From Gemmatimonadota bacterium (lineage in GTDB: Bacteria > Gemmatimonadota > Gemmatimonadetes > Longimicrobiales > Gaopeijiaceae): DNA of 64,000 nucleotides. The number at the start of each line of letters is the position of its first letter. The first letter of the stretch is position 1. The stretch spans positions 1 through 64,000 of the forward strand of contig JAUIEJ010000010.1 in NCBI GenBank assembly GCA_030428885.1. Direction: 5' to 3'. Under the pieces are notes generated by a model that saw only the letters and a program-made list of their open reading frames with translations, ran no database searches and had not been told where the DNA came from. This document shows positions 1 to 64,000 of this stretch, in pieces. The position numbers were made by a program, and so were the translations under genes.

Positions 1-597
1 CCGGGGGGGCGCCTCGCCCTCAAGTCCCCCCAAGTCCGGCCGGCCGGGGCGTTCGGGTGGGTTCGTGCGGCCTGGGCGCCTCAAATTGACCCGACCGCCT
101 CGACCGCTGACGAGAGTGGTTGATTGGGGGCGCTCCGGCGCCCCCAAACCGACATTTCCTGGGTGGGCCGGGCAGTTGGGGTGGGTTGGTGGCGCGCCGG
201 GGGGGGGGCGCCTCGCCCTCAAGTCCCCCCAAGTCCGGCCGGCCGGGGCGTTCGGGTGGGTTCGTGCGGCCTGGGCGCCTCAAATTGACCCGACCGCCTC
301 GCCCGCTGACCAGAGTGGTTGATTGGGGGCGCTCCGGCGCCCCCAAACCGACATTTCCTGGGTGGGCCGGGCAGTTGGGGTGGGTTGGTGGCGCGCCGGG
401 GGGGGCGCCTCGCCCTCAAGTCCCCCCAAGTCCGGCCGGCCGGGGCGTTCGGGTGGGTTCGTGCGGCCTGGGCGCCTCAAATTGACCCGACCGCCTCGAC
501 CGCTGACAGGAGTGGTTGATTGGGGGCGCTCCGGCGCCCCCAAACCGACATGTCCTGGGTGGGGCGGGCAGTTGGGGTGGGTTGGTGGCGCGCCGGG
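1..597. repeat. Tandem ~198 bp hairpin repeat, locus 1 (three copies)
   Basis: Three head-to-tail copies with a period of 197-199 bp; the first is cut by the window edge. Each copy holds the same perfect hairpin, GGGGGCGC-TCCG-GCGCCCCC (8 bp stem, 4 nt loop), at 126-145, 325-344 and 522-541, followed by AAACCGACA. The short open frames through the array are by-products of its extreme GC content, and no gene is seen in it. The core is shared with loci at 15.8-16.5 kb and 31.6-31.7 kb. Confidence 0.9.
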
Positions 598-647
598 TCG
601 ACCCAGCGCTGTGGTGCGGGCGACCGGCCCGCCCGCCTACCTCCGGA

Positions 648-1574
648 CTACCGGCGCCGCTCGCCGCCGATTCCGAGCGCCCGGGCGACGCGACCGATGA
701 CGGAGCGGGGCTCGTGGTTCAGTTGTTTGTAGGTCACCCGCAGGACGGTGTAGCCGGCGCCCACCAGGACCGAATCGCGCTTCCGGTCGCTCTCGAACAT
801 GTCCGAACTCTTGTGAAACTCCCGGCCGTCGATCTCGGCGATCACGCGTTCGTGTTCCCAAAGGACGTCGACCTCGTACCGCTTCACGCGGGCGTTCGTC
901 CGGAACCCCTTCAGGTCCGCATCCCTCATGAGCTCGAGGAACATCTCCTCGGCATGCGACCGCGTCATGGCAGGCTCGTCTTCCCGCAGGAGCTCCCGGA
1001 GCCGACGTACGCCGCGGCGGGTCGAGTGCCGGTCGACCAGGCGTTCGAGCCGCGAATGCTGGACAATCCCGTCCCGGAGTCCCCGTGCAAGGGCGTTCTC
1101 CAGGGCCCGCGACGGTAGGACGTTCGCGAGGTCGATCAGCGATCGGGCCGGCTTCGTGATCGCCAGTCCGTTTCTCACCGTGCGCTCGCCCTCACGAACG
1201 GCCCCCAGGCGATGAATCCGAATTCCCTTTCGCATCGAGCGGGCCTGCCTCGGAACGATCACGTCGACGGGACTCTCTCCAGGCGGATCGTCGATCAGCC
1301 CCCACAACGCGCCGGCCGTGGTGAAGCCGAGAACGACCTCCGGGCCGAAGGCGAGAAGGGCGGCGGCATACCGTTCGAGGGGGGCGCGAAGGGGGCCGAC
1401 GCGGTAGACGCCCCGATGTACGAGAACCAATCGACCCTTGCGGATGCTATGCCTCACGGCGTGGGGCGTCACCCCCGCGGCGACCAACTGCCTTCGAGCG
1501 ACGACACCGTGCTGGCGCGCCGCGAGTTCATTGATGATCGGGTCGATGGCAACCCTGACTCCGGAATCAGTCAT
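648..1574 (-). CDS. AbiEi-like N-terminal domain plus DUF559 endonuclease-like domain protein
   Basis: 308 residues. The N-terminal part (about 10-60) is a winged-helix region like that of type IV antitoxin AbiEi proteins (VVARRQLVAAGV, GRLVLVHRGVYRVG). The C-terminal ~100 residues match the DUF559/Vsr-like PD-(D/E)XK fold: E at the helix before the core, then YEVDVLWEHERVIAEIDG and FHKSSDMFESDRKRD. This pairing is common in Actinobacteria and related phyla; whether it cleaves DNA or acts as a regulator is unknown. No AbiEii nucleotidyltransferase toxin lies next to it, so a toxin-antitoxin role is not supported here. The ATG is directly preceded by an in-frame GTG at 1577. It is monocistronic, between two repeat tracts. 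Confidence 0.8.
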   Translation of the reverse strand: MTDSGVRVAIDPIINELAARQHGVVARRQLVAAGVTPHAVRHSIRKGRLVLVHRGVYRVGPLRAPLERYAAALLAFGPEVVLGFTTAGALWGLIDDPPGESPVDVIVPRQARSMRKGIRIHRLGAVREGERTVRNGLAITKPARSLIDLANVLPSRALENALARGLRDGIVQHSRLERLVDRHSTRRGVRRLRELLREDEPAMTRSHAEEMFLELMRDADLKGFRTNARVKRYEVDVLWEHERVIAEIDGREFHKSSDMFESDRKRDSVLVGAGYTVLRVTYKQLNHEPRSVIGRVARALGIGGERRR

Positions 1575-1594
1575 CACCCGGCCGGACCGCTGGG

Positions 1595-1737
1595 GAGGAG
1601 AGGCGAGATGCCGCAGGGGAGGAGAGGCGAGAGCCCGCGAGGGGGGAGTGGCGAGAGGCCGCAGGGGAGGAGACGCGAGAGGCCGCAGGGAGGAGACGCG
1701 AGAGGCCGCAGATGAGGAGAGGCGGGAGGCCGCAGGG
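1595..1737. repeat. Six-copy ~24 bp minisatellite
   Basis: Consecutive imperfect units of the form GGAGAGGCGAGAGGCCGCAG plus about 4 bp, six times, between the start of the DUF559 gene and the stop of the CoaE-PHP gene. Copies differ by a few substitutions. An open frame runs through it only because the period is a multiple of three; I see no gene. Confidence 0.8.
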
Positions 1738-1842
1738 TACGATGGGCCTTTGGGCGGCAGAATGGCCCGGTGAGCCCGGCGGTCCGGCGACTGATCGGGG
1801 CGGTTGGCCGGAAGACAGGCAACCTGTCGGGCCGGCCGTGCC

Positions 1843-3213
1843 TCAGAAGGGCAGCTTCTTCCGAACCTTGGCCCAGGTCGAGGCCAGGTGGACCAGGTTG
1901 GACGAGGTGGTGCCGTGGATCCGGCCGGAGGCGAGGGCCGCGCGCAGGCCGTCGGGGGTGTTGGGGTGGGCGGGCACCTCGACCCAGGCGCCGGCGACCT
2001 CGCCCACGGTGTGGGCGTCGGAGCCCGCGGAGCGAAGGCAACCGTGGCGCTCGGCCAGGGCCGGGGCCGGGTCGTTGAGACGGCCCGGGTGGAGCCGGGC
2101 GTTGAACACCTCCACCACTTCGCAGAGGGCGGCGAGTTCGTCGGCCATCTTGCCGCCCCCGCCCTTCCCCTTCGCGTACGGGTGGGGGAGATAGGCGATC
2201 CCGCCCTGGGCTCGAATGCGCTCGCAGGTCTCCCGGGCGGGCGTACCCTTGGGGATCACCTCGGTGAGATACAGGCCAATGACGTCGATGCCCTCGGCGG
2301 TCTTCACCTCTTCGCCGGCGATGACGTGCTCGGGGTAGCGGGCGGCCATCTCCTGCGCCAGCCAGAGTTCGTTGTGGTCGGTGATGGCGATGCGCTCCAC
2401 GCCCCGGGAGCGGGCCCGGGCGAGGACGGCCTCCGGATCGGAGAGGCAGTCCCACGACGCCCGGGTGTGCATGTGCAGGTCGAGGCGGATCCACCCGGCG
2501 GGGGCCGGGGCTTCGGGTCGGAAAGGTGGCGCGTGGTTTTCCGAAAGCGGCGAGGCGGCGGCGGGGGCCGCGGCGTCGGGCACCGGCGCGTCGGGTCGGA
2601 AAGGCGGAGCGTGGCTTTCCGAACGCAACGCCTCCAGCACGGCGTCGGCCCGGGCCTCCAGGGAGGCCAGGTCGCCGTCGTTGTCGATGACGTGGTGCGA
2701 ACGCGCCCGTTTCGGGCCGGGGTCGCCCTGGGCCGCCATGAGGCGGCGGGCGGCGTCTTCCGCCAGACCCCGGGTGCGCACGATGCGCTCCAGGCGCACG
2801 TCGGCCGGAGCGTCGACGAAGACGATGCGGTCGAAGGCCTCGTCCCGTCCGGCCTCGAAGAGGAGCGGGATCTCCGCCACCGCCAGGGGCACCCCCTCGG
2901 CGACCCGATGGGCCACCCATTCGTCCACCTGGGCCCGAATCAGGGGGTGGGTGATGCCTTCCAAGCGCGCGCGGGCGTGGGAGTCCCGGAAGACGATGTC
3001 CCGGAGCCGGGCCCGGTCCAGCGTCCCGTCGGCGGCCACGACCTCGTCGCCGAAGGCGGCCCGGACGCGTTCCAGTCCCTCGGTGCCCGGGGCGACCACG
3101 TCCCGGGCCACCTGATCGGCGCTCACCACGGGCACGCCGGCCGCCCGCCAACGCTCGGCCACCGTCGACTTCCCCGACGCGGCGTTGCCCGTCAATGCGA
3201 CCCGGAGCGTCAC
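1843..3213 (-). CDS. coaE: Dephospho-CoA kinase fused to a PHP-domain phosphoesterase
   Basis: 456 residues. Residues 1-200 are dephospho-CoA kinase (ATP + dephospho-CoA to CoA, last step of CoA synthesis): P-loop GNAASGKST at 9-17, then SADQVARDVV and a normal-length body. CoaE usually ends near 200; here a linker of about 45 residues leads to a complete PHP domain (about 245-430) with LDLHMHT, ITDHNE, GEEV, LPHP, VFNA and GSDAH, which supply the expected metal ligands. The PHP part resembles TrpH/RNase AM-like phosphoesterases; its substrate is unknown. The GTG start overlaps the DedA stop as GTGA, so it is the last gene of the minus-strand operon. The linker repeats a short peptide and is encoded by a duplicated palindrome. 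Confidence 0.88.
   Translation of the reverse strand: MTLRVALTGNAASGKSTVAERWRAAGVPVVSADQVARDVVAPGTEGLERVRAAFGDEVVAADGTLDRARLRDIVFRDSHARARLEGITHPLIRAQVDEWVAHRVAEGVPLAVAEIPLLFEAGRDEAFDRIVFVDAPADVRLERIVRTRGLAEDAARRLMAAQGDPGPKRARSHHVIDNDGDLASLEARADAVLEALRSESHAPPFRPDAPVPDAAAPAAASPLSENHAPPFRPEAPAPAGWIRLDLHMHTRASWDCLSDPEAVLARARSRGVERIAITDHNELWLAQEMAARYPEHVIAGEEVKTAEGIDVIGLYLTEVIPKGTPARETCERIRAQGGIAYLPHPYAKGKGGGGKMADELAALCEVVEVFNARLHPGRLNDPAPALAERHGCLRSAGSDAHTVGEVAGAWVEVPAHPNTPDGLRAALASGRIHGTTSSNLVHLASTWAKVRKKLPF
2512..2625. repeat. Duplicated ~33 bp palindromic element inside the coaE-PHP linker
   Basis: Two near-identical copies begin TCGGGTCGGAAAGG and end TTTCCGAA, about 78 bp apart. Each is a stem-loop: TCGGAAA (2518-2524) with TTTCCGA (2538-2544), and TCGGAAAG (2596-2603) with CTTTCCGA (2615-2622). 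On the coding strand both are read in frame as SE(S/N)HAPPFRP(D/E)AP. The TTTCCGAAC box recurs in the intergenic tract at 31.48-31.56 kb, which suggests a mobile palindrome tolerated as linker. Confidence 0.7.
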
Positions 3214-4034
3214 TCGGCGTCGACCACGGTGGAAGGGGGAGGTGCCACGGGAGGGGCCGGCGACGAAGGGGGAGATGCCACGGGCGGGGCCGGCGATGAG
3301 GGGGGAGGTGCGGGCGGGGCCGGCGACGAGGGGGGAGGTGCGGGCGGGGCCGGCGACGACGGGGGAGGTGTCACGGGCGAGGCCGGCGACGACGGGGGAG
3401 GAGTTGGAGGCTGGGCCGCGCCCGAGCCAGTGACGGGCTCGGAAGGCGACCTCGACGACCGCCGCGCCCGGAGCCAGATCACCACGCCGGCCACGGCGAA
3501 GATCACCATCCAGCCGCCGCCCACCAGCGCGGTGGCTCGCTCCCAGCTCTCACCGGCCACGAGTCCGATGGCCATGTAGAGGGCCGCCCAGAGCAGGAGT
3601 CCCGGGATCTCGTAGAGGAGGTACACCGGAAAGGGGATCCGGGCCACGCCGCTGGCCACGGGCATCACGGTGCGCACGAAGGCCACGAGGCGGGCCACGG
3701 TGACGGAAAACACCGGATGCCCGGAGAGAAAGCGACCGGTGCTGGCGTCATGTCGGGCCAGCGCCCGGGCGGCCATTCCGTCACCGTGGCGGAGGGCTTC
3801 GCCGCTCCGGCGACCGATCCAGTAGCCGGCGACGTCACCGGCGAACCCACCCAGCACCGCCGCGGCGGCCACGGCTTCGTACTCCATGCGCCCCTGCCCC
3901 GCCAACGCCGTGGCGAAGGCCGTGGCCACGCCCGACGGCACCACCACCCCGGTGACGAACACCGTCTCGAGAAAGGCCAGGACGGCCAGCAGCCAGGGAC
4001 CGTAGACCGCGACCAGTTCGAGGACGTCGGACAC
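3210..4034 (-). CDS. DedA-family (VTT domain) membrane protein with proline-rich tail
   Basis: 274 residues. Residues 1-195 form a DedA/VTT-domain inner membrane protein: several hydrophobic helices, the conserved G(F/A)xGDxxGYWIGRRSG stretch, and ARLVAFVRTVMPVASG, the typical FxRxxxPxxxG signature. DedA proteins are undecaprenyl-phosphate or lipid flippase candidates and support membrane homeostasis. After the last helix (WMVIFAVAGVVIWLRARR) comes a tail of about 70 residues made of PPPSSPAPP-type repeats, not a usual DedA feature. The start is GTG, 6 bp after the upstream stop; the stop overlaps the coaE start. Confidence 0.85.
   Translation of the reverse strand: MSDVLELVAVYGPWLLAVLAFLETVFVTGVVVPSGVATAFATALAGQGRMEYEAVAAAAVLGGFAGDVAGYWIGRRSGEALRHGDGMAARALARHDASTGRFLSGHPVFSVTVARLVAFVRTVMPVASGVARIPFPVYLLYEIPGLLLWAALYMAIGLVAGESWERATALVGGGWMVIFAVAGVVIWLRARRSSRSPSEPVTGSGAAQPPTPPPSSPASPVTPPPSSPAPPAPPPSSPAPPAPPPSSPAPPVASPPSSPAPPVAPPPSTVVDAE
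3235..3415. repeat. In-frame 30-36 bp tandem repeat encoding the DedA proline tail
   Basis: About six units of the type GGGGGAGGTGCGGGCGGGGC plus CGGCGACGA. All period lengths are multiples of three, so the DedA frame stays open and gives (P)PPSSPAPP(A/V) repeats. Copy number is probably variable. Confidence 0.75.
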
Positions 4035-4040
4035 GTGGGT

Positions 4041-4424
4041 TCAGCGACCTTCCCGCGGGAAGTCGACCAGGATGTCGTCCTCGGTGGCCCGGACCCGGTC
4101 CGGGCCCCAGGAGCGGATCCGCAGCAGATTGCCCCGGCGCACGTCTTCGAGCTGGTACGGGGTCCCCCACGAATCCCGCCCCCCGTCACCGGCGTACTGC
4201 TGCTCCAGCCACGTGCCGAAGTCCCGGGGCGAGGGGTAGACGCCCAGGTTCTCACGGGCGTGGGTGTTCAGATCGCCCTTGATCTTGTCCATCTCGGAGA
4301 CGGTGGCGGTCCGGAGCACCGGATTCACCACGGGTCGGGCCTTCTCGAGGACCCACGCGCGGGAGTCGGGGAAATACAGGGCGACTCCCAGGGCCACGAG
4401 GAGCAGGATGAAGAGCTTGGACAT
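4041..4424 (-). CDS. GspG C-terminal-like membrane-anchored protein
   Basis: 127 residues: a single N-terminal hydrophobic helix (LFILLLVALGVALYF), then a soluble domain ending DSWGTPYQLE, LRIRSWGPDR, RATEDDI. That ending closely follows the C-terminal pattern of type II secretion major pseudopilin GspG (D-WG-PY ... S-G-DG ... T-DDI, the calcium-site region). It lacks the prepilin-peptidase signature (G-F-T-L-x-E) at the start of the helix, so it is unlikely to be an assembled pilin. No other secretion gene is nearby. A strong ribosome site (GGAGG, 5 nt spacing) supports the start. It lies 6 bp before dedA in the same operon. Confidence 0.72.
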   Translation of the reverse strand: MSKLFILLLVALGVALYFPDSRAWVLEKARPVVNPVLRTATVSEMDKIKGDLNTHARENLGVYPSPRDFGTWLEQQYAGDGGRDSWGTPYQLEDVRRGNLLRIRSWGPDRVRATEDDILVDFPREGR

Positions 4425-4436
4425 GGCGACCTCCAG

Positions 4437-4679
4437 TCACATGCCACGACGCATGGCGGCGGCCCAGCGAACGAACCGCTCCAACTCGTCGGAGGGGGGC
4501 GTCGCCTCGGGATCCCCGTACGCCGTGTCCATCCGCCAGCGCATGTAGTCGCGCGGGGGCAGGGGCAGGAACGGCGGCGTGCGGTACCATCCCCGGGCGC
4601 GAAAGGCCCAGGCCATGCCCAGAAGCGCCGGCACCAGGGTCGGGCGGCGCAGGGCGAGGGCGAGGAAGGGACGGATCAT
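4437..4679 (-). CDS. Small conserved hypothetical protein, first gene of the dedA-coaE operon
   Basis: 80 residues, starting at ATG 4679 with GGAG about 8 nt upstream. The first ~30 residues are basic and hydrophobic (PFLALALRRPTLVPALLGMAWAFRARGW), perhaps one membrane segment. The rest is polar with YMRWRMDTAYGD and ELERFVRWAAAMRR. The frame extends to 4907, but that extension is arginine/glycine-rich shadow sequence. I do not recognise a family. It ends 12 bp before the GspG-like gene, so it is probably co-transcribed. Confidence 0.6.
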   Translation of the reverse strand: MIRPFLALALRRPTLVPALLGMAWAFRARGWYRTPPFLPLPPRDYMRWRMDTAYGDPEATPPSDELERFVRWAAAMRRGM

Positions 4680-4883
4680 GGGGGACTCCGCACGGGCACG
4701 GGAACTCGAAGCGCTAGAGGAAAAGGTACCCCGGCCCTTAGGACGGATACAACGATGACGTGGTTTCCGAACCGACCGTTCGGGCCGCGTCGTTCCGTCC
4801 ACCGGGGCACCCCCGCTACCATGGAGCAGTCCCCGGCGCCCCGCGTCCCGGGGGCCCCTCACCCCCGGAGGAGGCGTCCCATC

Positions 4884-5090
4884 ATGACCGTGCCCGCTGC
4901 CGTGCATCCCCAGGGCTCCCGCGTTCGGGTTCGCCGGGGTCGACTCCCCATGGACCCGACCCTCGTGGGCCGCGCCGGCACCGTGGTGGAGCTCTCCGAC
5001 TACCGCTGGAATCGCTCCGGGGTGGTCCTGGATGGAGAGGACACCGTGCGGGAGTTCAAGGACGACGAGTTGGAGCGCGCCGAGGGCTGA
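4884..5090 (+). CDS. Small SH3/KOW-like hypothetical protein
   Basis: 68 residues. A good ribosome site (GGAGGAGG) lies about 9 nt before ATG 4884. The sequence is basic then beta-rich: SRVRVRRGRLPMDPTLVGRAG, VVELSDYRWNR, GVVLDGEDTVREFKDDELE. The pattern of a positively charged strand, a GxxG-V-V strand and an acidic final helix looks like a small SH3-like or KOW-like barrel, a shape found in many short uncharacterised proteins. Function unknown. It is divergent from the minus-strand operon at 4679 and followed at once by a hairpin. Confidence 0.6.
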   Translation: MTVPAAVHPQGSRVRVRRGRLPMDPTLVGRAGTVVELSDYRWNRSGVVLDGEDTVREFKDDELERAEG

Positions 5091-5107
5091 TCCCCGTCCT
5101 CCGGGGA
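5091..5107 (+). terminator. Hairpin directly after the 68-residue gene
   Basis: TCCCCG-TCCTC-CGGGGA, a perfect 6 bp stem starting at the base after the stop codon. No U-tract follows, as is common in very GC-rich genomes, so termination is inferred. Confidence 0.4.
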
Positions 5108-5403
5108 GGCCTCGGAGTGTGGAAAACCCCCATCGGCGGCGGCCTAAACGCCTGTTCCTATGATTGCGCGAAACAGCGCGTCATCCGATCCCCGAAGTGA
5201 ACGCATGTTTCCAACGGCCCGGCGACCGAATGCTGGTCGTTTCTTTCCGTTGATCCCGTACGTTCACAAAGAAGATCAGCCGCCCGAGCCCGCCAATCCG
5301 GCAGTCCCATACTTTCGAATTCCACTCGGAGGCCCGATTCGTGGCACACCGGTTGCTCGATGAGGGATGACGCCCCCATCACCCCTGCAATTCGGAGTGC
5401 CTC
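5108..5403. other. Intergenic stretch of lower GC
   Basis: About 300 bp with clearly lower GC than its surroundings (for example 5200-5280). A 67-residue open frame crosses it, but it has no ribosome site, codon bias or family resemblance. It probably holds the promoter for the lipoprotein at 5404; I could not pick out convincing -35/-10 boxes. Confidence 0.5.
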
Positions 5404-5931
5404 GTGGCTCCCTCGTCGGCCCCTCGCCCCCCCTGGACCCCTGCTCTCCTCGCCCTCCTCACCACCGGAATCGCAGCATGCGCGGCAGGCGCTCCCGGGG
5501 ACTCGGGCTCCGGCGTCCCGGCCCCCGCGCCCGACGACTGGGTGTGGACGTTTCGCACCGAACCGCCCCGGGCCCTCTACGGACCGCCCGCCAGCGAGGC
5601 CTTCATGGTGGTGGAGTGCGTCCTGGACGGGCCGTCTCCCCGATCCATCCGGCACACGGTTTACGCTCCCGCCGACTCGGGAGCCACCGCGACCCTGACC
5701 CTCGCGGGGAACGGCGAGGGAGCGCGGCTTCCGCTGGGCGCCGTGCGCACCGAGCTGGGTCCCGAGTGGATCTGGGAGGGGTCGACGCCGTGGGCCGAAG
5801 TCGCAGGGCCGTTCACCGGCGGCCCCGGCGCCGTGGCCTACGCGTTGGACGACTCCACGGCGTGGTCCGTGCCCGATCCGGGCCCGGTGCGGCGGGTTCT
5901 GGACTCGTGCGGGGAGGACGGAGGCGGGTGA
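5404..5931 (+). CDS. Hypothetical lipoprotein
   Basis: 175 residues with a GTG start. The N-terminus is a lipoprotein signal: hydrophobic ALLALLTTG then lipobox I-A-A-C, with the modified Cys near residue 26. The mature part is Pro/Gly/Ala-rich with WVWTFRTEPPRALYGPPASE and FMVVECV, and two cysteines that could pair (VEC, DSC). No family recognised. It probably sits in the outer membrane or periplasm. It converges on the outer membrane protein gene, with 9 bp between the stops. Confidence 0.6.
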   Translation: MAPSSAPRPPWTPALLALLTTGIAACAAGAPGDSGSGVPAPAPDDWVWTFRTEPPRALYGPPASEAFMVVECVLDGPSPRSIRHTVYAPADSGATATLTLAGNGEGARLPLGAVRTELGPEWIWEGSTPWAEVAGPFTGGPGAVAYALDDSTAWSVPDPGPVRRVLDSCGEDGGG

Positions 5932-5940
5932 CGCCTCTCC

Positions 5941-8577
5941 TCAGAACGGCAGGCCGATGCCGAAATAGACCGTGACCGTCTCGGTGCTTCGCGCCACCGC
6001 GAGATGGGCGGTGTAGAGGTCCACGAACCGGGCCCAGACGCCGCCCCCCGCCGCCGTGTGCCAATCGCCGGGCGAGGAGCCGTCGGTCCAGACCCGGCCG
6101 GCGTCGGCCAGGGCCAGCACACCCCAGTGGCCGGGCAGGAACAGCAGGAACTCGGACACGTAGAGCCGCAGCTCGGCGTTCCCCCACAGGGCGCCGTCGC
6201 CCCGGAAGCGACCCTGGAGGAAGCCCCGGAGATCGGCGGGACCCCCGAGCGTGGCGGCGTCGAACCACGGGGCCTCGCCCCAGAGCACCGATTCGCCCCC
6301 CACCCGAAGCGCCAGTGACGGCCGCAGCACCATCTCGTCGGAGCTGGACCAGTAGCCGCGCAGGTCGCCCCGGGCCGTGCCGTACGATCCGTCGACGTCC
6401 AGCATGTCGGGCACGAGCCGGGTGCCCAGGTCCAGGAACCACCCGTGGCGCGGATGGCCCGCGTCGTCGCGGCGGTCGAGGGTGAAGCCGGCGGTGGCGG
6501 CCACCTGGTCGAAGGCGCCGTACCCGTAGGGACGCGCCTCTTCGATGAACTGCCCGTCGTTGTCGGCGGCACGCTGGGTCCAGAACTCGAGCCCCGTGGC
6601 CACGGACCACCCTCCCCGACTCTGGTAGTTCATCCCGGCGCCGATCCGGGTCTCGGAGCGACGGGCCCGGGCGGTATCGTCGGGGCGCTCAGGGGTGGTG
6701 TTTCCGAACCCGTAGAAGCGGTCGAACTCGGCCCCCGACACCGAGCCCTGGAAGCGCACCCGGAGTCCCGGCTCCAACACCTCCTGCTGCCACGAGACCT
6801 GAGCCCGCACGGTGCCGCCGTGGGTGCCCACGCCGAAGGAGGCATCCAGGAGGCTGGACCACGGGAAGTGACGGAATCCCCAGCCCGTGCGCTGCGCGCG
6901 GGCACCCACGAAGAGGCCCAGGTCGGGGTCGTACGAGAGGAGGGGGGTGGGAATCCACCGCGACCCCCAGTCCCGGGGCCGGGTCATGTGCTTCTCGGCC
7001 TCCACGTCGTCGGGCTCGTCCCACTCGCGGCGGTCGACCCGAGTGGCCAGTCCCGTTTCGAACTCGTCGTCGTCGTCCCGATCGTCGTAGAACGCCACGC
7101 CGAGCCCCGAGGTGCGGTCGATGAACCGGTCGTCGGCGCCGCCCCCCACGATGCGCACGCCGATGGGGCCCGAGGGTTCGCCGCCCACCAGGGCCACGTC
7201 GTCGCCCCCCCGGAGGTAGAGGCGCACCTCTTCGGTCTCGTCGGGCCGGAAGACCCGGTCCAGGATCACCGGGTCGGCGGGGGCCTCGGTGGAGTCCTGG
7301 AGCACGATGCGCACCCGGAGCTCGCCCCCGGCGCGACGCTCCACGAAGGCCACCTCGTCTTCGTCGGTGGTCTCCACGTCCACCCATCCCGCGTACAGCA
7401 GGTAGTGTTCGTCGGCCAGGGCCACGAGACCGTCGCGGCGGTTCTTCAGCGCCGCCTCCAGCCACGGACCCACCTGGGTGTAGTAGCTCTCGGGCAGGCC
7501 TCGCACCGCCCCTTCGATCACCGCGTCGGTGAGGCGCGACTGGACGGCTTCGGCCACCCGCCGCACCGCGGCCCGGTCCAGCGACACCAGGAGTCGGCGG
7601 TCGATCCCACGCCCGTTCCACGTCTGGCGGAAGGCCGAGGCGTAGTCGGTGTCGAAGCCCAGGTAGTAGGGCCACGGGATCTGGGTGAACGCGGGCAGCA
7701 GCCCATCGAGTCGGGTCAGCGCCCAGTCCCGGTCCCGGGGCACCGGCTGGAAGACGAGCAACCCGTCGCGCTCGAAGCCGGCCCACCGCCACTGGTCCGG
7801 GTGCCGATCCCAGTCCCCCACGAGCATGTCCATGAGGCGGGCCCGCAGCACCGCCTCGGCGTCGATGCGGTTGTCGGCCTCCTCTTCCAGGCGCTCGAAG
7901 AGCCGGTCCGTTCCCACCACCCGCTCCGATCCGGCGAAGCCCGGCGAATCGTCCTCCCCCTCGTCGGGACGGAGCTCGATCCAGCCCAGGAGTCCCGCGA
8001 ACCCCTCACGGAACTCCCCCAGGCGCGGATCGTCGGGCATGACCACCAGCGACGGTTGGGGGTGAAGAATCCCCACGGCGTCCAGGAGGGGCGCCACCAC
8101 CCGGGCGCTCAGCGGAAAGAGGGCACCCACCTGGTCCTGGAGCACGTCCTGGGCGAGGCTCTCCCGCAGAACGGGGTCGATGCCCCGGGACACGTCCTTG
8201 TCGATGGAGCGGAAGTTGTAGACCTGCCCGTCGCCGCCCTGAAAGCGGAGGGAGCGGGTCTGCTGACCGCCCCCGAGTTCAGTGGGCGTGAGTCCGCCGC
8301 CGTGGGTGCCCAGATCGAGGACCGGCGCGGGCACGGGCGTGGCCCACAACTCCCGCCATCCCCGTCCCAGGACCCAGCGGTGGAGCGTTCCCGCGGGATA
8401 TCGCCCCCCGGGCGTGGCCATGACCGTGTCGCCCGGCTGAAGGGGGGTGGCGTACTGGGGGGGGCGCGCCCCGTCCTGGGCGGCGAGGGGCGTCCACGGG
8501 ACGCACGCGAGCCCGAGGACCGCCGCGCGGCGGAGGGGGGCAAGGGGTCGTCGGGGACTCCGGAGCAGCCGAGACAC
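5941..8577 (-). CDS. BamA/TamA-type outer membrane barrel with N-terminal kinase-like region
   Basis: 878 residues from GTG 8577, chosen because it gives a proper signal peptide (SRLLRSPRRP, then AAVLGLACVPWTPLAAQ). The frame stays open to ATG 8721. Residues ~110-450 carry RSIDKDVSRG, then DMLVGDWDRHPDQWRW (about 245-260) and VPRDRDWA (about 280), which look like the catalytic-loop and metal-binding motifs of HipA/Fam20/CotH-type atypical kinases. From ~545 to the end the sequence alternates as transmembrane beta strands, with a terminal aromatic (IGLPF) as in Omp85-family barrels. Comparable fusions occur in Bacteroidota. Kinase activity and substrate are inference. Confidence 0.75.
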   Translation of the reverse strand: MSRLLRSPRRPLAPLRRAAVLGLACVPWTPLAAQDGARPPQYATPLQPGDTVMATPGGRYPAGTLHRWVLGRGWRELWATPVPAPVLDLGTHGGGLTPTELGGGQQTRSLRFQGGDGQVYNFRSIDKDVSRGIDPVLRESLAQDVLQDQVGALFPLSARVVAPLLDAVGILHPQPSLVVMPDDPRLGEFREGFAGLLGWIELRPDEGEDDSPGFAGSERVVGTDRLFERLEEEADNRIDAEAVLRARLMDMLVGDWDRHPDQWRWAGFERDGLLVFQPVPRDRDWALTRLDGLLPAFTQIPWPYYLGFDTDYASAFRQTWNGRGIDRRLLVSLDRAAVRRVAEAVQSRLTDAVIEGAVRGLPESYYTQVGPWLEAALKNRRDGLVALADEHYLLYAGWVDVETTDEDEVAFVERRAGGELRVRIVLQDSTEAPADPVILDRVFRPDETEEVRLYLRGGDDVALVGGEPSGPIGVRIVGGGADDRFIDRTSGLGVAFYDDRDDDDEFETGLATRVDRREWDEPDDVEAEKHMTRPRDWGSRWIPTPLLSYDPDLGLFVGARAQRTGWGFRHFPWSSLLDASFGVGTHGGTVRAQVSWQQEVLEPGLRVRFQGSVSGAEFDRFYGFGNTTPERPDDTARARRSETRIGAGMNYQSRGGWSVATGLEFWTQRAADNDGQFIEEARPYGYGAFDQVAATAGFTLDRRDDAGHPRHGWFLDLGTRLVPDMLDVDGSYGTARGDLRGYWSSSDEMVLRPSLALRVGGESVLWGEAPWFDAATLGGPADLRGFLQGRFRGDGALWGNAELRLYVSEFLLFLPGHWGVLALADAGRVWTDGSSPGDWHTAAGGGVWARFVDLYTAHLAVARSTETVTVYFGIGLPF

Positions 8578-8666
8578 CGAATCCGGGCGCCAGAGGGAGA
8601 AGGGAGGGCGGACGGGGCTAACGTTGGGCGTGGGGGGGCGGCACGGCAACGGGCAGGGCTTGACCT

Positions 8667-8698
8667 GGTGTCGGCGGCGACATTTGCGAAGCGACACC
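8667..8698. promoter_or_regulatory. Inverted repeat in the divergent region before the ECF sigma operon
   Basis: GGTGTCG (8667-8673) and CGACACC (8692-8698) are perfect complements with an 18 nt spacer, just downstream of a TTGACC box (8660-8665). The site lies about 80 bp upstream of the sigma factor start and upstream of the barrel gene on the other strand. An operator is possible; no protein can be assigned. Confidence 0.35.
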
Positions 8699-8777
8699 CC
8701 GCCCGCGAGTCTCACGGTCATATGAACGCCGCCCGACCGTCACCCATGGACGGATCCGTGACTCCAGCACCGCTCGG

Positions 8778-9311
8778 ATGGCCCCTCCAGCCCTGAACGT
8801 CGACGAGCTCGAGGAGCGCCTCACCGGGCTCCACGCCGACAGCTTCGGCTGGGCGTTGAGTTGCTGTGGCTGGAACGACGCAGAGGCGGAGGACGTGGTG
8901 CAGACCACCTACGTGAAAGTGTTGTCGGGGCAGGCCCGCTGGTCGGGTCGGTCCAGCTTTCGCACGTGGCTGTTCGGCGTCGTGCGCCTCACGGCCCTGG
9001 AGCAGCGGCGCCGGGAAGCGTCGCTGGCCCGCCGGGCCGAACACGCGGTGCGGGAGTGGGACACCGTGCGGGATCCGGACCCCGGACCCGACGGCGCGTT
9101 GCTCGACGACGAGCGGGCCCGTCGACTGCGGGCCGCCCTGGACGAACTCCCCGACCGGCAGCGGGAGGTGGTCCACCTGGTGTTCTACCAGGGGCTCACC
9201 GTGGCCGAGGCCGGCGAGGTCATGGGCGTGTCGGTGGGATCGGCTCGTACGCACTACCACCGGGGTAAGGAACGACTGCGGACCCTGCTGTCGCGGGAGG
9301 AGATCACATGA
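8778..9311 (+). CDS. ECF RNA polymerase sigma factor
   Basis: 177 residues. Sigma region 2 carries the usual acidic motif (WNDAEAEDVVQTTYVKVL) and RWSGRSSFRTWLFGVVRL. Region 4 has ELPDRQREVVHLVFYQGLT and the helix-turn-helix AEAGEVMGVSVGSARTHYHR. This is an ordinary anti-sigma-controlled ECF factor. The next gene starts inside its stop (ATGA) and the third gene does the same, giving a tight operon of sigma, anti-sigma-like membrane protein and periplasmic Spy/CnrX-like protein. It probably directs an envelope or metal stress response. Confidence 0.9.
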   Translation: MAPPALNVDELEERLTGLHADSFGWALSCCGWNDAEAEDVVQTTYVKVLSGQARWSGRSSFRTWLFGVVRLTALEQRRREASLARRAEHAVREWDTVRDPDPGPDGALLDDERARRLRAALDELPDRQREVVHLVFYQGLTVAEAGEVMGVSVGSARTHYHRGKERLRTLLSREEIT

Positions 9312-9760
9312 GCCAGCCACCGTCGGACGACCGGGATCTCCGGGAGGTCTTCGCGCGCCTCCGGGAGGCCGACGCGGCCCGCACCCCCGACGCCGCCACC
9401 CTCCTGGCCCGGGCTCGGGCGCAAGCTCGGGCCCAGGCGGAGCGCACCGGCACCCACGATCTCGAGTCGGCGCGCCGCAGCGCCCGGCGCCGGACGCTGC
9501 GATGGGGTGTGCCCGGGGTATCGGTGGCCCTGGCCGCCGGCCTGGCCGCCGTGCTCCTGGTGCGAGGCGGGGGCGACGAAGATGCGGCCTTCGACGACGT
9601 GGTCCAGGCCTGGGCCGAGACCGGCGGTACCTGGCGCTCCCCCACCGACGACCTGCTCCGGATGCCCGGCGACGAACTCCTGAGGACCGTGCCCCGCATC
9701 GGCGGCGCCCGTCCCCCCACTCCCCGTGAACCCGACGCTCCTTCCCGGAGTCCTTCATGA
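9308..9760 (+). CDS. Putative anti-sigma factor, single-span membrane protein
   Basis: 150 residues. A cytoplasmic, arginine/alanine-rich helical N-terminus (1-70) is followed by one membrane helix (VPGVSVALAAGLAAVLLV) and a short periplasmic part with AFDDVVQAWAETGG. There is no zinc-binding HxxxCxxC motif. The anti-sigma role rests on position: overlap (ATGA) with the ECF sigma gene, one membrane span, and overlap with a periplasmic sensor-like gene, as for CnrY in CnrYXH-type systems. The sequence itself matches no family I can name. Confidence 0.6.
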   Translation: MSQPPSDDRDLREVFARLREADAARTPDAATLLARARAQARAQAERTGTHDLESARRSARRRTLRWGVPGVSVALAAGLAAVLLVRGGGDEDAAFDDVVQAWAETGGTWRSPTDDLLRMPGDELLRTVPRIGGARPPTPREPDAPSRSPS

Positions 9761-10203
9761 TCCGTGTGCGCCCCCTCCTCCGCACCGCCGCCGTGGCGGC
9801 CGCCTTCGCCCTCCTGGCGCCCGTGGGGCTCCGGGCGCAGGACACCGCCGACGACGACCCCCTGAACCGGGTCCTCTTCGCCCCCGAGCTGCTCATGCAG
9901 CATCGCCGGGCCATCGGCCTCACCGACGAGCAGCGCGACGCCGCCAGTCGCCTCATCCAGGACCTTCAGGGACGGGTGGTGAGCCTCCAGTGGGAGCTGC
10001 TCGACGAGATGGAGTCCCTCACCGAAAGTCTCGAGGGACCCCGGGTGGACCTGGACCGCGCCATGGACCGGTTTTCGGAGGTGCTGGACCGGGAGAGCGA
10101 GATCAAGCGGCTCCATCTGGAACTGCTGATCCGCTTGAAGAACCTCCTCACCCCCGAGCAGCAGGCGGAACTGGCCCGCCTCCGGGATCAGGACGGAGGC
10201 TGA
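9757..10203 (+). CDS. Periplasmic Spy/CpxP/CnrX-like (metal_resist-type) protein
   Basis: 148 residues with a signal peptide (AAVAAAFALLAPVGLRAQ). The mature protein is almost all helix: LTDEQRDAASRLIQDLQ, a long EMESLTESLEGP linker region, ESEIKRLHLELLIRLKNLL, and LTPEQQAELARLRD. The two LTxEQ elements and hairpin layout are those of the Spy/CpxP/ZraP/CnrX group, which sense metals or misfolded protein in the periplasm. It overlaps the anti-sigma-like gene (ATGA). The likely job is to relay a periplasmic signal to the membrane protein. Only one His (in MQHRR) and no Cys are obvious, so metal binding is not assured. Confidence 0.72.
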   Translation: MIRVRPLLRTAAVAAAFALLAPVGLRAQDTADDDPLNRVLFAPELLMQHRRAIGLTDEQRDAASRLIQDLQGRVVSLQWELLDEMESLTESLEGPRVDLDRAMDRFSEVLDRESEIKRLHLELLIRLKNLLTPEQQAELARLRDQDGG

Positions 10204-10215
10204 CCGGACCCCGGC

Positions 10216-10851
10216 CTACGGCCACCAGGCCACGCCGAGGTTGAGCCGGAACGAGCGGGCGTCGAGATCGAGGCCACCCACCGACACGGCGCCGACCTCG
10301 ATCTCGTTGAATTCGCCCGAGGTCCAGGCGAGCCCCAGATCCAGGGCCCAGCTCTCCGAGAAGTAGACGTCGATGCCGCCGCCCAGGGAGAAGGCGCCAC
10401 CGTTGAAGCTGACCTCGCCCTGATCCTCGCCCTGCACCTCGGCCTCCTTCACCGTCACCGAACGTCCGCCGGCGGCCGCCTCCACCCAGGGCACCCAGCG
10501 GCGCAGGGAGTTGGCGAAGTGGAATCGGGCCCCGAGCTCGCCGTGGATCAGGCTCCAGGTGCCCTCGATGTCGGCATCGTCCACGTCGGTGGACGATCCG
10601 TCGACTCGCACGAAGAGGGTCACGGTGCGGTTGATTCCGTACCCCAGCCGCAGTCCCGCTCCCTCGCCGTTGCCCGGGTCTCCACCTTCCACCGTGAGGG
10701 ACGCGCCCTGGAGGTAGAGGGCCGCGTTGAACCCCCGGGTCGTGGACTGCTGACCGGCGACGGAGGCGGGAACGGCGAGGAGTCCCGCCAGGGCCAGGGC
10801 CGGAAGGACGGGAACGCGAGTGGAGGAACGGGGCGACATGGACGGCCTCAT
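10216..10851 (-). CDS. Outer membrane beta-barrel protein
   Basis: 211 residues from ATG 10851 (a second ATG at 10839 is possible). The signal peptide is VPVLPALALAGLLAVPASVAGQ. The mature protein is an alternating polar/aromatic strand pattern (ALYLQGASLTVEGG, GLRLGYGINRTVTLFVRVDG, GELGARFHFANSLRRWVPW, FSLGGGIDVYFSESWALDLG) and ends with a strand RSFRLNLGVAWWP. This is a small porin-like or OmpA/OmpW-sized barrel of the outer-membrane beta-barrel (OMP_b-brl) type. Function unknown. It converges on the Spy-like gene with 12 bp between stops. Confidence 0.72.
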   Translation of the reverse strand: MRPSMSPRSSTRVPVLPALALAGLLAVPASVAGQQSTTRGFNAALYLQGASLTVEGGDPGNGEGAGLRLGYGINRTVTLFVRVDGSSTDVDDADIEGTWSLIHGELGARFHFANSLRRWVPWVEAAAGGRSVTVKEAEVQGEDQGEVSFNGGAFSLGGGIDVYFSESWALDLGLAWTSGEFNEIEVGAVSVGGLDLDARSFRLNLGVAWWP

Positions 10852-10884
10852 GTGAGAAGAAGGGGGACCTTTGGAATATGCCCC

Positions 10885-10980
10885 CGCCCCCGGGGCGGGG
10901 GCCACACCGATGGGGGACGCCGGGGCGGGGGCCCCACCGACGTGGGACGTCGGGGCGCGGGCCACACCCGCCGGGAACCC
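10885..10980. repeat. Three-copy ~29 bp intergenic repeat
   Basis: Units of the type CGGGGCGGGGGCCACACCGA plus about 9 bp, three times, in the gap between two minus-strand genes. Copies are imperfect. No gene is seen; the frames through it are spurious. Confidence 0.6.
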
Positions 10981-11057
10981 GAGGGCGGAGGAACGCCCGA
11001 ACGGGCCGACCCCGGAGAGGGGCCGGCCCGCAGCGGAGCCCGGGGGCGGGTTCGTCG

Positions 11058-12023
11058 TCAGAGGATGAAGCCCAGGGCCACGATCTCGCCCACGGGGTCC
11101 AGGACGTCTTCCACCAGGTCGAACACATCTTCCGTGAAATCGACCACTCGCAGGAGGGCCAGCACCTCCAGGGGACGCAGGGGCGATCCGTCGGGGCGAG
11201 TGAAGACCGGATCGTCGGCCGCACCCGCCACCTGGACGAAGGGTGTGCCGTCGAGGTCGATGCCGCCGTCCAACACGCCGCCGGCGGACACGAAGTCCAG
11301 GTCGACGGTGTGGGTGCGATGGCTCGCCGAGAGATGCACTTCGCCGTCGTCGGAGTGGTCGCTGCCCAGGACGTTGCCGCCCACCGCGAAGCCCCGCTCG
11401 TCCACGGCCATGTCGAAGACGATCTCGTTGGGACCCCCTTCCCGGCCTTCCACCGTCACGTCGAAGTCCAGGCGCTCGCCGTCGCCCACCACGAAGCCCT
11501 GGACGGCCACGAGTCCCCGGCTGCCGTCGTGATCGGCCCGCAGACCGTAGTCCATGGTGGCCACGCCGTCTTCCTGCACCCGGAGGCGGAGGACCACGTC
11601 CTCCACGCTGCCGTCTCCCTCGTCGATGAGGTCGGCCCACCCCCGTTCCTGCGACGGATCGGGCACGCCGCCGGGCTCTTCGTAGAGAATGAAGCGCACG
11701 CCGTTGTCCGGCGCCCCTTCCCGGTCCGGATCCACGACCCAGTCACCGGCCTCCGCATCGTAGACGAAGGTGTCGCCGCGATGGAAGTCCGAGATCAGGG
11801 GGGCGCCGGCGGGGCCCCCGGCCGGTGCCACTGCCGGCGCAGCCCGGGCCACCACGCCCAGGCCCTGCCAATCGGCGGAGGCGAGAATCTGCTCCACGGC
11901 GGCGTAGTCGTCCGCCACGGATCGGGCGTCGAAGTCGTCCTCGGCCTCGGGGCCGGCACCGTTTTCACAGGCCGCGACGACGGCCACCAGGGCCAGTGCG
12001 GTCCAGCGGGCGGATGCGTGCAT
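11058..12023 (-). CDS. Hypothetical lipoprotein
   Basis: 321 residues from ATG 12023, which has GGAGGA 7 nt upstream; the longer frame to 12158 has no such site. Signal peptide ALALVAVVAAC with lipobox V-A-A-C (Cys19). The mature protein is very acidic and beta-rich, with runs such as DDFDARSVADDYAAVEQIL, GLVAVQGFVVGDGERLDFDV, and EVHLSASHRTHTVDLDFVS. The C-terminus (VVDFTEDVFDLVEDVLDPV) is a helical hydrophobic-acidic segment. No family recognised. Probably an outer-membrane-anchored periplasmic protein. It lies 206 bp upstream of the barrel gene on the same strand, separated by repeats. Confidence 0.65.
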   Translation of the reverse strand: MHASARWTALALVAVVAACENGAGPEAEDDFDARSVADDYAAVEQILASADWQGLGVVARAAPAVAPAGGPAGAPLISDFHRGDTFVYDAEAGDWVVDPDREGAPDNGVRFILYEEPGGVPDPSQERGWADLIDEGDGSVEDVVLRLRVQEDGVATMDYGLRADHDGSRGLVAVQGFVVGDGERLDFDVTVEGREGGPNEIVFDMAVDERGFAVGGNVLGSDHSDDGEVHLSASHRTHTVDLDFVSAGGVLDGGIDLDGTPFVQVAGAADDPVFTRPDGSPLRPLEVLALLRVVDFTEDVFDLVEDVLDPVGEIVALGFIL

Positions 12024-12156
12024 GAGGGTCCTCCAGGGAGTTCGGGGTCGGCGACCGTGGGCGTCCTTGCCCCGGCCTTCGTGTCTGGGTGACGCCGGAC
12101 CCGGCGGCGTATGACACGGGATCCTTTCAGGTCCGATCGGGGTCGAAGAGCGCGTC

Positions 12157-12690
12157 ATGTCCCGTCACTCATCGACCCGTCTCCCGTGGCCGCGCCTCGC
12201 GGCCGTCGTGGCCCTCCTGGCGCTCCTGCCCGGGGCCCTCTCCGCCCAACGGCCCGCGGTGCGCAGTGCCGACCGGATCCTGGCGTTTCCCGTGGCCGGC
12301 GTGACCCTGGACACCCCGGTGGACGACGCCCGGGCCATCCTGGCCGACGACGGCTTCGTGGAGGTGTCCATCTACGGCCCCCCCACGGCCCCGGCGGGGT
12401 GGAACTACGAGAAGGGCACGGTGCGGGTGGTCCTGCGCCACGAGGGGGGCGTGCTCCATCTGGTGGAGCGCATCGATCAGGGGCGAGCCGACAGCGACAC
12501 CGTGGACGTGGAGGGCCCGGCCCGACACATCCGGGAGTATTTCGGCCTCACCGACGACGACTGCCGGATCGTGGACGAGTCCATGGCGTGCTCGGTGGCC
12601 GACACCGAGACGCGACCCGCCGTGGTGGCCACGGCCCAGTTGGTTTCCTATCGGACCATCGTCCGGGCCACCCGGGTGGGCGCCGGCTAG
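12157..12690 (+). CDS. Secreted hypothetical protein
   Basis: 177 residues with a signal peptide (LAAVVALLALLPGALSAQ). The mature part has GVTLDTPVDDARAILADDGF, WNYEKGTVRVVLRHEGG and a cysteine pair (DDDCRIVDESMACSV) that could form a disulfide. The opening pattern (a conserved G-T-P-x-x-x-A-x-x-x-L stretch) resembles small periplasmic proteins that monitor substitution-like repeats, but I cannot place it in a family. It is divergent from the lipoprotein at 12023 and followed by the PadR control region. Confidence 0.6.
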   Translation: MSRHSSTRLPWPRLAAVVALLALLPGALSAQRPAVRSADRILAFPVAGVTLDTPVDDARAILADDGFVEVSIYGPPTAPAGWNYEKGTVRVVLRHEGGVLHLVERIDQGRADSDTVDVEGPARHIREYFGLTDDDCRIVDESMACSVADTETRPAVVATAQLVSYRTIVRATRVGAG

Positions 12691-12736
12691 GAGCGGGGAG
12701 TCCCCCTGCAACCCTCCGTGGCGTTGCCGTGTCGAA

Positions 12737-12772
12737 GTCTGTAGCTTGACCGATATCGGTCACCTTACAGAC
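12737..12772. promoter_or_regulatory. Long operator-like dyad upstream of padR
   Basis: A perfect 16 bp palindrome, TGACCGATATCGGTCA (12747-12762), is nested in a second pair of arms, GTCTGTA (12737-12743) and TACAGAC (12766-12772), with the same centre (12754.5). In all, 15 of 18 positions per half are symmetric. TTGACC at 12746-12751 could be a -35 box, so a protein bound here would block it. The PadR start is 17 bp downstream. Autoregulation by PadR is the natural reading. Confidence 0.7.
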
Positions 12773-12789
12773 ATTCGGATCCGGCCCCC

Positions 12790-13128
12790 ATGGACCCCTC
12801 CGCCCATCTTCCCCTCGCTCCCCGCGACCTGCTGATCCTCGCCGTCCTGGCCGAGGGTCCGAGCCACGGCTACGGCCTCATCAAGGCGGTGGAGGCCCGG
12901 TCCCAGGCGGGCGTACTCCTGGATCCCGCCAACCTCTACCGGGTGCTGCGCCGCATGCGCGCCGGCGGGTGGATCGCCGAGGTGGACGCCGAAGGAGGCG
13001 ACGCACGGCGGCGCACCTACGACATCACCCCCGACGGTCGGCGGCTGCTGCGGGCCGAGATCACCCGCCTGGAACAGCTCCTGGGCCAGGCCCGTCCGGC
13101 TCTGGCCGACGGGGGTGAGAGCTCGTGA
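12790..13128 (+). CDS. PadR-family transcriptional regulator
   Basis: 112 residues. Typical PadR winged helix: LAPRDLLILAVLAEGPSHGY, then GLIKAVEAR, LYRVLRRMRAGGWI and RRRTYDITPDGRRLL. The C-terminal helix used for dimerisation is short, as in the subfamily that sits in front of MacB/FtsX permeases. The stop overlaps the permease start (GTGA), so regulator and transporter are one unit. A 36 bp dyad just upstream is the likely operator. Confidence 0.92.
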   Translation: MDPSAHLPLAPRDLLILAVLAEGPSHGYGLIKAVEARSQAGVLLDPANLYRVLRRMRAGGWIAEVDAEGGDARRRTYDITPDGRRLLRAEITRLEQLLGQARPALADGGESS

Positions 13129-15806
13129 CGGAGTCCCCGGACTCTCTGTGGGGACGCCTCTACCGGGCCCTGCTCCACCTCCTTCCCCCGCACCTGCGAC
13201 GCACCGACGGCCCGGACATGGTCCGGACCTTCGATCGCCTGGTCCGGGACGAACGCCCGGGAATTCGCCGCATGCGCCGGGCGCTCCACGGGGTGCGAGG
13301 GCTCATCACGGTGGCGGCCATGGAACGATGGGACGCCCGGCGCTACCGGGCCCCGAACTCGAATCGAACGCGCACGAAGAATGGGAGGACGATGATGGAT
13401 CGGTGGATCAAGGACCTGCGCTTCGCGCTCCGTACCCTGCGGCGGGCACCGGCCTTCTCCGCGGGGGCCGTGCTCCTCATGGCCGTGGGCATCGGGGCCG
13501 TGACGGCGGTGTTCACCCTGGTGGATCACGTGCTGCTGCGTCCCCTGCCCTACCCCCTGGCCGAGCGCCTGGTGACGCTGGAGGACGGTTCGTTTCCCGG
13601 ACCCATGGTCCGGCGGGTGGACGAGGTCGAGGCGTTCGAACTGTGGGCCGCCGGATGGTCCACCGCCGCCACCCTCACGGGGGAAGGCGACCCGGTGCGA
13701 GTGGAGCAGGCCCGGGTCACCGTGGACTTCTTCCGCCTCTTCGGAGGCAACGCGGTGCAGGGGCGGCTCCTGGCGCCCGACGACGCCGCGAACGCCGACG
13801 CCGTGGTGCTCTCCGAGGATTTCTGGATGCGCCAGTGGGGCGGTGACCCCGGCATCGTCGGACGCACCCTCACCATCGACGACGCCCCGGTGACGGTGGT
13901 GGGCGTGCTGGATCGCGCCTTCAGCCCTCCCTCCGTCCTGGTGTCGGACGACGCCGACCTGTGGCGCAGCGTGAATTGGGCCGACCCCCGCAACGGGAGC
14001 CACGATTTCCACGTCCTGGAGGTGGTCGGGCGGCTGCGTCCCGGGGCCACCGCCGCCGACGCCCGGGCCGGCGTGGACGCCCTGGTGGCGTCCATGGGTG
14101 AAGGATCGCCCGGGGACTACGTGGACCGGGACGGCGCCCCCTGGGCGATTCCGGTGACGGCCCTCCAGGACGTCACGGTGCGGGGCGTGCGCACGGGGCT
14201 GGGACTGCTCCTGGGCGCCGTGGGACTCCTCCTCGCCGTGGCGTGCACCAACGTGGCCCACCTGTTCCTGGCCCGGGGCCTGGGACGGGGCCGGGAGATG
14301 TCGGTGCGCCGCGCACTGGGCGCCGACACCCGGAGCCTGGCCCGCCAGCTCACCGTGGAGGCCCTGGTGGTGGGCGCCGCCGGGGGACTCCTGGGCACGG
14401 CCCTGGCCCTGGGCGGGCTCGCGGTCTTCCGCTCCAACGCCCCGGCGTTCCTGCCCCCCGGCACGTCGGTGGGCATCGACCTCCGGATCCTCGCCTTCGC
14501 CGCGGCGATCTCCGTGGCCACGGCCCTGATCTTCGGACTGCTTCCGGCCGTGCGGTCCCTCCGCCGGGATCCCGCTGCGGGACTCCGGGGCTCCAGCCGG
14601 GGCTCCAGCGCCGGTCGCCGTCTGGGCGCCGCCCGCAGCGGCATGCTCGTGGCCGAAGTGGCCCTGTCCATGGTGCTGCTTGCCGGTTCGGGACTCCTCA
14701 TGCGGAGCTTCCTCACCGTGCGGTCGGTGGACCCGGGTCTCGACGCCCGGGGGCTGTGGACCGTGCCCCTCACCCCCACCGACATCGAGGGGCCCGAGGA
14801 CTACGTCCGGAGCATGGGCGCGGTGACGGCGGCGGTGGCGGCCCTCCCCGAGGTGGAGTCGGCGGCCTACGGGCTGGCGCTCCCCTTCACCCGCACCGGT
14901 ACCAGCCGCTGTTGCTGGAGCCGCTCCGGGCTCGACATCTCGGAGTACGACGGAGAAGACCCCCGGCTCATGATCCACCCGGTGAGCCAGACCTACTTCT
15001 CGACCCTGGGGATCGAGCTTCTCGAGGGCACCACCTGGCCCGAGGCCGAGAGCTACGCCGAGCCCGTCCCCGCGGTGGTCACGGCCTCCACCGCATCGGA
15101 GTTGTGGGGGAGCCCCGCCCGGGCGCCGGGGCGCACCTTCTCGGGTGAGGACGGGGTGTGGCTCGAGGTGGTGGGCGTCGTGGCCGACCACAGCCACTTC
15201 GGGCTCGACCAGGAGATGGGCACGTCGGTGTTCGTGCCCATGGAGGTCCTGCCGTTCCCCATCTCCATCTCGGAGGTGGCGTTCCGAGTGCGGGGCGACG
15301 CCCCGTCGGACCTGGGTCGCCGGGTGCGGGAGGCGGTGTGGGACGTGGCTCCGGGCCTCCCGGTCCCCACGGTGCGCTCCATGGAGGAGATGATCGCGGC
15401 GTCCACCGCCACCCGACGGTTCGACGGCGTGGCCTTCACGACCTTCGGCGTGCTGGCCCTCCTCCTGGCCGCCGGAGGGCTGTACGGCACCCTGCTCTAC
15501 ACCGTGGGCCAGCGTCGACGGGAGATGGGCATCCGCATGGCCCTGGGCGCCGACCGTCGCACGGTGGAGGGGCAGGTCATGTCGGGCGGCGTGATGCTGG
15601 CGGCCGTGGGGGTCGCCGTGGGACTGGCGGGCGCCTGGTTCTCGGGCCGGCTGCTGGAGAGCCGCCTGTGGGGCATCGCCCCCAGCGACCCGGTGGCCCT
15701 GGCCGGCGCCGCCGCCATGCTCCTGGCCGTGGCGGCTCTGGCCAGTTGGCTGCCGGCCCGGCGCGCTGCCCGCACCGATCCGGTGGAGACCCTCAAGGCC
15801 GAGTAG
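13125..15806 (+). CDS. MacB/FtsX-type permease, ADOP family
   Basis: 893 residues with a GTG start overlapping padR. The first ~90 residues are a soluble prefix (LYRALLHLLPPHLRR, DMVRTFDRLV) typical of the acidobacterial duplicated orphan permease (ADOP) group. Then comes a MacB-PCD/FtsX repeat pair: first helix at FSAGAVLLMAVGIGAVTAVF (about 113-132), a periplasmic domain, a block of helices at ~355-500 (VGLLLAVACTNVAHLFLARG), a second periplasmic domain, and the last FtsX block at ~765-885 (FTTFGVLALLLAAGGLYGTL, YTVGQRRREMGIRMALGA). No ABC ATPase is encoded next to it, which is usual for the group. Substrate unknown; export of peptide, lipid or toxin is possible. Confidence 0.9.
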   Translation: MTESPDSLWGRLYRALLHLLPPHLRRTDGPDMVRTFDRLVRDERPGIRRMRRALHGVRGLITVAAMERWDARRYRAPNSNRTRTKNGRTMMDRWIKDLRFALRTLRRAPAFSAGAVLLMAVGIGAVTAVFTLVDHVLLRPLPYPLAERLVTLEDGSFPGPMVRRVDEVEAFELWAAGWSTAATLTGEGDPVRVEQARVTVDFFRLFGGNAVQGRLLAPDDAANADAVVLSEDFWMRQWGGDPGIVGRTLTIDDAPVTVVGVLDRAFSPPSVLVSDDADLWRSVNWADPRNGSHDFHVLEVVGRLRPGATAADARAGVDALVASMGEGSPGDYVDRDGAPWAIPVTALQDVTVRGVRTGLGLLLGAVGLLLAVACTNVAHLFLARGLGRGREMSVRRALGADTRSLARQLTVEALVVGAAGGLLGTALALGGLAVFRSNAPAFLPPGTSVGIDLRILAFAAAISVATALIFGLLPAVRSLRRDPAAGLRGSSRGSSAGRRLGAARSGMLVAEVALSMVLLAGSGLLMRSFLTVRSVDPGLDARGLWTVPLTPTDIEGPEDYVRSMGAVTAAVAALPEVESAAYGLALPFTRTGTSRCCWSRSGLDISEYDGEDPRLMIHPVSQTYFSTLGIELLEGTTWPEAESYAEPVPAVVTASTASELWGSPARAPGRTFSGEDGVWLEVVGVVADHSHFGLDQEMGTSVFVPMEVLPFPISISEVAFRVRGDAPSDLGRRVREAVWDVAPGLPVPTVRSMEEMIAASTATRRFDGVAFTTFGVLALLLAAGGLYGTLLYTVGQRRREMGIRMALGADRRTVEGQVMSGGVMLAAVGVAVGLAGAWFSGRLLESRLWGIAPSDPVALAGAAAMLLAVAALASWLPARRAARTDPVETLKAE

Positions 15807-15821
15807 GGGCGGGGGGCGGCG

Positions 15822-16505
15822 ACCCCACGCCCCCAACCCGCCCAGACAGGCCGCCCGGGGGACGTTCGGGTGGATCGGGGCGGCCAGGCCGCATCAAGTT
15901 GACCCAACCGGCTCACCCGCCCTGGAGAGTGGATGATTGGGGGCGCTCCGGCGCCCCCAAACCGACACATCCCTCGGCGCGGGAGGAGTTGGGGTGGGTT
16001 GGGGGCGCGGCCGGCGCGGCCGGGGCGGGCGGGCGGCGCAGCCGGCCGGCCGCCAACGCCCCCAACCCGCCCAGACAGGCCGCCCGGGGGACGTTCGGGT
16101 GGATCGGGGCGGCCAGGCCGCATCAAGTTGACCCAACCGGCTCACCCGCCTTGGAGAGTGGATGATTGGGGGCGCTCCGGCGCCCCCAAACCGACACATC
16201 CCTGGGCGCGGGAGGAGTTGGGGTGGGTTGGGGGCGCGGCCGGCGCGGCCGGGGCGGGCGGGCGGCGCAGCCGGCCGGCCGCCAACGCCCCCAACCCGCC
16301 CAAACAGGCCGCCCGGGGGACGTTCGGGTGGATCGGGGCGGCCAGGCCGCATCAAGTCGACCCAACCGGCTCACCCGCCTTGGAGAGTGGATGATTGGGG
16401 GCGCTCCGGCGCCCCCAAACCGACCCATCCCTGGACTCGGGAGGAGTTGGGGTGGGTTGGGGGCACGGCCGGCGCGGCCGGGGCGGGAGGGTGGCCGGCC
16501 GGCCG
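15822..16505. repeat. Tandem 229 bp repeat, locus 2 (three MITE-like copies)
   Basis: Three copies with an exact 229 bp period. Each carries the hairpin GGGGGCGC-TCCG-GCGCCCCC (15939-15958, 16168-16187, 16397-16416) and a second palindrome GCGGCC-A-GGCCGC. Each 176 bp core begins CCCCCAACCCGCCCA(G/A)AC and ends GTTGGGGTGGGTTGGGGG, imperfect inverted ends (about 15 of 18 match): 15830-16005, 16059-16234 and 16288-16463. A 53 bp spacer separates the cores. The array fills the whole gap between the permease and the RND exporter; no gene is seen in it. Confidence 0.9.
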
Positions 16506-16509
16506 GCCT

Positions 16510-18711
16510 TCAGGGCCGGGCGGTGGCGCCGTCGGGGGCGATCTGCGGTGCGGATGGGCGCCGCCCCGCCCAGCGGGGCAGCACCACCAGGGCCAGGACG
16601 GCCGCGGTGACCGTGCCCAGGATCACGGCCAGGCCGAAGCGCCGCGTGGGCGGGAAGCTGGAGAGGACGAAGAGGCCGAAGCCGGCGGCCAGGATGCCCG
16701 TGGCGGCCAACACCGGCGGGCGGACGCGGGCCAGGGCCTCGCCCCAGGGGTCGGCAACCCCCACGGCCCGGAAGCGCCGGACCCGCACCACCAGATGGAT
16801 CATGGCGTCGACCCCCACGGCCAGCGCCACGTTGGCCGCGGGCGAGGTGATGATGTCCACGGCGATGCCCAGCCATCCGAAGGTGCCCAGGACCACCAGG
16901 GGAATCGTGCCCAGGCAGAGCCACATGCGCAGGGTGAGGCCCCCGCTCCGGGCCACCACGGCGGCCACCAGCAGGAAGAGCAGCCAGAGTCCGCCCACCC
17001 CCACGGCCAGGCTCTCCCGGATCAACTCGCCCAGGCGGCCCTGGAGCTCGTACAGCCCCGCCACCTGGACCGGCTCCAGCCCGGCCTCCACCACGGCGGC
17101 GGCCAGCTCGTTCATGACCGCCTCCCGGGAACCGGCGCCGCCGTCCAGGGCCCGGGGAGCCGACTCCCGCATGCGGATCGTGAACAATCCCTGCCCTCGA
17201 TCGGCGGTGACGAAGCCCAGGGCCACCTCGTCGAGGCGGGGGCTGGAGGCGATGTCCAGGAGCACCGAGAGGGGGAGGAACCGGGCCAGGGGAAACGTCC
17301 GGGCCTGGTCCATCAACACCGACGGGCCCAACACCACACCGGTCCGGGGGTCGGCCTCCAGCGCCTCCTGGGCCCGGGCCAGGGCGTCGTAGGCGGCGTC
17401 GGTATCGAGCCCGCCCCCGTCGGGGAGCCGAACCACCATGTGGAGGGGGCTGCTCCCGCCGTCGCCGTCGATGCGCTCGAGTCCCTGCCGCAGGTCGGAG
17501 TCGGCGGCGAAATAGGTGAGGAGCCCCGGGTCCGTGTCCAGGCGGGGCACGCCCACCGCCAGGAGTCCCACCCCGGCCACCACCCCCGCCGCCGCCCACC
17601 CCCGGCGACGGCCGGTCCCGGACCCCGGGCCGGCGCCCCCCGCAGGCCCCTCTCCGAGGCCGCCCGGAGCCCGGGCCTCGTCGGAGTCCCCCGAACCCCC
17701 GGAGCCCCGTCCCAGGAACGCGGGGTACACCACGTACGCCGCCACCAGGGCCAGCACCGCCCCCACCGCCCCCGCCGTACCCAGTTCCCGAAGCGGGCGG
17801 GCCGTGGCCACGAGCAGGCTCAGGAAGCCGAGAAGGGTCGTGGCCATGCCCCAGAACGAGCCCTCGAGAGTGCGGGCCACGCCCCGGGCCGCCGCCTCGG
17901 CCGGGGTCGCCCCGTCCCCGTCGGCACGGGCCCGGCGCACGTTGGCCGTGATGAACACCATGTGCGACAGGGTGAGGACGAAGACGATGGTGGCGAGGTT
18001 GGCGGTGAGGAGTCCGATGTGGACCCCCCACGCGTCGGAGACGAGGAGGGTCGCGCACACCGAGACGACGCTCGTCGCCAACATCCCCGCCAGGACACGC
18101 CCGTCCCGGTAGACCCCGGCCACCAGGAGAGTGAAGAGGATCAGCGCCCCGCCGGTGAAGACCACCAGGTCCCGCAGCAGGTGGCGGCGGATCCACTCCA
18201 CGATCACCGGCGCCCCGGACATGACCACGTCCAGCCCCTGCACCGCCCCGGCGGCGGCCTCGAGGCGCGGCACCAGAGCCTCGGCATCGACCCCGTCGGC
18301 CAGGGACACCACGACGTTGGTGGCGGCGGGGTCGGGGGTGAGGAGGAGACGGCTCCAGAGAGGGTCGTCGGCGTCCTGGTCCACCACCGACCAGACGGTC
18401 TCCACGCCCTCCAGCGCCCCCAGGGCCGCCCGAAGCTCGGCCACGCCCGTGCGATAGGCCTCCCGATCCCGAGCCGGGTCGTCGGGCCCCGCCCCCGGGT
18501 CCCCGACCCGGAGGATCACCTGCTCGCCCATGCGGAACCGCTCCCGCACCTCCCGGGAGGCCGTGAGCTGGGGGTCGTCGTCGGCGAAGAAGAACTCCCC
18601 CTCGACCCGGGGAGTCAGGTCGACCCGGGCCGCCACCGCCCAGGCACAGGCCGCGGCCAGGGCCACGCCGGCCCACGGCGCCCAGACGGCGCCGGTCAGG
18701 CGGCGGAACAC
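16510..18711 (-). CDS. RND/MMPL-family transporter (HAE3-like)
   Basis: 733 residues from GTG 18711, chosen because the first membrane helix (WAGVALAAACAWAVAARVDL) begins there; the frame upstream is shadow sequence. Layout is two halves of helix, large periplasmic loop and five helices. The first loop starts VEGEFFFADDDPQL and has FRMGEQVILRVGDP; the first helix block includes LATSVVSVCATLLVSDAWGVHIG and LTLSHMVFITANVRRARADG; the second includes AVDIITSPAANVALAVGVDAMIH. This matches hydrophobe/amphiphile efflux-3 and MMPL proteins, which move hopanoids, lipids or small amphiphiles by proton motive force. No membrane fusion protein is adjacent, as usual for HAE3. Divergent from the NTF2-like gene. 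Confidence 0.88.
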   Translation of the reverse strand: MFRRLTGAVWAPWAGVALAAACAWAVAARVDLTPRVEGEFFFADDDPQLTASREVRERFRMGEQVILRVGDPGAGPDDPARDREAYRTGVAELRAALGALEGVETVWSVVDQDADDPLWSRLLLTPDPAATNVVVSLADGVDAEALVPRLEAAAGAVQGLDVVMSGAPVIVEWIRRHLLRDLVVFTGGALILFTLLVAGVYRDGRVLAGMLATSVVSVCATLLVSDAWGVHIGLLTANLATIVFVLTLSHMVFITANVRRARADGDGATPAEAAARGVARTLEGSFWGMATTLLGFLSLLVATARPLRELGTAGAVGAVLALVAAYVVYPAFLGRGSGGSGDSDEARAPGGLGEGPAGGAGPGSGTGRRRGWAAAGVVAGVGLLAVGVPRLDTDPGLLTYFAADSDLRQGLERIDGDGGSSPLHMVVRLPDGGGLDTDAAYDALARAQEALEADPRTGVVLGPSVLMDQARTFPLARFLPLSVLLDIASSPRLDEVALGFVTADRGQGLFTIRMRESAPRALDGGAGSREAVMNELAAAVVEAGLEPVQVAGLYELQGRLGELIRESLAVGVGGLWLLFLLVAAVVARSGGLTLRMWLCLGTIPLVVLGTFGWLGIAVDIITSPAANVALAVGVDAMIHLVVRVRRFRAVGVADPWGEALARVRPPVLAATGILAAGFGLFVLSSFPPTRRFGLAVILGTVTAAVLALVVLPRWAGRRPSAPQIAPDGATARP

Positions 18712-18783
18712 GGGCCCGCCTGCAGTCGTAGGGAGGAGGCGTTGGTCATCCGATCGAGAACCACCCTCTGCGGGAGAGGCAGT

Positions 18784-19239
18784 GTGAGGCGCATGGGAAT
18801 CCGATGGGGCGCGGCGGCGGCGGTGGTCCTTCTGGCCGGCGTGCGGCCGGCGGCGGCCCAGGAGGCCGATGCCGAGGCCGCCGTGCGGGCGACCCTCGAC
18901 GCGTGGCGCTCTGGAGAGTACGCCGCCTTCGTGGATTCGTACCACCCCGACGCCCGGGGCTTCTTCCTGGACGGGGGAAACCTCATGGCAGGATTCAGCC
19001 TCGACGCCCTGGAGGCCACCGCCGAGGCGGGCTTCCGGGCCGACGTGACCCTGCGGGACCTGGACGTGGCGGTCTACGGGGGGACGTCGGTGGCCGTGGG
19101 GTATCTCGACGGGACCCTGACGCTTCCCGGGGGACTGCAGCTCGCCGGTCCCTGGCGCTACTCCGAGACCCGGGTCCTCACCGACGGCGCCTGGAAGGTG
19201 GTGCAGTTCCACATCTCCAAGCGGGAGGGCGCGGACTGA
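18784..19239 (+). CDS. Exported NTF2-like (SnoaL/DUF4440-type) protein
   Basis: 151 residues from GTG 18784, which has GGGAG 7 nt upstream; ATG 18793 is the alternative. The signal peptide is WGAAAAVVLLAGVRPAAAQ. The mature part follows the NTF2 cone fold: AEAAVRATLDAWRSGEYAAF, VDSYHPDARGFF, VAVGYLDGTLTL, WRYSETRVLTDGAWKVVQFH. The domain binds small molecules or acts as a scaffold; an enzymatic role cannot be read off. The stop lies in a hairpin shared with the convergent methyltransferase. Confidence 0.78.
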   Translation: MRRMGIRWGAAAAVVLLAGVRPAAAQEADAEAAVRATLDAWRSGEYAAFVDSYHPDARGFFLDGGNLMAGFSLDALEATAEAGFRADVTLRDLDVAVYGGTSVAVGYLDGTLTLPGGLQLAGPWRYSETRVLTDGAWKVVQFHISKREGAD

Positions 19240-19253
19240 GGCCCGAGCCTCAG
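19236..19253. terminator. Bidirectional hairpin between convergent genes
   Basis: CTGAGGC-CCGA-GCCTCAG, a perfect 7 bp stem spanning both stop codons (TGA 19237-19239 on plus; TGA at 19252-19250 on minus). No U-tract. Confidence 0.5.
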
Positions 19254-20215
19254 CGTCCCGGGAGCCGGGCCACGGCGGTGAGGAGTCCGCTCCCCCCCTG
19301 CCCCGTCGCCGCCTTCCACGCCGCCAGGATCGGCCACACCGCCGCGCGTCGGGCCACGTACCCCGGGAACCGGGGCGCCATGGGCGACGACCAGTCGATC
19401 CCCCGGCGCTCCATGCGGCTCATCCACTCGAGGGTGTAGGGATCGAGGGTGCCCCGGGGCTCCACTCGTTCCACCTCCCAGCCGGCGCCCTCCAGGAGCA
19501 CCCGCATCGTGTCGGCGTCCCACAGTGCCGTGTGCCGGGGCGTGTGATAGCCGGCCCACCAGCGGCCCCACCGGCGCCGGGACCATGACCCGTGGTCCGG
19601 CACCTCCACGAAGAGCCGGGCCCCGGGACGGGCCAGTTCCCCCAGGCGACGCAGGGTGGTGGCCGGAGCGTAGTCGTGCTCCAGGTAGTGCCACATGGTG
19701 ACCGCATCGTACGGACCCGTCAGGGAGAGGTCGTGGAGGTCGCCCTCCAGAAGGGTCAGACCCTCGAAGGCGCCCTCTCCGTCGCGCCATCCCTCGTCAC
19801 TGAAGTCGGTGCCCGTGGCGTCGCACCCGGTGGCGTCGACCAGGGCCCGGAGGAACGTCGGTCGCCCGCACCCCACGTCGAGAACCCGGGTGCCCGCGCC
19901 CACGGCAGCGTGCCGCCGCACCCGGGCGACCCGGCGGCGGTCGGTGCGGGCCAGACCCGACCCCACGAGCCCGCGCCAACGTCCCCACGCTTCGGGGCCC
20001 CGGTAGGGCAGGTAGTAGGGCGTGTAGTAGCGGCCCAGTTCGGCGGCCGGGACCCGGGGAGACAGGTAGATCAGCCCGCAGTCCCCGCAGCGCACGAAGG
20101 TGAACGCCTCGTCGCCGGGATGCATCATGGCCCGGGTCGTGACGAACGGCGCGGCGGAGGTGCCGCCGCAGGCGAGGCAGCCCGGAACGGGCTCGAGGTC
20201 GAGGGGTGTGGGCAT
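19250..20215 (-). CDS. Class I SAM-dependent methyltransferase with N-terminal zinc ribbon
   Basis: 321 residues. Near the N-terminus two CxxC pairs (CLACGG at 14-18; CGDCG at 43-47) form a zinc ribbon of the type seen in Methyltransf_13-like C-methyltransferases. The Rossmann part starts at [18 protein letters not shown] (motif I), then [29 protein letters not shown] and [19 protein letters not shown]. The C-terminal ~60 residues ([13 protein letters not shown]) have no known domain. Members often act on nucleotide sugars or natural products; the substrate here is unknown. Its start faces the E1 gene across ~110 bp. Confidence 0.85.
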
Positions 20216-20323
20216 GACGCCGAGGAAGGACCCCGCTCCCCTGATGGGCGTTCCCGGGCTATCTTTTCAAGCTTCGCCGGCTCCCGGGAGGGGGGCCCGC
20301 CGCGCCCACACACGACGGACGGC

Positions 20324-22465
20324 ATGGAGACCGAAACCCGCGAAACGCCCGCCCTCGACGTGCCCCGCGAGGACCTCGCCGGACTCACCGGCCAGCAACT
20401 CCTGGGCTTCTACCGCACCATGCTCCTCTCGCGGTTCGTCGACGACCGTGAAATCTCCCTGAAACGTCAGAACCGGATCTTCTTCCAGATTTCCGGCGCC
20501 GGGCACGAAGCCATCGGCGTGGGGCTGGCGGCCCATCTCGATCCCTCCCGCGACTGGTGCTTCCTGTACTATCGGGACCGGGCCCTGACGCTGTCTCTCG
20601 GCCAGACCCCCCTGGACCACCTTCTCCAGGCCGTGGGCGCCGCCGACGACCCCGCCTCCGGGGGCCGTCAGATGCCGTCCCACTACGGCGACGTCCGCTT
20701 CAACATCGCCAACACGTCGTCTCCCACCGGGACCCAGTTCCTCCAGGCGGTGGGCGCCGCCGAGGCGGGGCTGCGAGCCGGCCGGGTCGAGGGGCTGGCC
20801 CCCCATCTGTCGTCGTACGCCGACGACGAGATCGTGATCTGCACCACCGGCGACGGCACCACGTCGGAAGGGGAGTTCTGGGAGGCCATGAACACGGCCT
20901 GCAATCTGGAGCTTCCCGTGCTCTTCGTCGTGGAAGACAACGAGTACGCCATCTCCGTGCCCGTGGAGGTCCAGACCGCCGGAGGCAGCGTCTCGAAGCT
21001 CCTCACGGGCTTCCCCTCTCTTCGTATCGAGGAGTGCGACGGGACCGACCCGGTGGAGGTCTACCGGGTGGCGGGCGAGCTCGTGCGCCACTGCCGGGAG
21101 CGGAAGGGTCCGGCCCTGCTCCACGCCCACTGCACACGGCCCTACTCCCACTCCCTCTCCGACGACGAGCGCATGTACCGCCCCACGGCGGAGCTCGAGG
21201 CTCAGGCGGCCCGGGACCCCCTCACCCGGATCCGGACCCGGATCCTGGAGACGGGGCTCGCCACGGAGGAGGCGCTGGACGGACTCGTGGAAGAGGCGCG
21301 GCAGGCCGTGGCCGAGGCCGCCGACGAGGCCCTGGAGCGGCCCCAGCCGGCACCGGAGACGGCCATGGACCATCTGTACTCGGCCGACCGCCCGCCCACC
21401 GACTCCGGATTCCGCTCGGACCCGGCGTACGACGACGACAAGATGTACACCATGGTCGACCTCCTGAACGCGTGCATGCGCGACGAAATGGAGCGCGACC
21501 CTCGCATCGTGGTCTTCGGTGAAGACGTGGCCGATGCGTCCCGGACGGACGCCCTGGACGAGGTGAAGGGCAAAGGGGGCGTGTTCAAGGTCACCCACGG
21601 GCTCCAGCAGCGGTTCGGCAGCGACCGGGTCTACAACTCGCCCCTGGCCGAGGCCAACATCGTGGGCCGGGCCATCGGCATGGCCGTCCGGGGCATGCGA
21701 CCCGTGGTGGAGGTGCAGTTCTTCGACTACATCTGGCCGGCGTTCCACCAGATCCGGAACGAACTGGCGACCATGCGCTACCGCTCCAACGGGGCCTACG
21801 CGAGCCCCGTGGTGATCCGGACCACCTACGGCGGCTACCTGAAGGGCGGCGCCATCTACCACTCCCAGACCGGGGCCACGCTCTTCACCCACACCCCGGG
21901 ACTCCGGGTCGCCATCCCGTCCAACGCCGAAGACGCCAACGGACTGCTCCGGGCCGCCATCCGCGGCGAGGACCCCGTGCTCTTCCTGGAGCACAAGCAC
22001 CTCTACCGGCAGGTGTACAACAAGGGGCGGTATCCGGGGGCGGACTACACGATTCCCTTCGGACAGGCGGCCGTGGTGCGGGACGGCACCGACCTGACCC
22101 TGGTGACCTGCGGCGCCCTGGTGAAGCGGTCGCTGGATGCGGCCAAGCAGGTCGAGGCCGAGCACGGGATCTCCACCGAGGTCATCGACCTCCGGACCCT
22201 GAGCCCCCTGGACATGGACACCATCGCCACCTCGGTGAAGAAGACCAACAAGGCGCTGGTGGTGCACGAAGACGCCCTGTCGTTCGGGATCGGCGCCGAG
22301 ATCTCGGCCCGCATCGCCGACGACCTGTTCCCCTGGCTCGACGGGCCGGTGCGGCGGGTGGCGTCGAAGGACGTCTGGGTGGCCTACGCCCCCGACCTGG
22401 AGCAGGTGATCCTGCCCCAGGTGCCCGACGTGAAGGCCGCCATCGAGGAGCTGGCCCGGTACTGA
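20324..22465 (+). CDS. 2-oxoacid dehydrogenase E1, alpha and beta subunits fused
   Basis: 713 residues. Residues ~1-350 are E1 alpha: [31 protein letters not shown], and the thiamine-diphosphate motif [17 protein letters not shown] (from ~175) with [10 protein letters not shown]. Residues ~370-713 are E1 beta: [37 protein letters not shown]-type [37 protein letters not shown], and [19 protein letters not shown]. The enzyme decarboxylates a 2-oxoacid, most likely branched-chain, and passes the acyl group to lipoyl E2. Separate subunits are the usual form, but the fusion is known in several phyla. No E2 or E3 is in the window. Confidence 0.92.
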
Positions 22466-22481
22466 GACGTCGAGGCGCGGG

Positions 22482-23969
22482 TCAGCGCCCTCCCGCCCCG
22501 ATCTCGTCGGCGTAGGCGGCCCGCAGGGCGTCGTGGTAGGCGCCCAGGAGTCCCGCCAGGACGGAGTGTTCGTCCTGCACCGCCTCCCTCAGTTCGGGGC
22601 GGGTGGCGAAATCGTAGAGGATCGACGCCATGGTCTCGGCGGCGATGCGGAAGCCCGTGTGGCCCACCTCGCCGAAGGTGTCGTCGAGCATGCCCCGGGT
22701 GTGGTTGGCCGCACGGGAGCTGAACACGCTGACACCGATCCCCGGGATGTCCTCGGTGACGACCCCCGTCTCCTCCCACCCCGACGGGCGCCCCGGTTCG
22801 GGGTTCACCGCCCCGGCGCCCAGGGCCGTGGCGTAGGCGAAGGAGAGTTCCTGGAGCGTGCCCAGGGAGATGCCGTCCCGGTATTCGCCGTAGCGGTCGA
22901 TCTCCACCGTGGTGCCCGTGGCCATGGCCGCCCCCCGGGCGGCGGCGTCCATCATGGCGTTGACGTGCTCGAGATAGACGGGATCGGGATAGCGGATGTA
23001 GTAGTCCACCACGGCGCGCTGGGGCACGACGTTGGGCGCCTCGCCCCCCTCGGGGATCACGCCCTGGATCGAGGCCTCGGGGCGGAGGGTGGAGCGCAGC
23101 CCGTCGACCAGGGTGTAGAAGTGCACGGCGGCCTCCAGGGCGTTGCGGCCGAACCACGACGACATCTGGTGCGAGGGCGTGCCCAGGAAGGTGTACTTCA
23201 CCTCGTTGATGTTGAGGCAGCAGCTCCCGAACCCCGCCTGGGCCCGCCCCGTGGCCGTGACCCCGTGGCTGCGCACGATGAGGTCGGCCCCGTCGAACAC
23301 CCCGGCCTCGTGCATGATCACCTTGGCCGGGGGGCCCACTTCCTCGGCGGGCGTGCCGTAGATGCGCAGGCGTCCGGGCATGCCCTCGTCCGCCATGTGC
23401 TCGGCCAGGGCGAAGGCCGTGGCCATGGCGATGGGGGTCTGGGCGTTGTGCTGGTCGCCGTGGAACGGGCCGTCGGCATCGCGGAGGGCGTCGTACTCGC
23501 CGATGAGGCCCAGGAGCGGACCGTCGGCACCCGCCGGCGAGGTCCAGGTGGCCACGAAGGCCGTCTCCAGGCCCGCCACCCCGACCTCCACCGTCCACCC
23601 CCGGTCCCGCAGCACCGCCGTGAGGGTGTCCACCGCCTGGTGCTCGTCCCACCCCACTTCGGGGTGCCGGCCGATCCAATCGCTCAAGGCCTCCATCTCC
23701 GTGTCCCACAGCTCCCGGGTGCGGGCCACCACGGCGTCCCGGCCGGGGGCGTCCCGCTCCACGAGACGCCGGGCGGCGTCCGCCGGGGCGAGGCGAACCT
23801 GGAGGGCGTCGATCTCGGCGAGGATCTCCCGGGCCGCGGCCCGCTCGGTGGCGGTGGTCTGGGCGGCGAGGGACGGCGGGGCGGCGAGACCGAGGGCCCC
23901 GGCCAGGGCGGAGGCGAGGCCGGCGACGAGGGCAGGGCGTGGGACGGGGCGCGGGACGCGGCGGATCAT
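22482..23969 (-). CDS. Exported M20-family amidohydrolase (AbgB-like)
   Basis: 495 residues from ATG 23969 (GGAG 9 nt upstream). Signal peptide LASALAGALGLAAPPSLAAQ. The catalytic domain shows IGRHPEVGWDE, GLIGEYDAL, FHGDQHNAQTP, the catalytic pair GTPAEEVGPP and RSHGVT, then the dimerisation insert NEVKYTFLGTPSHQMS. This is the layout of M20 dipeptidase/amidohydrolases such as p-aminobenzoyl-glutamate hydrolase subunit B. The usual HGCGHD metal motif is varied (HGDQHN). It lies 37 bp after the LysR gene on the same strand and may be part of the bicarbonate operon, or simply downstream of it. Confidence 0.85.
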   Translation of the reverse strand: MIRRVPRPVPRPALVAGLASALAGALGLAAPPSLAAQTTATERAAAREILAEIDALQVRLAPADAARRLVERDAPGRDAVVARTRELWDTEMEALSDWIGRHPEVGWDEHQAVDTLTAVLRDRGWTVEVGVAGLETAFVATWTSPAGADGPLLGLIGEYDALRDADGPFHGDQHNAQTPIAMATAFALAEHMADEGMPGRLRIYGTPAEEVGPPAKVIMHEAGVFDGADLIVRSHGVTATGRAQAGFGSCCLNINEVKYTFLGTPSHQMSSWFGRNALEAAVHFYTLVDGLRSTLRPEASIQGVIPEGGEAPNVVPQRAVVDYYIRYPDPVYLEHVNAMMDAAARGAAMATGTTVEIDRYGEYRDGISLGTLQELSFAYATALGAGAVNPEPGRPSGWEETGVVTEDIPGIGVSVFSSRAANHTRGMLDDTFGEVGHTGFRIAAETMASILYDFATRPELREAVQDEHSVLAGLLGAYHDALRAAYADEIGAGGR

Positions 23970-24006
23970 GGGCGGCTCCGGACGGTGGGGGCGGGTCGGA
24001 GCCAAC

Positions 24007-24891
24007 CTACGCGGTGCGGAGCACGGCCTCCAGCGCGGGGTTCGTGTCCGCGTCTTCCAGGGTGAGGGCGAAGAACCGCTCCACCACGCCGTCCAGGCGC
24101 CCCACGGTGACCACGTCGTAGCGGCGGCGGATCTCGTCTTCCACCAGGGCGGGGGCCACGAAGAACCCCCGTCCCGTGCGCCCCAGGAGCTGGAGCAGGG
24201 CCACCTCCTCCACTTCGCCCGCGACCCGGGGCCGGAGCCCCTTCCGGGCGAACCAGGTGTCCAGGCCCCGGCGCAGCGGGGTGTTTTCGGTGTGGAGCAG
24301 GAACGGCGCGCCGTCGAGGGACCCCGGGAAGCGACCCCGGAGCCCGTCGGCCAGATCCCGGGTGCCGAATACGGCCACCTCGGATTCCACCAGGAGGTGA
24401 TCCACCACCCGGACCGGACCCGACGGGCCGGCCGGGGCATCGCTGAGCACCAGATCGATGGTGTGGGCCGCCAGAGCGGCCAGGAGCCGGTCCTTCTTGC
24501 CCATGCGCAGGTTCACGCGCAGATCGTCGCCGCCGGCCTCCAGGCCCGGCTCCAGCAGCCGATACGCGCTGAGGAGCGGCATGGAGTCGACGATGCCCAC
24601 GGCGAACCGGTGGCCCACGGGGCGCCCCTCCCGGCTCACGGCCTTTTCGAGGGCGTCGCCGAGCTGGAAGATCTCGGCGGCGTATTCCTGGACGAGTCGC
24701 CCGGCGTCGGTGAGCTCGAGCCGGTTGCCATGACGATGGAAGAGGTCGGTGCCCAGCGAAGTCTCGAGCTTCCGGATCTGGGCGCTGACCGTGGGTTGGG
24801 TCACGCTCAACGCCTCGGCGGCCGCCGTGACCGTGCCCTCCCGGGCCACGATCCAGAAGTACCGCAAATGGGCGTAGTTGATGCGGTTCAC
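24007..24891 (-). CDS. LysR-family regulator, NhaR-like
   Basis: 294 residues. The N-terminus is very close in pattern to NhaR: INYAHLRYFWIVAREGTVTA, AAEALSVTQPTVSAQIRKLE, LFHRHGNRLELTDAGRLV. The effector domain (95-294) includes FAVGIVDSMPLLSAYRLLEP. NhaR responds to sodium, and SbtA is a sodium-driven bicarbonate permease, so a sodium- or bicarbonate-responsive activator of the operon fits. The GTG start overlaps the SbtB stop (GTGA), so the regulator is the last of four coupled genes rather than divergent from them, as LysR genes usually are. A T-N11-A box lies upstream of the first gene. Confidence 0.88.
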   Translation of the reverse strand: MNRINYAHLRYFWIVAREGTVTAAAEALSVTQPTVSAQIRKLETSLGTDLFHRHGNRLELTDAGRLVQEYAAEIFQLGDALEKAVSREGRPVGHRFAVGIVDSMPLLSAYRLLEPGLEAGGDDLRVNLRMGKKDRLLAALAAHTIDLVLSDAPAGPSGPVRVVDHLLVESEVAVFGTRDLADGLRGRFPGSLDGAPFLLHTENTPLRRGLDTWFARKGLRPRVAGEVEEVALLQLLGRTGRGFFVAPALVEDEIRRRYDVVTVGRLDGVVERFFALTLEDADTNPALEAVLRTA

Positions 24892-25217
24892 CGGGGCCCC
24901 ACGTACTTGTCCCCTCGCACCACCTGGACCTCGGTCACCCAGGCGATGACGGCGTAGTCGGCGAAGTAGCGCTCGGCCACCATCCCCAGGATCCGGACGG
25001 CGACCTCGGGGGTGACCAGCGTCTCGATCCGGACCCCCTGCCCCGGCACGTCGCCGGTGCGGAGTCCCCGGGACCCCCGGCCCTGGGACTCGGTGACGGT
25101 GAATCCCGTGGCCCCGAGATCCTGGAGCCGGCGGGTGATCCGGTCCCGGAGGACCGTTTCGGCGACGATGGTGACGAGCTGCAACCCGTGGAGTTCCAGG
25201 GACGGCGGTGCGTTCAT
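24888..25217 (-). CDS. SbtB-like PII-family signalling protein
   Basis: 109 residues from ATG 25217. The pattern is that of SbtB, the PII-like trimer that binds adenyl nucleotides and controls SbtA: LQLVTIVAETVLRDRITRRL, DLGATGFTVTESQGRGSRGL, RIETLVTPEVAVRILGMVAE, YFADYAVIAWVTEVQVVRGD. The C-terminus ends KYVGPR and lacks the CGPxGC redox loop found in many cyanobacterial SbtB proteins. The start is 10 bp after the sbtA stop and its stop overlaps the LysR start. Likely role: shut or gate SbtA according to the nucleotide state of the cell. Confidence 0.88.
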   Translation of the reverse strand: MNAPPSLELHGLQLVTIVAETVLRDRITRRLQDLGATGFTVTESQGRGSRGLRTGDVPGQGVRIETLVTPEVAVRILGMVAERYFADYAVIAWVTEVQVVRGDKYVGPR

Positions 25218-25227
25218 GACGCCTCGG

Positions 25228-26190
25228 TCAGGCGGCGAGGAAGGTGGCGAAGCGGTAGTACAGCGGAATACCCACGACGATGTTGAACGGGAACGTGATG
25301 GCCAGGGACGCCGTGAGGGACAAGGTGGGGTTGGCTTCGGGGAGGGTGATGCGCACGGCCGGCGGAGCCGCGATGTACGAGGCACTGGCCGACATGGCCC
25401 CGAGCACGGTGGCCGACCCCGGAGCGAGTCCCACGGCGTGCCCCACCGCGACCCCCAGGATTCCGTGGACCACAGCCATGCCGATCCCGAAGGCCACCAG
25501 GAACGGCCCCGTGGTCTTGAGATCGTCGAGGCGATCGGCGGCGACGATGCCCATCTCCAGGAGGAACAGGGTCAGGGCTCCCTTGAACACGGCGCCGTCG
25601 AAGAACGGCTGCACCTGCTCCCACGCCTCGGGGGCGCTGAAGTACCCGATGGCCAGTCCCCCCACCAACAGCACCAGGGTGCGGCCCGCCAGGACTTCGT
25701 GGACCACCTCGCCCACGGGGCGGGACGTGCCGGCCTTCACGGCCCCGATCATGAGGGCGATGGCGATGCCGGGACTCTCCAGGAGGGCCAGCAAGGTGGG
25801 CAGGAATCCCGCCGCCGGATCGCCCATGGCGTCGACGAAGGTGAGGGCCGCGATGAACGTCACGGCCGACACCGAGCCGTAGTGGGCGGCGATGCCCGCC
25901 GCGTCCGCCACGGGCAGGCGCCCCACCCCCCGGAGCACGGTCCAACTGGTGAGGGGCCGCACACACCCCAGGGCCAGGGTGGCCACCACCGGCAGCGCGA
26001 TGGTGGCCAACGACGCCTGGGCCAGTTCGTGTCCGCCTTTCAGTCCCAGGGCGAACAGCAGGTAGATGCCCAGCCCGCCGTAGATCTCCCTGGGCAGCGA
26101 GAGATCGCTGCCGATCCGCCGCGCCAGGATCCCCAGGGCGAAGGCCAGGGTGATGGGCGACAGCAGATTGACTTCGAGGATCGAACCCAA
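25228..26190 (-). CDS. SbtA-like sodium-dependent bicarbonate permease
   Basis: 320 residues with about ten hydrophobic helices. Diagnostic stretches are LSPITLAFALGILARRIGSD, LPREIYGGLGIYLLFALGLKGG, IAAHYGSVSAVTFIAAL, LFLLEMGIVAADRL, and GAMSASASYIAAPPAVR. These match the SbtA (DUF897) family of inner-membrane sodium/bicarbonate symporters. The only fitting start is TTG at 26190, 3 bp after the carbonic anhydrase stop, with a weak GAGG; the N-terminal length agrees with the family. It is flanked by carbonic anhydrase and SbtB genes, so bicarbonate is the most probable substrate. Confidence 0.88.
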   Translation of the reverse strand: MGSILEVNLLSPITLAFALGILARRIGSDLSLPREIYGGLGIYLLFALGLKGGHELAQASLATIALPVVATLALGCVRPLTSWTVLRGVGRLPVADAAGIAAHYGSVSAVTFIAALTFVDAMGDPAAGFLPTLLALLESPGIAIALMIGAVKAGTSRPVGEVVHEVLAGRTLVLLVGGLAIGYFSAPEAWEQVQPFFDGAVFKGALTLFLLEMGIVAADRLDDLKTTGPFLVAFGIGMAVVHGILGVAVGHAVGLAPGSATVLGAMSASASYIAAPPAVRITLPEANPTLSLTASLAITFPFNIVVGIPLYYRFATFLAA

Positions 26191-26193
26191 GGA

Positions 26194-26889
26194 TCAGCCC
26201 TCGTCCAGGAAGCGGACCGTTCCGGAGGCCAGGTCGTAGACCGCCCCCACGACGGCGAGCCGACCCTGGGCCACCGCTTCCCGCACCACCGGCGAGGCGT
26301 AGGCCACCACCTTGGCCTGATGCCGGACGTTGGCTTCCACCGCGGTCTCGACATCGCCGGCGGCCTCGGCCACGGCCGGGGCGAGATGGGCGTACAGGGC
26401 CGAGATCTGCCCCGGCACCGGCCCCCCGTCCACCGCGGCCGCCACGGCGCCGCACGAGGTGTGGCCCAGGACGACGATGGCGGCGCTCCCCAGCACCCCC
26501 GCCGCGTACTCCAGCGACGCCAGCTCTTCCGTGCCCGCCACGTTGCCGGCGACCCGCACCGTGAAGAGGTCGCCGAAGCCCTGGTCGAAGATCAGCTCCG
26601 GGGGCACCCGGGAGTCGGCGCAGGTCAGGATGGCGGCGAACGGGGTCTGGCCGGCCGACAGCGACCGCACACGGGCCAGGGAGCGGTCGGCTTCGGTTCC
26701 CGCGCCCGAGGCGAAGCGGGCGTTGCCCTCGGCGAGGCGCCGCAGGGCGGCCTCGGGGACGTCGGCGAGGGGGGCGGTGCGGCGCACCGGCGAGGCGTGG
26801 GCCGCGGCGCCGCCCACGAAGAGGCCGGCGGTGGCGAGGGCCGAGCCTCGCAGGAACGAGCGACGATCGACGGGGGCGAAGGGGCGCAT
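26194..26889 (-). CDS. Tat-exported beta-carbonic anhydrase
   Basis: 231 residues from ATG 26889 (GGAG 10 nt upstream). A twin-arginine signal opens the protein: DRRSFLRGSALA, then ATAGLFVGGAAAHA. The zinc ligands of beta-carbonic anhydrase are present: CADSRV (Cys and Asp-Arg dyad) and GHTSCGAV (His, Cys); NVAGTEELASLEYA sits between them. The enzyme interconverts CO2 and bicarbonate, here presumably in the periplasm, next to the SbtA bicarbonate importer. It is the first gene of the sbtA-sbtB-lysR operon; its stop is 3 bp before sbtA. Confidence 0.92.
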   Translation of the reverse strand: MRPFAPVDRRSFLRGSALATAGLFVGGAAAHASPVRRTAPLADVPEAALRRLAEGNARFASGAGTEADRSLARVRSLSAGQTPFAAILTCADSRVPPELIFDQGFGDLFTVRVAGNVAGTEELASLEYAAGVLGSAAIVVLGHTSCGAVAAAVDGGPVPGQISALYAHLAPAVAEAAGDVETAVEANVRHQAKVVAYASPVVREAVAQGRLAVVGAVYDLASGTVRFLDEG

Positions 26890-26981
26890 CTCGCGAACTC
26901 CGGTTGGAAAGGGGCGATGAGGAGAACGCACCAATCTTCACAAGCTCTTGGACCCCCGAGAAGACAACATCACCCATACCC

Positions 26982-26999
26982 AGTATACGAAAAATCTAT
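26982..26999 (-). promoter_or_regulatory. AT-rich -10-like box overlapping a LysR-type T-N11-A site
   Basis: In an AT-rich patch unlike its surroundings, the minus strand reads TATACT (26987-26982), a good -10 box, inside or next to ATA-N9-TAT (26999-26985), which fits the LysR consensus T-N11-A. It lies ~95 bp upstream of the carbonic anhydrase start. No good -35 box is seen, which suits an activator-dependent promoter. Confidence 0.45.
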
Positions 27000-27034
27000 G
27001 GTCGGGAGCCCGGCCGCGGGGCATGAACGACACC

Positions 27035-27060
27035 GGGGGCCCCCGCGAACGGGGACCCCC
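27035..27060 (-). terminator. Strong hairpin after the first Vps10-like gene
   Basis: On the transcribed strand GGGGGTCCCCG-TTCG-CGGGGGCCCCC: 11 bp stem with one G-T pair and a TTCG loop, about 50 bp past the stop of the Vps10-like gene. No U-tract. Confidence 0.5.
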
Positions 27061-27107
27061 GGGCCGATGGCTCGCCGTGCCGCCCCGTCACGGGGCAGCG
27101 GCTCGGC

Positions 27108-30100
27108 TCATTCGAAGATGGACGGCGCCGGGTTTCCCATGGCCACGGCCAGGGGCTGGGTGAATTCCCGGGTGCCCACCTTCAGCACCACCGTGTAGAC
27201 CCCGGGCTGGGCCGCCGCACCCTGCTGGCTGCGCCGGGTGAAGAGTCCGCCGCCGCCGAAGCGGCGACCGAAGCCCCCACCCTGCTGGCCGCGCACCGCC
27301 TGGGTGATGATCTGCTGGAGCGACGGCTCGTCGACGTCCTCCTCGGCGCTGGGCAGGGTGGAGCGGAAGTTGCCCTCGGCGGGCCGCTCCTCGAAGTCGG
27401 CCACGCCGACGCTGCCTCCGCCCCCGCCGAAGCCGCCGAAGCCGAACCCACCCCCGCCTCCGCCGCCGCTCAGGCGCTCCACGACCTCGTCGATCTCCTC
27501 CCGGTCGTGGCCCGCATCCTCCAGCGAGTCGGCCACGGTGGCCAGCCTCGCCGCGACGGCGATGCTGTCGCGGCGCTCGGAGGGCGAGAGGGGCAGCGAC
27601 ATGCCCTGCCCCCGGAGGTTCCAGCTCACGGAGTGCACGCCGGGACGGTTCGACCCGTTGAGGGTCTGGACCACGTCGCCCCGGGCGTCCCGGACCTCGA
27701 TCTCCACGTCGTCGTCGACCCCCTCGCCGATCCAGTACTGGATGTTGGCGGCGGTGGAGGGGCTGCCCGACTCCCAGTAGGCCTGGGCGGTGAATTCTCC
27801 GCCGGTGCGCTGCATGCCCATGTGGAAGGCCGGCGCCGGCGCGAAGAGCCAGGCGTCGGACGCCGCCATGACGGCGTCGAACTGCTGGAGGGGCTTGATG
27901 TCGGTGATCCAGATGGACCGGCCGTGGGTGGCCGCCACCAGTTCACCGTCCCGGGGGTGGATCACCAGGTCGTGCACCGGGACCGTGGGCAGGCCGTTCA
28001 TGAAGGACTGCCACGAGGCCCCCCGGTCCAGGGAGACGTACAGCCCCACGTCGGTGCCCACGAAGAGCAGGCTCGGGTTGACCGGATCCTCGCGGATCAC
28101 GTGGGCGAAGTCGGGCGCTCCCGTGGGGAGGTCGCTCACGATGGAGCGGAAGCTGTCGCCCCCGTCGTCGCTCACCAGGACATAGGGCGTGAAGTCGCCC
28201 CGCCGGTGGTTGTCGAAGGTGACGTAGACCCGATCGGCGTCGTGGTGCGACGGCTCGATCCGGCTCACGTAGGTGCCGTCGGGCACGCCGGACACCCGAT
28301 CGGTGAGATCGATCCACCGACCGCCGTCGTCGGGCGACATCCAGAGGTTGCCGTCGTCGGTCCCGGCGTAGAGGAGCCCGCGCTGCACCGGCGACTCGTT
28401 GAGGGACACGATGGTGGCGAAGGTCTCGGCACCGGTGACGTCGGGCGTGATGCCCCCGGTGGTCTCGGTGCTGATGCGGATCTTCTCGGCGTCCTGACGG
28501 GTCAGGTCGGGCGAGATGGGCAGGAGGTTGTCGCCCATGTCGGTGGACTTGAGCACCCGGTTCCCGGCGGCGTAGACCACGTCGGGATCGTGGGGCGACA
28601 GGAAGAACGGCGTGTTCCAGTTGTAGCGCATGTCCATGGCGGCCGAGTCGGCCGACGCCCGGGCCTGGAGCGCCTGGATGCGCGTCCGGTGCTGGGACGG
28701 CATGGGCGCGGTGCTGTCGGGCCACAGCAGGGCGATGGAGTCCTGGATCACCCGGTATCCGTCCCGCCAGTTGGGCCGGCCCAGCGAGCTGCGCTCACCC
28801 GTGGCCACGTTGGAGCGGCCCATGTTCCCGCCCTGGGACTCGGAGTAGACGATGTCCTGGTTGCGGGGGTCCATCTGGGCCACGAATCCGTCGCCGCCGC
28901 TCACCTGGAACCAGTCGTGGTTGGTGATGGATCCGCCGGTCTTCCGGGAGGGTCCGCACCACGTGTAGTTGTCCTGGAGTCCCCCGCAGACCCGATACGG
29001 AGTCCCCATGCCCACGGCCACGTTGTAGAACTGGCCCATGGCGCCCATGTGGTTCGGGAACCAGTAGTTGCCGCCGCGATCGAAGCTGATGGCGATGCCG
29101 CCGTCGTTGCCCACCACCATGCGATCGGGATCGGCCGGATCGACCCAGTAGGCGTGGAAGTCCACGTGGACCTCGCCGCCCGCCGGCGCGTGGGTGGCGC
29201 CCCCGTCCTCGGTGAACTCGAAGGTGGAGAAGTACACCCGGTTCGGATCCTGGGGGTCGACGGTGACCTGGGAGTAGTAGAAGGGCCGGGAGTTGTAGGC
29301 GTTCATGCGCTCCCAGGTGGAGCCGCCGTCGGCCGAGCGGTACAGGCCCGAGAGGTTGTCGTCGTCCTCGGTGGGCCCGTCGGCCTCCACCATGGCGTAG
29401 ACGATGTCGCCGTCACTCGGGGCGTAGTCGATCCCGATCCGGCCCATGGTGGTGGTGGGGAGCCCGTTGCCCTCCACTTCGGACCACGTCTCGCCGCCGT
29501 CGGTGGACCGCCAGATGCCGCTTCCGGGCCCGCCGGACTGGAGGTAGTAGGGCCCCCGGATGCGCTCCCAGCTCGTGGCCATGAGAACGTCGGGATCGTC
29601 GGGATGCATGGTGAGATCGACGAAGCCCGCCCGGTCGCTCACCGAGGCCACCTGGCGCCAGGTGTCGCCGCCATCGGTGGTCTTGTACAGGCCCCGGTCG
29701 CCCCCTTCACGCCAGAGGGGCCCGAGGGCCGCCACCCAGACGGTGTTGGGGTCGGTGGGGTGGACCAGGATGCGGCCGATGTGCTCCGTGCCCTCCAGCC
29801 CCTTCAACTCCCACGTCAGGCCGCCGTCGATGGACTTGTAGATGCCCCTCCCCGGCGAAATGGAGTTGCGGGAGTCCTCCTCCCCCGTGCCCGCCCAGAT
29901 CTGCAGCGTGTCGCTGGGGGCGATGGCCAGATCGCCCATGGCCGAGACCCGCTCGTTCTGGAAGAGGGGGCGGAAGGTCACGCCGTTGTTGGTGGTCTTC
30001 CAGATGCCGCCGGCGGCCGACGCCACGTAGAAGGTCTTGGAGGGGCTGGGCAGCCCCGCGATGTCGGTGACGCGGCCCGACATGTTGGCGGGCCCGATGG

Positions 30101-30212
30101 AGCGCCACTCGAAGGCCTCCATCCAGTCGTCGTCGAGGATCTGGCCCGCGGCGGGGGCCGCGGCGAGGGGCGCGAGGGCCGCCAGGAGGAGGGTCCGGAT
30201 GCGCAGGTTCAT
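27108..30212 (-). CDS. Vps10/sortilin-type Asp-box beta-propeller protein (copy 1)
   Basis: 1034 residues from ATG 30212. Signal peptide TLLLAALAPLAAAPAAGQ. The body is a large beta-propeller with repeated Asp boxes (S-x-D-G-G-x-T-W): KSIDGGLTWE, KTTDGGDTWR, RSTDGGETWS, RSADGGSTWE, VSLDRGASWQ and others, with the early family mark WRSIGPANMSGRV. Such exported proteins are abundant in Gemmatimonadota, Acidobacteria and Bacteroidota; glycosidase annotations for them are unproven. Near the C-terminus a glycine-rich stretch (GGGGGGGFGFGGFGGGGG) and a second one (GGGFGRRFGGGG) flank a helical region; these are absent from the paralogue at 41.5 kb. Probably periplasmic or surface protein. Confidence 0.88.
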   Translation of the reverse strand: MNLRIRTLLLAALAPLAAAPAAGQILDDDWMEAFEWRSIGPANMSGRVTDIAGLPSPSKTFYVASAAGGIWKTTNNGVTFRPLFQNERVSAMGDLAIAPSDTLQIWAGTGEEDSRNSISPGRGIYKSIDGGLTWELKGLEGTEHIGRILVHPTDPNTVWVAALGPLWREGGDRGLYKTTDGGDTWRQVASVSDRAGFVDLTMHPDDPDVLMATSWERIRGPYYLQSGGPGSGIWRSTDGGETWSEVEGNGLPTTTMGRIGIDYAPSDGDIVYAMVEADGPTEDDDNLSGLYRSADGGSTWERMNAYNSRPFYYSQVTVDPQDPNRVYFSTFEFTEDGGATHAPAGGEVHVDFHAYWVDPADPDRMVVGNDGGIAISFDRGGNYWFPNHMGAMGQFYNVAVGMGTPYRVCGGLQDNYTWCGPSRKTGGSITNHDWFQVSGGDGFVAQMDPRNQDIVYSESQGGNMGRSNVATGERSSLGRPNWRDGYRVIQDSIALLWPDSTAPMPSQHRTRIQALQARASADSAAMDMRYNWNTPFFLSPHDPDVVYAAGNRVLKSTDMGDNLLPISPDLTRQDAEKIRISTETTGGITPDVTGAETFATIVSLNESPVQRGLLYAGTDDGNLWMSPDDGGRWIDLTDRVSGVPDGTYVSRIEPSHHDADRVYVTFDNHRRGDFTPYVLVSDDGGDSFRSIVSDLPTGAPDFAHVIREDPVNPSLLFVGTDVGLYVSLDRGASWQSFMNGLPTVPVHDLVIHPRDGELVAATHGRSIWITDIKPLQQFDAVMAASDAWLFAPAPAFHMGMQRTGGEFTAQAYWESGSPSTAANIQYWIGEGVDDDVEIEVRDARGDVVQTLNGSNRPGVHSVSWNLRGQGMSLPLSPSERRDSIAVAARLATVADSLEDAGHDREEIDEVVERLSGGGGGGGFGFGGFGGGGGSVGVADFEERPAEGNFRSTLPSAEEDVDEPSLQQIITQAVRGQQGGGFGRRFGGGGLFTRRSQQGAAAQPGVYTVVLKVGTREFTQPLAVAMGNPAPSIFE

Positions 30213-30406
30213 CACGTTCGGGGGTGGCGGGGGACGTCGGACTGCAGACCGCGGCGGGCACGACGCGCGCGCGCCGCCGACGGGCAACCTACCGTCCAAG
30301 GGGACGAACCGGCGAGTCGGAGTGTTGAACCACGGGGGACTGGACCCGAACCGCCGGGGGCCCCAGCTTGTCGTCTACACCTGTCGTTTCTTTCGTATGG
30401 GACTCC

Positions 30407-31465
30407 ATGGCTGACGTGGGCACCGCAGGTCGTCGCAGCGCCCCCGCAGGGTCCGGGAGCGGAATCCGGACCGCCGCCCCGGGCGTGGCCGGAGTCGTGG
30501 GACTGGTTCTCGCGGCCTGCAGCGGACCGGCGCCCATTCCCCCGGGTGTCACCGCCGTGGCCCCGGGGCCGGAGGGCCGGGGGTGGTTGCTGGGCACGGT
30601 GGACGCCCCCCGGGCCGCCGCCGTCTTCCGCGGCCGTCTCTTCGTGGTCCACGGCGAGGGCACGACCCTCCTCACCGAGGTGGTGCCGTCGGCCGACGGC
30701 GGCCCGCCCCGCCTCGTGGACCGGGGCGTGGTGGACCCCGACGCCGGCGCCCGGACCGTGGAGGCCGGGCCCGACGGGCTGTACGTCCTGTCGGAGCTGC
30801 GCCGGGAGGTCCGTCGGATCGACCCGGACGCCGCCCCGGTGGAGGCCGTGGCCCTGGCCCGGCGCGACCGGCTCGTGGCCTTCGACGTCCGGCCCGACGG
30901 CTCCCTGGTCTCCCACCGGGGCGACGACAACGTGGGCTTCGCCCTGGAGGTGCGGGATCGGGGGCGGGACGGCTTCGGCCGACCCCGGCCCTGGGGGCAC
31001 CTGCCGGCGGACCGGTCCATCGTCCGGATCAACCGGGGCGGCGGCGGCACCGCCGAGTTCGCCCACACGGCGGTGGACGGCCTGGGCCGGGTGCACGCCT
31101 ACTTCAATCACACGGGCGAGTTCGTCCAGTTCGACCCCGAGGGCGACCCCCTGCGCATCGGCCGGCTCCCGGCCCCGGTGGAGGACGCCGGCGTGCGGTC
31201 GGCCCGGCCGGCGTACGGCGAGGCGGGCCGGGCCATTCTCAACGGCCTCGAGGCCACCTGCGACGACGGGCTCGTGGCCTCGGTGGGCGACGGGGAGCAG
31301 ACGGTGGTGTGGTTGGACGCCGACGACTACGCAGTGGAGCGGGAGGCCCGCCTCGACCTTCCCATGGCGCCCCGGGCCCGGTGGGTCGGGTGCGGCCCGT
31401 GGCTGCTGGGCGTGGACCCGGGCGCCGGCGCGGCGGTGCTGGTGGAGCTCGACGCCGCGGGCTGA
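30407..31465 (+). CDS. Beta-propeller-like lipoprotein
   Basis: 352 residues from ATG 30407. A rather long n-region precedes the hydrophobic stretch VAGVVGLVLAAC, with lipobox L-A-A-C (Cys38). The mature part reads as short beta blades: RGRLFVVHGEGTTLLTEV, VEAGPDGLYVLSELRREVRR, LVAFDVRPDGSLVSHRGDD, AVDGLGRVHAYFNHTGEFVQ, and VSVGDGEQTVVWLDADD-like strands near the end. That layout suggests a six- to seven-bladed propeller, as in 6-bladed SMP/NHL-like proteins. No catalytic residues can be named. It is divergent from the Vps10-like gene. Confidence 0.65.
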   Translation: MADVGTAGRRSAPAGSGSGIRTAAPGVAGVVGLVLAACSGPAPIPPGVTAVAPGPEGRGWLLGTVDAPRAAAVFRGRLFVVHGEGTTLLTEVVPSADGGPPRLVDRGVVDPDAGARTVEAGPDGLYVLSELRREVRRIDPDAAPVEAVALARRDRLVAFDVRPDGSLVSHRGDDNVGFALEVRDRGRDGFGRPRPWGHLPADRSIVRINRGGGGTAEFAHTAVDGLGRVHAYFNHTGEFVQFDPEGDPLRIGRLPAPVEDAGVRSARPAYGEAGRAILNGLEATCDDGLVASVGDGEQTVVWLDADDYAVEREARLDLPMAPRARWVGCGPWLLGVDPGAGAAVLVELDAAG

Positions 31466-31817
31466 GGCCGGCCGCCGTCCGAACCCCGCCCACGGAGGCG
31501 CGGCCGCCTTTCCGAACCCGCCCACGAGGCGCGGCCGCCCTCGGGGCGCCTTTCCGAACCGCGCCAACTCTCCACCAGGTCGCGGAATGAGGCGGGTTGG
31601 AGAGTTGGGGCGGCCAGGCCGCATCAAGTCGCCCCGACGGCTTCGCGCGGTGGAGGCCGTGGAGAGTTGAGGTGCCCTGGCGCCCCCAAACCGACACTCC
31701 GCGCTTCGAGGGCCCGTCGTGGAGACTTGGGGGGGCTCGGGCGGGCGCGGACCTGGTCGGGGCTCGGGCGGGCGCGGACCTGGTCGGGGCTCGGGCGGGC
31801 GCGGACCTGGTCGCGCC
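31466..31817. repeat. Intergenic repeat tract, locus 3 (degenerate element plus minisatellite)
   Basis: A 352 bp gap with three parts. At 31475-31570, three TTCCGAACC boxes lie in ~33 bp direct repeats (CCGAACCCGCCCACGAGGCG). At ~31590-31730, a decayed single copy of the element of loci 1 and 2 keeps GCGGCCAGGCCGCATCAAGT and GGCGCCCCCAAACCGACA, but its hairpin is broken. At 31734-31814, GGCTCGGGCGGGCGCGGACC plus TGGTCGG (27 bp) is repeated three times. The frames through it are spurious. Confidence 0.8.
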
Positions 31818-33116
31818 TCAGGCCCGGGGCGGCTCGTGGGGCGGCGGCGCCAGCCGTTCCTTCTCGATGGGCAGGATGAGGCGGACCGCCCGCTCGTAGA
31901 AAACGTAGTTCCAGGCCCAGTTCACGAGCACCAGGACCCGGTTCCGGAAGCCCACGAGTTTGGCCACGTGGATCAGAGCCCACAGGATCCATGCCGGGAA
32001 GCCCTTGAAGCGGCGGCCGAAGACGTGGGCCACGGCGTGGTTGCGCCCGATGACGGCCAGCATCCCCGGATCCTGGTAGACGAAGGCCGGCACGTCGCCG
32101 CCCGAGAGGAAGGCCTTCAGGGCCGTGACCAGGTGCTCGCCCTGCTGCACCGCCACCGGGGCCACCTGGGGCAGCGGTTCGCCGTCGTCGCCCAGAGCCC
32201 GGGCCAGATCGCCGGCCACGAACACCTCGGGCCGCCCCGGTACCTGGAGGGTGGGCTCCACCACGACCCGGCCGCTCCGTCCCGTCTCCAGTCCCCAGGA
32301 CCGCACCGCGGGATCGCCCTGGATGCCGGCCGTCCACACTACGGTCTCGGAGTCGAGGGTCGAGCCGTCGGCCAGGTCCACTCCGTCGGCCCGAATGCGG
32401 GTCACCAGGGTGTCGAGGCGCACGTCCACCCTGCGGGACTCCAGGCGTTCCCGGGCGTAGCGCCCCAGTTCCTCGTCCATGGCTCCCAGCAGGCGATCCG
32501 CCCCCTCCAGGAGGACGATGCGCACCTCGTCCCGCGGAATGATGGGGTAGTCCTTCAACAGGGGACCGTGGATCAACTCGGCCAACGCCCCGGCGTATTC
32601 CACCCCGGTGGGTCCGCCCCCCACGATGACGAAGGTGAGGAGGGCGCGCCGGCGGTGGGGATCGGGCTCGAACGACGCGGTCTCGAACCGGGACAACACC
32701 TCCCGGCGAAGGGGGAGGGCGTGGTCCATGTCCCGGAGAGCGAAGGCGTGCTCTTCGGCCCCCTCCACGCCGAAGTAGGCCGGCACGCTGCCCATGGCCA
32801 GGATCAGGGCGTCGTAGGGAACGGCCCCGGCACTGGTCACGACGGTGCGCTCGTCCAGGTCCACCCGCTCCACGTCGGCCATGCGGAACCGGACGCACCC
32901 CTCCCGCAGGATCGAGCGCACCGGATAGGCGATGTCGGTGGGCCCCAGCTCGGCGGCCGCCACCTGGTAGAGCAGCGGGTAGAAGGTGTGGAAGTTGTTC
33001 CGGTCCAGGAGGGTCACGTCCAGGTCGTCACGGGCGAGTCCCTGGGCCGCCCACAGCCCGGCGAACCCCGCGCCCACGATGACGATCCGGGGCGGATCGG
33101 CGCCGACGCCGGTCAC
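31818..33116 (-). CDS. ndh: Type II NADH:quinone oxidoreductase (NDH-2)
   Basis: 432 residues. FAD-binding start IVIVGAGFAGLWAAQGLA, then LLDRNNFHTFYPLLYQVA, the mark of NDH-2. NADH site FVIVGGGPTGVEYAGALAE with GA(DR) after it; second FAD contact VFVAGDLARALG; quinone-site region APVAVQQGEHL. The C-terminus (FPAWILWALIHVAKLVGFRN) is the amphipathic membrane-docking helix. The enzyme passes electrons from NADH to quinone without pumping protons. GTG start; it lies 1 bp after the MoeB-type gene on the same strand, so both are co-transcribed. Confidence 0.9.
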   Translation of the reverse strand: MTGVGADPPRIVIVGAGFAGLWAAQGLARDDLDVTLLDRNNFHTFYPLLYQVAAAELGPTDIAYPVRSILREGCVRFRMADVERVDLDERTVVTSAGAVPYDALILAMGSVPAYFGVEGAEEHAFALRDMDHALPLRREVLSRFETASFEPDPHRRRALLTFVIVGGGPTGVEYAGALAELIHGPLLKDYPIIPRDEVRIVLLEGADRLLGAMDEELGRYARERLESRRVDVRLDTLVTRIRADGVDLADGSTLDSETVVWTAGIQGDPAVRSWGLETGRSGRVVVEPTLQVPGRPEVFVAGDLARALGDDGEPLPQVAPVAVQQGEHLVTALKAFLSGGDVPAFVYQDPGMLAVIGRNHAVAHVFGRRFKGFPAWILWALIHVAKLVGFRNRVLVLVNWAWNYVFYERAVRLILPIEKERLAPPPHEPPRA

Positions 33117-33117
33117 C

Positions 33118-34281
33118 TCAGAGCACCGTCAGCGACGGGTCCACGTCCCGGACCCAGCTCTGGAGCCCGCCCCGCAGATGGGCCACCTCGGCGAAGCCCG
33201 CGGCCCGGAGATGGGCCGCCGCGCCGGCGCTTCGGGCCCCCACCGAACACACCAGCACCAGATCCCGCTCCCGGGGCAGCACCTCGGGGGCGTCGCCCAG
33301 GGCGTCCAGGGGGAGATGGAGGGCCCCCAGGGCGGCCAGATTGCCCGCGTCCCACTCCCATCGCTCCCGGACGTCCACCACCAGGGGCGGGCGGGACGAG
33401 GCCAGGCGTCGGCTCAGTTCGTCGGCCTCGACCTCCCTGGGGAGGGCTCCGTCGGGCCCGGGCTCCAGGGGCCGTCCGTCGGCCCCCACGCCGCAGAAGA
33501 ACTCGTAGTCCACCAGTTCGGTGATGGTGGGCTCATCGCCGCACACGGGGCAGTCGGGCGCCCGGGGAACGGTGATCTCCCGCCACGTGCTTCCCAGGGC
33601 GTCGAAGAGCAGGAGGCGGCCCGCCAGGGAGTCCCCCACTCCCAGCACGTACTTGAGCGCCTCCAGGGCCTGCATCGACCCCACCACGCCGGGAAGGGCG
33701 CCGAACACGCCGGCATCGGAGCACGACGGCACCATGCCCGGAGGGGGCGGCTCCCGGAAGAGGCAGCGGTAGCAGGGGCCATCGGGGGTGGCGAAGAGGG
33801 ACACCTGGCCGTCCCAGCGCAGGATGGCGCCGTACACGAAGGGAACGCCGGCGAAGACGCAGGCGTCGTTGACCAGGTAGCGGGTGGGAAAGTTGTCGGA
33901 CCCGTCCACCACCAGATCGTAGGCCCCCACCACCTCCCGGGCGTTGGTGCGGTCGAGGCGGACCCGGTGGGTCACCACCTCGACGTGGGGGTTCAGGTCC
34001 CGGAGTCGCTCGGCCGCGGATTCGACCTTGGGGCGTCCCAGGTCGGACGTGCCGTGGACGACCTGGCGCTGGAGGTTGGTGGCGTCCACTTCGTCGGCAT
34101 CGGCGAGGCCGAGGGTGCCCACCCCGGCCGCGGCCAGGTAGAGGGCCGCAGGGGATCCCAGCCCCCCCGCGCCGACGACGAGAATCCGGGCCTCCCGGAG
34201 ACGCGCCTGTCCCTCGAGACCCACATCGCGGAGGGCGAGATGGCGCGCGTAGCGGACGAGTTCATCCCGGGAGAGGGCCAT
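33118..34281 (-). CDS. moeB: MoeB/ThiF-type adenylyltransferase with C-terminal rhodanese domain
   Basis: 387 residues. E1-like domain 1-250: LVVGAGGLGSPAALYLAAAG (ATP loop), DADEVDATNLQRQ, the catalytic-site stretch VDGSDNFPTRYLVND, and two zinc Cys pairs (CYRC, CPVCG). The rhodanese domain (~285-387) has VVDVRERWEWDAGN and active-site loop CSVGARSAG with the Cys present. This is the MOCS3/MoeZR layout: it adenylates the C-terminal glycine of a ubiquitin-like sulfur carrier (MoaD, ThiS or CysO) and can load sulfur by itself. Which carrier it serves is not shown; none is encoded nearby. Followed 1 bp later by ndh. Confidence 0.9.
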   Translation of the reverse strand: MALSRDELVRYARHLALRDVGLEGQARLREARILVVGAGGLGSPAALYLAAAGVGTLGLADADEVDATNLQRQVVHGTSDLGRPKVESAAERLRDLNPHVEVVTHRVRLDRTNAREVVGAYDLVVDGSDNFPTRYLVNDACVFAGVPFVYGAILRWDGQVSLFATPDGPCYRCLFREPPPPGMVPSCSDAGVFGALPGVVGSMQALEALKYVLGVGDSLAGRLLLFDALGSTWREITVPRAPDCPVCGDEPTITELVDYEFFCGVGADGRPLEPGPDGALPREVEADELSRRLASSRPPLVVDVRERWEWDAGNLAALGALHLPLDALGDAPEVLPRERDLVLVCSVGARSAGAAAHLRAAGFAEVAHLRGGLQSWVRDVDPSLTVL

Positions 34282-34321
34282 GGGGGCCTAGCACCCCGCC
34301 CCCCTTCCGGGGTTCCGGCGC

Positions 34322-34807
34322 TCACGCCTCGGCCTCCCGGAACAGTTGGTTCAGCAGCTCCCGGTGGCTCCACCCCAGGTAGCCCAGGGTGGCGATGGCC
34401 CCGGTGATGGAACCCAGGAGCACCTCGGGCCACCGGAGGGCGTGGAGGAACTCCACCGTGACGGCGCCGAAGAAGATGGGCACCCATCCCCCCACGGCCA
34501 CCACGAAGAAGAGGAGTCCCATACCCAGGGCGTGATCGAGCTCGGCCCGGAAGGCCAGGAACGCCATGGCCACGCCCAGGGCCAGGGTCACCAGGAGGTG
34601 CAGCCCGTTGAACGCCAGGATGGCCGCCCAGGGCTCCACCGGGTCCATCCGCCCGGCCAGGAGCGCCTCGCCCAGGAGGCTGGGCGTGTGCACCGGCGAC
34701 AGCCCCTGGCTGACGTTGAGCACCACGAAGACCGCCGCCACCGCCACGTACCCCAGGAGACCGGCGATGAGGCCTTCTCGAACGAACGGGGCTCGATGCG
34801 CGGGCAT
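34322..34807 (-). CDS. Four-helix integral membrane protein of unknown function
   Basis: 161 residues, four hydrophobic helices: GLIAGLLGYVAVAAVFVVLN, AAILAFNGLHLLVTLALGVA, ALGMGLLFFVVAVGGWVPIF, and WPEVLLGSITGAIATLGYLG. Between helices 1 and 2 is PVHTPSLLGEALLAG; near the end a cytoplasmic basic tail. Similar small proteins are found in Gemmatimonadota next to metal or respiratory genes, but I cannot name a family. It may lead the transcript of moeB and ndh (40 bp gap) and is divergent from blaI. Confidence 0.65.
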   Translation of the reverse strand: MPAHRAPFVREGLIAGLLGYVAVAAVFVVLNVSQGLSPVHTPSLLGEALLAGRMDPVEPWAAILAFNGLHLLVTLALGVAMAFLAFRAELDHALGMGLLFFVVAVGGWVPIFFGAVTVEFLHALRWPEVLLGSITGAIATLGYLGWSHRELLNQLFREAEA

Positions 34808-34961
34808 GGCGGACCTCCTGGGGCGAAGGGGACGACGTCTCCGGACGGGGCGCGCCGGCGCGGAGGGCCTCGTCCACCTTCATCATGCCCGCCCCGCGCC
34901 CCACCCGCCGTGGGGGAGCCCCCCGCAGAGGCTGTGGGAGATCTTCCCCGAACGCCTGCCC

Positions 34962-34990
34962 TTGCGCGAGTACGAAAGACTTCGTAAATA
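34962..34990 (+). promoter_or_regulatory. blaI promoter with overlapping BlaI operator
   Basis: TTGCGC (34962-34967), 17 bp, TAAATA (34985-34990) make a sound sigma-70-type promoter. Between them lies TACGAA-AGAC-TTCGTA (34971-34986), a perfect dyad of the BlaI/MecI operator type that overlaps the -10 box. The predicted start (about 34997) is at the ATG itself (34998), so the mRNA may be leaderless. Confidence 0.7.
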
Positions 34991-34997
34991 GGATCCC

Positions 34998-35405
34998 ATG
35001 ACGAACCCCACCGACTTCACCGACCGGGAACTGGACATCATGGGCGTGTTGTGGCGCCTGGGCTCGGGCACCGTGGCCGACGTACAGGACGGCCTGGACC
35101 GCCCCGTGGGCTACACGACGGTGCTCAAGCAGCTCCAGATCCTCGAAGAGAAGGGCGCGGTGCGCCACGAGCGCCAGGGCCGCGCCTACCGCTACCACCC
35201 CGTGACCGAGGCCCAGGAGACGGGAGGCAACGCCCTGCGGCGCCTGCTGGACACGGTCTTCGACGGATCGGCCGAGATGGCCCTGGCCCGGCTGGTGTCG
35301 GAGGCGCCGCCCGACGCCCGGGAGATCGCCCGCATGCGGGCCATCCTGGACGAACTGGACGCCGACGCCGGTGAGAGTGAGGGCGACGACGAGGAGGAGG
35401 CTTGA
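34998..35405 (+). CDS. blaI: BlaI/MecI/CopY-family repressor
   Basis: 135 residues. Winged helix FTDRELDIMGVLWRLGSGTV, DVQDGLDRPVGYTTVLKQLQ, LEEKGAVRHERQGRAYRYHP, followed by dimer helices. This is the repressor half of a BlaI/BlaR1 pair: it holds the promoter closed until the M56 peptidase signals. The acidic C-terminus (ESEGDDEEEA) is longer than usual. The stop overlaps the M56 start (TTGA). Confidence 0.92.
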   Translation: MTNPTDFTDRELDIMGVLWRLGSGTVADVQDGLDRPVGYTTVLKQLQILEEKGAVRHERQGRAYRYHPVTEAQETGGNALRRLLDTVFDGSAEMALARLVSEAPPDAREIARMRAILDELDADAGESEGDDEEEA

Positions 35406-36754
35406 GCGTTCTCCACCTGCTTCACGCCGTGGTGGTGGGCGGCCTCCTCTCCGGAGCCGCGGCCCTGATCGAAGGCGCCCTGCGGGGTGCCGAGCGCCCG
35501 GCGCGGTTCGTCTGGCTCCTGGCCCTGGCCGGCACCGTGTCGGCCCCGTGGTGGGGCCCCCGCCTCTCGTCGGAGGTGGTGACGCTCCCGGCGGCGACGT
35601 CGGCGGCCGTGCCGGTCATGGAGGCCGCCCCGGCCCCGGCGGGCCCGTCCGTCATGGCCCGGGTGGGAGGGCTGCTGGCGACGCCCGTGCCGGCCCTTCC
35701 GTGGCTGTGGCTGGCGCTGGGTGGGGTGGGGATCGCGGTGGTGGGAGGGGGACTGGTGCGGTTGGAGCGACGGGCCGCCCGGTGGCCCCGGACCCGCATC
35801 GACGGGGAGGAGGTGTCGGTCTCCCGGGACTTCGGGCCGGCGCTGGTGGGGTTGGTGCACCCCCGCACCGTGGTGCCCCGCTGGGCCTTCGGGCTGGCTC
35901 GCCGGGAACTGGGGCTGATCCTGCGGCACGAGCGGGCCCACCGGGCGGCGGGCGACGGCCCGACGCTGGCGGCGGGACTCCTCACGGCCGCGGCGTGCCC
36001 GTGGAATCCGGTGGTGTGGTGGCAGTTCCGCCGCCTGCGCGATGCGGTGGAACTGGATTGTGATCGACGACTGCTGCGGGGCGGCGTGTCCGCCCCCGCG
36101 TATGCCCGCGTACTCGTACTGGTCCGCCTGCGGGCCGCCGCCCCCGGCGGCGCCACGGCGGCCCTGGTGGAATCGAAATCATCCCTGGAGCGGAGGTTGA
36201 AGACGATGCGTGCGTTTCCCTGGACCCGACGGAAGGTGGCCCTGAGCGGCGCCGTGGCCCTGGGCCTGGTGGCCGTGGCCTGTGAGACCCCGGCACCCTC
36301 GCAGGTGGAAGTGGAGACGGCCGAGGCCGAGGCCGCGGAGGCCGAGCTGGTCCTGGAGGCTCGGGAGACCGCCGCCGGCGTGCTTCGGCGCATGCCCGGG
36401 GGTGCCCCCGAGGGTCCCCTCATCGTGGTGGACGGAGTGATCATGCAGGAGGCGGTGCTGGCCGACCTCGCCGCCTACGACATCGAGCGCATCGAGGTCG
36501 TCAAAGGCGAAGCCGCCCGGAAACTCTACGGCGAGCGGGCGGCCCACGGGGTGGTGAACATCACCACGAAGGAAGGCCAGGGCGGCGAGGTGGTGGAGGT
36601 GCGGGAGATCCCGGTGGCGGAGTACGAGGAGGTGACGGTGTACGGGTCGTCGGTCCGGCTCCACCCCCTGGAGGAGGAACTCCAGGCCGAGGAGCGCGGC
36701 GGCACCTTCACCGTCACCGAGGTGAAGGCCGAGCCCCGGCGCGGAGGGAACTGA
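35402..36754 (+). CDS. M56/BlaR1-type membrane peptidase with TonB-plug-like C-terminus
   Basis: 450 residues; TTG start overlapping blaI. Membrane helices near 8-25, 35-50 and 100-120; zinc motif HERAH in LGLILRHERAHRAAGDG, and the third ligand region AVELDCDRRLL. One more helix at ~283-300 (VALSGAVALGLVAVAC). Instead of the penicillin-sensor domain of BlaR1, the periplasmic tail has GPLIVVDGVIM, LAAYDIERIEVVKGEAARKL, YGERAAHGVVNITTKEG, the signature of a TonB-dependent receptor plug. A class of M56 proteins in Gemmatimonadota and Bacteroidota carries such tails. The signal it senses is unknown; an antibiotic role is not implied. Confidence 0.88.
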   Translation: MSVLHLLHAVVVGGLLSGAAALIEGALRGAERPARFVWLLALAGTVSAPWWGPRLSSEVVTLPAATSAAVPVMEAAPAPAGPSVMARVGGLLATPVPALPWLWLALGGVGIAVVGGGLVRLERRAARWPRTRIDGEEVSVSRDFGPALVGLVHPRTVVPRWAFGLARRELGLILRHERAHRAAGDGPTLAAGLLTAAACPWNPVVWWQFRRLRDAVELDCDRRLLRGGVSAPAYARVLVLVRLRAAAPGGATAALVESKSSLERRLKTMRAFPWTRRKVALSGAVALGLVAVACETPAPSQVEVETAEAEAAEAELVLEARETAAGVLRRMPGGAPEGPLIVVDGVIMQEAVLADLAAYDIERIEVVKGEAARKLYGERAAHGVVNITTKEGQGGEVVEVREIPVAEYEEVTVYGSSVRLHPLEEELQAEERGGTFTVTEVKAEPRRGGN

Positions 36755-36780
36755 CGGCGGGAGTCCCGGCCCCCGCAGAT

Positions 36781-36818
36781 CCACGGCGCCCCCGCCTGCC
36801 CGGCGCGGGGCGCCGTGG
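36781..36818 (+). terminator. Strong hairpin after the blaI-M56 operon
   Basis: CCACGGCGCCCC (36781-36792) and GGGGCGCCGTGG (36807-36818) are perfectly complementary over 12 bp, with a 14 nt loop, 27 bp after the M56 stop. No U-tract. Confidence 0.55.
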
Positions 36819-36866
36819 TGCATCCGGGCCTCGCGGAAGGCGCCCGTGGGGCGGTACCATCGTCCC

Positions 36867-38000
36867 ATGCCCCCCCCGCCCTCCCCCACCGCCCGCATGC
36901 GCCGCACCTGGCGCTACGCCCGCCACTGGGGCGCCGGCGGGCCCCCGGTGGACGAGCGGGAGGTCTCGGTGGACCGGGGCGACCGCACGGTGCCCGCGTC
37001 GGTCTTCCGGCGGCCGGGAGCCCCGCCGCCCACGACGGCGTGGATCGTCCTCCACGGGATCACCCGCCCCGGACGCGTCCACCCCTCCCTGTTGCGCTTC
37101 GCCCGCTCCCTGGCCAGCACCGGTACCGCGGTGGTGGTGCCCGAGGTGCCGGAGTGGATCGACCTCGACCTCGCCCCGGGACGCACGCTGCCCACGGTGA
37201 CGGGCACCCTGGACGTGGTGGAGCGGGACCTGGGCGTCCCCGGCGCCCGCACCGGCCTCATGGGCTTCTCGTTCGGGGCGCCCCAGGCCCTGGTGACGGC
37301 CGGGGACCCGACCCTGGCGGGGCGGTTGGGGGGGGTGGCGGGCTTCGGCGGCTACTGCGACCTGGAGCGCACCTTCCGCTTCCTGTTCAGCGGCGTCCAC
37401 GAGTGGGACGGCGTGACCCGCCGGCGGCGCCCCGATCCCTACGGCCGCTGGATCGTGGCCGCCAACTTCCTGGCCCGCATCGAGGGGTACGAGCACGCCG
37501 AACCCGTGGCCGACGCGCTCCGGCGTCTGGCCGAAGCCGCCGGCGAGCGGCAGGTCCCGTCGTGGGATCCGGTGCACGACCCGGTGAAGGCCCGCCTTCG
37601 GGACACCCTGACCCGCCCCGAACACCGGGCCCTCTTCGACCGGTTCGCCCCACCGGCCGACGAGGATCCGGTGTTCGACGACGACGAGGCCCGGGAGTGG
37701 GCGGCCCGGCTGGCGGAGGCGGGGCGCCGCACCCAACCCCTGGCCGATCCCCTGGAGCACATCGGGCGCCTTCCCGACGAGGTCCACCTGCTCCACGGAC
37801 GGGGCGACGATCTGATTCCCTTCACCGAAACGCTGCGGCTGGCCCGAGGGCTCGAGGCCCGCCAGGGCCGTCCGCTGCACACGGCCGTCACGGGGCTGTT
37901 CGCCCACTCCGCCGCCGACCGCCGCCGCCATCCCCTCCGGACGGCGGGCGAGGCGTTGCGGTTCGCCCGGACCCTCTCCCGGGTGCTGGGCGCGGTGTGA
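36867..38000 (+). CDS. Alpha/beta hydrolase
   Basis: 377 residues from ATG 36867 (an in-frame GTG at 36846 is an alternative). Oxyanion strand AWIVLHGITRPGR; nucleophile elbow GLMGFSFGAPQAL (G-x-S-x-G); acid region LLHGRGDDLIPF; catalytic His in GLFAHSAADRR. A long helical lid (about 190-290, rich in Asp and Arg) lies between elbow and acid. No signal peptide is seen, so it is probably cytoplasmic. Substrate unknown; an esterase or acyl-transfer role is possible. It converges on the HEAT gene, 7 bp between stops. Confidence 0.82.
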   Translation: MPPPPSPTARMRRTWRYARHWGAGGPPVDEREVSVDRGDRTVPASVFRRPGAPPPTTAWIVLHGITRPGRVHPSLLRFARSLASTGTAVVVPEVPEWIDLDLAPGRTLPTVTGTLDVVERDLGVPGARTGLMGFSFGAPQALVTAGDPTLAGRLGGVAGFGGYCDLERTFRFLFSGVHEWDGVTRRRRPDPYGRWIVAANFLARIEGYEHAEPVADALRRLAEAAGERQVPSWDPVHDPVKARLRDTLTRPEHRALFDRFAPPADEDPVFDDDEAREWAARLAEAGRRTQPLADPLEHIGRLPDEVHLLHGRGDDLIPFTETLRLARGLEARQGRPLHTAVTGLFAHSAADRRRHPLRTAGEALRFARTLSRVLGAV

Positions 38001-38007
38001 GGGGCGG

Positions 38008-39189
38008 CTACCGGCTGCGCAACAGGAACTTGGCCACGCCCCGCACCTCCTCGTCCCGATCGTCGACCATGCGGTCGACCACGGCCCAGGCATCGGGCGT
38101 GTCGAGCCCCGCGAGGGCCTGCACGGCCGCCACCCGGAGGTCGGTGGGCCCCCGCCCCAGGCGCGGCGAGGTGGCGCGTCTCTCCAGGGCGGGCAGGGCC
38201 GCCGCATCGCCGATCCGGCCCAGGGCCCGGAGAATCGCCACGATGCCCGCTTCGTCCGACTCGTCGTCGAGTCGGGCCAGGAGGAGGGGCACGGCGCCGG
38301 CGTCCCGCAGGAGTCCCACCGCCTCGGCGGCGGCCTCCCGCACGCCGGCGTCGCCCACGTCGAGGTAGCTCCGGGCCAGGAGGGCTGCGTCGCCGCCCCC
38401 CACGGCGCCCAGGGCCCGGAGGGCTTCGCTCCGGACCCGGGGATCGTCGTGGGCCAGAGCCGTGGTGAGGAACTGGACGGCGTTGGGAATGCCCGTGCGA
38501 CCGATGACCGTGACGGCGTCCCGCACCACGTGCCACCGGGCGTCCTGGAGGAAGCCCGCCATGATGTCCTGGGCCTCGGGGGCCAGGTGCACCAGGACCT
38601 CGGTGAGGACCCGGCGCGCGATGCGGTCCTCGGTGCGGGCGAGGGTCGACGAGACGGCATCGGCCATCTCGGGATTGAGGCGCCCGAAGGCCCGGGCCAG
38701 GTCCCGCCCCTCGCCTTCGTCCCGGGCCCGATCCACCAGGCGAATGGTGAGGACCCGGGCCACTTCGTCGCTCACCAACTGGCAGGCCAGATCCCGAGCC
38801 CCCTGGTCGTCGGGACGAGCCAGGAGCATGCGCTCCACGGCCACGGCGATGCCCTCGTACTCCCCGGCGGCCTCCAGCACCTCGGCCTGGAAGCGCGCCC
38901 GGAGCGCCCGGGAGGTGCGCTCCTCGCCCCGGGAGGCCAGAAAGGCGGCCAGGGCCCGGCGGAGATCTTCGGTGGAGACGCCGTCGGGGGGGCCGGACCC
39001 CGGAGCCGGCGGAAGGTCGATGCGGTCGGAGGAGGCCTCCACCGGGGGCGGGCGCCGGGGCGGGGACGCCGCCGGGCCGGCCTCGACCTCGCGGGGCGGC
39101 GGCGATTTCTCGGCGCGGCGAAAGAGATCGTCCACGGCCCGGGCCAGATCCGGCGCCCGGGGGCCCTCGCCGCCGCCGCCGTCGTTCAC
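38008..39189 (-). CDS. HEAT-repeat protein
   Basis: 393 residues from GTG 39189, which overlaps the stop of the MBL-rhodanese gene (GTGA). The N-terminal ~100 residues are low-complexity (proline/arginine-rich, EKSPPPREVEAG). The remainder is a run of helical repeats: RWHVVRDAVTVIGRTGIPNA, DDPRVRSEALRALGAVGGGD, DAGVREAAAEAVGLLRDAGA, DEAGIVAILRALGRIGDAAA, TDLRVAAVQALAGLDTPD and DDRDEEVRGVAKFLL, which are HEAT/PBS-lyase-like. It is a scaffold by family; its partner is unknown. Coupling to the sulfur genes upstream may be only operonic. Confidence 0.8.
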   Translation of the reverse strand: MNDGGGGEGPRAPDLARAVDDLFRRAEKSPPPREVEAGPAASPPRRPPPVEASSDRIDLPPAPGSGPPDGVSTEDLRRALAAFLASRGEERTSRALRARFQAEVLEAAGEYEGIAVAVERMLLARPDDQGARDLACQLVSDEVARVLTIRLVDRARDEGEGRDLARAFGRLNPEMADAVSSTLARTEDRIARRVLTEVLVHLAPEAQDIMAGFLQDARWHVVRDAVTVIGRTGIPNAVQFLTTALAHDDPRVRSEALRALGAVGGGDAALLARSYLDVGDAGVREAAAEAVGLLRDAGAVPLLLARLDDESDEAGIVAILRALGRIGDAAALPALERRATSPRLGRGPTDLRVAAVQALAGLDTPDAWAVVDRMVDDRDEEVRGVAKFLLRSR

Positions 39190-40601
39190 CCGCCGCGCTC
39201 CATGGGCAGCCCGGCGCGGGCCCAGGCCTCCACCCCCCCTTCCACGTTCACCGCCCGGCGGCCCCGGGCCTGGAGAAGGGAGCGGGCGATGGCCGACCGG
39301 GCACCGGTCTGACACATCACCAGCACCATGCCGTCGTCGGGCACCTCGTCCAGGGCGTCGGGGAGGCGTCCCAGATGGAGGTGATGCGCGCCCGCCGCGT
39401 GGCCGGTGCGCCACTCCCCCGCCCCCCGCACGTCGAGCAGGAGCGCGCCCCGCTCCAGGCGTTCCGTGGCTTCGGCGGGGCTCACCGACTCGGCCTCCTC
39501 CAGCTCGGCCACCACGTGGTCCTCGTCGAAGAGCTCGGGCCCGGCGAACCCCGTCACCCGGTCGAGACCGATGAAGAAGAGGGCCCGGGCCGCCTCCCGG
39601 GCCGCCGCCTGTTCCACGCCCAGGAACACCAGGGGGACGTCGTAGGGCAGGAGCGACCCCGCCCAGTTCGTGAACGACCGGTTCAGGGGCAGGTTGAGGG
39701 TGCCCGGCAGGTGCCCCGCGGCGAACGCCTCCCGGGGTCGGAGGTCGAGTCCCACGGCCCCCTCGGCCAGGAGTCCCTGGACCCGATCTCCCCCCACCCG
39801 GCCGGGCTCGGGGAGGTGACCCACCACCGGCGGCCCGTCGCGGTTCAGACGCTTCATGACGGCGAAGTACCGGGGCGGCTCGGGCTGGTCGTCCAGGACC
39901 CACGCCACGAACCCGGCCTCGTCGGTGTGGCCCAGAGCCGGGTTCACCAGCCGCTCGTAGCCCAGCGTGCTCGAGGGCATGGCCCCCAGCGCCTTGCCGC
40001 ACGCCGATCCGGCGCCGTGCCCCGGCCAGACCTGGAGATGGTCGGGCAGCGACTCCAGGCGTCGGAGGGACCGGAAGAGGTCCCGGGCGGCCCCGTCCAT
40101 GGTGCCGGCCACTCCGGCCGCCTTCTCCAACAGGTCCGGGCGCCCCACGTCACCCACGAAGAGGAAGTCGCCGCTGAGGAGTCCCATGGGCTCGGACGTC
40201 GTGGCCCCGTCGGTGACCAGAAAGCTCACGTGCTCCGGCGTGTGCCCCGGGGTGTGGAGGGCCGTCAGCCGCACGTTGCCCACCTCCACCACGTCGCCGT
40301 CGTCCAGGAGCCGCGCCCCGTCGCCGTCGGCGAACCGGTAGCTCCAGTCCGGACCACCGCCCGACGACAGGAGCAGACGCGCCCCGGTGCGGGCGGCCAG
40401 CTCCCGGCTCCCCGAGAGGTAGTCGGCGTGGATGTGGGTCTCGGTCACCAGGGTGATGCGCACCCCTTCCTCGGCGGCGGCGCGCACGTAGAGATCGGCG
40501 TCCCGATGGGGGTCCACCACCACGGCTTCCCCCGTGGCCTGACACCCCACGAGGTAGCTGGCCTGGGCCAGGGCATCGTCGTAGAAGCGACGGAAGAGCA
40601 T
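39186..40601 (-). CDS. MBL-fold persulfide dioxygenase-like protein with rhodanese domains
   Basis: 471 residues. MBL domain 1-~245: VVDPHRDAD, TETHIHADYLSG (metal motif, with Tyr in place of the second-last His), LHTPGHTPEHVSF, GDFLFVGDVGRPDL, WPGHGAGSACG. These match ETHE1/CstB-type enzymes that oxidise glutathione or CoA persulfide to sulfite. The first rhodanese-like domain (~265-360) has DLRPREAFAAGHLPGTLNLP but no active-site Cys; the second (~375-465) has LLLDVRGAGEWRTGHA and MCQTGARSAIA with the Cys. The start is 7 bp after the tauE stop, and the stop overlaps the HEAT gene. Confidence 0.9.
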   Translation of the reverse strand: MLFRRFYDDALAQASYLVGCQATGEAVVVDPHRDADLYVRAAAEEGVRITLVTETHIHADYLSGSRELAARTGARLLLSSGGGPDWSYRFADGDGARLLDDGDVVEVGNVRLTALHTPGHTPEHVSFLVTDGATTSEPMGLLSGDFLFVGDVGRPDLLEKAAGVAGTMDGAARDLFRSLRRLESLPDHLQVWPGHGAGSACGKALGAMPSSTLGYERLVNPALGHTDEAGFVAWVLDDQPEPPRYFAVMKRLNRDGPPVVGHLPEPGRVGGDRVQGLLAEGAVGLDLRPREAFAAGHLPGTLNLPLNRSFTNWAGSLLPYDVPLVFLGVEQAAAREAARALFFIGLDRVTGFAGPELFDEDHVVAELEEAESVSPAEATERLERGALLLDVRGAGEWRTGHAAGAHHLHLGRLPDALDEVPDDGMVLVMCQTGARSAIARSLLQARGRRAVNVEGGVEAWARAGLPMERGG

Positions 40602-40607
40602 CTCGGA

Positions 40608-41351
40608 TCAACGGCTGAGGTTCTGAACGAGCATGAACACGGCGACCACCACCAGAAAGACCGCGAAGGCGCGGCGAAGAGCGGCGGGCTTCACGTACCG
40701 CACAAGGTGGGACCCCAGGACGATCCCCGCGACCGCGCAGGCGCCGAAGCCCGCCAGGAGGGGCACGGGAAGCGTCACCCGCCCGGCGTATCCGGCGAAC
40801 CCGGCGGCGGCGTTGAAGGCGATGACCAGGAGCGAGGTGCCCACGGCCCGCTTCATGGGCACCCGGAGCAGGAGCACGAGTGACGGCACGATGACGAATC
40901 CGCCCCCCACCCCCACCACTCCCGTGAGGGCGCCGACCCCCAGCGCCGTGGCCGCCACCAGGAGGGCCCCGGCCCGGGCGCCCTCCTCCCCCACGTCCGG
41001 CCGGCCTCGCAGCATGAAGCCCGCCGCCACCAGCATGACCAGGGCGAAGAGCACGAGCTGGGCCGGACCCGGGATCCACGCCGCGGCCCGGGCGCCGGCG
41101 TAGGCCCCCACCATGGCCGGCGGCGCGAACCACAGGGCGGTGGGCAGGTCCACCCGTCCCGCACGTCCGTGGCGGAAGGCCCCCACCAGGCTCACCAGCC
41201 CCACCACCGCCAGGCTGCCCGCGATGGCCACCGCCGTCTCGAGCCCCAGGACGTAGACCAGGATCGGGACGGTGAGCACCGACCCGCCGCCGCCCAGGAG
41301 GCCCAGGACGAGACCGACGATCAGACCCAGGAGGGCGCCGAGTGGGGGCAT
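40608..41351 (-). CDS. TauE/SafE-family sulfite/anion exporter
   Basis: 247 residues, about eight helices. The two family repeats are visible: LGALLGLIVGLVLGLLGGGG then VLTVPILVYVLGL, and LGVGALTGVVGVGGGFVIVP with SLVLLLRVPMKRAVGTSLLV. Members export sulfite, sulfonates or related anions. Here it is 6 bp ahead of a persulfide dioxygenase-like enzyme that makes sulfite, so sulfite export is the likely job, as in cst-type operons. No CstR/CsoR regulator or sulfide:quinone reductase is in the window. Confidence 0.88.
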   Translation of the reverse strand: MPPLGALLGLIVGLVLGLLGGGGSVLTVPILVYVLGLETAVAIAGSLAVVGLVSLVGAFRHGRAGRVDLPTALWFAPPAMVGAYAGARAAAWIPGPAQLVLFALVMLVAAGFMLRGRPDVGEEGARAGALLVAATALGVGALTGVVGVGGGFVIVPSLVLLLRVPMKRAVGTSLLVIAFNAAAGFAGYAGRVTLPVPLLAGFGACAVAGIVLGSHLVRYVKPAALRRAFAVFLVVVAVFMLVQNLSR

Positions 41352-41516
41352 GGAATCGGATCCGGAAAACGGGGGAACAAAGGGAGCATGGCTCGCCGCG
41401 GGACCCCTGTCCATCGCTCCCCGCCGGCGCGGGGTGTTGCCCCCTCCCCTGACCCCCGGGCATCTTCGCGGTCTCGCCGGCCCCCGCCGTCCGTCGTCTC
41501 CCCACCCCCGCGCTCC

Positions 41517-44500
41517 ATGCGTCGTTTCGTCGTCCGCCCCGTGGGCTCCGCCGCCGCCCTCCTCGCCCTCTCCCTCGCGGGATCCGCGCCGGCCCCGGCC
41601 CAGACCCCGGCCTCCGCCGCCCTGGACGGCCTCGAGCCCCGCTTCATCGGGCCCGCCGTCATGAGCGGTCGCATCGTGGATCTGGCGGTGGTGGAGAGCG
41701 GCCAGGTGTTCTACGTCGCCACGTCCACCGGCGGCGTCTGGAAGACCGTCGACGGGGGGGTGACCTACGCTCCGGTCTTCGAGAACGAGGGCACCCACTC
41801 GGTGGGCGACGTGGCGGTGCACCCGGGAGACACCACCGTGGTCTGGGTGGGCACGGGCGAACGGGCCAGCCGCCAGAGCTCGGGGTGGGGCGACGGGGTC
41901 TACAAGTCCACCGACGGCGGGGAGAGCTGGCAGCACATGGGACTGTCCGATTCCAAGCACATCGGCCGGATCCGCATGCACCCCGACGACCCCGACGTCG
42001 TCTTCGTGGCGGCCATGGGCCACCTCTGGGGTCCCAACGAGGAGCGGGGCCTCTACCGGTCCACCGACGGCGGCGCCACCTGGGAGCGGGTGCTGAACGT
42101 CGACGAGGACACGGGGGTGGTGGACGTGATCCTCGACCCCTCCGACCCCGACATCGTCTACGCGTCGTCGTATCAGCGGCGCCGGCGGCCCTACGGCTTC
42201 CACGGGGGCGGGCCCGGGAGCGGTCTGTGGAAGAGCACCGACGGGGGCGACACCTGGACGAAACTCACCAACGCCGGGATCGACAACGGCCTGCCCACCG
42301 GCGACATGGGCCGCATCGGCATCGACGTGTACGCCGCCGACCCCCGCATCGTCTACGTGAGCATCGAGCAGGGCGAGCGCTACAACGCCTCCACGGCGTA
42401 CCTGCAGCGGGAGGCGGGAATCTACCGCTCCGAGGACCGGGGCGAGACCTGGGAGCACATGTCGGACTGGAATCCCCGGCCCATGTACGCGTCCCAGATC
42501 ACCGTCGACCCCAACGACGACCAGCGCATCTACATGGTCAACTCGTACTCGTGGTCCGACGACGGGGGGCGCACCTTTACCGTGCCCCGGCAGTCGCTCC
42601 ACGGCGACGACCGCCTCGTGTGGGTCGATCCGGCCAACTCCCACCACGTCATGAAGGCCGACGACGGGGGGCTGGGACTCTCGTGGGACCGGGGCGTGAC
42701 CTGGATCTACGTGACCAACCTGCCCGTGAGCCAGTGGTACCGGGTGGGGCTCGACAACTCCACCCCCTTCCGCATCTGCGGCGGGCTCCAGGACAACGGG
42801 TCGTGGTGCGGCCCCTCGGCCACGTACCGCAACGAGGGCATTCTCGACCAGGACTGGATCAAGGTCGGGGGCGGCGACGGCTTCCGGAACGTGTTCGACA
42901 CCACCACGAACCGGGTGCTCTACTCCGAGTCCCAGTATCTCGGACTCCAGCGCGTCGACCTCCACACCATGGAGTCCAAGAGCATCCGGCCCAACCAACC
43001 CGAGGGCTTCATCGGCGGACGGCGCAACTGGACGACGTGGCCCGACCTCGACAACCCCGAGGAGCGTCTCGGCAACGCCATGCCTCCGGGCAACTGGGAT
43101 GGCCCGTTCATCGTGTCGCCCCACGATCCCAACACCCTCTACGCCGGGCTCGACGAGCTCTTCGTGAGCCGGGATCGGGGCGATTCGTGGCGTTCGCTGG
43201 GGGATCTCACGACGGGTGTCGATCGGCGCACGCTGACCATCATGGGCGAGCGCCCCGACAGCTTCACCCTCTCCCTCGACGACGGGATTCCCTACTACCC
43301 CACCCTGTCGGAGATCGCCGAATCACCGCTCCGGGCCGGCGTGCTCTACGTCGGGACCGACGACGGCCAGGTGCAGGTGTCCATGGACGGGGGCCGGACG
43401 TGGGACTCGGTGGCGGGCGCGGTGCCCGGCCTGCCCGGCGACGCCTGGATCAACGGGCTGGAGCCGTCGCGCCACGTGGAGGGGCGGGTGTATCTGGTGG
43501 CCAACAACTACCGCAACGACGACTACGCCAACTACGTGTGGCGCTCCGAGGACCACGGCGCCACCTGGACCCGCATCGACGGTTCGCTCCCGGCGGAGCG
43601 GGTGGCCCGGACGCTTCGGGAGGACCCGCGCAACCCCGACCTGCTCTACCTGGGCACGGAGCTGGGGCTGTTCGTGTCGTTCGACCGCGGAGGCGCGTGG
43701 ACCGAGCTCCGGGCCGGGATGCCCCTCATGGCCTTCAACGACCTGGTGGTGCACCCCCGGGACAACGATCTGGTGCTGGCGACCCACAGCCGGGGCGTCT
43801 TCATCCTGGACGACGTGAACGCCCTCCAGGAGTTCACGCCCGCGGTGGCGGCGAGCGCGGCGCACCTCTTCTCCCTGGAACCCGCCTACCAGATCCGCTA
43901 CAACGGCGAGCGTGGCCACACGGGCGACATGATCTTCACCGGCGAGAACCCCCCGGCCGGGGCCATCGTCTCGTACTGGTTGGGCGACGGCGTGGCCGAC
44001 GCCTCGCTCCGGGTGTTCGACGGCGACGGCGCCGAGGTCGCGGCGATTCCCGTGGAGGCGCCCGGGGCAGGCATGAACCGGGCGGTGTGGAATCTCCGCA
44101 TGTCCATGGGGACGCCCCAGGAGGCGCGCTTCGGGCCCACGGGGCCCCTGGTGGTCCCGGGCACCTACACGGTGCGGCTCACGGCGGGCGGGGTCACCAC
44201 GGAGCAGCCCCTCACCGTTCGGGAAGACCCCCGCATCGACGTCGATCCCACCACCCGGGCCCAGTGGACGGCCCAGCTCGTGGAGCGCACCCGACTGGGG
44301 ATCCGGGCCATCGAGTTCGCCAACCGGGTCGGGCGCATGGCCGAGGGCCTGGAGGACGGCACCCCCGACGACCTCCGGGCCGCCGTGGGCGACCTCCTGC
44401 GGGAGGCCGGCGAACTCCGGTCCCGGGCGAACCGCCTGAGGAGTGCCGAAGGGTGGGTGGGCCCCCTGTCGGCCGACGAGGTGGCCCTGGAGGCCTTCGT

Positions 44501-44570
44501 GGCCGAGATGCTGGACACCCTGACCGCCGAGGCCGACGCCCTGGAGGGCCGGCTGGGAGGGGGCTTCTAG
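41517..44570 (+). CDS. Vps10/sortilin-type Asp-box beta-propeller protein (copy 2)
   Basis: 1017 residues from ATG 41517. Signal peptide AAALLALSLAGSAPAPAQ. At least nine Asp boxes follow (KSTDGGESWQ, RSTDGGATWE, KSTDGGDTWT, RSEDRGETWE, VSRDRGDSWR, VSMDGGRTWD, RSEDHGATWT, VSFDRGGAWT), after the family mark EPRFIGPAVMSGRIVDLAV. The C-terminal region has a beta-sandwich (PAGAIVSYWLGDGVADASLR) and a final helical segment. It is a paralogue of the 27.1-30.2 kb protein, about the same length, but lacks the glycine-rich insert. Exported; role unproven. Its TAG stop overlaps the TAG of the convergent glycosyltransferase. Confidence 0.88.
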   Translation: MRRFVVRPVGSAAALLALSLAGSAPAPAQTPASAALDGLEPRFIGPAVMSGRIVDLAVVESGQVFYVATSTGGVWKTVDGGVTYAPVFENEGTHSVGDVAVHPGDTTVVWVGTGERASRQSSGWGDGVYKSTDGGESWQHMGLSDSKHIGRIRMHPDDPDVVFVAAMGHLWGPNEERGLYRSTDGGATWERVLNVDEDTGVVDVILDPSDPDIVYASSYQRRRRPYGFHGGGPGSGLWKSTDGGDTWTKLTNAGIDNGLPTGDMGRIGIDVYAADPRIVYVSIEQGERYNASTAYLQREAGIYRSEDRGETWEHMSDWNPRPMYASQITVDPNDDQRIYMVNSYSWSDDGGRTFTVPRQSLHGDDRLVWVDPANSHHVMKADDGGLGLSWDRGVTWIYVTNLPVSQWYRVGLDNSTPFRICGGLQDNGSWCGPSATYRNEGILDQDWIKVGGGDGFRNVFDTTTNRVLYSESQYLGLQRVDLHTMESKSIRPNQPEGFIGGRRNWTTWPDLDNPEERLGNAMPPGNWDGPFIVSPHDPNTLYAGLDELFVSRDRGDSWRSLGDLTTGVDRRTLTIMGERPDSFTLSLDDGIPYYPTLSEIAESPLRAGVLYVGTDDGQVQVSMDGGRTWDSVAGAVPGLPGDAWINGLEPSRHVEGRVYLVANNYRNDDYANYVWRSEDHGATWTRIDGSLPAERVARTLREDPRNPDLLYLGTELGLFVSFDRGGAWTELRAGMPLMAFNDLVVHPRDNDLVLATHSRGVFILDDVNALQEFTPAVAASAAHLFSLEPAYQIRYNGERGHTGDMIFTGENPPAGAIVSYWLGDGVADASLRVFDGDGAEVAAIPVEAPGAGMNRAVWNLRMSMGTPQEARFGPTGPLVVPGTYTVRLTAGGVTTEQPLTVREDPRIDVDPTTRAQWTAQLVERTRLGIRAIEFANRVGRMAEGLEDGTPDDLRAAVGDLLREAGELRSRANRLRSAEGWVGPLSADEVALEAFVAEMLDTLTAEADALEGRLGGGF

Positions 44571-45868
44571 ACCGGGCTCGTCTCGGGGGTCCCGAGGCCC
44601 GCCAGGACGTCGGCCAACCGGGCCACGCTTCGCTCCTCGGAGTACTCCGGGGACGGCGGGGGCAGGACGGGCTGGGCCTGGATGCGGCGTCGGATCGCAC
44701 CGAGCCCCGCCACGAGGCCCTCCAACGACTCGGTGGGCACCGAGACCCCGAGGTCGAGCTCGTCGATGAGGCGGGACGCCGGGCCCGTGCCCACGAGCCC
44801 CAGCACGTGGCGCCGTCGCTCCATGTAGTCGAAGAGCTTGGCAGGGACGGCCACCCGGGTCTCCACCATGTGGGGCGGCTGGAGCAGGATCAGCCCGTGG
44901 GCCTCCCGCTGGAGTCGCACCGCCTCCTCCGACGTGACCCAGGGCCGGATGTCCACCCGGTCGGCCACCCCGGCCTCCCGGGCCACGTCCACCAGCGGAC
45001 CGGCGTCGCCCCCCACGAAGCAGAGCTCCACGTCGGCCTCCCCGGCTCGCCGCGCGGCGCCGGCGGCCTCGATGAGGGCGGCGGCCTGCTCGAGGCGTCC
45101 GTAGGCCAGCGATCCCGTGTGGACCAGGCGGACGGGCTGACCCTGCGCGGGCGCCGGGAGCACCTCGGCCCCGTCCACCGCTCCGAAGCAGTTGGGGATG
45201 CAACTGAATCGGGCGGCCGAGGCGGGAAACCGTTCCGCCAGGAGCTCGGCCATGTCGGGGGTGGTGAAGACCACGTGGTCGGCGGTCTGCATGACCTCGT
45301 CCCGGAGAGCGGCCCACCAGAGCAGGCGCCGGCGGCGGGGATGGAGCACCCCCCACGGCGACCGGGCGGTTTCGTCCACCCACCACACGTCCCGGGCGTC
45401 GAGCACCACGGGCACGCCCCGGGCTCGGGCCGCGCGCACCGTGGGAATCACCGACGGGAACGGCGGGCCCTCCACCACGACCGCATGGTAGCCGCCCCCG
45501 TCCAGGAGCGCCTCGACCCGCCGGGCCGCCGCGGCGCCCCACCGCCAGGCCCAGTCCCGGGTCATGACGAGCCACTCGACGTACGCGCGGGTCTTCCACC
45601 AGGCCCGGGGTACCACCGCCCCGGGGGGCGGCACGTCGAAGGGGTTCCGCCCCAGGATCCACGCCGCGGGCACCGAGTGGATCTCCGACGCCTCGGGCAC
45701 CAGGCGATGGCGCGTGGGATCGGGTTCGTCGCTCAGCCCGTAGGGCGGACCGCACACGACGTCCACCTGGACCCCGAACTCGGGGAGCCGCCGGGCCCAG
45801 CGGGCAGGGCGAATGCCGCCCACGGCCCGGGCCGGGGGAAAATGGAAGGAAACGAGGAGGATCTTCAC
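44567..45868 (-). CDS. GT-B glycosyltransferase (family 4-like)
   Basis: 433 residues from GTG 45868, with GGAG 10 nt upstream; the frame runs on to 45892. The first strand is typical: KILLVSFHFPPARAVGGIRP. The acceptor domain is followed by a donor domain with VRLVHTGSLAYGRLEQAAAL, ELCFVGGDAGPLVD, VDIRPWVTSEEAVRLQREAH and KLFDYMERRRHVLGLVGTGP. This is the GT4-like layout of cell-envelope polysaccharide or glycolipid enzymes. Only one such gene is here, so no pathway can be given. Convergent with the Vps10-like gene. Confidence 0.85.
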   Translation of the reverse strand: MKILLVSFHFPPARAVGGIRPARWARRLPEFGVQVDVVCGPPYGLSDEPDPTRHRLVPEASEIHSVPAAWILGRNPFDVPPPGAVVPRAWWKTRAYVEWLVMTRDWAWRWGAAAARRVEALLDGGGYHAVVVEGPPFPSVIPTVRAARARGVPVVLDARDVWWVDETARSPWGVLHPRRRRLLWWAALRDEVMQTADHVVFTTPDMAELLAERFPASAARFSCIPNCFGAVDGAEVLPAPAQGQPVRLVHTGSLAYGRLEQAAALIEAAGAARRAGEADVELCFVGGDAGPLVDVAREAGVADRVDIRPWVTSEEAVRLQREAHGLILLQPPHMVETRVAVPAKLFDYMERRRHVLGLVGTGPASRLIDELDLGVSVPTESLEGLVAGLGAIRRRIQAQPVLPPPSPEYSEERSVARLADVLAGLGTPETSPV

Positions 45869-46069
45869 CGACCGGGCACTCCCATGGAGCACCCGGAAAG
45901 CGCCGGGACGGGACGGGCGGACACACGGATAGGGTCCAGGCCGGCCACACGTGCGGCGTGGTTCATGAGCGGGGGGTAGTCTTTCTTGCGGGTGGGGGGC
46001 CGACTCCGGATCACCGGAGCCGCGGCGCGAAGGCCGTACAGTTGTACCGCTGAGCGGAGAAGAGTTCCC

Positions 46070-46651
46070 TCAGGGACCGGGCTGCGCCCGGCGGGCCCTC
46101 CGGCGACGCAGCCACAGCGCCAGGACCAGGGGCACGACCAGGATCGCCAGGAGGGGAACCATCACGGCCAGCACCGTGACCAGGCCCGAAAGGATCGCCT
46201 CGCCCACGGCCACGATGGGGTTGCCCAGCCCCCCCGTGGTGGCCAGGGAGCCCGCCCGCAGCGCCACCGTCCCGGCCTGGACGACCCCGGCGGCGCCCCC
46301 TCCGGCCACCACCGCCAGCACCCACTGGAGCACGTCGGGGGCATCGCCCAGGGTGAACGCGGCCAGAAGGGTGCCCGCCACCAGCGCCGCCGGCGTGGCC
46401 ACCGTGTCCAGGGCGTTGTCGAGCCAGGGCACGAAATAGGCGCCGAGCTCGGCCACCACGGCCACCCCCAGCACCTGGGTGGCCGTGGAACTGGCCACCC
46501 AGGCCAGTTCGGGGTCGGGTTCCAGGTAGCCGAACCGGGCCGCGAGGCTCGCGCCCAGGAGGGGCACGAACACCCGGAACCCGCTGGCGGCGGCGAGGCC
46601 GACGCCGGCGGCGAGGGCGACGATCAGGTCGAGACGAACGGAGTCCATCAT
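46070..46651 (-). CDS. DUF4126-family membrane protein
   Basis: 193 residues; a tandem ATGATG gives two possible starts (46651 and 46648). About six hydrophobic helices: LIVALAAGVGLAAASGFRVF, VLGVAVVAELGAYFVPWLDN, LVAGTLLAAFTLGD, WVLAVVAGGGAAGVVQAGTV, LSGLVTVLAVMVPLLAILVV. The G-x-R-V-F-x-P start, E-x-x-A-Y-x-x-P-x-x-D-N-x-L-D and the TGGLGNPIV loop are the marks of DUF4126, a family of unknown function. The C-terminus is strongly basic. Divergent from the desaturase. Confidence 0.85.
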   Translation of the reverse strand: MMDSVRLDLIVALAAGVGLAAASGFRVFVPLLGASLAARFGYLEPDPELAWVASSTATQVLGVAVVAELGAYFVPWLDNALDTVATPAALVAGTLLAAFTLGDAPDVLQWVLAVVAGGGAAGVVQAGTVALRAGSLATTGGLGNPIVAVGEAILSGLVTVLAVMVPLLAILVVPLVLALWLRRRRARRAQPGP

Positions 46652-46714
46652 GGTGCGGAAGGGTGGGGCCGCGCCGCATCTTGCCGCAACGGCCGGGGGC
46701 GAACATCGTCCGAG

Positions 46715-47728
46715 ATGCCCCACGCCAAACCCGACCGCGCCCGCGTCGCGCATTTCAACCGGATTCTCGCCCCGTACCTGGGCGCCGACACCCGGCGCAG
46801 CGCGACCCAGCTCGTCACGTCGATCCTGGGGTTCGTGGGATTCTGGACGGCCGCGCTGTGGAGCCTGGACGTCCACTGGGCCCTCGCCGCCGTTCTGATC
46901 CTCCCCACGGCGGGTTTTCTCATGCGCCTGTTCATGATCCAGCACGACTGCGGCCACGGCTCGTTCTTCGCCTCGCGTCGCGCCCGGGACGTGACGGGGT
47001 TCTGCATCGGAGTCCTCACCCTGACCCCGTACCAGTACTGGCGGAAGACCCACGCCTACCACCACGCCCACTCCGGCGATCTCGACTTCCGGGGGTTCGG
47101 CGACATCGACACCCTCACCGTGGCCGAATACCGCGCGCTGTCGCCGGCGAAACGCCTCGGGTACCGGGTGTACCGGAATCCCGTGCTCCTCCTCACCGTG
47201 GGGCCGGCGTTCCACTTCCTCGTGAAGCACCGGTATCCGTGGGACATTCCCCGGGACTGGACCCAGGCCTGGCGTTCGGTGTGGCTCACGAACCTCTGTC
47301 TGGCGGCGCTGGTGGTGGGACTCGGGACGTGGCTCGGTTGGGGCCGATTCCTGGCCATCCAACTCCCCGTCACCCTCCTCACCTGCTCCCTGGGCGTGCT
47401 GCTCTTCTACGTGCAGCATCAGTTCGAGGACACCTACTGGCACCAGCACGAGGAGTGGGACTACTACGACGCCGCCCTCCAGGGCAGCTCGTACCTGGCC
47501 CTTCCCCGCCCCCTCCAGTGGATCACGGCCAGCATCGGGATCCACCACGTGCATCACCTCAACGCCCGCATCCCCAACTACCGCCTGGAGGAAGTGATGA
47601 AGGCCCACCCCGAGTTCCAGGGCGTGACCCGGATCACCATGTCCGACGCCTGGAGACTGCTTCGGCTGTCGCTGTGGGACGAGGAGCGGAGGGAGTTGGT
47701 GGGCTTCCGGGAGGTGAGGGCGGCATGA
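46715..47728 (+). CDS. Acyl-lipid fatty acid desaturase
   Basis: 337 residues. The three histidine boxes are complete: HDCGHGS, HAYHHAHSG and IHHVHHLN. Four membrane helices in two pairs (LVTSILGFVGFWTAALWSL, AAVLILPTAGFLMRLFMI, SVWLTNLCLAALVVGLGTWL, LAIQLPVTLLTCSLGVLLF). This is a membrane di-iron desaturase of the DesA/DesB (omega-6/delta-12) type, which puts double bonds in membrane lipid acyl chains, usually to adjust fluidity. Its stop overlaps the exported PNPOx-fold gene (ATGA). Confidence 0.9.
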   Translation: MPHAKPDRARVAHFNRILAPYLGADTRRSATQLVTSILGFVGFWTAALWSLDVHWALAAVLILPTAGFLMRLFMIQHDCGHGSFFASRRARDVTGFCIGVLTLTPYQYWRKTHAYHHAHSGDLDFRGFGDIDTLTVAEYRALSPAKRLGYRVYRNPVLLLTVGPAFHFLVKHRYPWDIPRDWTQAWRSVWLTNLCLAALVVGLGTWLGWGRFLAIQLPVTLLTCSLGVLLFYVQHQFEDTYWHQHEEWDYYDAALQGSSYLALPRPLQWITASIGIHHVHHLNARIPNYRLEEVMKAHPEFQGVTRITMSDAWRLLRLSLWDEERRELVGFREVRAA

Positions 47729-48249
47729 GACTCTGGGCTCTCCCCCTGGTTCTCTCGGTGGCGGCCAGTTCCTGTCTCACCGCCCAGCCCACCCGGGAGG
47801 AGGTGATGGAGGCGGCCCGGGCCGTGGTGGCCGCCGCTCCCTTCGCTTCGCTGGCCACCGTCGACTCCCTGGGCCGGCCCGACGTGCGGGTGATGGACGC
47901 CGTGGCGCCCGACTCGGCCTTCGTCGTCTGGCTCGCCACCAATCCCCGGAGCCGCAAGGTCGAGCTGATCCGGGCCCGCCCGGTGGTGGCGCTCCACTGG
48001 GTGGACCCCGCCGGGCCGGGATACGTCACCCTGGTGGGGCGAGCCCGTCTCGTGGACGACCCCGCCGAGAAGCGGGCCCACTGGACGGCGTCGTGGGACC
48101 CGTTCTACCCCCTGGGCCCCGACGACGCCCTCCTCATGGAGGTCGTGCCCCTTCGCCTCGAGGTCATCTCCATACCCGCCGGCCTGGAGGGCGACCCCGA
48201 CACCTGGCGGGCCGAGGTCGTGGAGTTCGAGGCGGGGGGGGGCGTCTAG
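47725..48249 (+). CDS. Exported PNPOx-fold (FMN-binding split barrel) protein
   Basis: 174 residues. An N-terminal export signal (LWALPLVLSVAASSCLTAQ) precedes a split-barrel domain like the general stress protein 26/pyridoxamine-phosphate oxidase-like group: AAPFASLATVDSLGRPDVRV, FVVWLATNPRSRKVELIR, VVALHWVDPAGPGYVTLVGR, WTASWDPFYPLGPDDALL, MEVVPLRLEVISIP. The fold binds FMN or F420, but these proteins are usually cytoplasmic; a signal peptide here is unusual. The Cys within the signal is not a perfect lipobox. Coupled to the desaturase, so it may act on an oxidised lipid or electron-transfer step. Confidence 0.78.
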   Translation: MRLWALPLVLSVAASSCLTAQPTREEVMEAARAVVAAAPFASLATVDSLGRPDVRVMDAVAPDSAFVVWLATNPRSRKVELIRARPVVALHWVDPAGPGYVTLVGRARLVDDPAEKRAHWTASWDPFYPLGPDDALLMEVVPLRLEVISIPAGLEGDPDTWRAEVVEFEAGGGV

Positions 48250-48264
48250 CCGGTCCGGGACCCC

Positions 48265-48834
48265 TCAGGTGCCGCCGTCGATGCGGTCGGCCAGCCAGGC
48301 CCGGGCGAAGCGCCAGTCCCGCTTCACCGTAGCCTCCGAGACCTCCAGCGCGGCGGCGGTTTCCTCCACCGACAGCCCGGCGAAGAACCGGTATTCCACG
48401 ACCCGGGCCTGGCGGGGGTTGGCCGCGTCCAGGTCCGAGAGGGCCGCATCGAGGGCCAGGACCGAGTCCGCCGAACGAACCGACCCGTGCAGCGCCTCAT
48501 CGAACGAGACCGGGACCTGGCCCCCGCCCCGCTTGATGGCGGAGCGTCGCTCGGCGGCGTTCACGAGGACCTGGCGCATGGCCCGGGCGGCCACCCCGAA
48601 GAAGTGCTTCCGGTCGGTCCAGTCCAGGGCCCTGGACGGCGTGAGCTTGACGTAGGCCTCGTGGACCAGGGCCGTGGTGTTGAGGGTCTCCGACCCGCTC
48701 GACCGTCGGACCGACCGGGCGAGCTTCCTCAGTTCGCCGTAGACGACCTCGAACAGCGCGTCGAACGCCTCCGCGTCGCCCTCGCGGGCGCGGTGGAGGA
48801 GCCGCGTGACCTCGTCGGACCTGGAGGCGGACAT
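48265..48834 (-). CDS. ECF-type sigma factor (kinase-linked, TIGR02999-like)
   Basis: 189 residues. Region 2: FDALFEVVYGELRKLARSVR, then SETLNTTALVHEAYVKLTPS, where ordinary ECF factors have an acidic D-A-E-D stretch; here it is N-T-T-A. Then DRKHFFGVAARAMRQVLVNA. Region 4: ARVVEYRFFAGLSVEETAAA and LEVSEATVKRDWRFARAW. No anti-sigma gene is present; instead the gene sits 71 bp downstream of a TPR serine/threonine kinase on the same strand. In Vibrio ECF43 sigma factors (EcfP with kinase PknT), a Thr in this position is phosphorylated to switch the factor on, which is the likely model here. Confidence 0.9.
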   Translation of the reverse strand: MSASRSDEVTRLLHRAREGDAEAFDALFEVVYGELRKLARSVRRSSGSETLNTTALVHEAYVKLTPSRALDWTDRKHFFGVAARAMRQVLVNAAERRSAIKRGGGQVPVSFDEALHGSVRSADSVLALDAALSDLDAANPRQARVVEYRFFAGLSVEETAAALEVSEATVKRDWRFARAWLADRIDGGT

Positions 48835-48905
48835 GGGTGGGCGGGAGCCGGAGGGGAATTCGAATCGGGAATTGGACCCCGTTCGGGCGTGGCCGCAAGC
48901 CGGCG

Positions 48906-51458
48906 TCAGTCCCCGCCGCCCGCCCCTCCCGCCGCTTCCGATTCCCGGATGGCCCGCACCGCGTCGGCATCGGCACCCCGTCCCGCGCGCCGATAGGCTT
49001 TTTCCAGTTCCAGGAGCGTCGCCGCGCGACCCCGGGCCGCTGCGCTGGTGGGCGGGCTTCCGGGAGGATTGGCGTCGAGAAGGCGCCGGAGCGCGGATTC
49101 CGCCTCTGCGTGCCGACCGGCCCGAGACCACCCCCGGGCGACGCCCCGCTCGGCCACCTGCCGGGCGGCGGACGCGGCGGGGCCGGCGGTGGACAGGAGC
49201 TCCAGGGCGCGCCCGTAGGCGGCCTCGGCCGCGGCGCTGTCGGCCACGGCGTCCAGGGCGAGGGCCAGTCCGGTGAGGACCGGGGCGAGGGCCGGGGCCT
49301 CGCCGCCGTACAGGGCCTCGGCCACCTCCACCGATCGTCGGGCGTGGACGAGCGCCCCCTCGGCGTCGCCGGACCGGCGCCGATGCTGGGCGAGATTGGC
49401 GAGCACCACCAGCAGCAGTCGACCGCCGTTCTCGGCGGCTTCGGCCCGGGAGACGGCGAGACGGTAGAGAGAATCGGCCCGTGCCGTCTCGCCCCGGGTG
49501 CTCAGCAGGTTGGCGTATTCCGTCAGGAGGGCGATGACGGGGGTGGCGCCCTCGGGGGTCCGCCCCGCGTGGAGTCGCAACGCCTCGGCGAAGGCGCTGT
49601 CGGCCGCCTCCAGGTTCCCCACCGTGCGATGGAGAACGCCCAGGTTCGTCCACCCCACGGCGGCCTGCGCGTCGTCTCCCCGCAGGGCCCGGAACATCTC
49701 GAGCCCCTCCCGCTGATCCGCGATGGCCCCGTCCAGGTCACCCGTCTCGTGCCGAAGTCCGGCCCGCAGGTACAGGGCCCCGGCGAGGTCGGTGGGGGGG
49801 CCGAGTCGGCGCAGGGCGGGAACGGCGTCGTCCAGGGCCGCCGCCGCCGTGGTGAACTCGTCCCGATACAGCGCGCTCCGGGCCTGGAGCACCCGAACCC
49901 GCGCCGCCGTGGTGTCCCGCCCCCCGGCCCGGGCCCCGGCGAGGGCCGCGGCCAGCAGGGTGTCGGCGCCCTCCCAGTCGCCCAACTCCACGGCGACTTC
50001 GCCCAGGGAGCGGACCACTTCGGGGTCGGCCTCCGCCCCGGACGAGGCCGACAGGGCGAGACTCCGGGTCCAGAGGTCCCGAGCCTGTTCGTAGTTCCAG
50101 AGGGAGAAGTGGGCGCGGCCCAGGGAGAGCAGCAGGCGCGCCTGGACCTCGGGGCGGTCTTCGAGCTCGGTGAGCGCCCGCTCCGTCGACCGGTCCAGGA
50201 GATCGACCACCCGCAGAGTATCCGCGCCCGGGTCGCCGCCCACGGGGTTCACCGACTGGAAGGTCCCCTCGAGAAACGACGCCAGGGCTTCGGCCCGGTC
50301 CCGTTCGACCCGGGCGAGGTTCCGCTGCTGGACCACCACGGTCAGGCCCGCCACCAGGGCGGCGACGCCGGCCGTCAGCCCCGCCACCGGCCGCCAATGG
50401 CGACGAAGAAACCGTCCGGCGCGGTAGACGCGGGTGGCCTTCCGGGCTGCCACGGGCCGGTTGTCCAGGGCCCGCTGCAGATCGTCCACGAGGGCGTCCA
50501 CGGTGGGATACCGCGCCCCCGGATCCTCCTCGAGGGCCCGCAGGAGGATCGCGTCCAGGTCCCCCCGAAGTGCGGGGCGCCCCGACGCGGCGCTGGGTCG
50601 AAGCCCGGGCCGACCCGAGGGCCGCGCGCCGGTGAGGAGTTCGTGGAGCACCACGCCCAGCCCGAAGACGTCGGTGGCGGTGGTGACGGGGGCTCCGGAG
50701 GATTGCTCCGGCGCGGCGTAGGCCGGCGTCAGCGCCACGTCGCCGACCCGGGTGTGATCCTCGGCGGGCCCGTCCAGGAGTTTGGCCACGCCGAAGTCCA
50801 GGAGCTTCACCTCGCCCCGGTCGTCGACGAAGATGTTCGACGGCTTCAGGTCGCGGTGCACGACCAGGTTGCGGTGGGCGAACTGGACGGCTCCACACAC
50901 CGCCAGGAAGAGACGGATGCGAGCCCGGAGTCCCCATTGCCGCTCGTCGGCCCAAAGCGTGATGGGCTTCCCGTCCACCACCTCCATGACCAGGTAGGGG
51001 CGGCCGTCATCGGCGATTCCCCCGTCGAACAGCGCCGCGATGTTGGGGTGTTCCAGGTCGGCCAGGATCTGGCGCTCCGAACGGAACCGACGCAGCACCT
51101 CGTCGGAGTCCATGCCCCGCTTGACCAGCTTGATGGCCACGCGCCGTCGGTAGGCCCCGTCGGATCTCTCCGCCAGGTAGACGGAGCCCATGCCGCCGCG
51201 ACCGAGGACGCCCAGGATCCGATACGGCCCGATGGTCTCGGGTGAATCGTCGGCGTCGTCGAGGAGTTCGGCCACCAGGGCCTCGAACGGTGAGTCCAGG
51301 GGCGTGGTCGTCTCGCCGTCCCGATGGAGGAGGGACCGCAGGCGACCCTCGAGCTCGCCGTCTCCGCCGCACGCCTCCCGAATGGCCTCCTCCCGCTCAC
51401 CCGCGGGCCGATCCACCACGCGATCGAAGGCGGCGTTGAGACGGGAGAGGTCGGTCAT
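48906..51458 (-). CDS. Serine/threonine protein kinase with periplasmic TPR domain (sigma-linked, 1)
   Basis: 850 residues. Residues 1-75 are a short helical pre-domain; the kinase domain is ~76-340: GRGGMGSVY at ~87, RRRVAIKLVKRG, catalytic VHRDLKPSN (~200), LLDFGVAKLL, APEQSSGAPV. A single membrane helix follows (~354-373: PVAGLTAGVAALVAGLTVVV), then about 470 residues of TPR pairs (RPEVQARLLLSLGRAHFSLW, AAVGWTNLGVLHRTVGNLEA, and so on). The kinase would act in the cytoplasm and the TPR part in the periplasm. It precedes the ECF sigma factor in the same direction, so sigma phosphorylation is the likely role. Confidence 0.9.
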   Translation of the reverse strand: MTDLSRLNAAFDRVVDRPAGEREEAIREACGGDGELEGRLRSLLHRDGETTTPLDSPFEALVAELLDDADDSPETIGPYRILGVLGRGGMGSVYLAERSDGAYRRRVAIKLVKRGMDSDEVLRRFRSERQILADLEHPNIAALFDGGIADDGRPYLVMEVVDGKPITLWADERQWGLRARIRLFLAVCGAVQFAHRNLVVHRDLKPSNIFVDDRGEVKLLDFGVAKLLDGPAEDHTRVGDVALTPAYAAPEQSSGAPVTTATDVFGLGVVLHELLTGARPSGRPGLRPSAASGRPALRGDLDAILLRALEEDPGARYPTVDALVDDLQRALDNRPVAARKATRVYRAGRFLRRHWRPVAGLTAGVAALVAGLTVVVQQRNLARVERDRAEALASFLEGTFQSVNPVGGDPGADTLRVVDLLDRSTERALTELEDRPEVQARLLLSLGRAHFSLWNYEQARDLWTRSLALSASSGAEADPEVVRSLGEVAVELGDWEGADTLLAAALAGARAGGRDTTAARVRVLQARSALYRDEFTTAAAALDDAVPALRRLGPPTDLAGALYLRAGLRHETGDLDGAIADQREGLEMFRALRGDDAQAAVGWTNLGVLHRTVGNLEAADSAFAEALRLHAGRTPEGATPVIALLTEYANLLSTRGETARADSLYRLAVSRAEAAENGGRLLLVVLANLAQHRRRSGDAEGALVHARRSVEVAEALYGGEAPALAPVLTGLALALDAVADSAAAEAAYGRALELLSTAGPAASAARQVAERGVARGWSRAGRHAEAESALRRLLDANPPGSPPTSAAARGRAATLLELEKAYRRAGRGADADAVRAIRESEAAGGAGGGD

Positions 51459-51623
51459 GAGCGGCCGGGAGGAGAATGGAGAACGGGTGTGTCCGTCTAC
51501 TCGTATCGGGAATCCCCGCCCCACGGGTCAAGGGGCGGGGTCCGTGACCCCCGACGGGGCCTCTTCCTGTACGGACCTCGTGAGCGGCGGGCGATCGACC
51601 CGTCGGCACGTCGAGGAGTGGCC

Positions 51624-53468
51624 ATGGGCATGGGGACAGCACACGCATTGATGGTGGCGGTCGTACTTCAGGGTCCGCCCACGGGCGAACTCTGCCGGAT
51701 CGAGTACGAGGAGGTCGTGGGGTCCGGGACGGCGGTCCGGACGACCCCCGTGAACCCGAGCGAGACGAAGGCCGTCGGTGACGTGGTGCTTCGGATCGTC
51801 AACAAGGAGTCCCGCCCTCTGGAAGCGCGCCTCCTGCCTCCCGCCGGCCCCCCACGCACCGTGACGCTCCAGGGCTTCGGCGCCACCGACCCCCCGGTCC
51901 TCCAGTACGTCGGCAACTGGACCCTCCAGTCGGTCCACTGCCCCAGCGCCTACCCCAGCGCCCCGCACATGTGGGGGACCGGAGAACCCCTGGAGGCGGT
52001 GCGCCGGGAGTTCCAGTTGAGCGTCGAGGACGCCGCCGTGCTGATCCGCAACGACTACGACGACGTCGAGGCGCTGCAGCACGACCGGGGGGCCCTGCAG
52101 GAGCTCATGAGCGCGTTTCCCGAGTACGCGTGGTCGGCTTCGAGCGCCGCGAACCTGCTCCACACCACCCAGTATCCCGCCTCGGCCGCGGTTCACGGAC
52201 TGCTCCGCAACGACCTCGTCTCCGCCGGGGACTTCCGGGGCGAGATGGGACAGGCCATGGCCGTCACGCGCCAGGCCGGCTACTCCGTGGCGGACGTTCT
52301 CGAGGGGTCGAGACGGGCGGTCCGCACCCTCCAGTACTGGAACGCCCCGGTCTACGAGACCTGGCTCGACGCCATGCCGGCCCAGACCCGGTACCTCCTG
52401 GAGGCGGGCTTCGCCTACGCCGACATCGCCCCGGCTCTGACGGCCGTGTACGCGCCCTCGGTGGACGACTTCGTCGGAGCGTTCTTCTACCAGGCGTGGC
52501 ACGCTCGGGGCAGCGACGCATCGGGCCGCACCGCCAAGGCCCTCCAGGCGACCTTCGGCCTCGACGAGGTGGGCGTGGCGAGGGCCCTCCTCGATCGCGC
52601 CATGACGGCGGACCTCCCGGGCGGACCCGCCCAGCCGTCGTGGGCGCCGCCGTACTGGGAGGGATCCCGGGGAGAATTGCGGGACGGCCTGTACGCCAGC
52701 GCCCTGCAGGGGTGCGCGTGGCTCGGACGCGCGGTCCTGGAGAAGTGGAGCGACCGCCCGCTGCCGGTGAACGCCACCCCCCAGCAGGTCCAGTCCATGA
52801 GGGCGACCTGGAATCGGGTGCCCGACGACGATCTGGACGAGGTGCTCGCCGACGTCCAGGGCGACCTGCCGGCCACGGCGGAGTGCCTTCTGGGCGCCTC
52901 CTTCGGACCGGCCCGGATCCTGGCGTACGCCGATGCCCGGGTGCCCACCCCCGACCACCGACGCCTCGCCCCGGGGTTCCGGAGCTTCGGGATCCAGTGC
53001 GGCCCCCTCATCGACCTGCTCATGGCCTCGGACCGGGGCACGGGGGAGGTATGGGGCTGGCTGCGAGAGGCGGCCTACCCGGACATGGAGGGCTGCCTGG
53101 ACGTGTTGTCGGCCCGGACCGGCACCTTCCTCATGGACTACTACGTCGCCGACCTCGGGCCCGCCGTGGCGGCCCGGGCGGCCCGTCGCCACGGCTGGGT
53201 CTTCGCCGAAACGGCCGACGCCATGGACTGGTTCCGCGCTCCCGAGCCCCGCTTCGGCGCCGTGGTGGACGCCTACCGGGTGTCGGCCGACGCCGCGCTC
53301 CGGTATCTGCGGTCGTTCGCCCGGGACCAGGGCCGGGAGACCGTGTTCGACTACGGCCGGTACCTCCTGGAGGCCTTCGACCCCCGAGCGGCCTGCGACG
53401 CCGTGACCGGGGCCGAATGGTCCCCCCACCGCGCGCCGGAGTGCCGGAGCGGGCGCGGGGGGCGGTAG
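51624..53468 (+). CDS. Large hypothetical protein with helical repeats
   Basis: 614 residues from ATG 51624 (GAGGAG 6 nt upstream; GTG at 51618 also in frame). A short hydrophobic N-terminus (ALMVAVVLQG) may be a weak export signal. Residues ~25-115 look like a beta domain (VVLRIVNKESRPLEARLLPP). From ~120 come loose helical units: SVEDAAVLIRNDYDDVEALQ, RQAGYSVADVLEGSRRAVRT, LEAGFAYADIAPALTAVYAP, TFGLDEVGVARALLDRAM, DDLDEVLADVQGDLPATAEC. These follow a G-(F/Y)-x-x-x-D-(I/V)-A-x-A-L pattern seen in some exported alpha-solenoid proteins. No family recognised and no catalytic motif seen. Divergent from the TPR kinase. Confidence 0.7.
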   Translation: MGMGTAHALMVAVVLQGPPTGELCRIEYEEVVGSGTAVRTTPVNPSETKAVGDVVLRIVNKESRPLEARLLPPAGPPRTVTLQGFGATDPPVLQYVGNWTLQSVHCPSAYPSAPHMWGTGEPLEAVRREFQLSVEDAAVLIRNDYDDVEALQHDRGALQELMSAFPEYAWSASSAANLLHTTQYPASAAVHGLLRNDLVSAGDFRGEMGQAMAVTRQAGYSVADVLEGSRRAVRTLQYWNAPVYETWLDAMPAQTRYLLEAGFAYADIAPALTAVYAPSVDDFVGAFFYQAWHARGSDASGRTAKALQATFGLDEVGVARALLDRAMTADLPGGPAQPSWAPPYWEGSRGELRDGLYASALQGCAWLGRAVLEKWSDRPLPVNATPQQVQSMRATWNRVPDDDLDEVLADVQGDLPATAECLLGASFGPARILAYADARVPTPDHRRLAPGFRSFGIQCGPLIDLLMASDRGTGEVWGWLREAAYPDMEGCLDVLSARTGTFLMDYYVADLGPAVAARAARRHGWVFAETADAMDWFRAPEPRFGAVVDAYRVSADAALRYLRSFARDQGRETVFDYGRYLLEAFDPRAACDAVTGAEWSPHRAPECRSGRGGR

Positions 53469-53546
53469 AGCCGTCGACGCCGGCGCTGGCCCCGCGGCGG
53501 GCCCGTCGCCAGACTGGGGCCACGACCCCCCCTCCCGGAGACGACG

Positions 53547-54956
53547 ATGCGGACGACGATGACGATGCGGACGGGCGCCCTGGCCATGGCGCTGCTCATG
53601 GCCCCTGCGGCGGGCGGCGCCGAAGAAACCATCGACCCCACCCCTTCCCCTTCCGCGGTGGACGGCACCTGGGCCTTCACCCACGTGAGCGTGCTCCCCA
53701 TGGACCGGGAGCGGGTGCTGGACGACCACACGGTGGTGGTGGTGGACGGCGTGATCACCGCCGTGGGCCCCGCCGCCTCGGTGGAGGTGCCCCAGGGCGC
53801 CACGGTCATCGACGGTCGGGGGCGGTGGCTCATGCCGGGCCTGGCCGAGATGCACGCCCACGTGCCACCGGTTCCGCCGGGCGGCCCGACCCGCCCGCCC
53901 CAGGCGGTCCTGGACGACATCCTCTTCCTGTACGTGGCCAACGGCATCACGGCGATCCGGGGCATGCTGGGCTCACCCTACCAGATCGACCTCCGGGCCG
54001 AGATCCGGGCCGAGGAGCATCTGGCCCCGGACTTCTGGGCTGCGGCGCCGTCCATCAACGGCCAGAGCGCCCCCACCCCCGAAGCGGCGGAAGCCATGAT
54101 CCGCGAAGCCGTGGCGGCGGGATACGATCTCATGAAGATCCACCCGGGGGTGTCCTTGGAGACGTGGGACCACATGGTGGCCGTGGCCGACGAGGTGGGC
54201 CTCACCTTCGGGGGCCACGTGCCGGCGGCGGTGGGGATCGAGCACGCCCTGGCCACGGGCATCAGCACCGTGGACCACGTGGACGGCTATCTCGAGGGTG
54301 CCTCGGCAGGCAGCGGCGACCCCAACGTCGTGCTCCAGACCCTGGACGAAGACCGCATGCGGGCCCTGGCCCGCCAGACGGCCGAGACCGGCGCCTACGT
54401 CGTGCCCACCATGTACCTCTGGGAGAACCTCTTCTCCAAGCCCAACTCCGACGCGGTTCTGGCCCAGCCCGAGATGCGGTACGTGTCGGAGGCCCAACGC
54501 AACGCCTGGCGCAACCAGAACGCCGGCGGTCCCGATCTGGCCCCCGCCGTGGTGGACGGGTTCCTGGACGCCCGCAAGCGCATGCTCCGGTACCTGGTCG
54601 AGGCCGGAGCACCCCTTCTCATGGGCACCGACTCGCCCCAGCTCTTCAACGTCCCGGGCTTCGCCCTGCATCGGGAACTGGCCGTGGTGGCCGACGCCGG
54701 CATCTCCAACTACACGGTGCTGGAGAGCGGCACCCGCAACGTGGCCCGCTACGTGGCCGAGGTGCTGGGCCAGGAGGCGGACTTCGGGGTGGTGGCCGAG
54801 GGACTCCGGGCCGACCTGGTGCTCCTGGAGGCCAATCCCCTGGACGACCTGGCCAACCTCACGGAGCGGGCCGGGGTGATGGTCCGGGGACGGTGGGTGC
54901 CCCGGAGCGAGATCGACGCCGGGCTGGCGGCCCTGGCCGCGAAGCACGGCGGCTGA
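53547..54956 (+). CDS. Exported metal-dependent amidohydrolase
   Basis: 469 residues with a signal peptide (ALAMALLMAPAAGGA). The amidohydrolase TIM barrel is complete: MPGLAEMHAHVPP (H-x-H), YDLMKIHPG (Lys ligand region), TFGGHVPAAVG, STVDHVDGY, and the catalytic Asp in LLMGTDSPQLFN; a beta-sandwich is formed by both ends (HVSVLPMDRERVLDDHTVVV and LRADLVLLEANPLDDL). Close relatives are imidazolonepropionase-like and prolidase-like exported amidohydrolases in Gemmatimonadota; substrate (perhaps a cyclic peptide or hydantoin) unknown. Monocistronic; hairpin after the stop. Confidence 0.88.
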   Translation: MRTTMTMRTGALAMALLMAPAAGGAEETIDPTPSPSAVDGTWAFTHVSVLPMDRERVLDDHTVVVVDGVITAVGPAASVEVPQGATVIDGRGRWLMPGLAEMHAHVPPVPPGGPTRPPQAVLDDILFLYVANGITAIRGMLGSPYQIDLRAEIRAEEHLAPDFWAAAPSINGQSAPTPEAAEAMIREAVAAGYDLMKIHPGVSLETWDHMVAVADEVGLTFGGHVPAAVGIEHALATGISTVDHVDGYLEGASAGSGDPNVVLQTLDEDRMRALARQTAETGAYVVPTMYLWENLFSKPNSDAVLAQPEMRYVSEAQRNAWRNQNAGGPDLAPAVVDGFLDARKRMLRYLVEAGAPLLMGTDSPQLFNVPGFALHRELAVVADAGISNYTVLESGTRNVARYVAEVLGQEADFGVVAEGLRADLVLLEANPLDDLANLTERAGVMVRGRWVPRSEIDAGLAALAAKHGG

Positions 54957-54972
54957 GGGCCTCCGCGCCCTC
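54955..54972. terminator. Hairpin between convergent genes
   Basis: GAGGGC-CTCCGC-GCCCTC, a 6 bp stem starting in the amidohydrolase stop codon region and ending 5 bp before the minus-strand stop. It could serve both directions. No U-tract. Confidence 0.4.
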
Positions 54973-54977
54973 CCTCG

Positions 54978-55559
54978 TCAGAGCGGGGGGACGGGCACGT
55001 CCAGGGTGAACGATCCGGCGTGCTCGCCCACCGCTTTCTGTTTGGCGCTCCACGTGTCGATGTCGAGGCGGAATACCGCGGTGCGCTTCAACTCCTCGGC
55101 CACGATCTCCCGGTAGTCCCGGCCCGGTCGCAGGTGGGGCGCGTATCGGTCCAGAATGGCTTGGAGCCCCTCGGTGGCCTCGGCGGGATCGGTCACCTCC
55201 ACCAGCGGCCCCGTGACCGTGACCCCGGCGTACTCCACGCTGAACTCCAGCGCCGTGTCGGCGGGGAGGAGGCGCCCCATGGTAGCCGCGGTGAACGAGG
55301 CGGGCGCTCCCGCCTCGCCCGCGGCCCGAACGGCGTCGGCCAGGGCCCCGGTCCGGGCGGTGTGGAGGTAGAGGCGGTCCGGCTCGGCCGCGTGGACGAA
55401 CAGGTTGGTGTTCAGGTGGGGCGCGCCGCCGCCGGGGGCCCCCACGGCCAGGGTGCCCCAGGGCAGCCCCGCCAGGGCCCGGCGGGCGAAGGCCTCGTCC
55501 CCGGCCCGGTCCCGCCGGCGGGGCTCCACGGCGCGGGGCGCTTCGCGGGGCGCCGTCAC
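54978..55559 (-). CDS. Pyridoxamine 5'-phosphate oxidase-family (FMN-binding) protein
   Basis: 193 residues from GTG 55559, overlapping the DinB stop. Cytoplasmic split-barrel: ALAGLPWGTLAVGAPGGGAP, HLNTNLFVHAAEPDRLYLHT, GRLLPADTALEFSVEYAGV, VTGPLVEVTDPAEATEGLQA, RTAVFRLDIDTWSAKQK. This fits the FMN-binding PNPOx/NimA-like group (PF12900), often linked to detoxification of nitro or quinone compounds. It is the last of a three-gene minus-strand operon with DinB and membrane dipeptidase genes. Confidence 0.82.
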   Translation of the reverse strand: MTAPREAPRAVEPRRRDRAGDEAFARRALAGLPWGTLAVGAPGGGAPHLNTNLFVHAAEPDRLYLHTARTGALADAVRAAGEAGAPASFTAATMGRLLPADTALEFSVEYAGVTVTGPLVEVTDPAEATEGLQAILDRYAPHLRPGRDYREIVAEELKRTAVFRLDIDTWSAKQKAVGEHAGSFTLDVPVPPL

Positions 55560-56083
55560 TCGGCCCCGACTCCGTAGGCGTCGCGCCACAGCCTCCGGTG
55601 GTGGAGTTCGTGGCCCGCGATGATCCAGGCCAGCGCCCGCACCGTCACCTGGGCGCCGGAGGCCGTCCCCGCGGCACCCCAGGCGTCGGACGGGAGTCCC
55701 TCGAGAAGCGCCACGAGACCACCCCGGACCGCCTGCCACTCCACCAGATGTTTCGCCAGGGGGCGGCCCTCGGCGTTGGAGGCCGGCGTCCACGCGTCCT
55801 GATCCATGCTCGGCAGCGCCTCCTGCCCGCCCCGGGCGAACCAGAGGGCCCGGTGGGTGAACACCCGCTCGGCGTCCACCACGTGGGCCACCGATTCCAC
55901 GAGGCTCCACTTCCCCGGAGCGTAGCGGTGGAGCTCCTGGTCGGCCGAGGCCCGGGCCAGGAGATCGCGGGTCCCGATCCACTGGACCGCCAGGGTCTCG
56001 ACGATGTCGCCGTCGGGGACGAGGTCGATGTACCTGGCGTAGTAGGGAGCGAACTCGTCGGCACCCGGCCGAGCGGCCCTCAT
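55556..56083 (-). CDS. DinB-family metal-dependent four-helix protein
   Basis: 175 residues, ATG at 56083 overlapping the dipeptidase stop (ATGA); the long frame upstream is shadow. The fold marks are YAPGKWSLVESVAHVVDAER (first His), ALPSMDQDAWTP, and IAGHELHHRRL (His pair), which complete a three-His metal site. DinB proteins include bacillithiol and mycothiol transferases and other thiol S-transferases. The partner thiol is not shown. Confidence 0.87.
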   Translation of the reverse strand: MRAARPGADEFAPYYARYIDLVPDGDIVETLAVQWIGTRDLLARASADQELHRYAPGKWSLVESVAHVVDAERVFTHRALWFARGGQEALPSMDQDAWTPASNAEGRPLAKHLVEWQAVRGGLVALLEGLPSDAWGAAGTASGAQVTVRALAWIIAGHELHHRRLWRDAYGVGAE

Positions 56084-57288
56084 CGGGCCTCTCCTGCCCC
56101 GGGGCCGGCGCCGTCGTCGCCCACGAGGCCGCCTCCGTCCAGTTCGTCGATGGTGGCCGTGGAGGGCCCCCGCTCCCGCTGGGCGCGGCGGGCCGCCGCT
56201 TCGGCCTCCCGCATGACCCGCAGCACGTTGCCCCCCACCAGGGCCCGGAGGTCGGACTCGGTCCACCCCCGGCGCTCCAGCTCCTCCAGGAGCGCGGGAT
56301 AGGTGGACACGTCCTCGAGGCCGAGGACCACCGTGCTGATCCCGTCGAAGTCGCCCCCCAGTCCCACGTGATCGATGCCCGCCACGTCCCGGATGTGCTC
56401 GATGTGGTCGGCTACGTCGGTGAGAAGGGCCCGGGGGGCGTCGGCCGGGGGACCCTCGTAGGTCCGGAGCGCCTCGCTCACGAAGCCCGGGACGAAGGTG
56501 ACCATGACCACGCCGCCGTTGTCCGGAAGGCGCCGGAGCACGTCGTCGGGGACGTTGCGGGGATGGTCGGTGAGGGCCCGGGCCGAGGAATGGGAGTAGA
56601 TGACCGGCGCCTCGGCGATGTCCAGCACGTCGTGCATGGTGGCGGGCGAGGTGTGGGAGAGATCCACCAGCATGCCCAGGCGGTTCATCTCCCGCACCAC
56701 CTCCTGTCCGAAGCGGGTGAGGCCGTCGTGGACGGGATCGTCGGTGGCGGAGTCGGCCCAGTCGGTGTTGCAGCCGTGGGTCAGGGTCAGGTACCGCGCT
56801 CCGGCGGCATAGTAGGCCCGGAGCGCCCCCAGGGAGTTCTCCAGAACGTGCCCCCCCTCCATCCCCATGAGGGAGGCGATGCGCCCGGCGCCGAACTCCC
56901 GCTCCACGTCGGACGCCGAGAGGGCCGGACCGAAGGCGTCGGGGTAGGTCTGGAAGAGCTGCTGGGCGATGTCGATCTGCTCGAGCTGGACCTTGGCGGC
57001 CCCCTCGGCCACGGCGTCGCAGGGCACGTAGATGGACCAGAACTGCCCCCCCACCCCGCCGGCCCGCAGCCGCTCGAGGTCGGTGTGGCCCGATACCCGC
57101 CCCCGGAGGTCGTAGGCCCCCACGTCCCGGTTCGCCGAGTTGCGGATCTCCCACGGCAGATCGTTGTGGCCGTCGATGAGGGGGGTGGTGCGGAGGACCC
57201 GGGCCACCAGCTCCGACGACGTGTCCTGGGCCGAGACGGGTCCCGCCAGGGCCAGGCCGGCGGCGACGAGGGGAACGAGGCGACGCAT
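56080..57288 (-). CDS. Exported membrane dipeptidase (peptidase M19)
   Basis: 402 residues from ATG 57288. Signal peptide PLVAAGLALAGPVSAQ. The binuclear zinc site of renal dipeptidase is complete: LIDGHNDLP (H-x-D), LMGMEGGHVLEN (Glu), VDLSHTSPATM (His), VIYSHSSARAL (His), and VGLGGDFDGI (Asp). The enzyme hydrolyses dipeptides, often D-containing or beta-lactam-like. It heads the dipeptidase-DinB-PNPOx operon. The C-terminus is Gly/Glu-rich (DGGGLVGDDGAGPG). Confidence 0.9.
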   Translation of the reverse strand: MRRLVPLVAAGLALAGPVSAQDTSSELVARVLRTTPLIDGHNDLPWEIRNSANRDVGAYDLRGRVSGHTDLERLRAGGVGGQFWSIYVPCDAVAEGAAKVQLEQIDIAQQLFQTYPDAFGPALSASDVEREFGAGRIASLMGMEGGHVLENSLGALRAYYAAGARYLTLTHGCNTDWADSATDDPVHDGLTRFGQEVVREMNRLGMLVDLSHTSPATMHDVLDIAEAPVIYSHSSARALTDHPRNVPDDVLRRLPDNGGVVMVTFVPGFVSEALRTYEGPPADAPRALLTDVADHIEHIRDVAGIDHVGLGGDFDGISTVVLGLEDVSTYPALLEELERRGWTESDLRALVGGNVLRVMREAEAAARRAQRERGPSTATIDELDGGGLVGDDGAGPGAGEAR

Positions 57289-57335
57289 GGCGGACTTCCG
57301 GGGGGAGCGAGGACGAAGGGGTTGCGGTTCGACCA

Positions 57336-57365
57336 TTCGTAGCGGAGCCTGCGGGGAGGGGTCAA
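57336..57365 (-). promoter_or_regulatory. Candidate promoter of the membrane dipeptidase operon
   Basis: Minus strand TTGACC (57365-57360), 18 bp, TACGAA (57341-57336). A transcript from about 57328 would have a 40 nt leader to ATG 57288. Confidence 0.4.
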
Positions 57366-57463
57366 GACGCGGAGCGACGGGTGAAGTCGCCGGACCCGCG
57401 TCGCGTACCCGGGGGTAGTGCTGTGCCCCACCCCTCCGCACCCGGAAGTCCGGAGCTCGACCC

Positions 57464-59131
57464 ATGGCCGACGCCGGCGTTCTGTCGCCGACCCTCGATC
57501 CCACTCCCGTCCTGAAGGCTCTCCGCCGTCTCGACGGCCGGGCCACCGTGTCCGACGTCACGGCGGCCACGGGACTCGACCGGGCCGAGGCCGAGGCCAC
57601 CCTTCGACGGCTTCTGGAGCAGCGCCGGGGCCACCTGGAGGTGGGGGAGCGGGGGGATCTGGTCTACCGCTTCGAGAAGGGCCTGCTCCACCGCGACGCC
57701 GAGTCGGTCTGGACCCGGCTCAAGCGGGGGGCGTGGTCGGCCTTCCAGGTGGGCTTCAAGGTCTGGATCGTGGGGATGCTGGTGGTCTACACCGTCGTCT
57801 TCGTGGCCCTCCTCCTGGCCGCTCTCTTCGCCAATCGCGACGGCGACGGCGGCGGGTGGGAGGGCGGCAGCGGCGGCGGGCGACGGGGGGGCGGCGTGCA
57901 CCTGCCCATGGGGGACTTCTGGCTGTGGTACTGGCTGTGGGGGCCCCGATGGAGAGGGCGTCCCTACTACGGGGAGGGCTACGGCGACCGCCAGGGTGTG
58001 CGGGATCGCCGGAACGGTCCGCCGTTCTACAAGAAGGTCTTCGCTTTCGTGTTCGGGCCCGACGAGCCCACCCGCTCCCGGGAGGACCGGGACCGGGAGG
58101 CCCTGCGCTTCATCCGGGCCCGTCGCGGCGTGGTGAGCGCCACCGACTACGTCCAGCTCACCGGGATGGAGCTCCAGGAGGCCGACGAGGAACTGGCCCG
58201 GCTCATGGCCGCCCACGAGGGCGACGTCCAGGTCACGGACGACGGCACGCTCCTGTACGTCTTTCCCGAACTCATGGTGAGCGCCCACGGGGCGGTTCAG
58301 GAGCGGGAACCGGCTCCGGCGTGGCGGCGCCTGGAGGCGGCCCGCCCTCTCACGGGCAATTCCACGGGCTCCAACGCCCTCATCGTGGCCATGAACGGCT
58401 TCAATCTCGCCGCGGCCGCAACGGCTCCGTTCTTCATCTTCCCGCGCCTGGGGATCGGGGGAACGGCGGCCGAGATCGGCCTGGTGTGGATTCCCGTGGC
58501 CTTCAGCACCGTCTTCTTCGCCGTTCCCGGCCTCCGGTGGCTCGGCGTCACCCGGGAGAACACGCGGCGGGCCCTGCGCAACGTCCGGAAGGCCGTGCTG
58601 GGCCTGGTCTCGAAGTTCAGCCTGTCGGGCGACGAGGCCTCGGCCCTTCCCGAGGCCGAGGCCGCACTCCGGGTGAAGGGACTGAAGGCCTCGAAGCTGC
58701 CCCTGGCCCGGGACGCGGTGCAGCCCACCCTGGACCGTCTCGTGGCGGAGTTCGACGGAGAGGTGGACGCCGACGCCGACGGTCGCACGTCGTTCCGGTT
58801 CCCCCGCTTCCGGGAGCAGATCGAGGCGGCCCACCGGGCCCGGGGCGATCTGGCCCTGGAAGGCCGGACCGTGGGCGAGATCGTGTATGCCAGCGACGAC
58901 GACGAAGCCACTGCGGGCCGCCGGGAACTGGAAGCCTTCGACCGGGAACTGGCGGGAGCCGACACCCTTCCTCCGGCCGAGGAGTCCCGCCCCGCCCTCC
59001 CGCCGCCGGACACGCTGGCGGCCTACCTCAACGACCCGGATCGCCTGGCGATCCGCGACGAACGGGAGCTCGCCGTGCTCCAGCAGCAGATGCAGGATCG
59101 GGCCAAGGCCCCCACGGGAGGGCGGCGATGA
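57464..59131 (+). CDS. Membrane protein with several winged-helix domains, linked to a sigma-kinase module
   Basis: 555 residues. Three winged-helix-like segments: ~15-75 (ALRRLDGRATVSDVTAATGL, RAEAEATLRRLLEQRRGHLE), ~205-275 (FIRARRGVVSATDYVQLTGM, ELQEADEELARLMAAHEGDV) and ~395-450. A membrane helix lies at ~98-122 (VWIVGMLVVYTVVFVALLLA), a Gly-rich and aromatic loop at ~125-175 (DFWLWYWLWGPRWRGR), and further helices at ~305-350. The arrangement is a little like the chloroplast/cyanobacterial At5g03900-type proteins (low confidence). The stop overlaps the ECF sigma gene (ATGA) and that one overlaps the kinase (GTGA), so it may be part of a signal module. Confidence 0.7.
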   Translation: MADAGVLSPTLDPTPVLKALRRLDGRATVSDVTAATGLDRAEAEATLRRLLEQRRGHLEVGERGDLVYRFEKGLLHRDAESVWTRLKRGAWSAFQVGFKVWIVGMLVVYTVVFVALLLAALFANRDGDGGGWEGGSGGGRRGGGVHLPMGDFWLWYWLWGPRWRGRPYYGEGYGDRQGVRDRRNGPPFYKKVFAFVFGPDEPTRSREDRDREALRFIRARRGVVSATDYVQLTGMELQEADEELARLMAAHEGDVQVTDDGTLLYVFPELMVSAHGAVQEREPAPAWRRLEAARPLTGNSTGSNALIVAMNGFNLAAAATAPFFIFPRLGIGGTAAEIGLVWIPVAFSTVFFAVPGLRWLGVTRENTRRALRNVRKAVLGLVSKFSLSGDEASALPEAEAALRVKGLKASKLPLARDAVQPTLDRLVAEFDGEVDADADGRTSFRFPRFREQIEAAHRARGDLALEGRTVGEIVYASDDDEATAGRRELEAFDRELAGADTLPPAEESRPALPPPDTLAAYLNDPDRLAIRDERELAVLQQQMQDRAKAPTGGRR

Positions 59132-59715
59132 GCGATCCCTCGGAAGTCACCCGCCTCCTGGTCGCCATCAACGACGGTGAGGACGACGCCCGGGCCCGCC
59201 TCGTGCCCCTGGTCTACGACGAACTCCGCATCCTGGCCGAGAGCTACATGCGTCGGGAGCGCCCGGGACACACGCTCCAGCCCACGGCCCTGGTCAACGA
59301 GGCGTGGATGAAGCTGGCGGACCAGCAGCGGGTGGAGTGGAAGGGACGGGCCCACTTCTTCGGGATCGCCGCCCAGGCCATGCGCAGGATCCTGGTGGAT
59401 CACCACCGGCGGCGCAGCGCAGCCCGGCGGGGCAGCGGCAAGCACGTCACCCTGGTGGAAGACGCGGCGGACACCTTCTCCGACCCCCTGGACTTCATCG
59501 CGCTGGACGGCGCCCTGGACGAGCTCGCGGAGATGGATCCCCGAGCGGCCCGGATCGTGGAACTGCGGTTCTTCGGAGGGTTGAGCGTCGAGGAGACCGC
59601 CGAGGTCATGGACGTCTCCACCCCCACGGTGAAGCGGGACTGGAGAACTGCGAAGGCGTGGCTCTACCAACGGCTCGGAGCCGCACCGGGCCGGGGCGAC
59701 GACGAATCCGCGTGA
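59128..59715 (+). CDS. ECF-type sigma factor (kinase-linked, TIGR02999-like)
   Basis: 195 residues. Region 2: LVPLVYDELRILAESYMRRE, then GHTLQPTALVNEAWMKLADQ, again with Q-P-T-A in place of the acidic motif. GRAHFFGIAAQAMRRILVDH and RRRSAARRG follow. Region 4: ARIVELRFFGGLSVEETAEV, MDVSTPTVKRDWRTAKAWL. No anti-sigma gene. It is sandwiched by four-base overlaps between the winged-helix membrane protein (ATGA) and a TPR kinase (GTGA), a stronger coupling than in the module at 48-51 kb. Confidence 0.92.
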   Translation: MSDPSEVTRLLVAINDGEDDARARLVPLVYDELRILAESYMRRERPGHTLQPTALVNEAWMKLADQQRVEWKGRAHFFGIAAQAMRRILVDHHRRRSAARRGSGKHVTLVEDAADTFSDPLDFIALDGALDELAEMDPRAARIVELRFFGGLSVEETAEVMDVSTPTVKRDWRTAKAWLYQRLGAAPGRGDDESA

Positions 59716-62249
59716 CGGGCCCTTCGCGGTGGGAGCGCACCAAGGAGCTCCTGGACCGCACGCTCGACCTCCCCCGCGACGCCCGGGAGGCGTTTCTCCG
59801 CAAAGCCACGGCCGGCGACCCCGAGTTGTTCGACGAGGTGTGGGCGCTGGCCCGGGCCGCCGAACCCGATCTCGACGCCCTGGAGCACCCGGCGGCCCTC
59901 TTTCTGGAGGGAGAGGGGGGAGACGAGGATCTGGAGGAACTGGAGGGCCTGGAGGGCCGGCAGGTCGGCCCCTACCGCCTGACCCGGGTTCTGGGGCGAG
60001 GGGGGATGGGGATCGTCTACGAGGCGGAACGCACCGGGGAAGTGGGCGGCACCGTGGCGGTGAAGCTCATCAAGCGTGGAATGGACAGCGCCCTGGTGTC
60101 GCGGCGGTTCCACCGGGAGCGGAGGATCCTGGCGCGGCTGACCCACCCCCACATCGCCCATTTCCTGGACGGCGGGGTCACCGACGATCACCGCCCCTAC
60201 TTCGTCATGGAGCGGGTCGAGGGCACGCCGGTGACCGCGTTCTGCGCCCGGCACGAGATGTCGGTGGAGGGGCGGATCCGCCTCTTCCTCCAGGTGCTGG
60301 AGGCCGTGGGGTTCGCTCATCGGAATCTGGTGGTGCACCGGGACATCAAGCCCACCAACATCCTGGTCCGGGAGGACGGGGTGGTGAAGCTCCTGGACTT
60401 CGGCGTGGCGAAGGTCCTGGGAGAGCCCGAGGGAGGGGACGCCACCCTGACCCGCCTGGGCGGGCGGGTGCTGACGCCCTCCTACTCCAGCCCCGAGCAG
60501 ATCCGGGGCGAGCCCGTGTCCACCGCCTCGGACATCTACTCCCTGGGCGTGGTCCTCTATGAAATCCTCGCCGGGCGGCCTCCCTTCGAGCTCGACACGG
60601 CCTCCATGGCGGAAGTGCAGCGGGTCGTGAGCTTCGAGGAGCCCACGCGCCCGTCCGACGCGGCGGGGCGGAAGTCCGGGAGCGCCGGCCTCACCGCACC
60701 GGCCGCCACCGCGCCCCTGGCTCGCCGGAAGCTCTCCGGCGACCTGGACGCCATTCTGCTGAAGGCCCTCCGGAAGGAACCCGAGCGGCGGTATGAGACC
60801 GCCATGGCGTTTCACGACGACCTCTGCCGGTTCCTGGATCAACGGCCGGTTCGGGCCCGCCGCGGCACCCTGGGCTACCGCACCGAACGGTTCCTGCGAC
60901 GGAACCGGGCGTGGGTGGCCGCCGGGGCCGTGGTGGCGGCGGTGGTGACGGGCGGAGCCATCTGGGGCGGGCGGCAGGCCGCCGAAGTGCGCCGTCAGGC
61001 CGCCCTGGCCGAACAGCGGGTCGACGACGTGCGGACCCTGGTCAACACCCTGCTCTTCGAGGTCCACGACGCGGTGGCCGCCCTCCCCGGCTCCACGGGA
61101 GCCCGGTTGCTGATCCTGGAGCGGGCCCACGAACGCCTCGACGCCGTCACCGACGCGCCTCCCGACGACCCGGCCCTCCTCATGGAGCTGGCCGAGGCGT
61201 ACCGCCGCCTCGGCGAGGTCGAGGGACGCCCCACCGGGCCCAGCCTGGGCGACCTCACCGCGGCCCGGGGGAGCTTCGAGGAAGGGCTGGAGCTGGCCCG
61301 CCGGGCCGTGGCCGCCGACTCGAACCACCTGGGGCGGCTCCGCTCCCTGGGCCTGCTCCACGAGCGCCTCGCCGGCACCCTGGCCTTCGCCGGCGAGGTC
61401 GAGGAGGGGGTCGAGCACTCGCGGCAGGCCCAGGCCATCTACGAACGGATCGCCGACGCCTGGCCCGACTCGGCTCGCCACCAGCTCACCGCGGTCATCG
61501 GACGCATCAACCTCAGCGACTTCACGGGCCACCCGAGCTTTCCCAATCTCGGGCAGGTGGACGAGGCGGAGGCCGGGTACGAGGCCGCCCGGGACCGCCT
61601 GGGCCGCCCGCCCCTGGCCGACGAGGGGTCGTACGGAGTGGTGCGGTACCGGGGGCTGGTGGAGGAGCGACTGGCCCGGATGCTCCGGGTGCGGGGAGAC
61701 CTGGAGGGGAGCATGGCCCGCTACCGGGCGTCGCTGGAGGTGCGGCGGGCCCTCTACGAGGACTACCCCGGCGACGACGACGCCTGGCGCGACCTGGGGG
61801 TGACCCACCAGAACCTGTGCAGCGTGGCCCAGGGGCTTGGGCGATTCGACGAAGCCCGGGTCGATTGTGACCGGGCCCTGGAGGTCTACACGGCGCGCTG
61901 GCGAGCCGACTCCCTCAATGCCCAGACCCTCTCCGACCTGGCCTCGGTCCACGATTCCTACCAGGAGCTCCACCTCTCCCGGGGCGACACGGTCCAGGCC
62001 CTGGGGCACCTCGCCGAGATGGGCCGCTGGGCCGAGCGGCGGCTGGATCGGGACCCCACCTCCCTCCCGCCCCGCCGGACCCTTCTGGACGCCCTCCTGA
62101 CCCGCGGCCTGATCCTGGCCCGCCGGGGCGCGCCCGTCCCCGATCTCGACGAGACCCTGGCCCTCTCCGACGGGCTGTCCGCCCAGGGCCATCTCTCCGA
62201 CGACGACCTCCGACGCACCGACGAGCTCCGCCGCCTCACCGGGGGGTGA
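59712..62249 (+). CDS. Serine/threonine protein kinase with periplasmic helical/TPR domain (sigma-linked, 2)
   Basis: 845 residues; GTG start overlapping the sigma stop. Kinase domain ~85-380: GRGGMGIVY at ~94, GTVAVKLIKRGMDSA, VVHRDIKPTN (~207), LLDFGVAKVL (~227), YSSPEQIRGEPV, FLDQRPVRARRG at the end. Membrane helix ~401-420 (VAAGAVVAAVVTGGAIWGG). The C-terminal 425 residues are helical TPR-like pairs (LLMELAEAYRRLGEVEGRP, LRSLGLLHERLAGTLAFAGE, AWRDLGVTHQNLCSVAQGLG). A kinase for the preceding sigma factor is the natural reading. Confidence 0.92.
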   Translation: MTGPSRWERTKELLDRTLDLPRDAREAFLRKATAGDPELFDEVWALARAAEPDLDALEHPAALFLEGEGGDEDLEELEGLEGRQVGPYRLTRVLGRGGMGIVYEAERTGEVGGTVAVKLIKRGMDSALVSRRFHRERRILARLTHPHIAHFLDGGVTDDHRPYFVMERVEGTPVTAFCARHEMSVEGRIRLFLQVLEAVGFAHRNLVVHRDIKPTNILVREDGVVKLLDFGVAKVLGEPEGGDATLTRLGGRVLTPSYSSPEQIRGEPVSTASDIYSLGVVLYEILAGRPPFELDTASMAEVQRVVSFEEPTRPSDAAGRKSGSAGLTAPAATAPLARRKLSGDLDAILLKALRKEPERRYETAMAFHDDLCRFLDQRPVRARRGTLGYRTERFLRRNRAWVAAGAVVAAVVTGGAIWGGRQAAEVRRQAALAEQRVDDVRTLVNTLLFEVHDAVAALPGSTGARLLILERAHERLDAVTDAPPDDPALLMELAEAYRRLGEVEGRPTGPSLGDLTAARGSFEEGLELARRAVAADSNHLGRLRSLGLLHERLAGTLAFAGEVEEGVEHSRQAQAIYERIADAWPDSARHQLTAVIGRINLSDFTGHPSFPNLGQVDEAEAGYEAARDRLGRPPLADEGSYGVVRYRGLVEERLARMLRVRGDLEGSMARYRASLEVRRALYEDYPGDDDAWRDLGVTHQNLCSVAQGLGRFDEARVDCDRALEVYTARWRADSLNAQTLSDLASVHDSYQELHLSRGDTVQALGHLAEMGRWAERRLDRDPTSLPPRRTLLDALLTRGLILARRGAPVPDLDETLALSDGLSAQGHLSDDDLRRTDELRRLTGG

Positions 62250-62314
62250 TCCCTTCCGACGCCGTTCCGCGCGTGTCCGCATGAAGATCCCACACCGGGT
62301 GCAGGAGCGGACGG

Positions 62315-64000
62315 ATGATCGGCACACAGATCGGGCGGTACCGGATCGACAGCGAGCTGGGTCGAGGAGGCATGGGCGTCGTCTATCGCGGCACCCAGGT
62401 CACCCTGGACCGCACGGTGGCGATCAAGATGCTGCCGGCCCATCTGGCCGACGGCGACAACCGGGAACGCTTCCGCCGTGAAGCGCTGACCCTGGCCCGC
62501 CTGGCCCATCCCAACATCATCCACATCTACGACGTGGAGGATCAGGACGGCCACTCCTTCATCATGATGGAGCACGTGGGCGGCGGATCCCTGGGCGATC
62601 AGATGTCTCCCGGGACCACCTTCTCGGCTGCCCGGTGCGTCGAAATCTTCTCGCCGATCCTCTCGGCGCTCCACGCCGCCCACCTGGCCGGCATCGTCCA
62701 CCGGGACATCAAGCCCGACAACATCCTCTTCACCGCCTCGGGCCGCCCCAAGCTCACGGACTTCGGCGTCGCCCACATGCGGGACGCCGGCAGCAAGACC
62801 CGCACGGGGGTCATGCTGGGCACGCCGTACTACATGTCGCCCGAGCAGGCCCAGGGCCGGCGCGTCACCGCCGCCGCCGACCTCTACGCCGTGGGTGTGG
62901 TGCTGTACGAAATGCTGAGCGGCGGGGTGCCCTTCACCGGCGAAGACCCCCTCTCGGTGGCCCTGAAGCACGTTCAGGAGCCCCCCCGGCCCCTGGCCGA
63001 ACTCCGCCCGGACCTCCCGGCCGAACTCTGCGCCCTGGTCCATCGGGCGCTGGAGAAGGACCCCACCGCCCGCTTCCACTCGGCGGCGGCCATGCAGGAC
63101 GCCCTGGAGTCGGGGTCGTGGGCCCCGGGACGCACCACCCTGGACCCGGATTCGTCGGGGGCCCGGGTGGCGGTCCCGATCCTGCCCGAGGTTCCGGCCC
63201 CCGAAACCCCCGAGCCCCCCGCCGCCGTGTCCGGCGCCCATGATGCGCCCTCCACGTCCGTCGGGGCCGCCACCGCCGCGGGGCCGCCTTCCCTTCCCCC
63301 CCAGCCCGCCCCGGCGTCGTCGTCGGGGACGGGGGACGCCGTTCCCTCGGCGCCCTCCGGAGCCGGATGGGCGACGGGGATGGGCGACACGGGCCGCCGC
63401 ATGGGCGCCTGGCTCGCCCGGCCGGCATGGCGGGGCCTGCCCATGGCCTTCTGGGCCGGGGCCGCGGCGCTGGCGCTGGCGCTGGTGTGGATCGGCGCCG
63501 ACGCCCTGGCGGGCCCCAACCCCGCCTCAGGAGACTCCTCGGAGGAGACCGAAGCCGTGCCCCCGGTGCAGGACGGCGCTCAGGCGTCTCGGGAAACCCC
63601 TCGGGTGCCGGTGGCGGGCCCGTCGTCGGGCGGATCCACCGGGCGCACCTCCAGCCCGGCCGACCCCCGGACCCGGCCCGAACTCTCGGACGAGGAGCGG
63701 GAGGCCCTCCGGACCCTGGCCCGGGGAGGCGAGACACAGGCGAACCCCGCCGACGACCTCATTTCGGACACCGCCCGGACGCAGACCATCATCGACCGCA
63801 TCGATGCGGTGGCCGACGACGACGGTCCCGTGACCCTCGACGACCTTCGGGACCGCGATCCCGATCCTGAACCGGATCCCGACCCCACCCCCACGTCCCG
63901 GGAGCTCGTCCAGAGCCTGGTGGAGCGGCAGATCCGGGCCGTGGAGACGGCCAACCGGGCCCTCTTCCTCCAGGACTTCCACCCCGACGTCCGGGACGCC
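62315..64000 (+). CDS. Serine/threonine protein kinase, partial (cut by window end)
   Basis: 562 codons present, still open at 64000. ATG 62315 has AGGAG 7 nt upstream. Kinase domain ~8-270: GRGGMGVVYRGTQ, VAIKMLPAHL, IVHRDIKPDNILF, LTDFGVAHMRD, GTPYYMSPEQAQG, YAVGVVLYEMLSGGVPF. This is a PknB/Pkn-type domain, different from the two TPR kinases, which have an N-terminal helical pre-domain. A Pro/Ala/Ser-rich linker leads to one membrane helix (~375-393: AFWAGAAALALALVWIG), then an acidic periplasmic part (RDRDPDPEPDPDPTPT) and the start of a new helix (VERQIRAVETANRALFLQDF). 65 bp after the previous kinase, so possibly the same operon. Confidence 0.9.
   Translation, partial: MIGTQIGRYRIDSELGRGGMGVVYRGTQVTLDRTVAIKMLPAHLADGDNRERFRREALTLARLAHPNIIHIYDVEDQDGHSFIMMEHVGGGSLGDQMSPGTTFSAARCVEIFSPILSALHAAHLAGIVHRDIKPDNILFTASGRPKLTDFGVAHMRDAGSKTRTGVMLGTPYYMSPEQAQGRRVTAAADLYAVGVVLYEMLSGGVPFTGEDPLSVALKHVQEPPRPLAELRPDLPAELCALVHRALEKDPTARFHSAAAMQDALESGSWAPGRTTLDPDSSGARVAVPILPEVPAPETPEPPAAVSGAHDAPSTSVGAATAAGPPSLPPQPAPASSSGTGDAVPSAPSGAGWATGMGDTGRRMGAWLARPAWRGLPMAFWAGAAALALALVWIGADALAGPNPASGDSSEETEAVPPVQDGAQASRETPRVPVAGPSSGGSTGRTSSPADPRTRPELSDEEREALRTLARGGETQANPADDLISDTARTQTIIDRIDAVADDDGPVTLDDLRDRDPDPEPDPDPTPTSRELVQSLVERQIRAVETANRALFLQDFHPDVRDA

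Follow-up and report, generated by a model that had tools for sequence, protein, structure and literature searches.

Why should a dephospho-CoA kinase (CoaE) carry a phosphoesterase of the PHP type at its C-terminus? This question is raised by one gene of the window, the whole stretch of 64,000 nucleotides of a Gemmatimonadota bacterium analysed here (Table 1). The original prediction, made from the DNA letters alone, had described the gene as a full kinase joined to a full PHP domain and had connected both parts through proofreading or through the turnover of CoA or 3'-phosphoadenylate. As detailed below, CoaE-PHP is a real two-domain protein and the pairing of its halves looks meaningful; the substrate of the PHP domain can be named as a candidate only.

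Table 1. Features of the CoaE-PHP locus, in positions of the window.
Feature	Position	Strand	Basis
CoaE-PHP fusion gene, 456 aa, GTG start	1843..3213	-	ORF, open throughout; Pfam and NCBIfam
Dephospho-CoA kinase (CoaE) domain, residues 1-196	2626..3213	-	PF01121, TIGR00152, PDB CoaE chains
Walker A / P-loop GNAASGKST, residues 9-17	3163..3189	-	Sequence; conservation in 35 fused proteins
Pro/Ala-rich linker, residues 197-240, mostly predicted disordered	2494..2625	-	pLDDT <50 at 210-232; linker lengths
Compact PHP metallo-phosphoesterase domain with PHP_C part, residues 241-456	1846..2493	-	PF02811, PF13263, model, structure matches
Linker repeat copy 1, imperfect direct repeat	2496..2548	+	Contains TCGGAAA...TTTCCGA, 2518-2544
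Linker repeat copy 2	2574..2626	+	Core 2596-2622
DUF559/AbiEi-type protein, downstream of PHP	648..1577	-	Pfam; site of the NrnA-like gene in most family members
VTT (DedA-like) membrane protein, upstream, 4-nt overlap with coaE start	3210..4034	-	ORF; PF09335 E 1.7e-10

Domains and linker of the fused protein

The N-terminal half belongs to the dephospho-CoA kinases across the full domain, as evidenced by scores above the cut-offs of PF01121 (residues 5-183, E 6.7e-49, 166.4 vs 27 bits) and of the NCBIfam model TIGR00152 (142.7 vs 65.55 bits), which bear out the full CoaE with P-loop GNAASGKST of the original prediction. This motif conforms to the rule G-x4-GK-S/T, and its residues G9, G14 and K15 do not vary among the 35 fused proteins that were aligned; the half that contains it would phosphorylate the 3'-OH of dephospho-CoA. 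In a sequence search, CoaE chains of the PDB matched the N-terminal half with E values down to 4e-33 and PHP enzymes matched the second half weakly. In that second half Pfam detected PHP (residues 245-292, 2.5e-7) and PHP_C (residues 378-431, 1.5e-9), and CoaE, PHP and PHP_C all exceed their gathering scores. The only match of the protein in its own genome (5.39 Mb, 95% complete) is itself.

The objection that the original prediction had raised against itself, an artefact of assembly or reading frame, could draw on the location of the gene near the contig end with long tandem repeats beside it; it is contradicted by the fused state of the gene in 38 further genomes and in five public contigs (L031-L035, at least one of which may duplicate a genome already counted), and its probability is practically nil.

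Linker length, taken between two fixed points, was compared across 45 fused loci, a set that counts duplicates and public contigs: the median is 22 residues, and the window protein has the maximum, 58. The full-length model (alignment A2, 35 fused rows) contains two confident domains separated by a stretch with pLDDT <50 at residues 210-232; its pTM is 0.55, and therefore the packing of the CoaE and PHP domains is not reliable. The DNA of the linker holds an imperfect 53-nt repeat, its copies 83% identical and spaced by 78 nt. A mobile repeat was considered and rejected, since the 27-nt palindromic core pattern occurs twice genome-wide and both occurrences sit inside the linker, indicating a local duplication.

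Other repeats were observed in the window. Two three-unit tandem arrays of similar G+C-rich make-up (~199 and 229 nt, 97% matches) occupy positions 3-597, at the contig end, and 15827-16508; 24-nt tandem repeats (6.3 copies, 1587-1737) separate the end of PHP from the DUF559/AbiEi gene; and the C-terminus of the VTT/DedA-like protein is a proline-rich tail (PPSSPAPP...) encoded by 33-nt repeats (3232-3401).

Pairing of coaE and PHP among relatives

The domain order of the window protein recurs in other genomes, where the original prediction had suggested looking for it. Reading of 69 genome loci, one of them without coaE, left 68 genomes counted in detail, with the genes fused in 39 and separate in 29; by family, the fused and separate forms numbered 32 and 13 in f1, 0 and 7 in f2, 0 and 5 in f3, 6 and 1 in f7, and 1 and 3 in f9. 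In a search of 58 relatives, 57 had a match and one had nothing, and coaE and PHP were adjacent, in the same order and orientation, in 48 of the 48 that have both on one contig (26 in f1, 11 in f2 and 11 in f3). The other relatives had the two genes on different contigs (two genomes), PHP only (two) or coaE only (five). The coaE matches are partial in two of the latter (G003, G041), and in the other three (G026, G029, G030) an nrnA-like gene follows coaE directly on its 3' side. PHP has been lost and coaE kept in some genera. At a threshold of 1e-8, 293 of 298 genomes of a wider sample of the phylum were matched; most genomes of families f4 and f5 gave one match, which among the matches listed is CoaE without PHP.

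Where the genes are separate they are tightly coupled. The predicted PHP start, taken as the start codon of the PHP frame nearest to the coaE stop, overlaps that stop or is at most 11 nt away in all 29 pairs (4-nt overlap in 15, 8-nt in seven and 40-nt in one; 2-11 nt beyond the stop in six). On a PHP tree built from 67 of the 68 genomes plus four paralogs, the fused/split label requires at least 10 changes, at least six of them forced by well-supported branches, and 0 of 500 shuffles gave a number as low. Given these changes, the stable state would appear to be the tight coaE-PHP pairing and not the fusion. The ancestor may have been a translationally coupled coaE-PHP gene pair, in two families usually located just upstream of an NrnA-like DHH-DHHA1 gene. 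Fusion of this pair would have arisen several times, when the coaE stop was lost or the frame changed, perhaps with later re-splitting.

A second PHP copy is present in four f2/f3 genomes (L084 2391-3107, L085 2042-2776, L086 2012-2716 and L087 2313-3014). These copies are 38-43% identical, lie apart from coaE and form a paralog clade on the PHP tree; in the two rows listed, Glu stands at the position of Asp310.

In the sampled phyla the coaE-PHP pairing appears confined to the Gemmatimonadota, within a limited sampling. None of the 249 genomes searched in the phylum of G315 contained CoaE-PHP at E 1e-18, a strict threshold applied to a set without positive control. In the phylum of G316, three of 198 genomes matched at 1e-15, none of them near coaE or nrnA, and the neighbours of these PHP genes include glycosyltransferase, ATP-grasp and asparagine-synthase genes. 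Plasmids yielded 11 PHP-related records with <36% identity, nine of them haloarchaeal, and the two plasmid regions viewed contained no annotated coaE; neither the haloarchaeal nor the Bacteroidota PHP relatives examined were close to coaE.

Metal site and fold of the PHP domain

Residues H247, H249, D255, H280, E302, D310, H344, D399 and H401 at the PHP metal site are invariant in the 35 aligned fused proteins and, except for the position of D310, also across the 52 PHP rows, which come from five families and include paralogs. The metal ligands reported for RNase AM, His13, Asp20, His45, Glu72, His83, His198, Asp255 and His257 (PMC9410882), align by profile, in order, to H247, D255, H280, E302, D310, H344, D399 and H401, the pairing of Asp20 with D255 being direct in the 3E0F alignment and one position off in that with 7UG9. 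The counterpart of RNase AM His83 is the invariant D310 in the fused proteins; eight positions of the metal site are as in other PHP enzymes, and one further His position is occupied by an invariant Asp. The full PHP domain of the original prediction stood, on the Pfam matches and a pLDDT of 96, and its claim that all the expected metal ligands were present failed at this residue.

Conservation of this kind bears on the idea that the C-terminal domain merely aids the folding or solubility of CoaE, like UPF0157 in the Mycobacterium tuberculosis enzyme. The additional C-terminal domain of that enzyme is reported to be required for folding, which sets a precedent (PMC2765170), but invariant metal ligands (35 fused proteins and 52 PHP rows, bar D310) would be superfluous for a mere folding aid, and sister genera have CoaE without PHP; such a role is therefore judged very improbable.

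The PHP domain was modelled with AlphaFold (alignment A1, 52 PHP rows; pLDDT 96.3, pTM 0.92), and the predicted fold, together with the Pfam scores for PHP and PHP_C, places it in the PHP superfamily. Its best structural matches are PsfC (7RTY), TM0559 (2ANU) and BVU_3505 (3E38), tied at Z 19.0-19.2 with rmsd of 2.7-3.4 over 187-205 residues. They are followed by BAD_1165 of B. adolescentis (Z 17.7, rmsd 3.0 over 179 residues), RNase AM (7UG9 and 9ETK; Z 17.2 and 17.1, rmsd 2.8-2.9 over 173-174 residues) and CV1693 (2YB1; Z 17.1, rmsd 2.7 over 171 residues), with histidinol-phosphatase, polymerase-PHP and TatD-like rows lower down the list.

An insertion domain of ~88 residues is reported to bind the 5'-phosphorylated nucleotide in the PHP proteins RNase AM and CV1693 (PMC9410882). 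It is absent from the profile alignments of the CoaE-PHP domain with both enzymes, where profile positions 80-88 span residues 83-172 of 9ETK (RNase AM) and positions 78-91 span residues 79-174 of 2YB1 (CV1693); with it are missing the counterparts of R107, R110, R141 and F161 of RNase AM, residues named in the same source. Judging by these alignments, the catalytic centre looks intact, but there is no nucleotide pocket of the form present in known PHP enzymes that cleave nucleotides. The NCBIfam scores of the PHP part all lie below the cut-offs: the 3',5'-nucleoside bisphosphate phosphatase model NF041577 reached 47.3 vs 400 bits and aligned to residues 7-78 only, the RNase AM/TrpH model NF047791 reached 34.3 vs 375 bits, and the best match of the PHP part, the CehA/McbA metallohydrolase model NF038032, reached 62.9 vs 80 bits in an alignment that spans most of the domain. 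All 52 rows of alignment A1 match the CehA/McbA and nucleoside-bisphosphate phosphatase models, the first row, the only one scored against the cut-offs, falling below both.

Dephospho-CoA is consumed by CoaE, which counts for the proposal that the PHP domain acts on RNA 5' ends started with dephospho-CoA, removing or shortening these caps, and that CoaE competes with it for one pool of dephospho-CoA. Among PHP enzymes, RNase AM is reported to remove FAD caps, and the existence of dephospho-CoA caps is reported as well (PMC9410882). Since the insertion domain that binds nucleotide ends is missing from this PHP domain and Pfam gives no RNA-binding domain in the CoaE-PHP protein, decapping is judged very improbable.

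Gene neighbourhood, candidate substrates and known systems

Among the 58 relatives, an NrnA-like DHH-DHHA1 gene, which the original prediction had not mentioned, directly follows PHP on its 3' side, the two matches lying less than 200 nt apart, in 25 of 28 f1, 12 of 12 f2 and 0 of 11 f3 genomes, that is, in 37 of the 40 testable genomes of f1 and f2. In the f1 exceptions it lies 334 nt on, on the same contig and strand (G013), or on another contig (G014, G023), and in the f1 genomes without PHP it comes directly after coaE (3/3). In a hand-chosen panel of 21 loci, with three further family members checked by Pfam, a DHH-DHHA1 family gene follows the pair or coaE in 15. One transporter gene stands between PHP and the NrnA-like gene in f9 and in the single f7 panel locus that holds the latter, and in f7 and f9 another DHH-DHHA1 gene is found directly upstream of coaE (L116 9444-10529, L120 6532-7590). 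Both DHH and DHHA1 exceed their Pfam cut-offs in the NrnA-like protein, which matches solved NrnA and related DHH chains in the PDB and scores 93.4 vs 350 bits, below the cut-off, with NF053633 (aligned over 4-313 of 317). The genome of the window gave no NrnA-like match at 1e-10; given this, the DUF559/AbiEi-like gene found in its place and the nearby contig end and tandem repeats, the NrnA-like neighbour was lost or left unassembled. The gene in its place encodes an AbiEi-type N-terminal part and an endonuclease-like DUF559 domain, and is possibly an abortive-infection or mobile-element gene.

Around the pair, f1, f2, f7 and f9 conserve a more extended gene order that also takes in FUR, arginase, phospholipase-D and DsbD genes; this makes the adjacency of NrnA a weaker argument. 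The same order makes the adjacency of coaE and PHP weaker evidence and favours the view that the two are operon partners only, PHP serving another pathway (for instance an unrelated phosphoester, or the trimming of short-RNA 5' ends together with NrnA) and coaE being linked to PHP through co-transcription and the chance fusion of overlapping genes. Overlapping genes are easily fused, and short RNA is reported as a substrate of both RNase AM, a PHP enzyme, and NrnA (PMC9410882, PMC9757072). Against a mere operon partnership, the pair persists where the wider order is gone, in both f3 panel loci and in the window, and was never separated through at least six fused/split changes. A partnership of this kind is a serious possibility, to which somewhat less than an even chance is given.

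From the computed anatomy, conservation, coupling, neighbourhood and metal site we infer an activity, a substrate and a direction for PHP. The C-terminal half, a putative compact PHP metallo-phosphoesterase with its catalytic residues retained, would hydrolyse a small adenylate phosphoester from CoA metabolism. The first candidate would be adenosine 3',5'-bisphosphate (pAp), released as CoA donates phosphopantetheine to carrier proteins, or else the CoA 3'-phosphate; both are plausible as substrates, and synthesis and 3'-phosphate turnover would thus be produced together. This proposal is based on the CoaE, PHP and NrnA-like set, whose members jointly point to adenosine phosphoesters, on the pAp literature and on the MESH1 reaction. 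Both sulfate assimilation and CoA metabolism are described as yielding pAp as a by-product, which is hydrolysed by CysQ, by NrnA or by the PHP protein Cv1693 (PMC8268124); NrnA enzymes are reported to prefer RNA of 2-4 nt and to be weak on pAp (PMC9757072); and MESH1, an animal CoA 3'-phosphatase reported in 2026, shows that 3'-dephosphorylation of CoA occurs biologically (PMC13221220).

Several features of the sequences speak against this link to CoA. Besides the missing insertion domain and the absence of an NrnA-like match from the window's own genome, a CysQ match above the cut-off is present in that genome, so that pAp disposal need not depend on PHP. PHP and CysQ are jointly missing in three genomes (G026, G029 and G030 of f1, genera g22, g25 and g26), which lack PHP as well as any CysQ/IMPase match; the NrnA-like gene is never adjacent in f3; and PHP relatives elsewhere are not tied to coaE. 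The idea that PHP and CysQ replace each other as pAp phosphatases was rejected on account of those three genomes. Altogether, a CoA-linked adenylate phosphoesterase is proposed tentatively, an unrelated or an RNA substrate being equally likely. A narrower version, in which CoaE-PHP and the NrnA-like neighbour form a dedicated CoA 3'-phosphate module where CoaE adds the phosphate and PHP removes it from CoA or pAp, is unlikely; if true, it would represent a bacterial CoA 3'-phosphatase physically tied to the kinase, acting as a two-way switch on the CoA level or in pAp salvage.

Of the functional link drawn in the original prediction, the connection between the halves gains from adjacency, overlapping stop and start codons, repeated fusion and the NrnA-like neighbour, and proofreading found no support; we know of no CoaE error product for a 3'-phosphatase to correct. 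Its TrpH-type 3'-phosphatase acting on CoA or pAp stays plausible, set back by the missing insertion domain, the 47.3 of 400 bits and the dropping of PHP in some genomes.

A fusion of dephospho-CoA kinase with PHP appeared in no paper among the full-text matches listed, as judged by the listings, where several titles use PHP in other senses. Both halves belong to known families, and their combination did not turn up in the literature searched. To our knowledge, little is known about CoA breakdown in bacteria. The question becomes open to direct testing with a kinase that bears a candidate opposing phosphatase, occurs naturally in fused and in separate form, and has an NrnA-like gene as its neighbour.

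Compared with known systems, the PHP half is alike in fold to the compact proteins TM0559, PsfC and BVU_3505, with ~20% identity, these not being shown with CoaE; its closest NCBIfam model is CehA/McbA, under whose cut-off it scores. With RNase AM/TrpH it has the PHP fold and metal site in common, and with CV1693 the fold and nearly all metal ligands, one His being Asp here; unlike both, it is devoid of the insertion domain. NrnA, the oligoribonuclease/pAp phosphatase, represents the family of the f1 and f2 neighbour, a separate gene and not part of the CoaE-PHP protein. The kinase domain and its P-loop are the same complete ones as in CoaE (PF01121, TIGR00152), to which the fusion adds a C-terminal PHP domain. 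The mycobacterial CoaE-UPF0157 (GrpB) fusion likewise bears an extra C-terminal domain on CoaE (PMC2765170); UPF0157 is a member of another family with a reported role in folding, whereas the domain added here is a metallo-phosphoesterase with a conserved metal site.

Follow-up and report, generated by a model that had tools for sequence, protein, structure and literature searches.

An undescribed N-terminal domain of ECF43-type kinases that coevolves with region 4 of the partner sigma factor

Within the 64,000 nucleotides of Gemmatimonadota DNA analyzed here (the 'window'), an ECF sigma factor is encoded beside a transmembrane Ser/Thr kinase that begins with a three-helix domain; this domain is undescribed, and it constitutes the new part of the analysis, in that the first 50 residues of the kinase appear, from their covariation with the partner protein, to grip the DNA-binding end of the sigma factor. 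The system is quite probably an ECF43-type sigma switch that is activated by a kinase and carries its own domain for partner selection; the kinase would dock on sigma region 4 and then phosphorylate Thr54 of the sigma factor. The activation step itself is supported by homology, has been published in outline and is not new, and it is by this known mechanism that the 18 related sigma factors of the bacterium are probably switched on, each through phosphorylation by its partner kinase.

Many paralogous kinase-sigma pairs exist in this organism, in Tahibacter soli (27) and in several planctomycetes, and no explanation was found in the literature for how a kinase recognizes the sigma factor that belongs to it. 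The interface between the N-terminal domain and sigma region 4 offers an answer on pairing at the level of individual residues, a marker by which partner kinases can be spotted in genomes, and a route to matching orphans, and a grip by the kinase N terminus on the DNA-binding end of the sigma factor would explain how cross-talk is avoided among many near-identical pairs.

The sigma factor, its kinase and the ECF43 precedent

Studies of ECF43 factors such as EcfP of Vibrio parahaemolyticus, the partner of PknT, demonstrated that these proteins carry an STTA or QTTA motif instead of DAED, that the neighboring kinase phosphorylates the second Thr of the EcfP motif, with the added charge enabling binding to polymerase beta', and that EcfP has no intrinsic activity and depends on its kinase (PMC8999054). 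In Xanthomonas, PknS phosphorylates EcfK at the equivalent T51 and additionally in the linker between sigma2 and sigma4; an EcfK T51A variant retains function, and T106, a Thr of the linker, matters too (PMC13147305), so that the corresponding T54 of the present system need not be the sole site. The features of the window that correspond to these elements are as follows.

48265..48834, minus strand: ECF sigma factor, ECF43-like, 189 aa (TIGR02999, PF07638)
48673..48675, minus strand: Thr54 codon, predicted phospho-acceptor in sigma2.2 (N52-T53-T54-A55), assigned by aligning the motifs, with T54 falling on the second Thr of STTA/QTTA in EcfP/ECF43 (PMC8999054, PMC13147305)
48676-48678, minus strand: Thr53 codon
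48906..51458, minus strand: transmembrane TPR Ser/Thr kinase, 850 aa (PF00069, E 2.9e-40; TPR_12, E 4.2e-19)
51312..51458, minus strand: three-helix N-terminal domain, kinase residues 1-49, predicted sigma4-docking module (AlphaFold, PknS match, counts, coupling)
50436..51224, minus strand: kinase catalytic domain, residues 79-341
50331..50387, minus strand: the only predicted transmembrane segment, residues 358-376 (19 residues with a hydropathy of 2.26)
49194..50141, minus strand: TPR region at the C terminus, about residues 440-755, presumed to act as an extracytoplasmic sensor (PF13424, PF07719, PF13181)

The sigma factor scores 204.5 bits against TIGR02999 (cut-off 126.15) and matches PF07638 with an E value of 1.2e-53; its best named match is L059, at 55% identity, from a Gemmatimonadetes MAG. 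The initial annotation had reported E-T-L-N-T-T-A-L-V-H-E-A in place of the acidic residues of classical ECF factors, and that string is present in this coding sequence as E49 to A60, within residues 47-61 (G-S-E-T-L-N-T-T-A-L-V-H-E-A-Y), with N52-T53-T54-A55 standing where classical ECFs have acids. The factor that had been chosen for comparison, at 8778-9311 on the plus strand, does carry the acidic motif A-E-A-E-D-V-V-Q in its sigma2.2. The TPR kinase lies just upstream of the sigma gene, as had been described, in the same direction and across a gap of 71 bp, and a separate anti-sigma gene is indeed missing, with 0 anti-sigma Pfam domains among the scanned flanking genes. The catalytic residues of the kinase (K110, HRD 201-203 and DFG 221-223) are intact and are invariant in 98 relatives. 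The 20 residues before the transmembrane segment include 8 basic and 0 acidic ones; the predicted membrane segment would place the kinase domain inside and the TPR region outside the cell.

The proposed analogy with ECF43 systems thus agrees with a TIGR02999/PF07638 sigma factor, a QTTA-like motif (TTA) in sigma2.2, a neighboring kinase of the Hanks type whose catalytic residues are intact, and the lack of an anti-sigma gene, and this gene content and motif point to phospho-activation at T54 as the likely mechanism. The window system shares with EcfK and PknS of Xanthomonas citri (ECF43) the sigma2.2 Thr and a transmembrane Hanks kinase, while differing in its motif (NTTA, with no acid, as opposed to QATE in EcfK), in its C-terminal TPR region and in its gene order. 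With EcfP and PknT (ECF43) it shares the STTA-type motif, the acquisition of charge by phosphorylation of the second Thr being a feature of EcfP (PMC8999054). The order of kinase before sigma is rare, being found in five of the 71 adjacent pairs of the phylum sample, as opposed to 59 with the sigma gene first. The module is neighbored by genes for a fatty-acid desaturase, a pyridoxamine-oxidase-like protein and an amidohydrolase, and by an opposite-strand gene for an unassigned protein of 614 aa. The open reading frame of the 614-aa protein (51624-53468, plus strand), which gave no match in a Pfam scan, is divergent from the kinase gene and is a possible target of the module.

Conservation of Thr54

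Thr occupies position 54 in all 18 TIGR02999 sigma factors of the genome, in 75 of the 81 sigma factors of a phylum sample (41 genomes, with the same 18 included) and in 76 of 80 from other phyla, with Ser in two of the remaining four. The latter come from 12 genomes chosen via hits in several phyla; the tallies are exclusive of 80 loci that had been found by a Thr-containing pattern, and through which the 12 genomes were reached. Conservation of Thr at position 54 is no chance. Position 53, the other Thr stressed in the initial annotation, is P, A or T in homologues, with no preference among them, so that T54 is the relevant Thr; T50 is conserved as well.

In the phylum sample, all six sigma factors that have lost T54 carry an acid at position 52, 54 or 55, as opposed to eight of the 75 that retain it (p = 9e-6), and these losses represent six separate changes on the best tree, of which only two fall on supported branches. 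The pattern was not repeated in the sample from other phyla (one of four), and the swap of Thr for acid, considered as an evolutionary proof of the charge logic, is accordingly suggestive only. It is relevant to a reading in which T54 is a structural residue at the start of a helix and regulation acts on expression of the sigma factor, not through phosphorylation: T54 is also kept in S05, S08 and S10, sigma factors that have no neighboring kinase, yet the homologous Thr is phosphorylated in both EcfP and EcfK, and this reading, which also leaves the acids that accompany the six losses of the phylum sample to be accounted for (if not those of the second sample), appears highly improbable. As a separate observation, D, A, N or R replaces Thr54 at four loci (L176, L171, L161 and L193), where another position of the motif holds an acid; each locus adjoins an intact kinase with the N-terminal domain, and the four are candidates for constitutively charged ECF43-type factors.

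The N-terminal domain as a marker of partner kinases

An AlphaFold model of the kinase places helices at residues 2-14, 19-30 and 34-49 (block means of 80-97 pLDDT), followed by a weaker helix at residues 58-66. The domain is characterized by a motif of ~50 residues, RW...LF..AL..P...R..FL..AC..D..LR.EV..LL, and the profile used to count it (A1) spans 48 columns and ends at residue 48, with helix 58-66 outside. A Pfam search with three such domains found no family at E<=1, anti-sigma families included. Among all solved chains, the best match to the window kinase is PknS (9EED), by far its closest solved relative, with an E value of 9e-58 as opposed to 2e-38 for the next; the alignment covers the N-terminal region, and PknS, which carries the same domain, is the sole PDB sequence to do so. 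That region of PknS is invisible in the 9EED crystal and predicted to be helical.

In the genome of origin, a search gave 28 kinase matches at E<=1e-15, and 15 of the 19 kinases with the domain lie within 3 kb (<=3 kb) of a TIGR02999 sigma gene, as opposed to 1-2 of the nine kinases that lack it. Across 41 genomes of the phylum, 84 matches to the domain accompany 83 to the sigma family, with a correlation between genomes of r = 0.99 (0.98 when the genome of origin is removed), while total kinase count follows sigma count with r = 0.35. The 142 kinases of 16 genomes that lack the sigma family yielded zero matches to the domain. In the 12 genomes from other phyla, which had been picked for having at least one ECF43-type sigma factor, the two counts are correlated with r = 0.97 (for example, 27 and 26 in Tahibacter soli, and 11 and 11 in a planctomycete).

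Among 80 named loci from several phyla, a kinase is found within the stretch in 69; the domain is recognized at E<1e-3 in 65 of 72 kinases there, by eye in three more, and in another reading frame of draft sequence in one, and each of the three kinases without it is a second kinase, lies at a distance or is encoded on the opposite strand. Sigma factors with no such kinase within 5 kb number nine of 81 in the phylum sample and 16 of 96 in other phyla, and some kinases with the domain stand alone. The domain is a near-invariant, rather than strictly invariant, companion of ECF43-type sigma factors.

Coevolution of the domain with sigma region 4

The surface of the sigma factor that covaries with the kinase N terminus is a single additional feature of the window.

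48283..48420, minus strand: sigma region 4 face, residues 139-184 (N139, Q142, R175, F176, A179, D183), coupled to the N-terminal domain (direct coupling analysis of 173 and 249 pairs, hold-out)

Mutual information with a reduced alphabet gave pairs between the domain and region 4 at the top, and mostly variable columns of the kinase domain at lower ranks; region counts from that measure were uninformative for this reason, and direct coupling analysis (DCA) was used instead. Mean-field DCA of the sigma factor and the N-terminal domain, conducted on 173 directly adjacent pairs with 60 shuffles of the pairing, gave five couplings of 1.73-2.88, above the shuffle maximum of 1.66. In every one of these couplings (sigma-kinase, in window numbering: A179-F11, Q142-N8, R175-D47, F176-F11 and D183-S42), a region 4 residue is paired with a residue in helix 1 or helix 3 of the domain. 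Analysis of the sigma factor against the kinase domain gave a top value of 1.28, below the maximum of 1.31 from its 11 shuffles; the shuffles ignore relatedness, and the kinase domain, with the same relatedness, yields no coupling.

A hold-out of 76 new pairs from four further groups, collected after the five couplings had been fixed, ranked them 1, 8, 25, 26 and 940 of 8832, with no coupling of the hold-out by itself above its shuffle maximum. When all 249 pairs were combined (a small sample for mean-field DCA), the top ten couplings all linked the domain to region 4, and eight exceeded the shuffle maximum. Sigma distances likewise track distances between N-terminal domains (0.39) more closely than those between kinase domains (0.20), and the distance correlation within the genome of origin alone is not significant (11 pairs). 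Of 138 charged pairs at sigma position 183 and kinase position 39, 132 combine opposite charges (+/- in 127, -/+ in 5, +/+ in 0 and -/- in 6), and the window pair itself displays the rare reversed form, D183/R39, beside R175/D47. This coevolution is that of a constrained surface pair, and by its nature it does not give an order of events.

These results bear upon whether the system is simply an ECF43 pair in which T54 is phosphorylated while the N-terminal domain serves folding, dimerization or autoregulation, with specificity arising from the kinase domain or from co-expression. Phospho-activation has been published with no N-terminal role (PMC8999054, PMC13147305), and the PknS N terminus is not visible in its crystal, both of which would suit that account; it is nonetheless very unlikely, given that kinases of genomes without the sigma family lack the domain, that the coupling of the domain goes to region 4 and replicates, and that the kinase domain shows none above shuffles.

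Recovery of partners among paralogues

In the genome of origin, a partner score built on ten contacts, with couplings trained without that genome, ranked the true kinases of 15 sigma factors at 3.9 of 19 on average (p = 5e-5), a result that is not fully blind because the ten contacts had been chosen with pairs of that genome included (11 of 249). The window pair ranks 2 of 19, though its order of kinase before sigma never occurs in the training pairs; the pair S18-K21 fails, at rank 16 of 19. In eight other genomes, for which the genome under test was excluded from the choice of contacts and of couplings alike, p values ranged from 0.0002 to 0.033 in each, and the mean normalized rank of the true partner was 0.17, as opposed to 0.5 by chance. 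The contacts between the domain and region 4 thereby recover true partners in nine of nine genomes.

The kinase of S18 (L045 9030-10730, plus strand) displays an unusual order, with the N-terminal domain followed by several hydrophobic segments and then a C-terminal kinase domain. The genome of origin also encodes four kinases with the domain and no neighboring sigma factor (C18:191574, C18:126242, C23:137691 and C17:39626) and three TIGR02999 sigma factors with no neighboring kinase (C15:209852, C1:55418 and C4:152934), and these are likely partners in trans. For both of the orphan sigma factors S08 and S10 the top-scoring kinase is K15 (C23:137691), itself a lone kinase, with K11 (C18:126242) in second place for S08 and in fourth for S10.

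Relationship to anti-sigma factors and a proposed mechanism

In class I anti-sigma domains, a helical bundle binds sigma4 with its helices 1 and 3, in most cases at the last sigma4 helix, and Arg-Asp contacts are frequent (PMC7406223, PMC5358783). The kinase N-terminal domain resembles those of RseA, RsiW and ChrR in being a small bundle that would use helices 1 and 3, its contact being predicted by coevolution, and appears to work on sigma4 like a class I domain. It differs in having no sequence match to them and in being fused to a kinase; the sigma4 residues coupled to it are near, rather than identical to, those of class I contacts. A further trait of class I domains is a fourth helix that binds sigma2, together with inhibition of the sigma factor. 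A fold comparison returned generic three-helix bundles only, in which the lack of anti-sigma folds proves nothing, and with neither a sequence match nor more than a generic fold match the domain is not filed as a class I member. The domain, which escaped the initial annotation, is likely to bind the sigma factor at region 4 and could to some extent stand in for the 'missing' anti-sigma factor; its interface with sigma4 offers a reason why ECF43-type systems do without an anti-sigma gene.

These likenesses raise the question of whether the domain is primarily an anti-sigma factor, sequestering sigma4 at the membrane until a signal or phosphorylation frees the sigma factor, with charge at T54 secondary. 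The absence of a separate anti-sigma gene would fit such a role, as would the use of helices 1 and 3 by class I domains as well, often with Arg-Asp contacts on the last sigma4 helix (PMC7406223, PMC5358783), while the published behavior of EcfP, inactive on its own and dependent on its kinase (PMC8999054), and the failure of the domain to match anti-sigma families in sequence both weigh against it; it is judged unlikely, though a serious contender. A broader and tentative proposal, somewhat easier to credit and still improbable on balance, is that the N-terminal domain of all ECF43-type kinases is an anti-sigma factor and a docking site in one, which holds sigma4 at the membrane and picks the paralogue, the same molecule then phosphorylating sigma2.2 and releasing the active factor. 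If true, a single protein would act both as the kinase and as the anti-sigma factor.

The favored mechanism, that of a kinase-activated switch with partner selection, would proceed as follows: (i) the sigma factor, in which the sigma2.2 acids for holding the beta' clamp of RNA polymerase are absent, would for that reason be inactive as made; (ii) the membrane kinase would grip its region 4 via helices 1 and 3 of the N-terminal domain; (iii) a signal sensed by the extracytoplasmic TPR region would cause the tethered kinase domain to phosphorylate Thr54; and (iv) the charge thus added would allow the sigma factor to bind core polymerase.

Additional sigma-kinase loci

A second module is found in the window at 59143-62249 on the plus strand, where sigma factor S03 (LQPTALVNEAW) is followed by kinase K06, which has the N-terminal domain; kinase K02, which lacks it, comes after K06 at 62339-63100. 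Contig C23 (265 kb) carries six of the 18 TIGR02999 sigma factors, at 48, 59, 76, 99, 106 and 179 kb. Sigma factor S12 (L035 8111-9996, plus strand) has a kinase with the domain upstream and a short kinase without it directly downstream, and in genome G006 the locus L201 (3011-4955, plus strand) is a broken pair, in which sigma factor and kinase are both frame-disrupted.

Follow-up and report, generated by a model that had tools for sequence, protein, structure and literature searches.

The question raised by positions 57464-62249 of the window (the whole stretch of 64,000 nucleotides analysed here, which is part of contig C23 in the 5.39 Mb Gemmatimonadota assembly G000) is whether three closely packed genes form a signalling unit of their own. 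A first-pass annotation had read the region as a sigma-kinase module preceded by a membrane protein with winged-helix domains, and had proposed the membrane protein as an extra component that would make the three genes an undescribed signalling unit.

All three genes lie on the plus strand. The first (57464..59131) begins with ATG and encodes a 555-aa membrane protein with three predicted winged-helix repeats. Its stop codon, TGA at 59129-59131, overlaps the ATG (59128-59130) of a gene for an ECF sigma factor (59128..59715), forming the tetranucleotide ATGA. The sigma stop codon (59713-59715) in turn overlaps the GTG start codon (59712-59714) of the gene for a Hanks-type Ser/Thr kinase with C-terminal TPR repeats (59712..62249), forming GTGA. 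The initial description of three genes joined by four-base overlaps is confirmed in its coordinates, overlaps and gene identities. In the sister species G069, both overlaps are kept exactly, with the same gene order and strand. Scans of the region for sigma-70 promoters and terminators found nothing. The three genes are probably co-transcribed in the two sister species, in an arrangement specific to this lineage, and the conservation of both four-base overlaps points to a coupling of membrane-protein and sigma-factor synthesis. A membrane dipeptidase gene (56080-57288, minus strand; Peptidase M19, E 8e-122) is divergent from the 555-aa gene. It also adjoins the 555-aa gene in G399 and is one gene away in the same-genus genome G075; it was not found at this place in G069.

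The sigma factor matches both PF07638 (2e-56, 191 bits) and TIGR02999 (2e-65, 220 bits) over their curated cut-offs. By these two families it is classified as ECF43-like, a predicted assignment that covers ECF43 proper or a neighbouring group. The kinase matches Pkinase at 3e-46, in addition to the TPR repeats; its catalytic motifs GRGGMG, VAVK, HRDIK and DFG are intact, and one membrane helix is located near residue 409. Together with the GTGA overlap, these families and motifs bear out the reading of the two genes as a sigma-kinase module of a known kind. Such sigma factors are common in G000, because 36 matches to PF07638, 18 of them strong, were detected in the genome. Another sigma-kinase module is located at 48265-51458 on the minus strand, in which an 850-aa open reading frame with a kinase match (48906-51458) stands upstream of a sigma gene (48265-48834) with the motif TLNTTALVHEA.

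The Thr motif to which the first-pass annotation had drawn attention in the sigma factor is real (Thr53, in QPTALVNEA); it is, however, a feature of the family and nothing special to this protein. The equivalent of Thr53 is present in every correctly framed sigma paralog aligned from G000, an alignment from which one row, sig_L003, was left out for its wrong strand or frame. The motif was rejected as evidence particular to the window's sigma factor, since the Thr is common to the whole family alignment.

Kinase-driven activation of a sigma factor has been shown experimentally for EcfP/PknT of Vibrio parahaemolyticus, in which PknT phosphorylates EcfP on the second Thr of its STTA motif (PMC8999054), and for EcfK/PknS of Xanthomonas citri, in which PknS has been shown to target the equivalent residue, T51 of EcfK (PMC13147305). 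All ECF43 members are without the DAED sequence (PMC8999054). As in these two systems, the window's ECF sigma gene adjoins the gene of a Hanks-type kinase, the acidic DAED is missing from region 2.2, and a Thr occupies the position of the phosphorylated second Thr of STTA, with QPTA compared with STTA by the published description. Unlike them, the window's kinase carries C-terminal TPR repeats, and the pair stands behind an unrelated membrane-protein gene. Because Thr53 matches the second Thr of EcfP by position and T51 of EcfK is a target of PknS, kinase-dependent activation would be expected for the window's sigma factor as well. By this analogy, the pair appears to be a further case of the already known phosphorylation-activated kind, with putative activation.

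The 555-aa protein, for which the first reading of the sequence had suggested winged-helix domains, is predicted to carry three of them, with putative DNA binding, at residues about 11-76, 204-272 and 364-452. This prediction draws on internal repeats, modelled structural units and fold matches. In a profile comparison of segments of the family alignment, the first and second repeats (WH1 and WH2) match each other with a probability of 98.4% (E 6.7e-15), WH2 and WH3 with 96%, and WH1 and WH3 with 93%; a control segment reached 5%. In the AF2 model, helix-helix-helix-strand-strand units are located at residues 14-70 and 206-266 with pLDDT near 80, and these modelled repeats 1 and 2 match MarR/Zur/Z-alpha folds (Z about 8). 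Repeat 3 draws its support from the profile comparison, and the separate model of the C-terminal part has low confidence. The whole-protein model was built from three sequences, and this small input accounts for its low confidence outside repeats 1 and 2. About three membrane helices are expected from hydrophobic peaks near residues 112, 316 and 348. Conserved features of the family include the motif PPFYKKVFAFxFGP and a TGN at 297-299.

In Pfam the 555-aa protein has no family above the cut-off, its matches all lying below, and a sequence search of the PDB with the family profile returned nothing reliable. The fold of the repeats is that of MarR/IclR-type winged-helix domains, from which the 555-aa protein differs in spreading three repeats over a membrane protein and in its Pfam matches below cut-off. 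The repeats may also resemble a chloroplast protein family (At5g03900), a locus that is mentioned in a chloroplast envelope proteome paper.

The distribution of the 555-aa family was surveyed in 395 Gemmatimonadota genomes. Matches at E up to 0.001 were found in 78 of them, about 66 extending over most of the protein, with the family of the window and another one, f7, contributing most of them. The gene is nearly always single copy and its contexts are varied. Relatives among named records come from a Longimicrobiales MAG and a Gemmatimonadetes MAG, and no relative was found in plasmid records. The 555-aa family is a widespread stand-alone gene in Gemmatimonadota.

The neighbourhoods of 62 homologs were searched with a panel of ECF43-like sigma factors and with the window's kinase. 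An ECF43-like sigma gene adjoins the 555-aa gene in only two of them, the window and the sister species G069; the other 60 neighbourhoods across Gemmatimonadota have no such sigma gene adjacent. At two further loci a kinase gene lies at a distance of 2 to 7 kb, unaccompanied by a sigma gene. The sigma-kinase arrangement is absent from the same-genus genomes G075 and G288, whose proteins are 63% and 62% identical to that of the window, and in G075 no ECF43-like sigma factor was detected anywhere in the genome, though the 555-aa gene is present. A closer protein (83% identity) is encoded in G399, in which the contig ends inside the gene and gives no view downstream. Homologs of the 555-aa protein are usually found without sigma-kinase neighbours, and the proposal that this protein is part of a three-part signalling unit is not upheld. 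With the sigma-kinase pair behind the 555-aa gene in just two sister species, the three genes do not amount to a new signalling unit of general occurrence. Agreement of these two species is itself weak evidence for a unit, since they share the order of genes around the locus over more than 16 kb anyway.

Downstream of the pair, on the same strand, is a block of Ser/Thr-phosphorylation genes that runs past the window (contig C23 62315-68582, plus strand). In both G000 and G069 its order is kinase, PP2C phosphatase, 148-aa FHA protein, protease with an FHA domain and 292-aa protein, after which the run continues with a 281-aa protein. The first gene (62315..64000, continuing to contig position 64222, plus strand) encodes a second Ser/Thr kinase of 635 aa. 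In the protease a trypsin-like domain and a membrane helix are combined with an FHA domain at the C-terminus; the 292-aa protein is a probable outer-membrane protein. Signs of the block were found in only five of the sampled genomes: G000, G069 and G117, and partly G337 and G321, whose copies each run into a contig end. In G117, a distant genome, an ECF sigma gene and the gene of a TPR-containing kinase converge on the block from the other side, and the distribution search found no 555-aa protein in this genome. The G117 sigma factor beside the block is 47% identical to that of the window, no closer than the other sigma factors of that genome, and the two sigma-kinase pairs are not clearly orthologous by these comparisons. 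After the block in G000, genes for an nSTAND1-TPR protein (with a weak PDC-S60 match), an SLOG-like protein and a patatin-like phospholipase occupy 69434-75167 of contig C23 on the minus strand. The group, which has PADLOC effector matches and is likewise found together in G069, may be a defence locus.

The 148-aa protein has an N-terminal tail followed by an FHA domain at residues 77-134; among proteins of solved structure, GarA (E 1e-10) and OdhI (E 2e-8) are its best relatives. These regulators are of similar size and layout, and in them the FHA domain binds the protein's own N-terminal tail once this has been phosphorylated (PMC2784874). Thr18 (in PALARTV) and Thr38 (in RRT) of the 148-aa protein are conserved in three genomes and are candidate phosphorylation sites; the G117 version is only 51% identical, yet keeps the Thr motifs. 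The block resembles the actinobacterial pknA-pknB-ppp-FHA operon, in which a kinase, a PP2C phosphatase and FHA proteins are likewise encoded together. Unlike that operon, it also includes the FHA-bearing trypsin-like protease and the outer-membrane-like protein; no PASTA domain was found in its kinases and no cell-division genes in the cluster, most of which lies outside the window.

The two kinase genes are separated by a non-coding gap (62250..62314) that is strongly conserved with the sister species. Between G000 and G069, identity reaches 95% over the 40 nucleotides from 62247, which begin with the kinase stop codon; this is above most coding stretches. Windows of that size are equally conserved in only 66 of 6755 cases, some of which overlap the gap, and the mean identity of the aligned stretch is 0.71. 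In the gap no multi-copy box of genome G000 was found, its folding is no better than that of shuffled sequences, and comparison with the sequence preceding the second kinase gene in G117 gave no significant match. The gap may be the promoter of a second transcription unit.

This last point bears on the possibility that the real unit is formed by the sigma-kinase pair and the kinase-PP2C-FHA-protease block, as a single, undescribed pathway of Ser/Thr phosphorylation. In it, a phosphorylation-activated sigma factor would be connected with a GarA-like FHA switch and with a membrane protease whose FHA domain is cytoplasmic, and the 555-aa gene would be an incidental first gene. The position of the block directly downstream in G000 and G069 agrees with such a pathway, as do the relationship of the 148-aa protein to GarA/OdhI with its conserved N-terminal Thr motifs and the contact of a pair with the block in another orientation in G117, in whose genome only three such ECF sigma factors were found. 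The independent cases, however, are only two, with pairs in G000 and G117 that are not clear orthologs; the visible side of the block in G337 has no sigma gene, G321 is a short contig, and the strong conservation of the gap points to a separate promoter for the block. We regard this pathway as possible but rather unlikely.

Co-option of the 555-aa protein in the two sister species is an improbable reading, in which it would regulate the pair through its cytoplasmic winged helices or its membrane parts, either by retaining or freeing the sigma factor or by relaying a signal from the membrane to the kinase. Because both four-base overlaps are conserved, with identical order and strand, functional coupling of this protein with the pair may exist in these two species, and a membrane-anchored protein with winged helices would suit such a role. 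Against it stand the 60 other neighbourhoods without co-occurrence and the retention of the family motifs PPFYKKVFAFxFGP and TGN in both species' proteins, which have gained no domain; this is the picture to be expected of a protein that retains its ancestral role. It is distinctly improbable, moreover, that the sigma factor lacks phosphorylation control, the Thr motif being just the conserved region 2.2 of PF07638 sigma factors and the kinase acting on other targets. A Thr present in every correctly framed family member aligned does carry no specific information; in the two characterised ECF43 systems, however, the corresponding Thr is used and is phosphorylated by the adjacent kinase, and the window's sigma and kinase genes share four bases.

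The explanation that we consider quite probable is an ordinary ECF43-like sigma-kinase pair, which in two sister species stands behind an unrelated, widespread membrane-protein gene and before a rare Ser/Thr-phosphorylation block. Gene anatomy, protein families, catalytic motifs, distribution and neighbourhoods are its observed basis. In the working proposed for it, the membrane kinase would sense a signal and, by homology with the characterised systems, phosphorylate Thr53 of the sigma factor. Phosphorylated Thr53 would supply the negative charge that is missing in region 2.2, allowing the sigma factor to bind RNA polymerase. The downstream PP2C phosphatase may then reset the phosphorylation, and the FHA proteins of the block may read it. 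The 555-aa protein would most likely have a conserved membrane job of its own and be tied to the pair only through shared transcription and translational coupling.

The plausible unit of the first-pass annotation is in this way corrected, its membrane protein being a common stand-alone gene. Attention shifts instead to the rare block in which a kinase, a phosphatase and two FHA proteins are combined with a trypsin-like protease. If this block works with the sigma factor, phosphothreonine switching of the GarA type would be linked to phosphorylation-activated sigma factors, two mechanisms that the cited papers treat separately.
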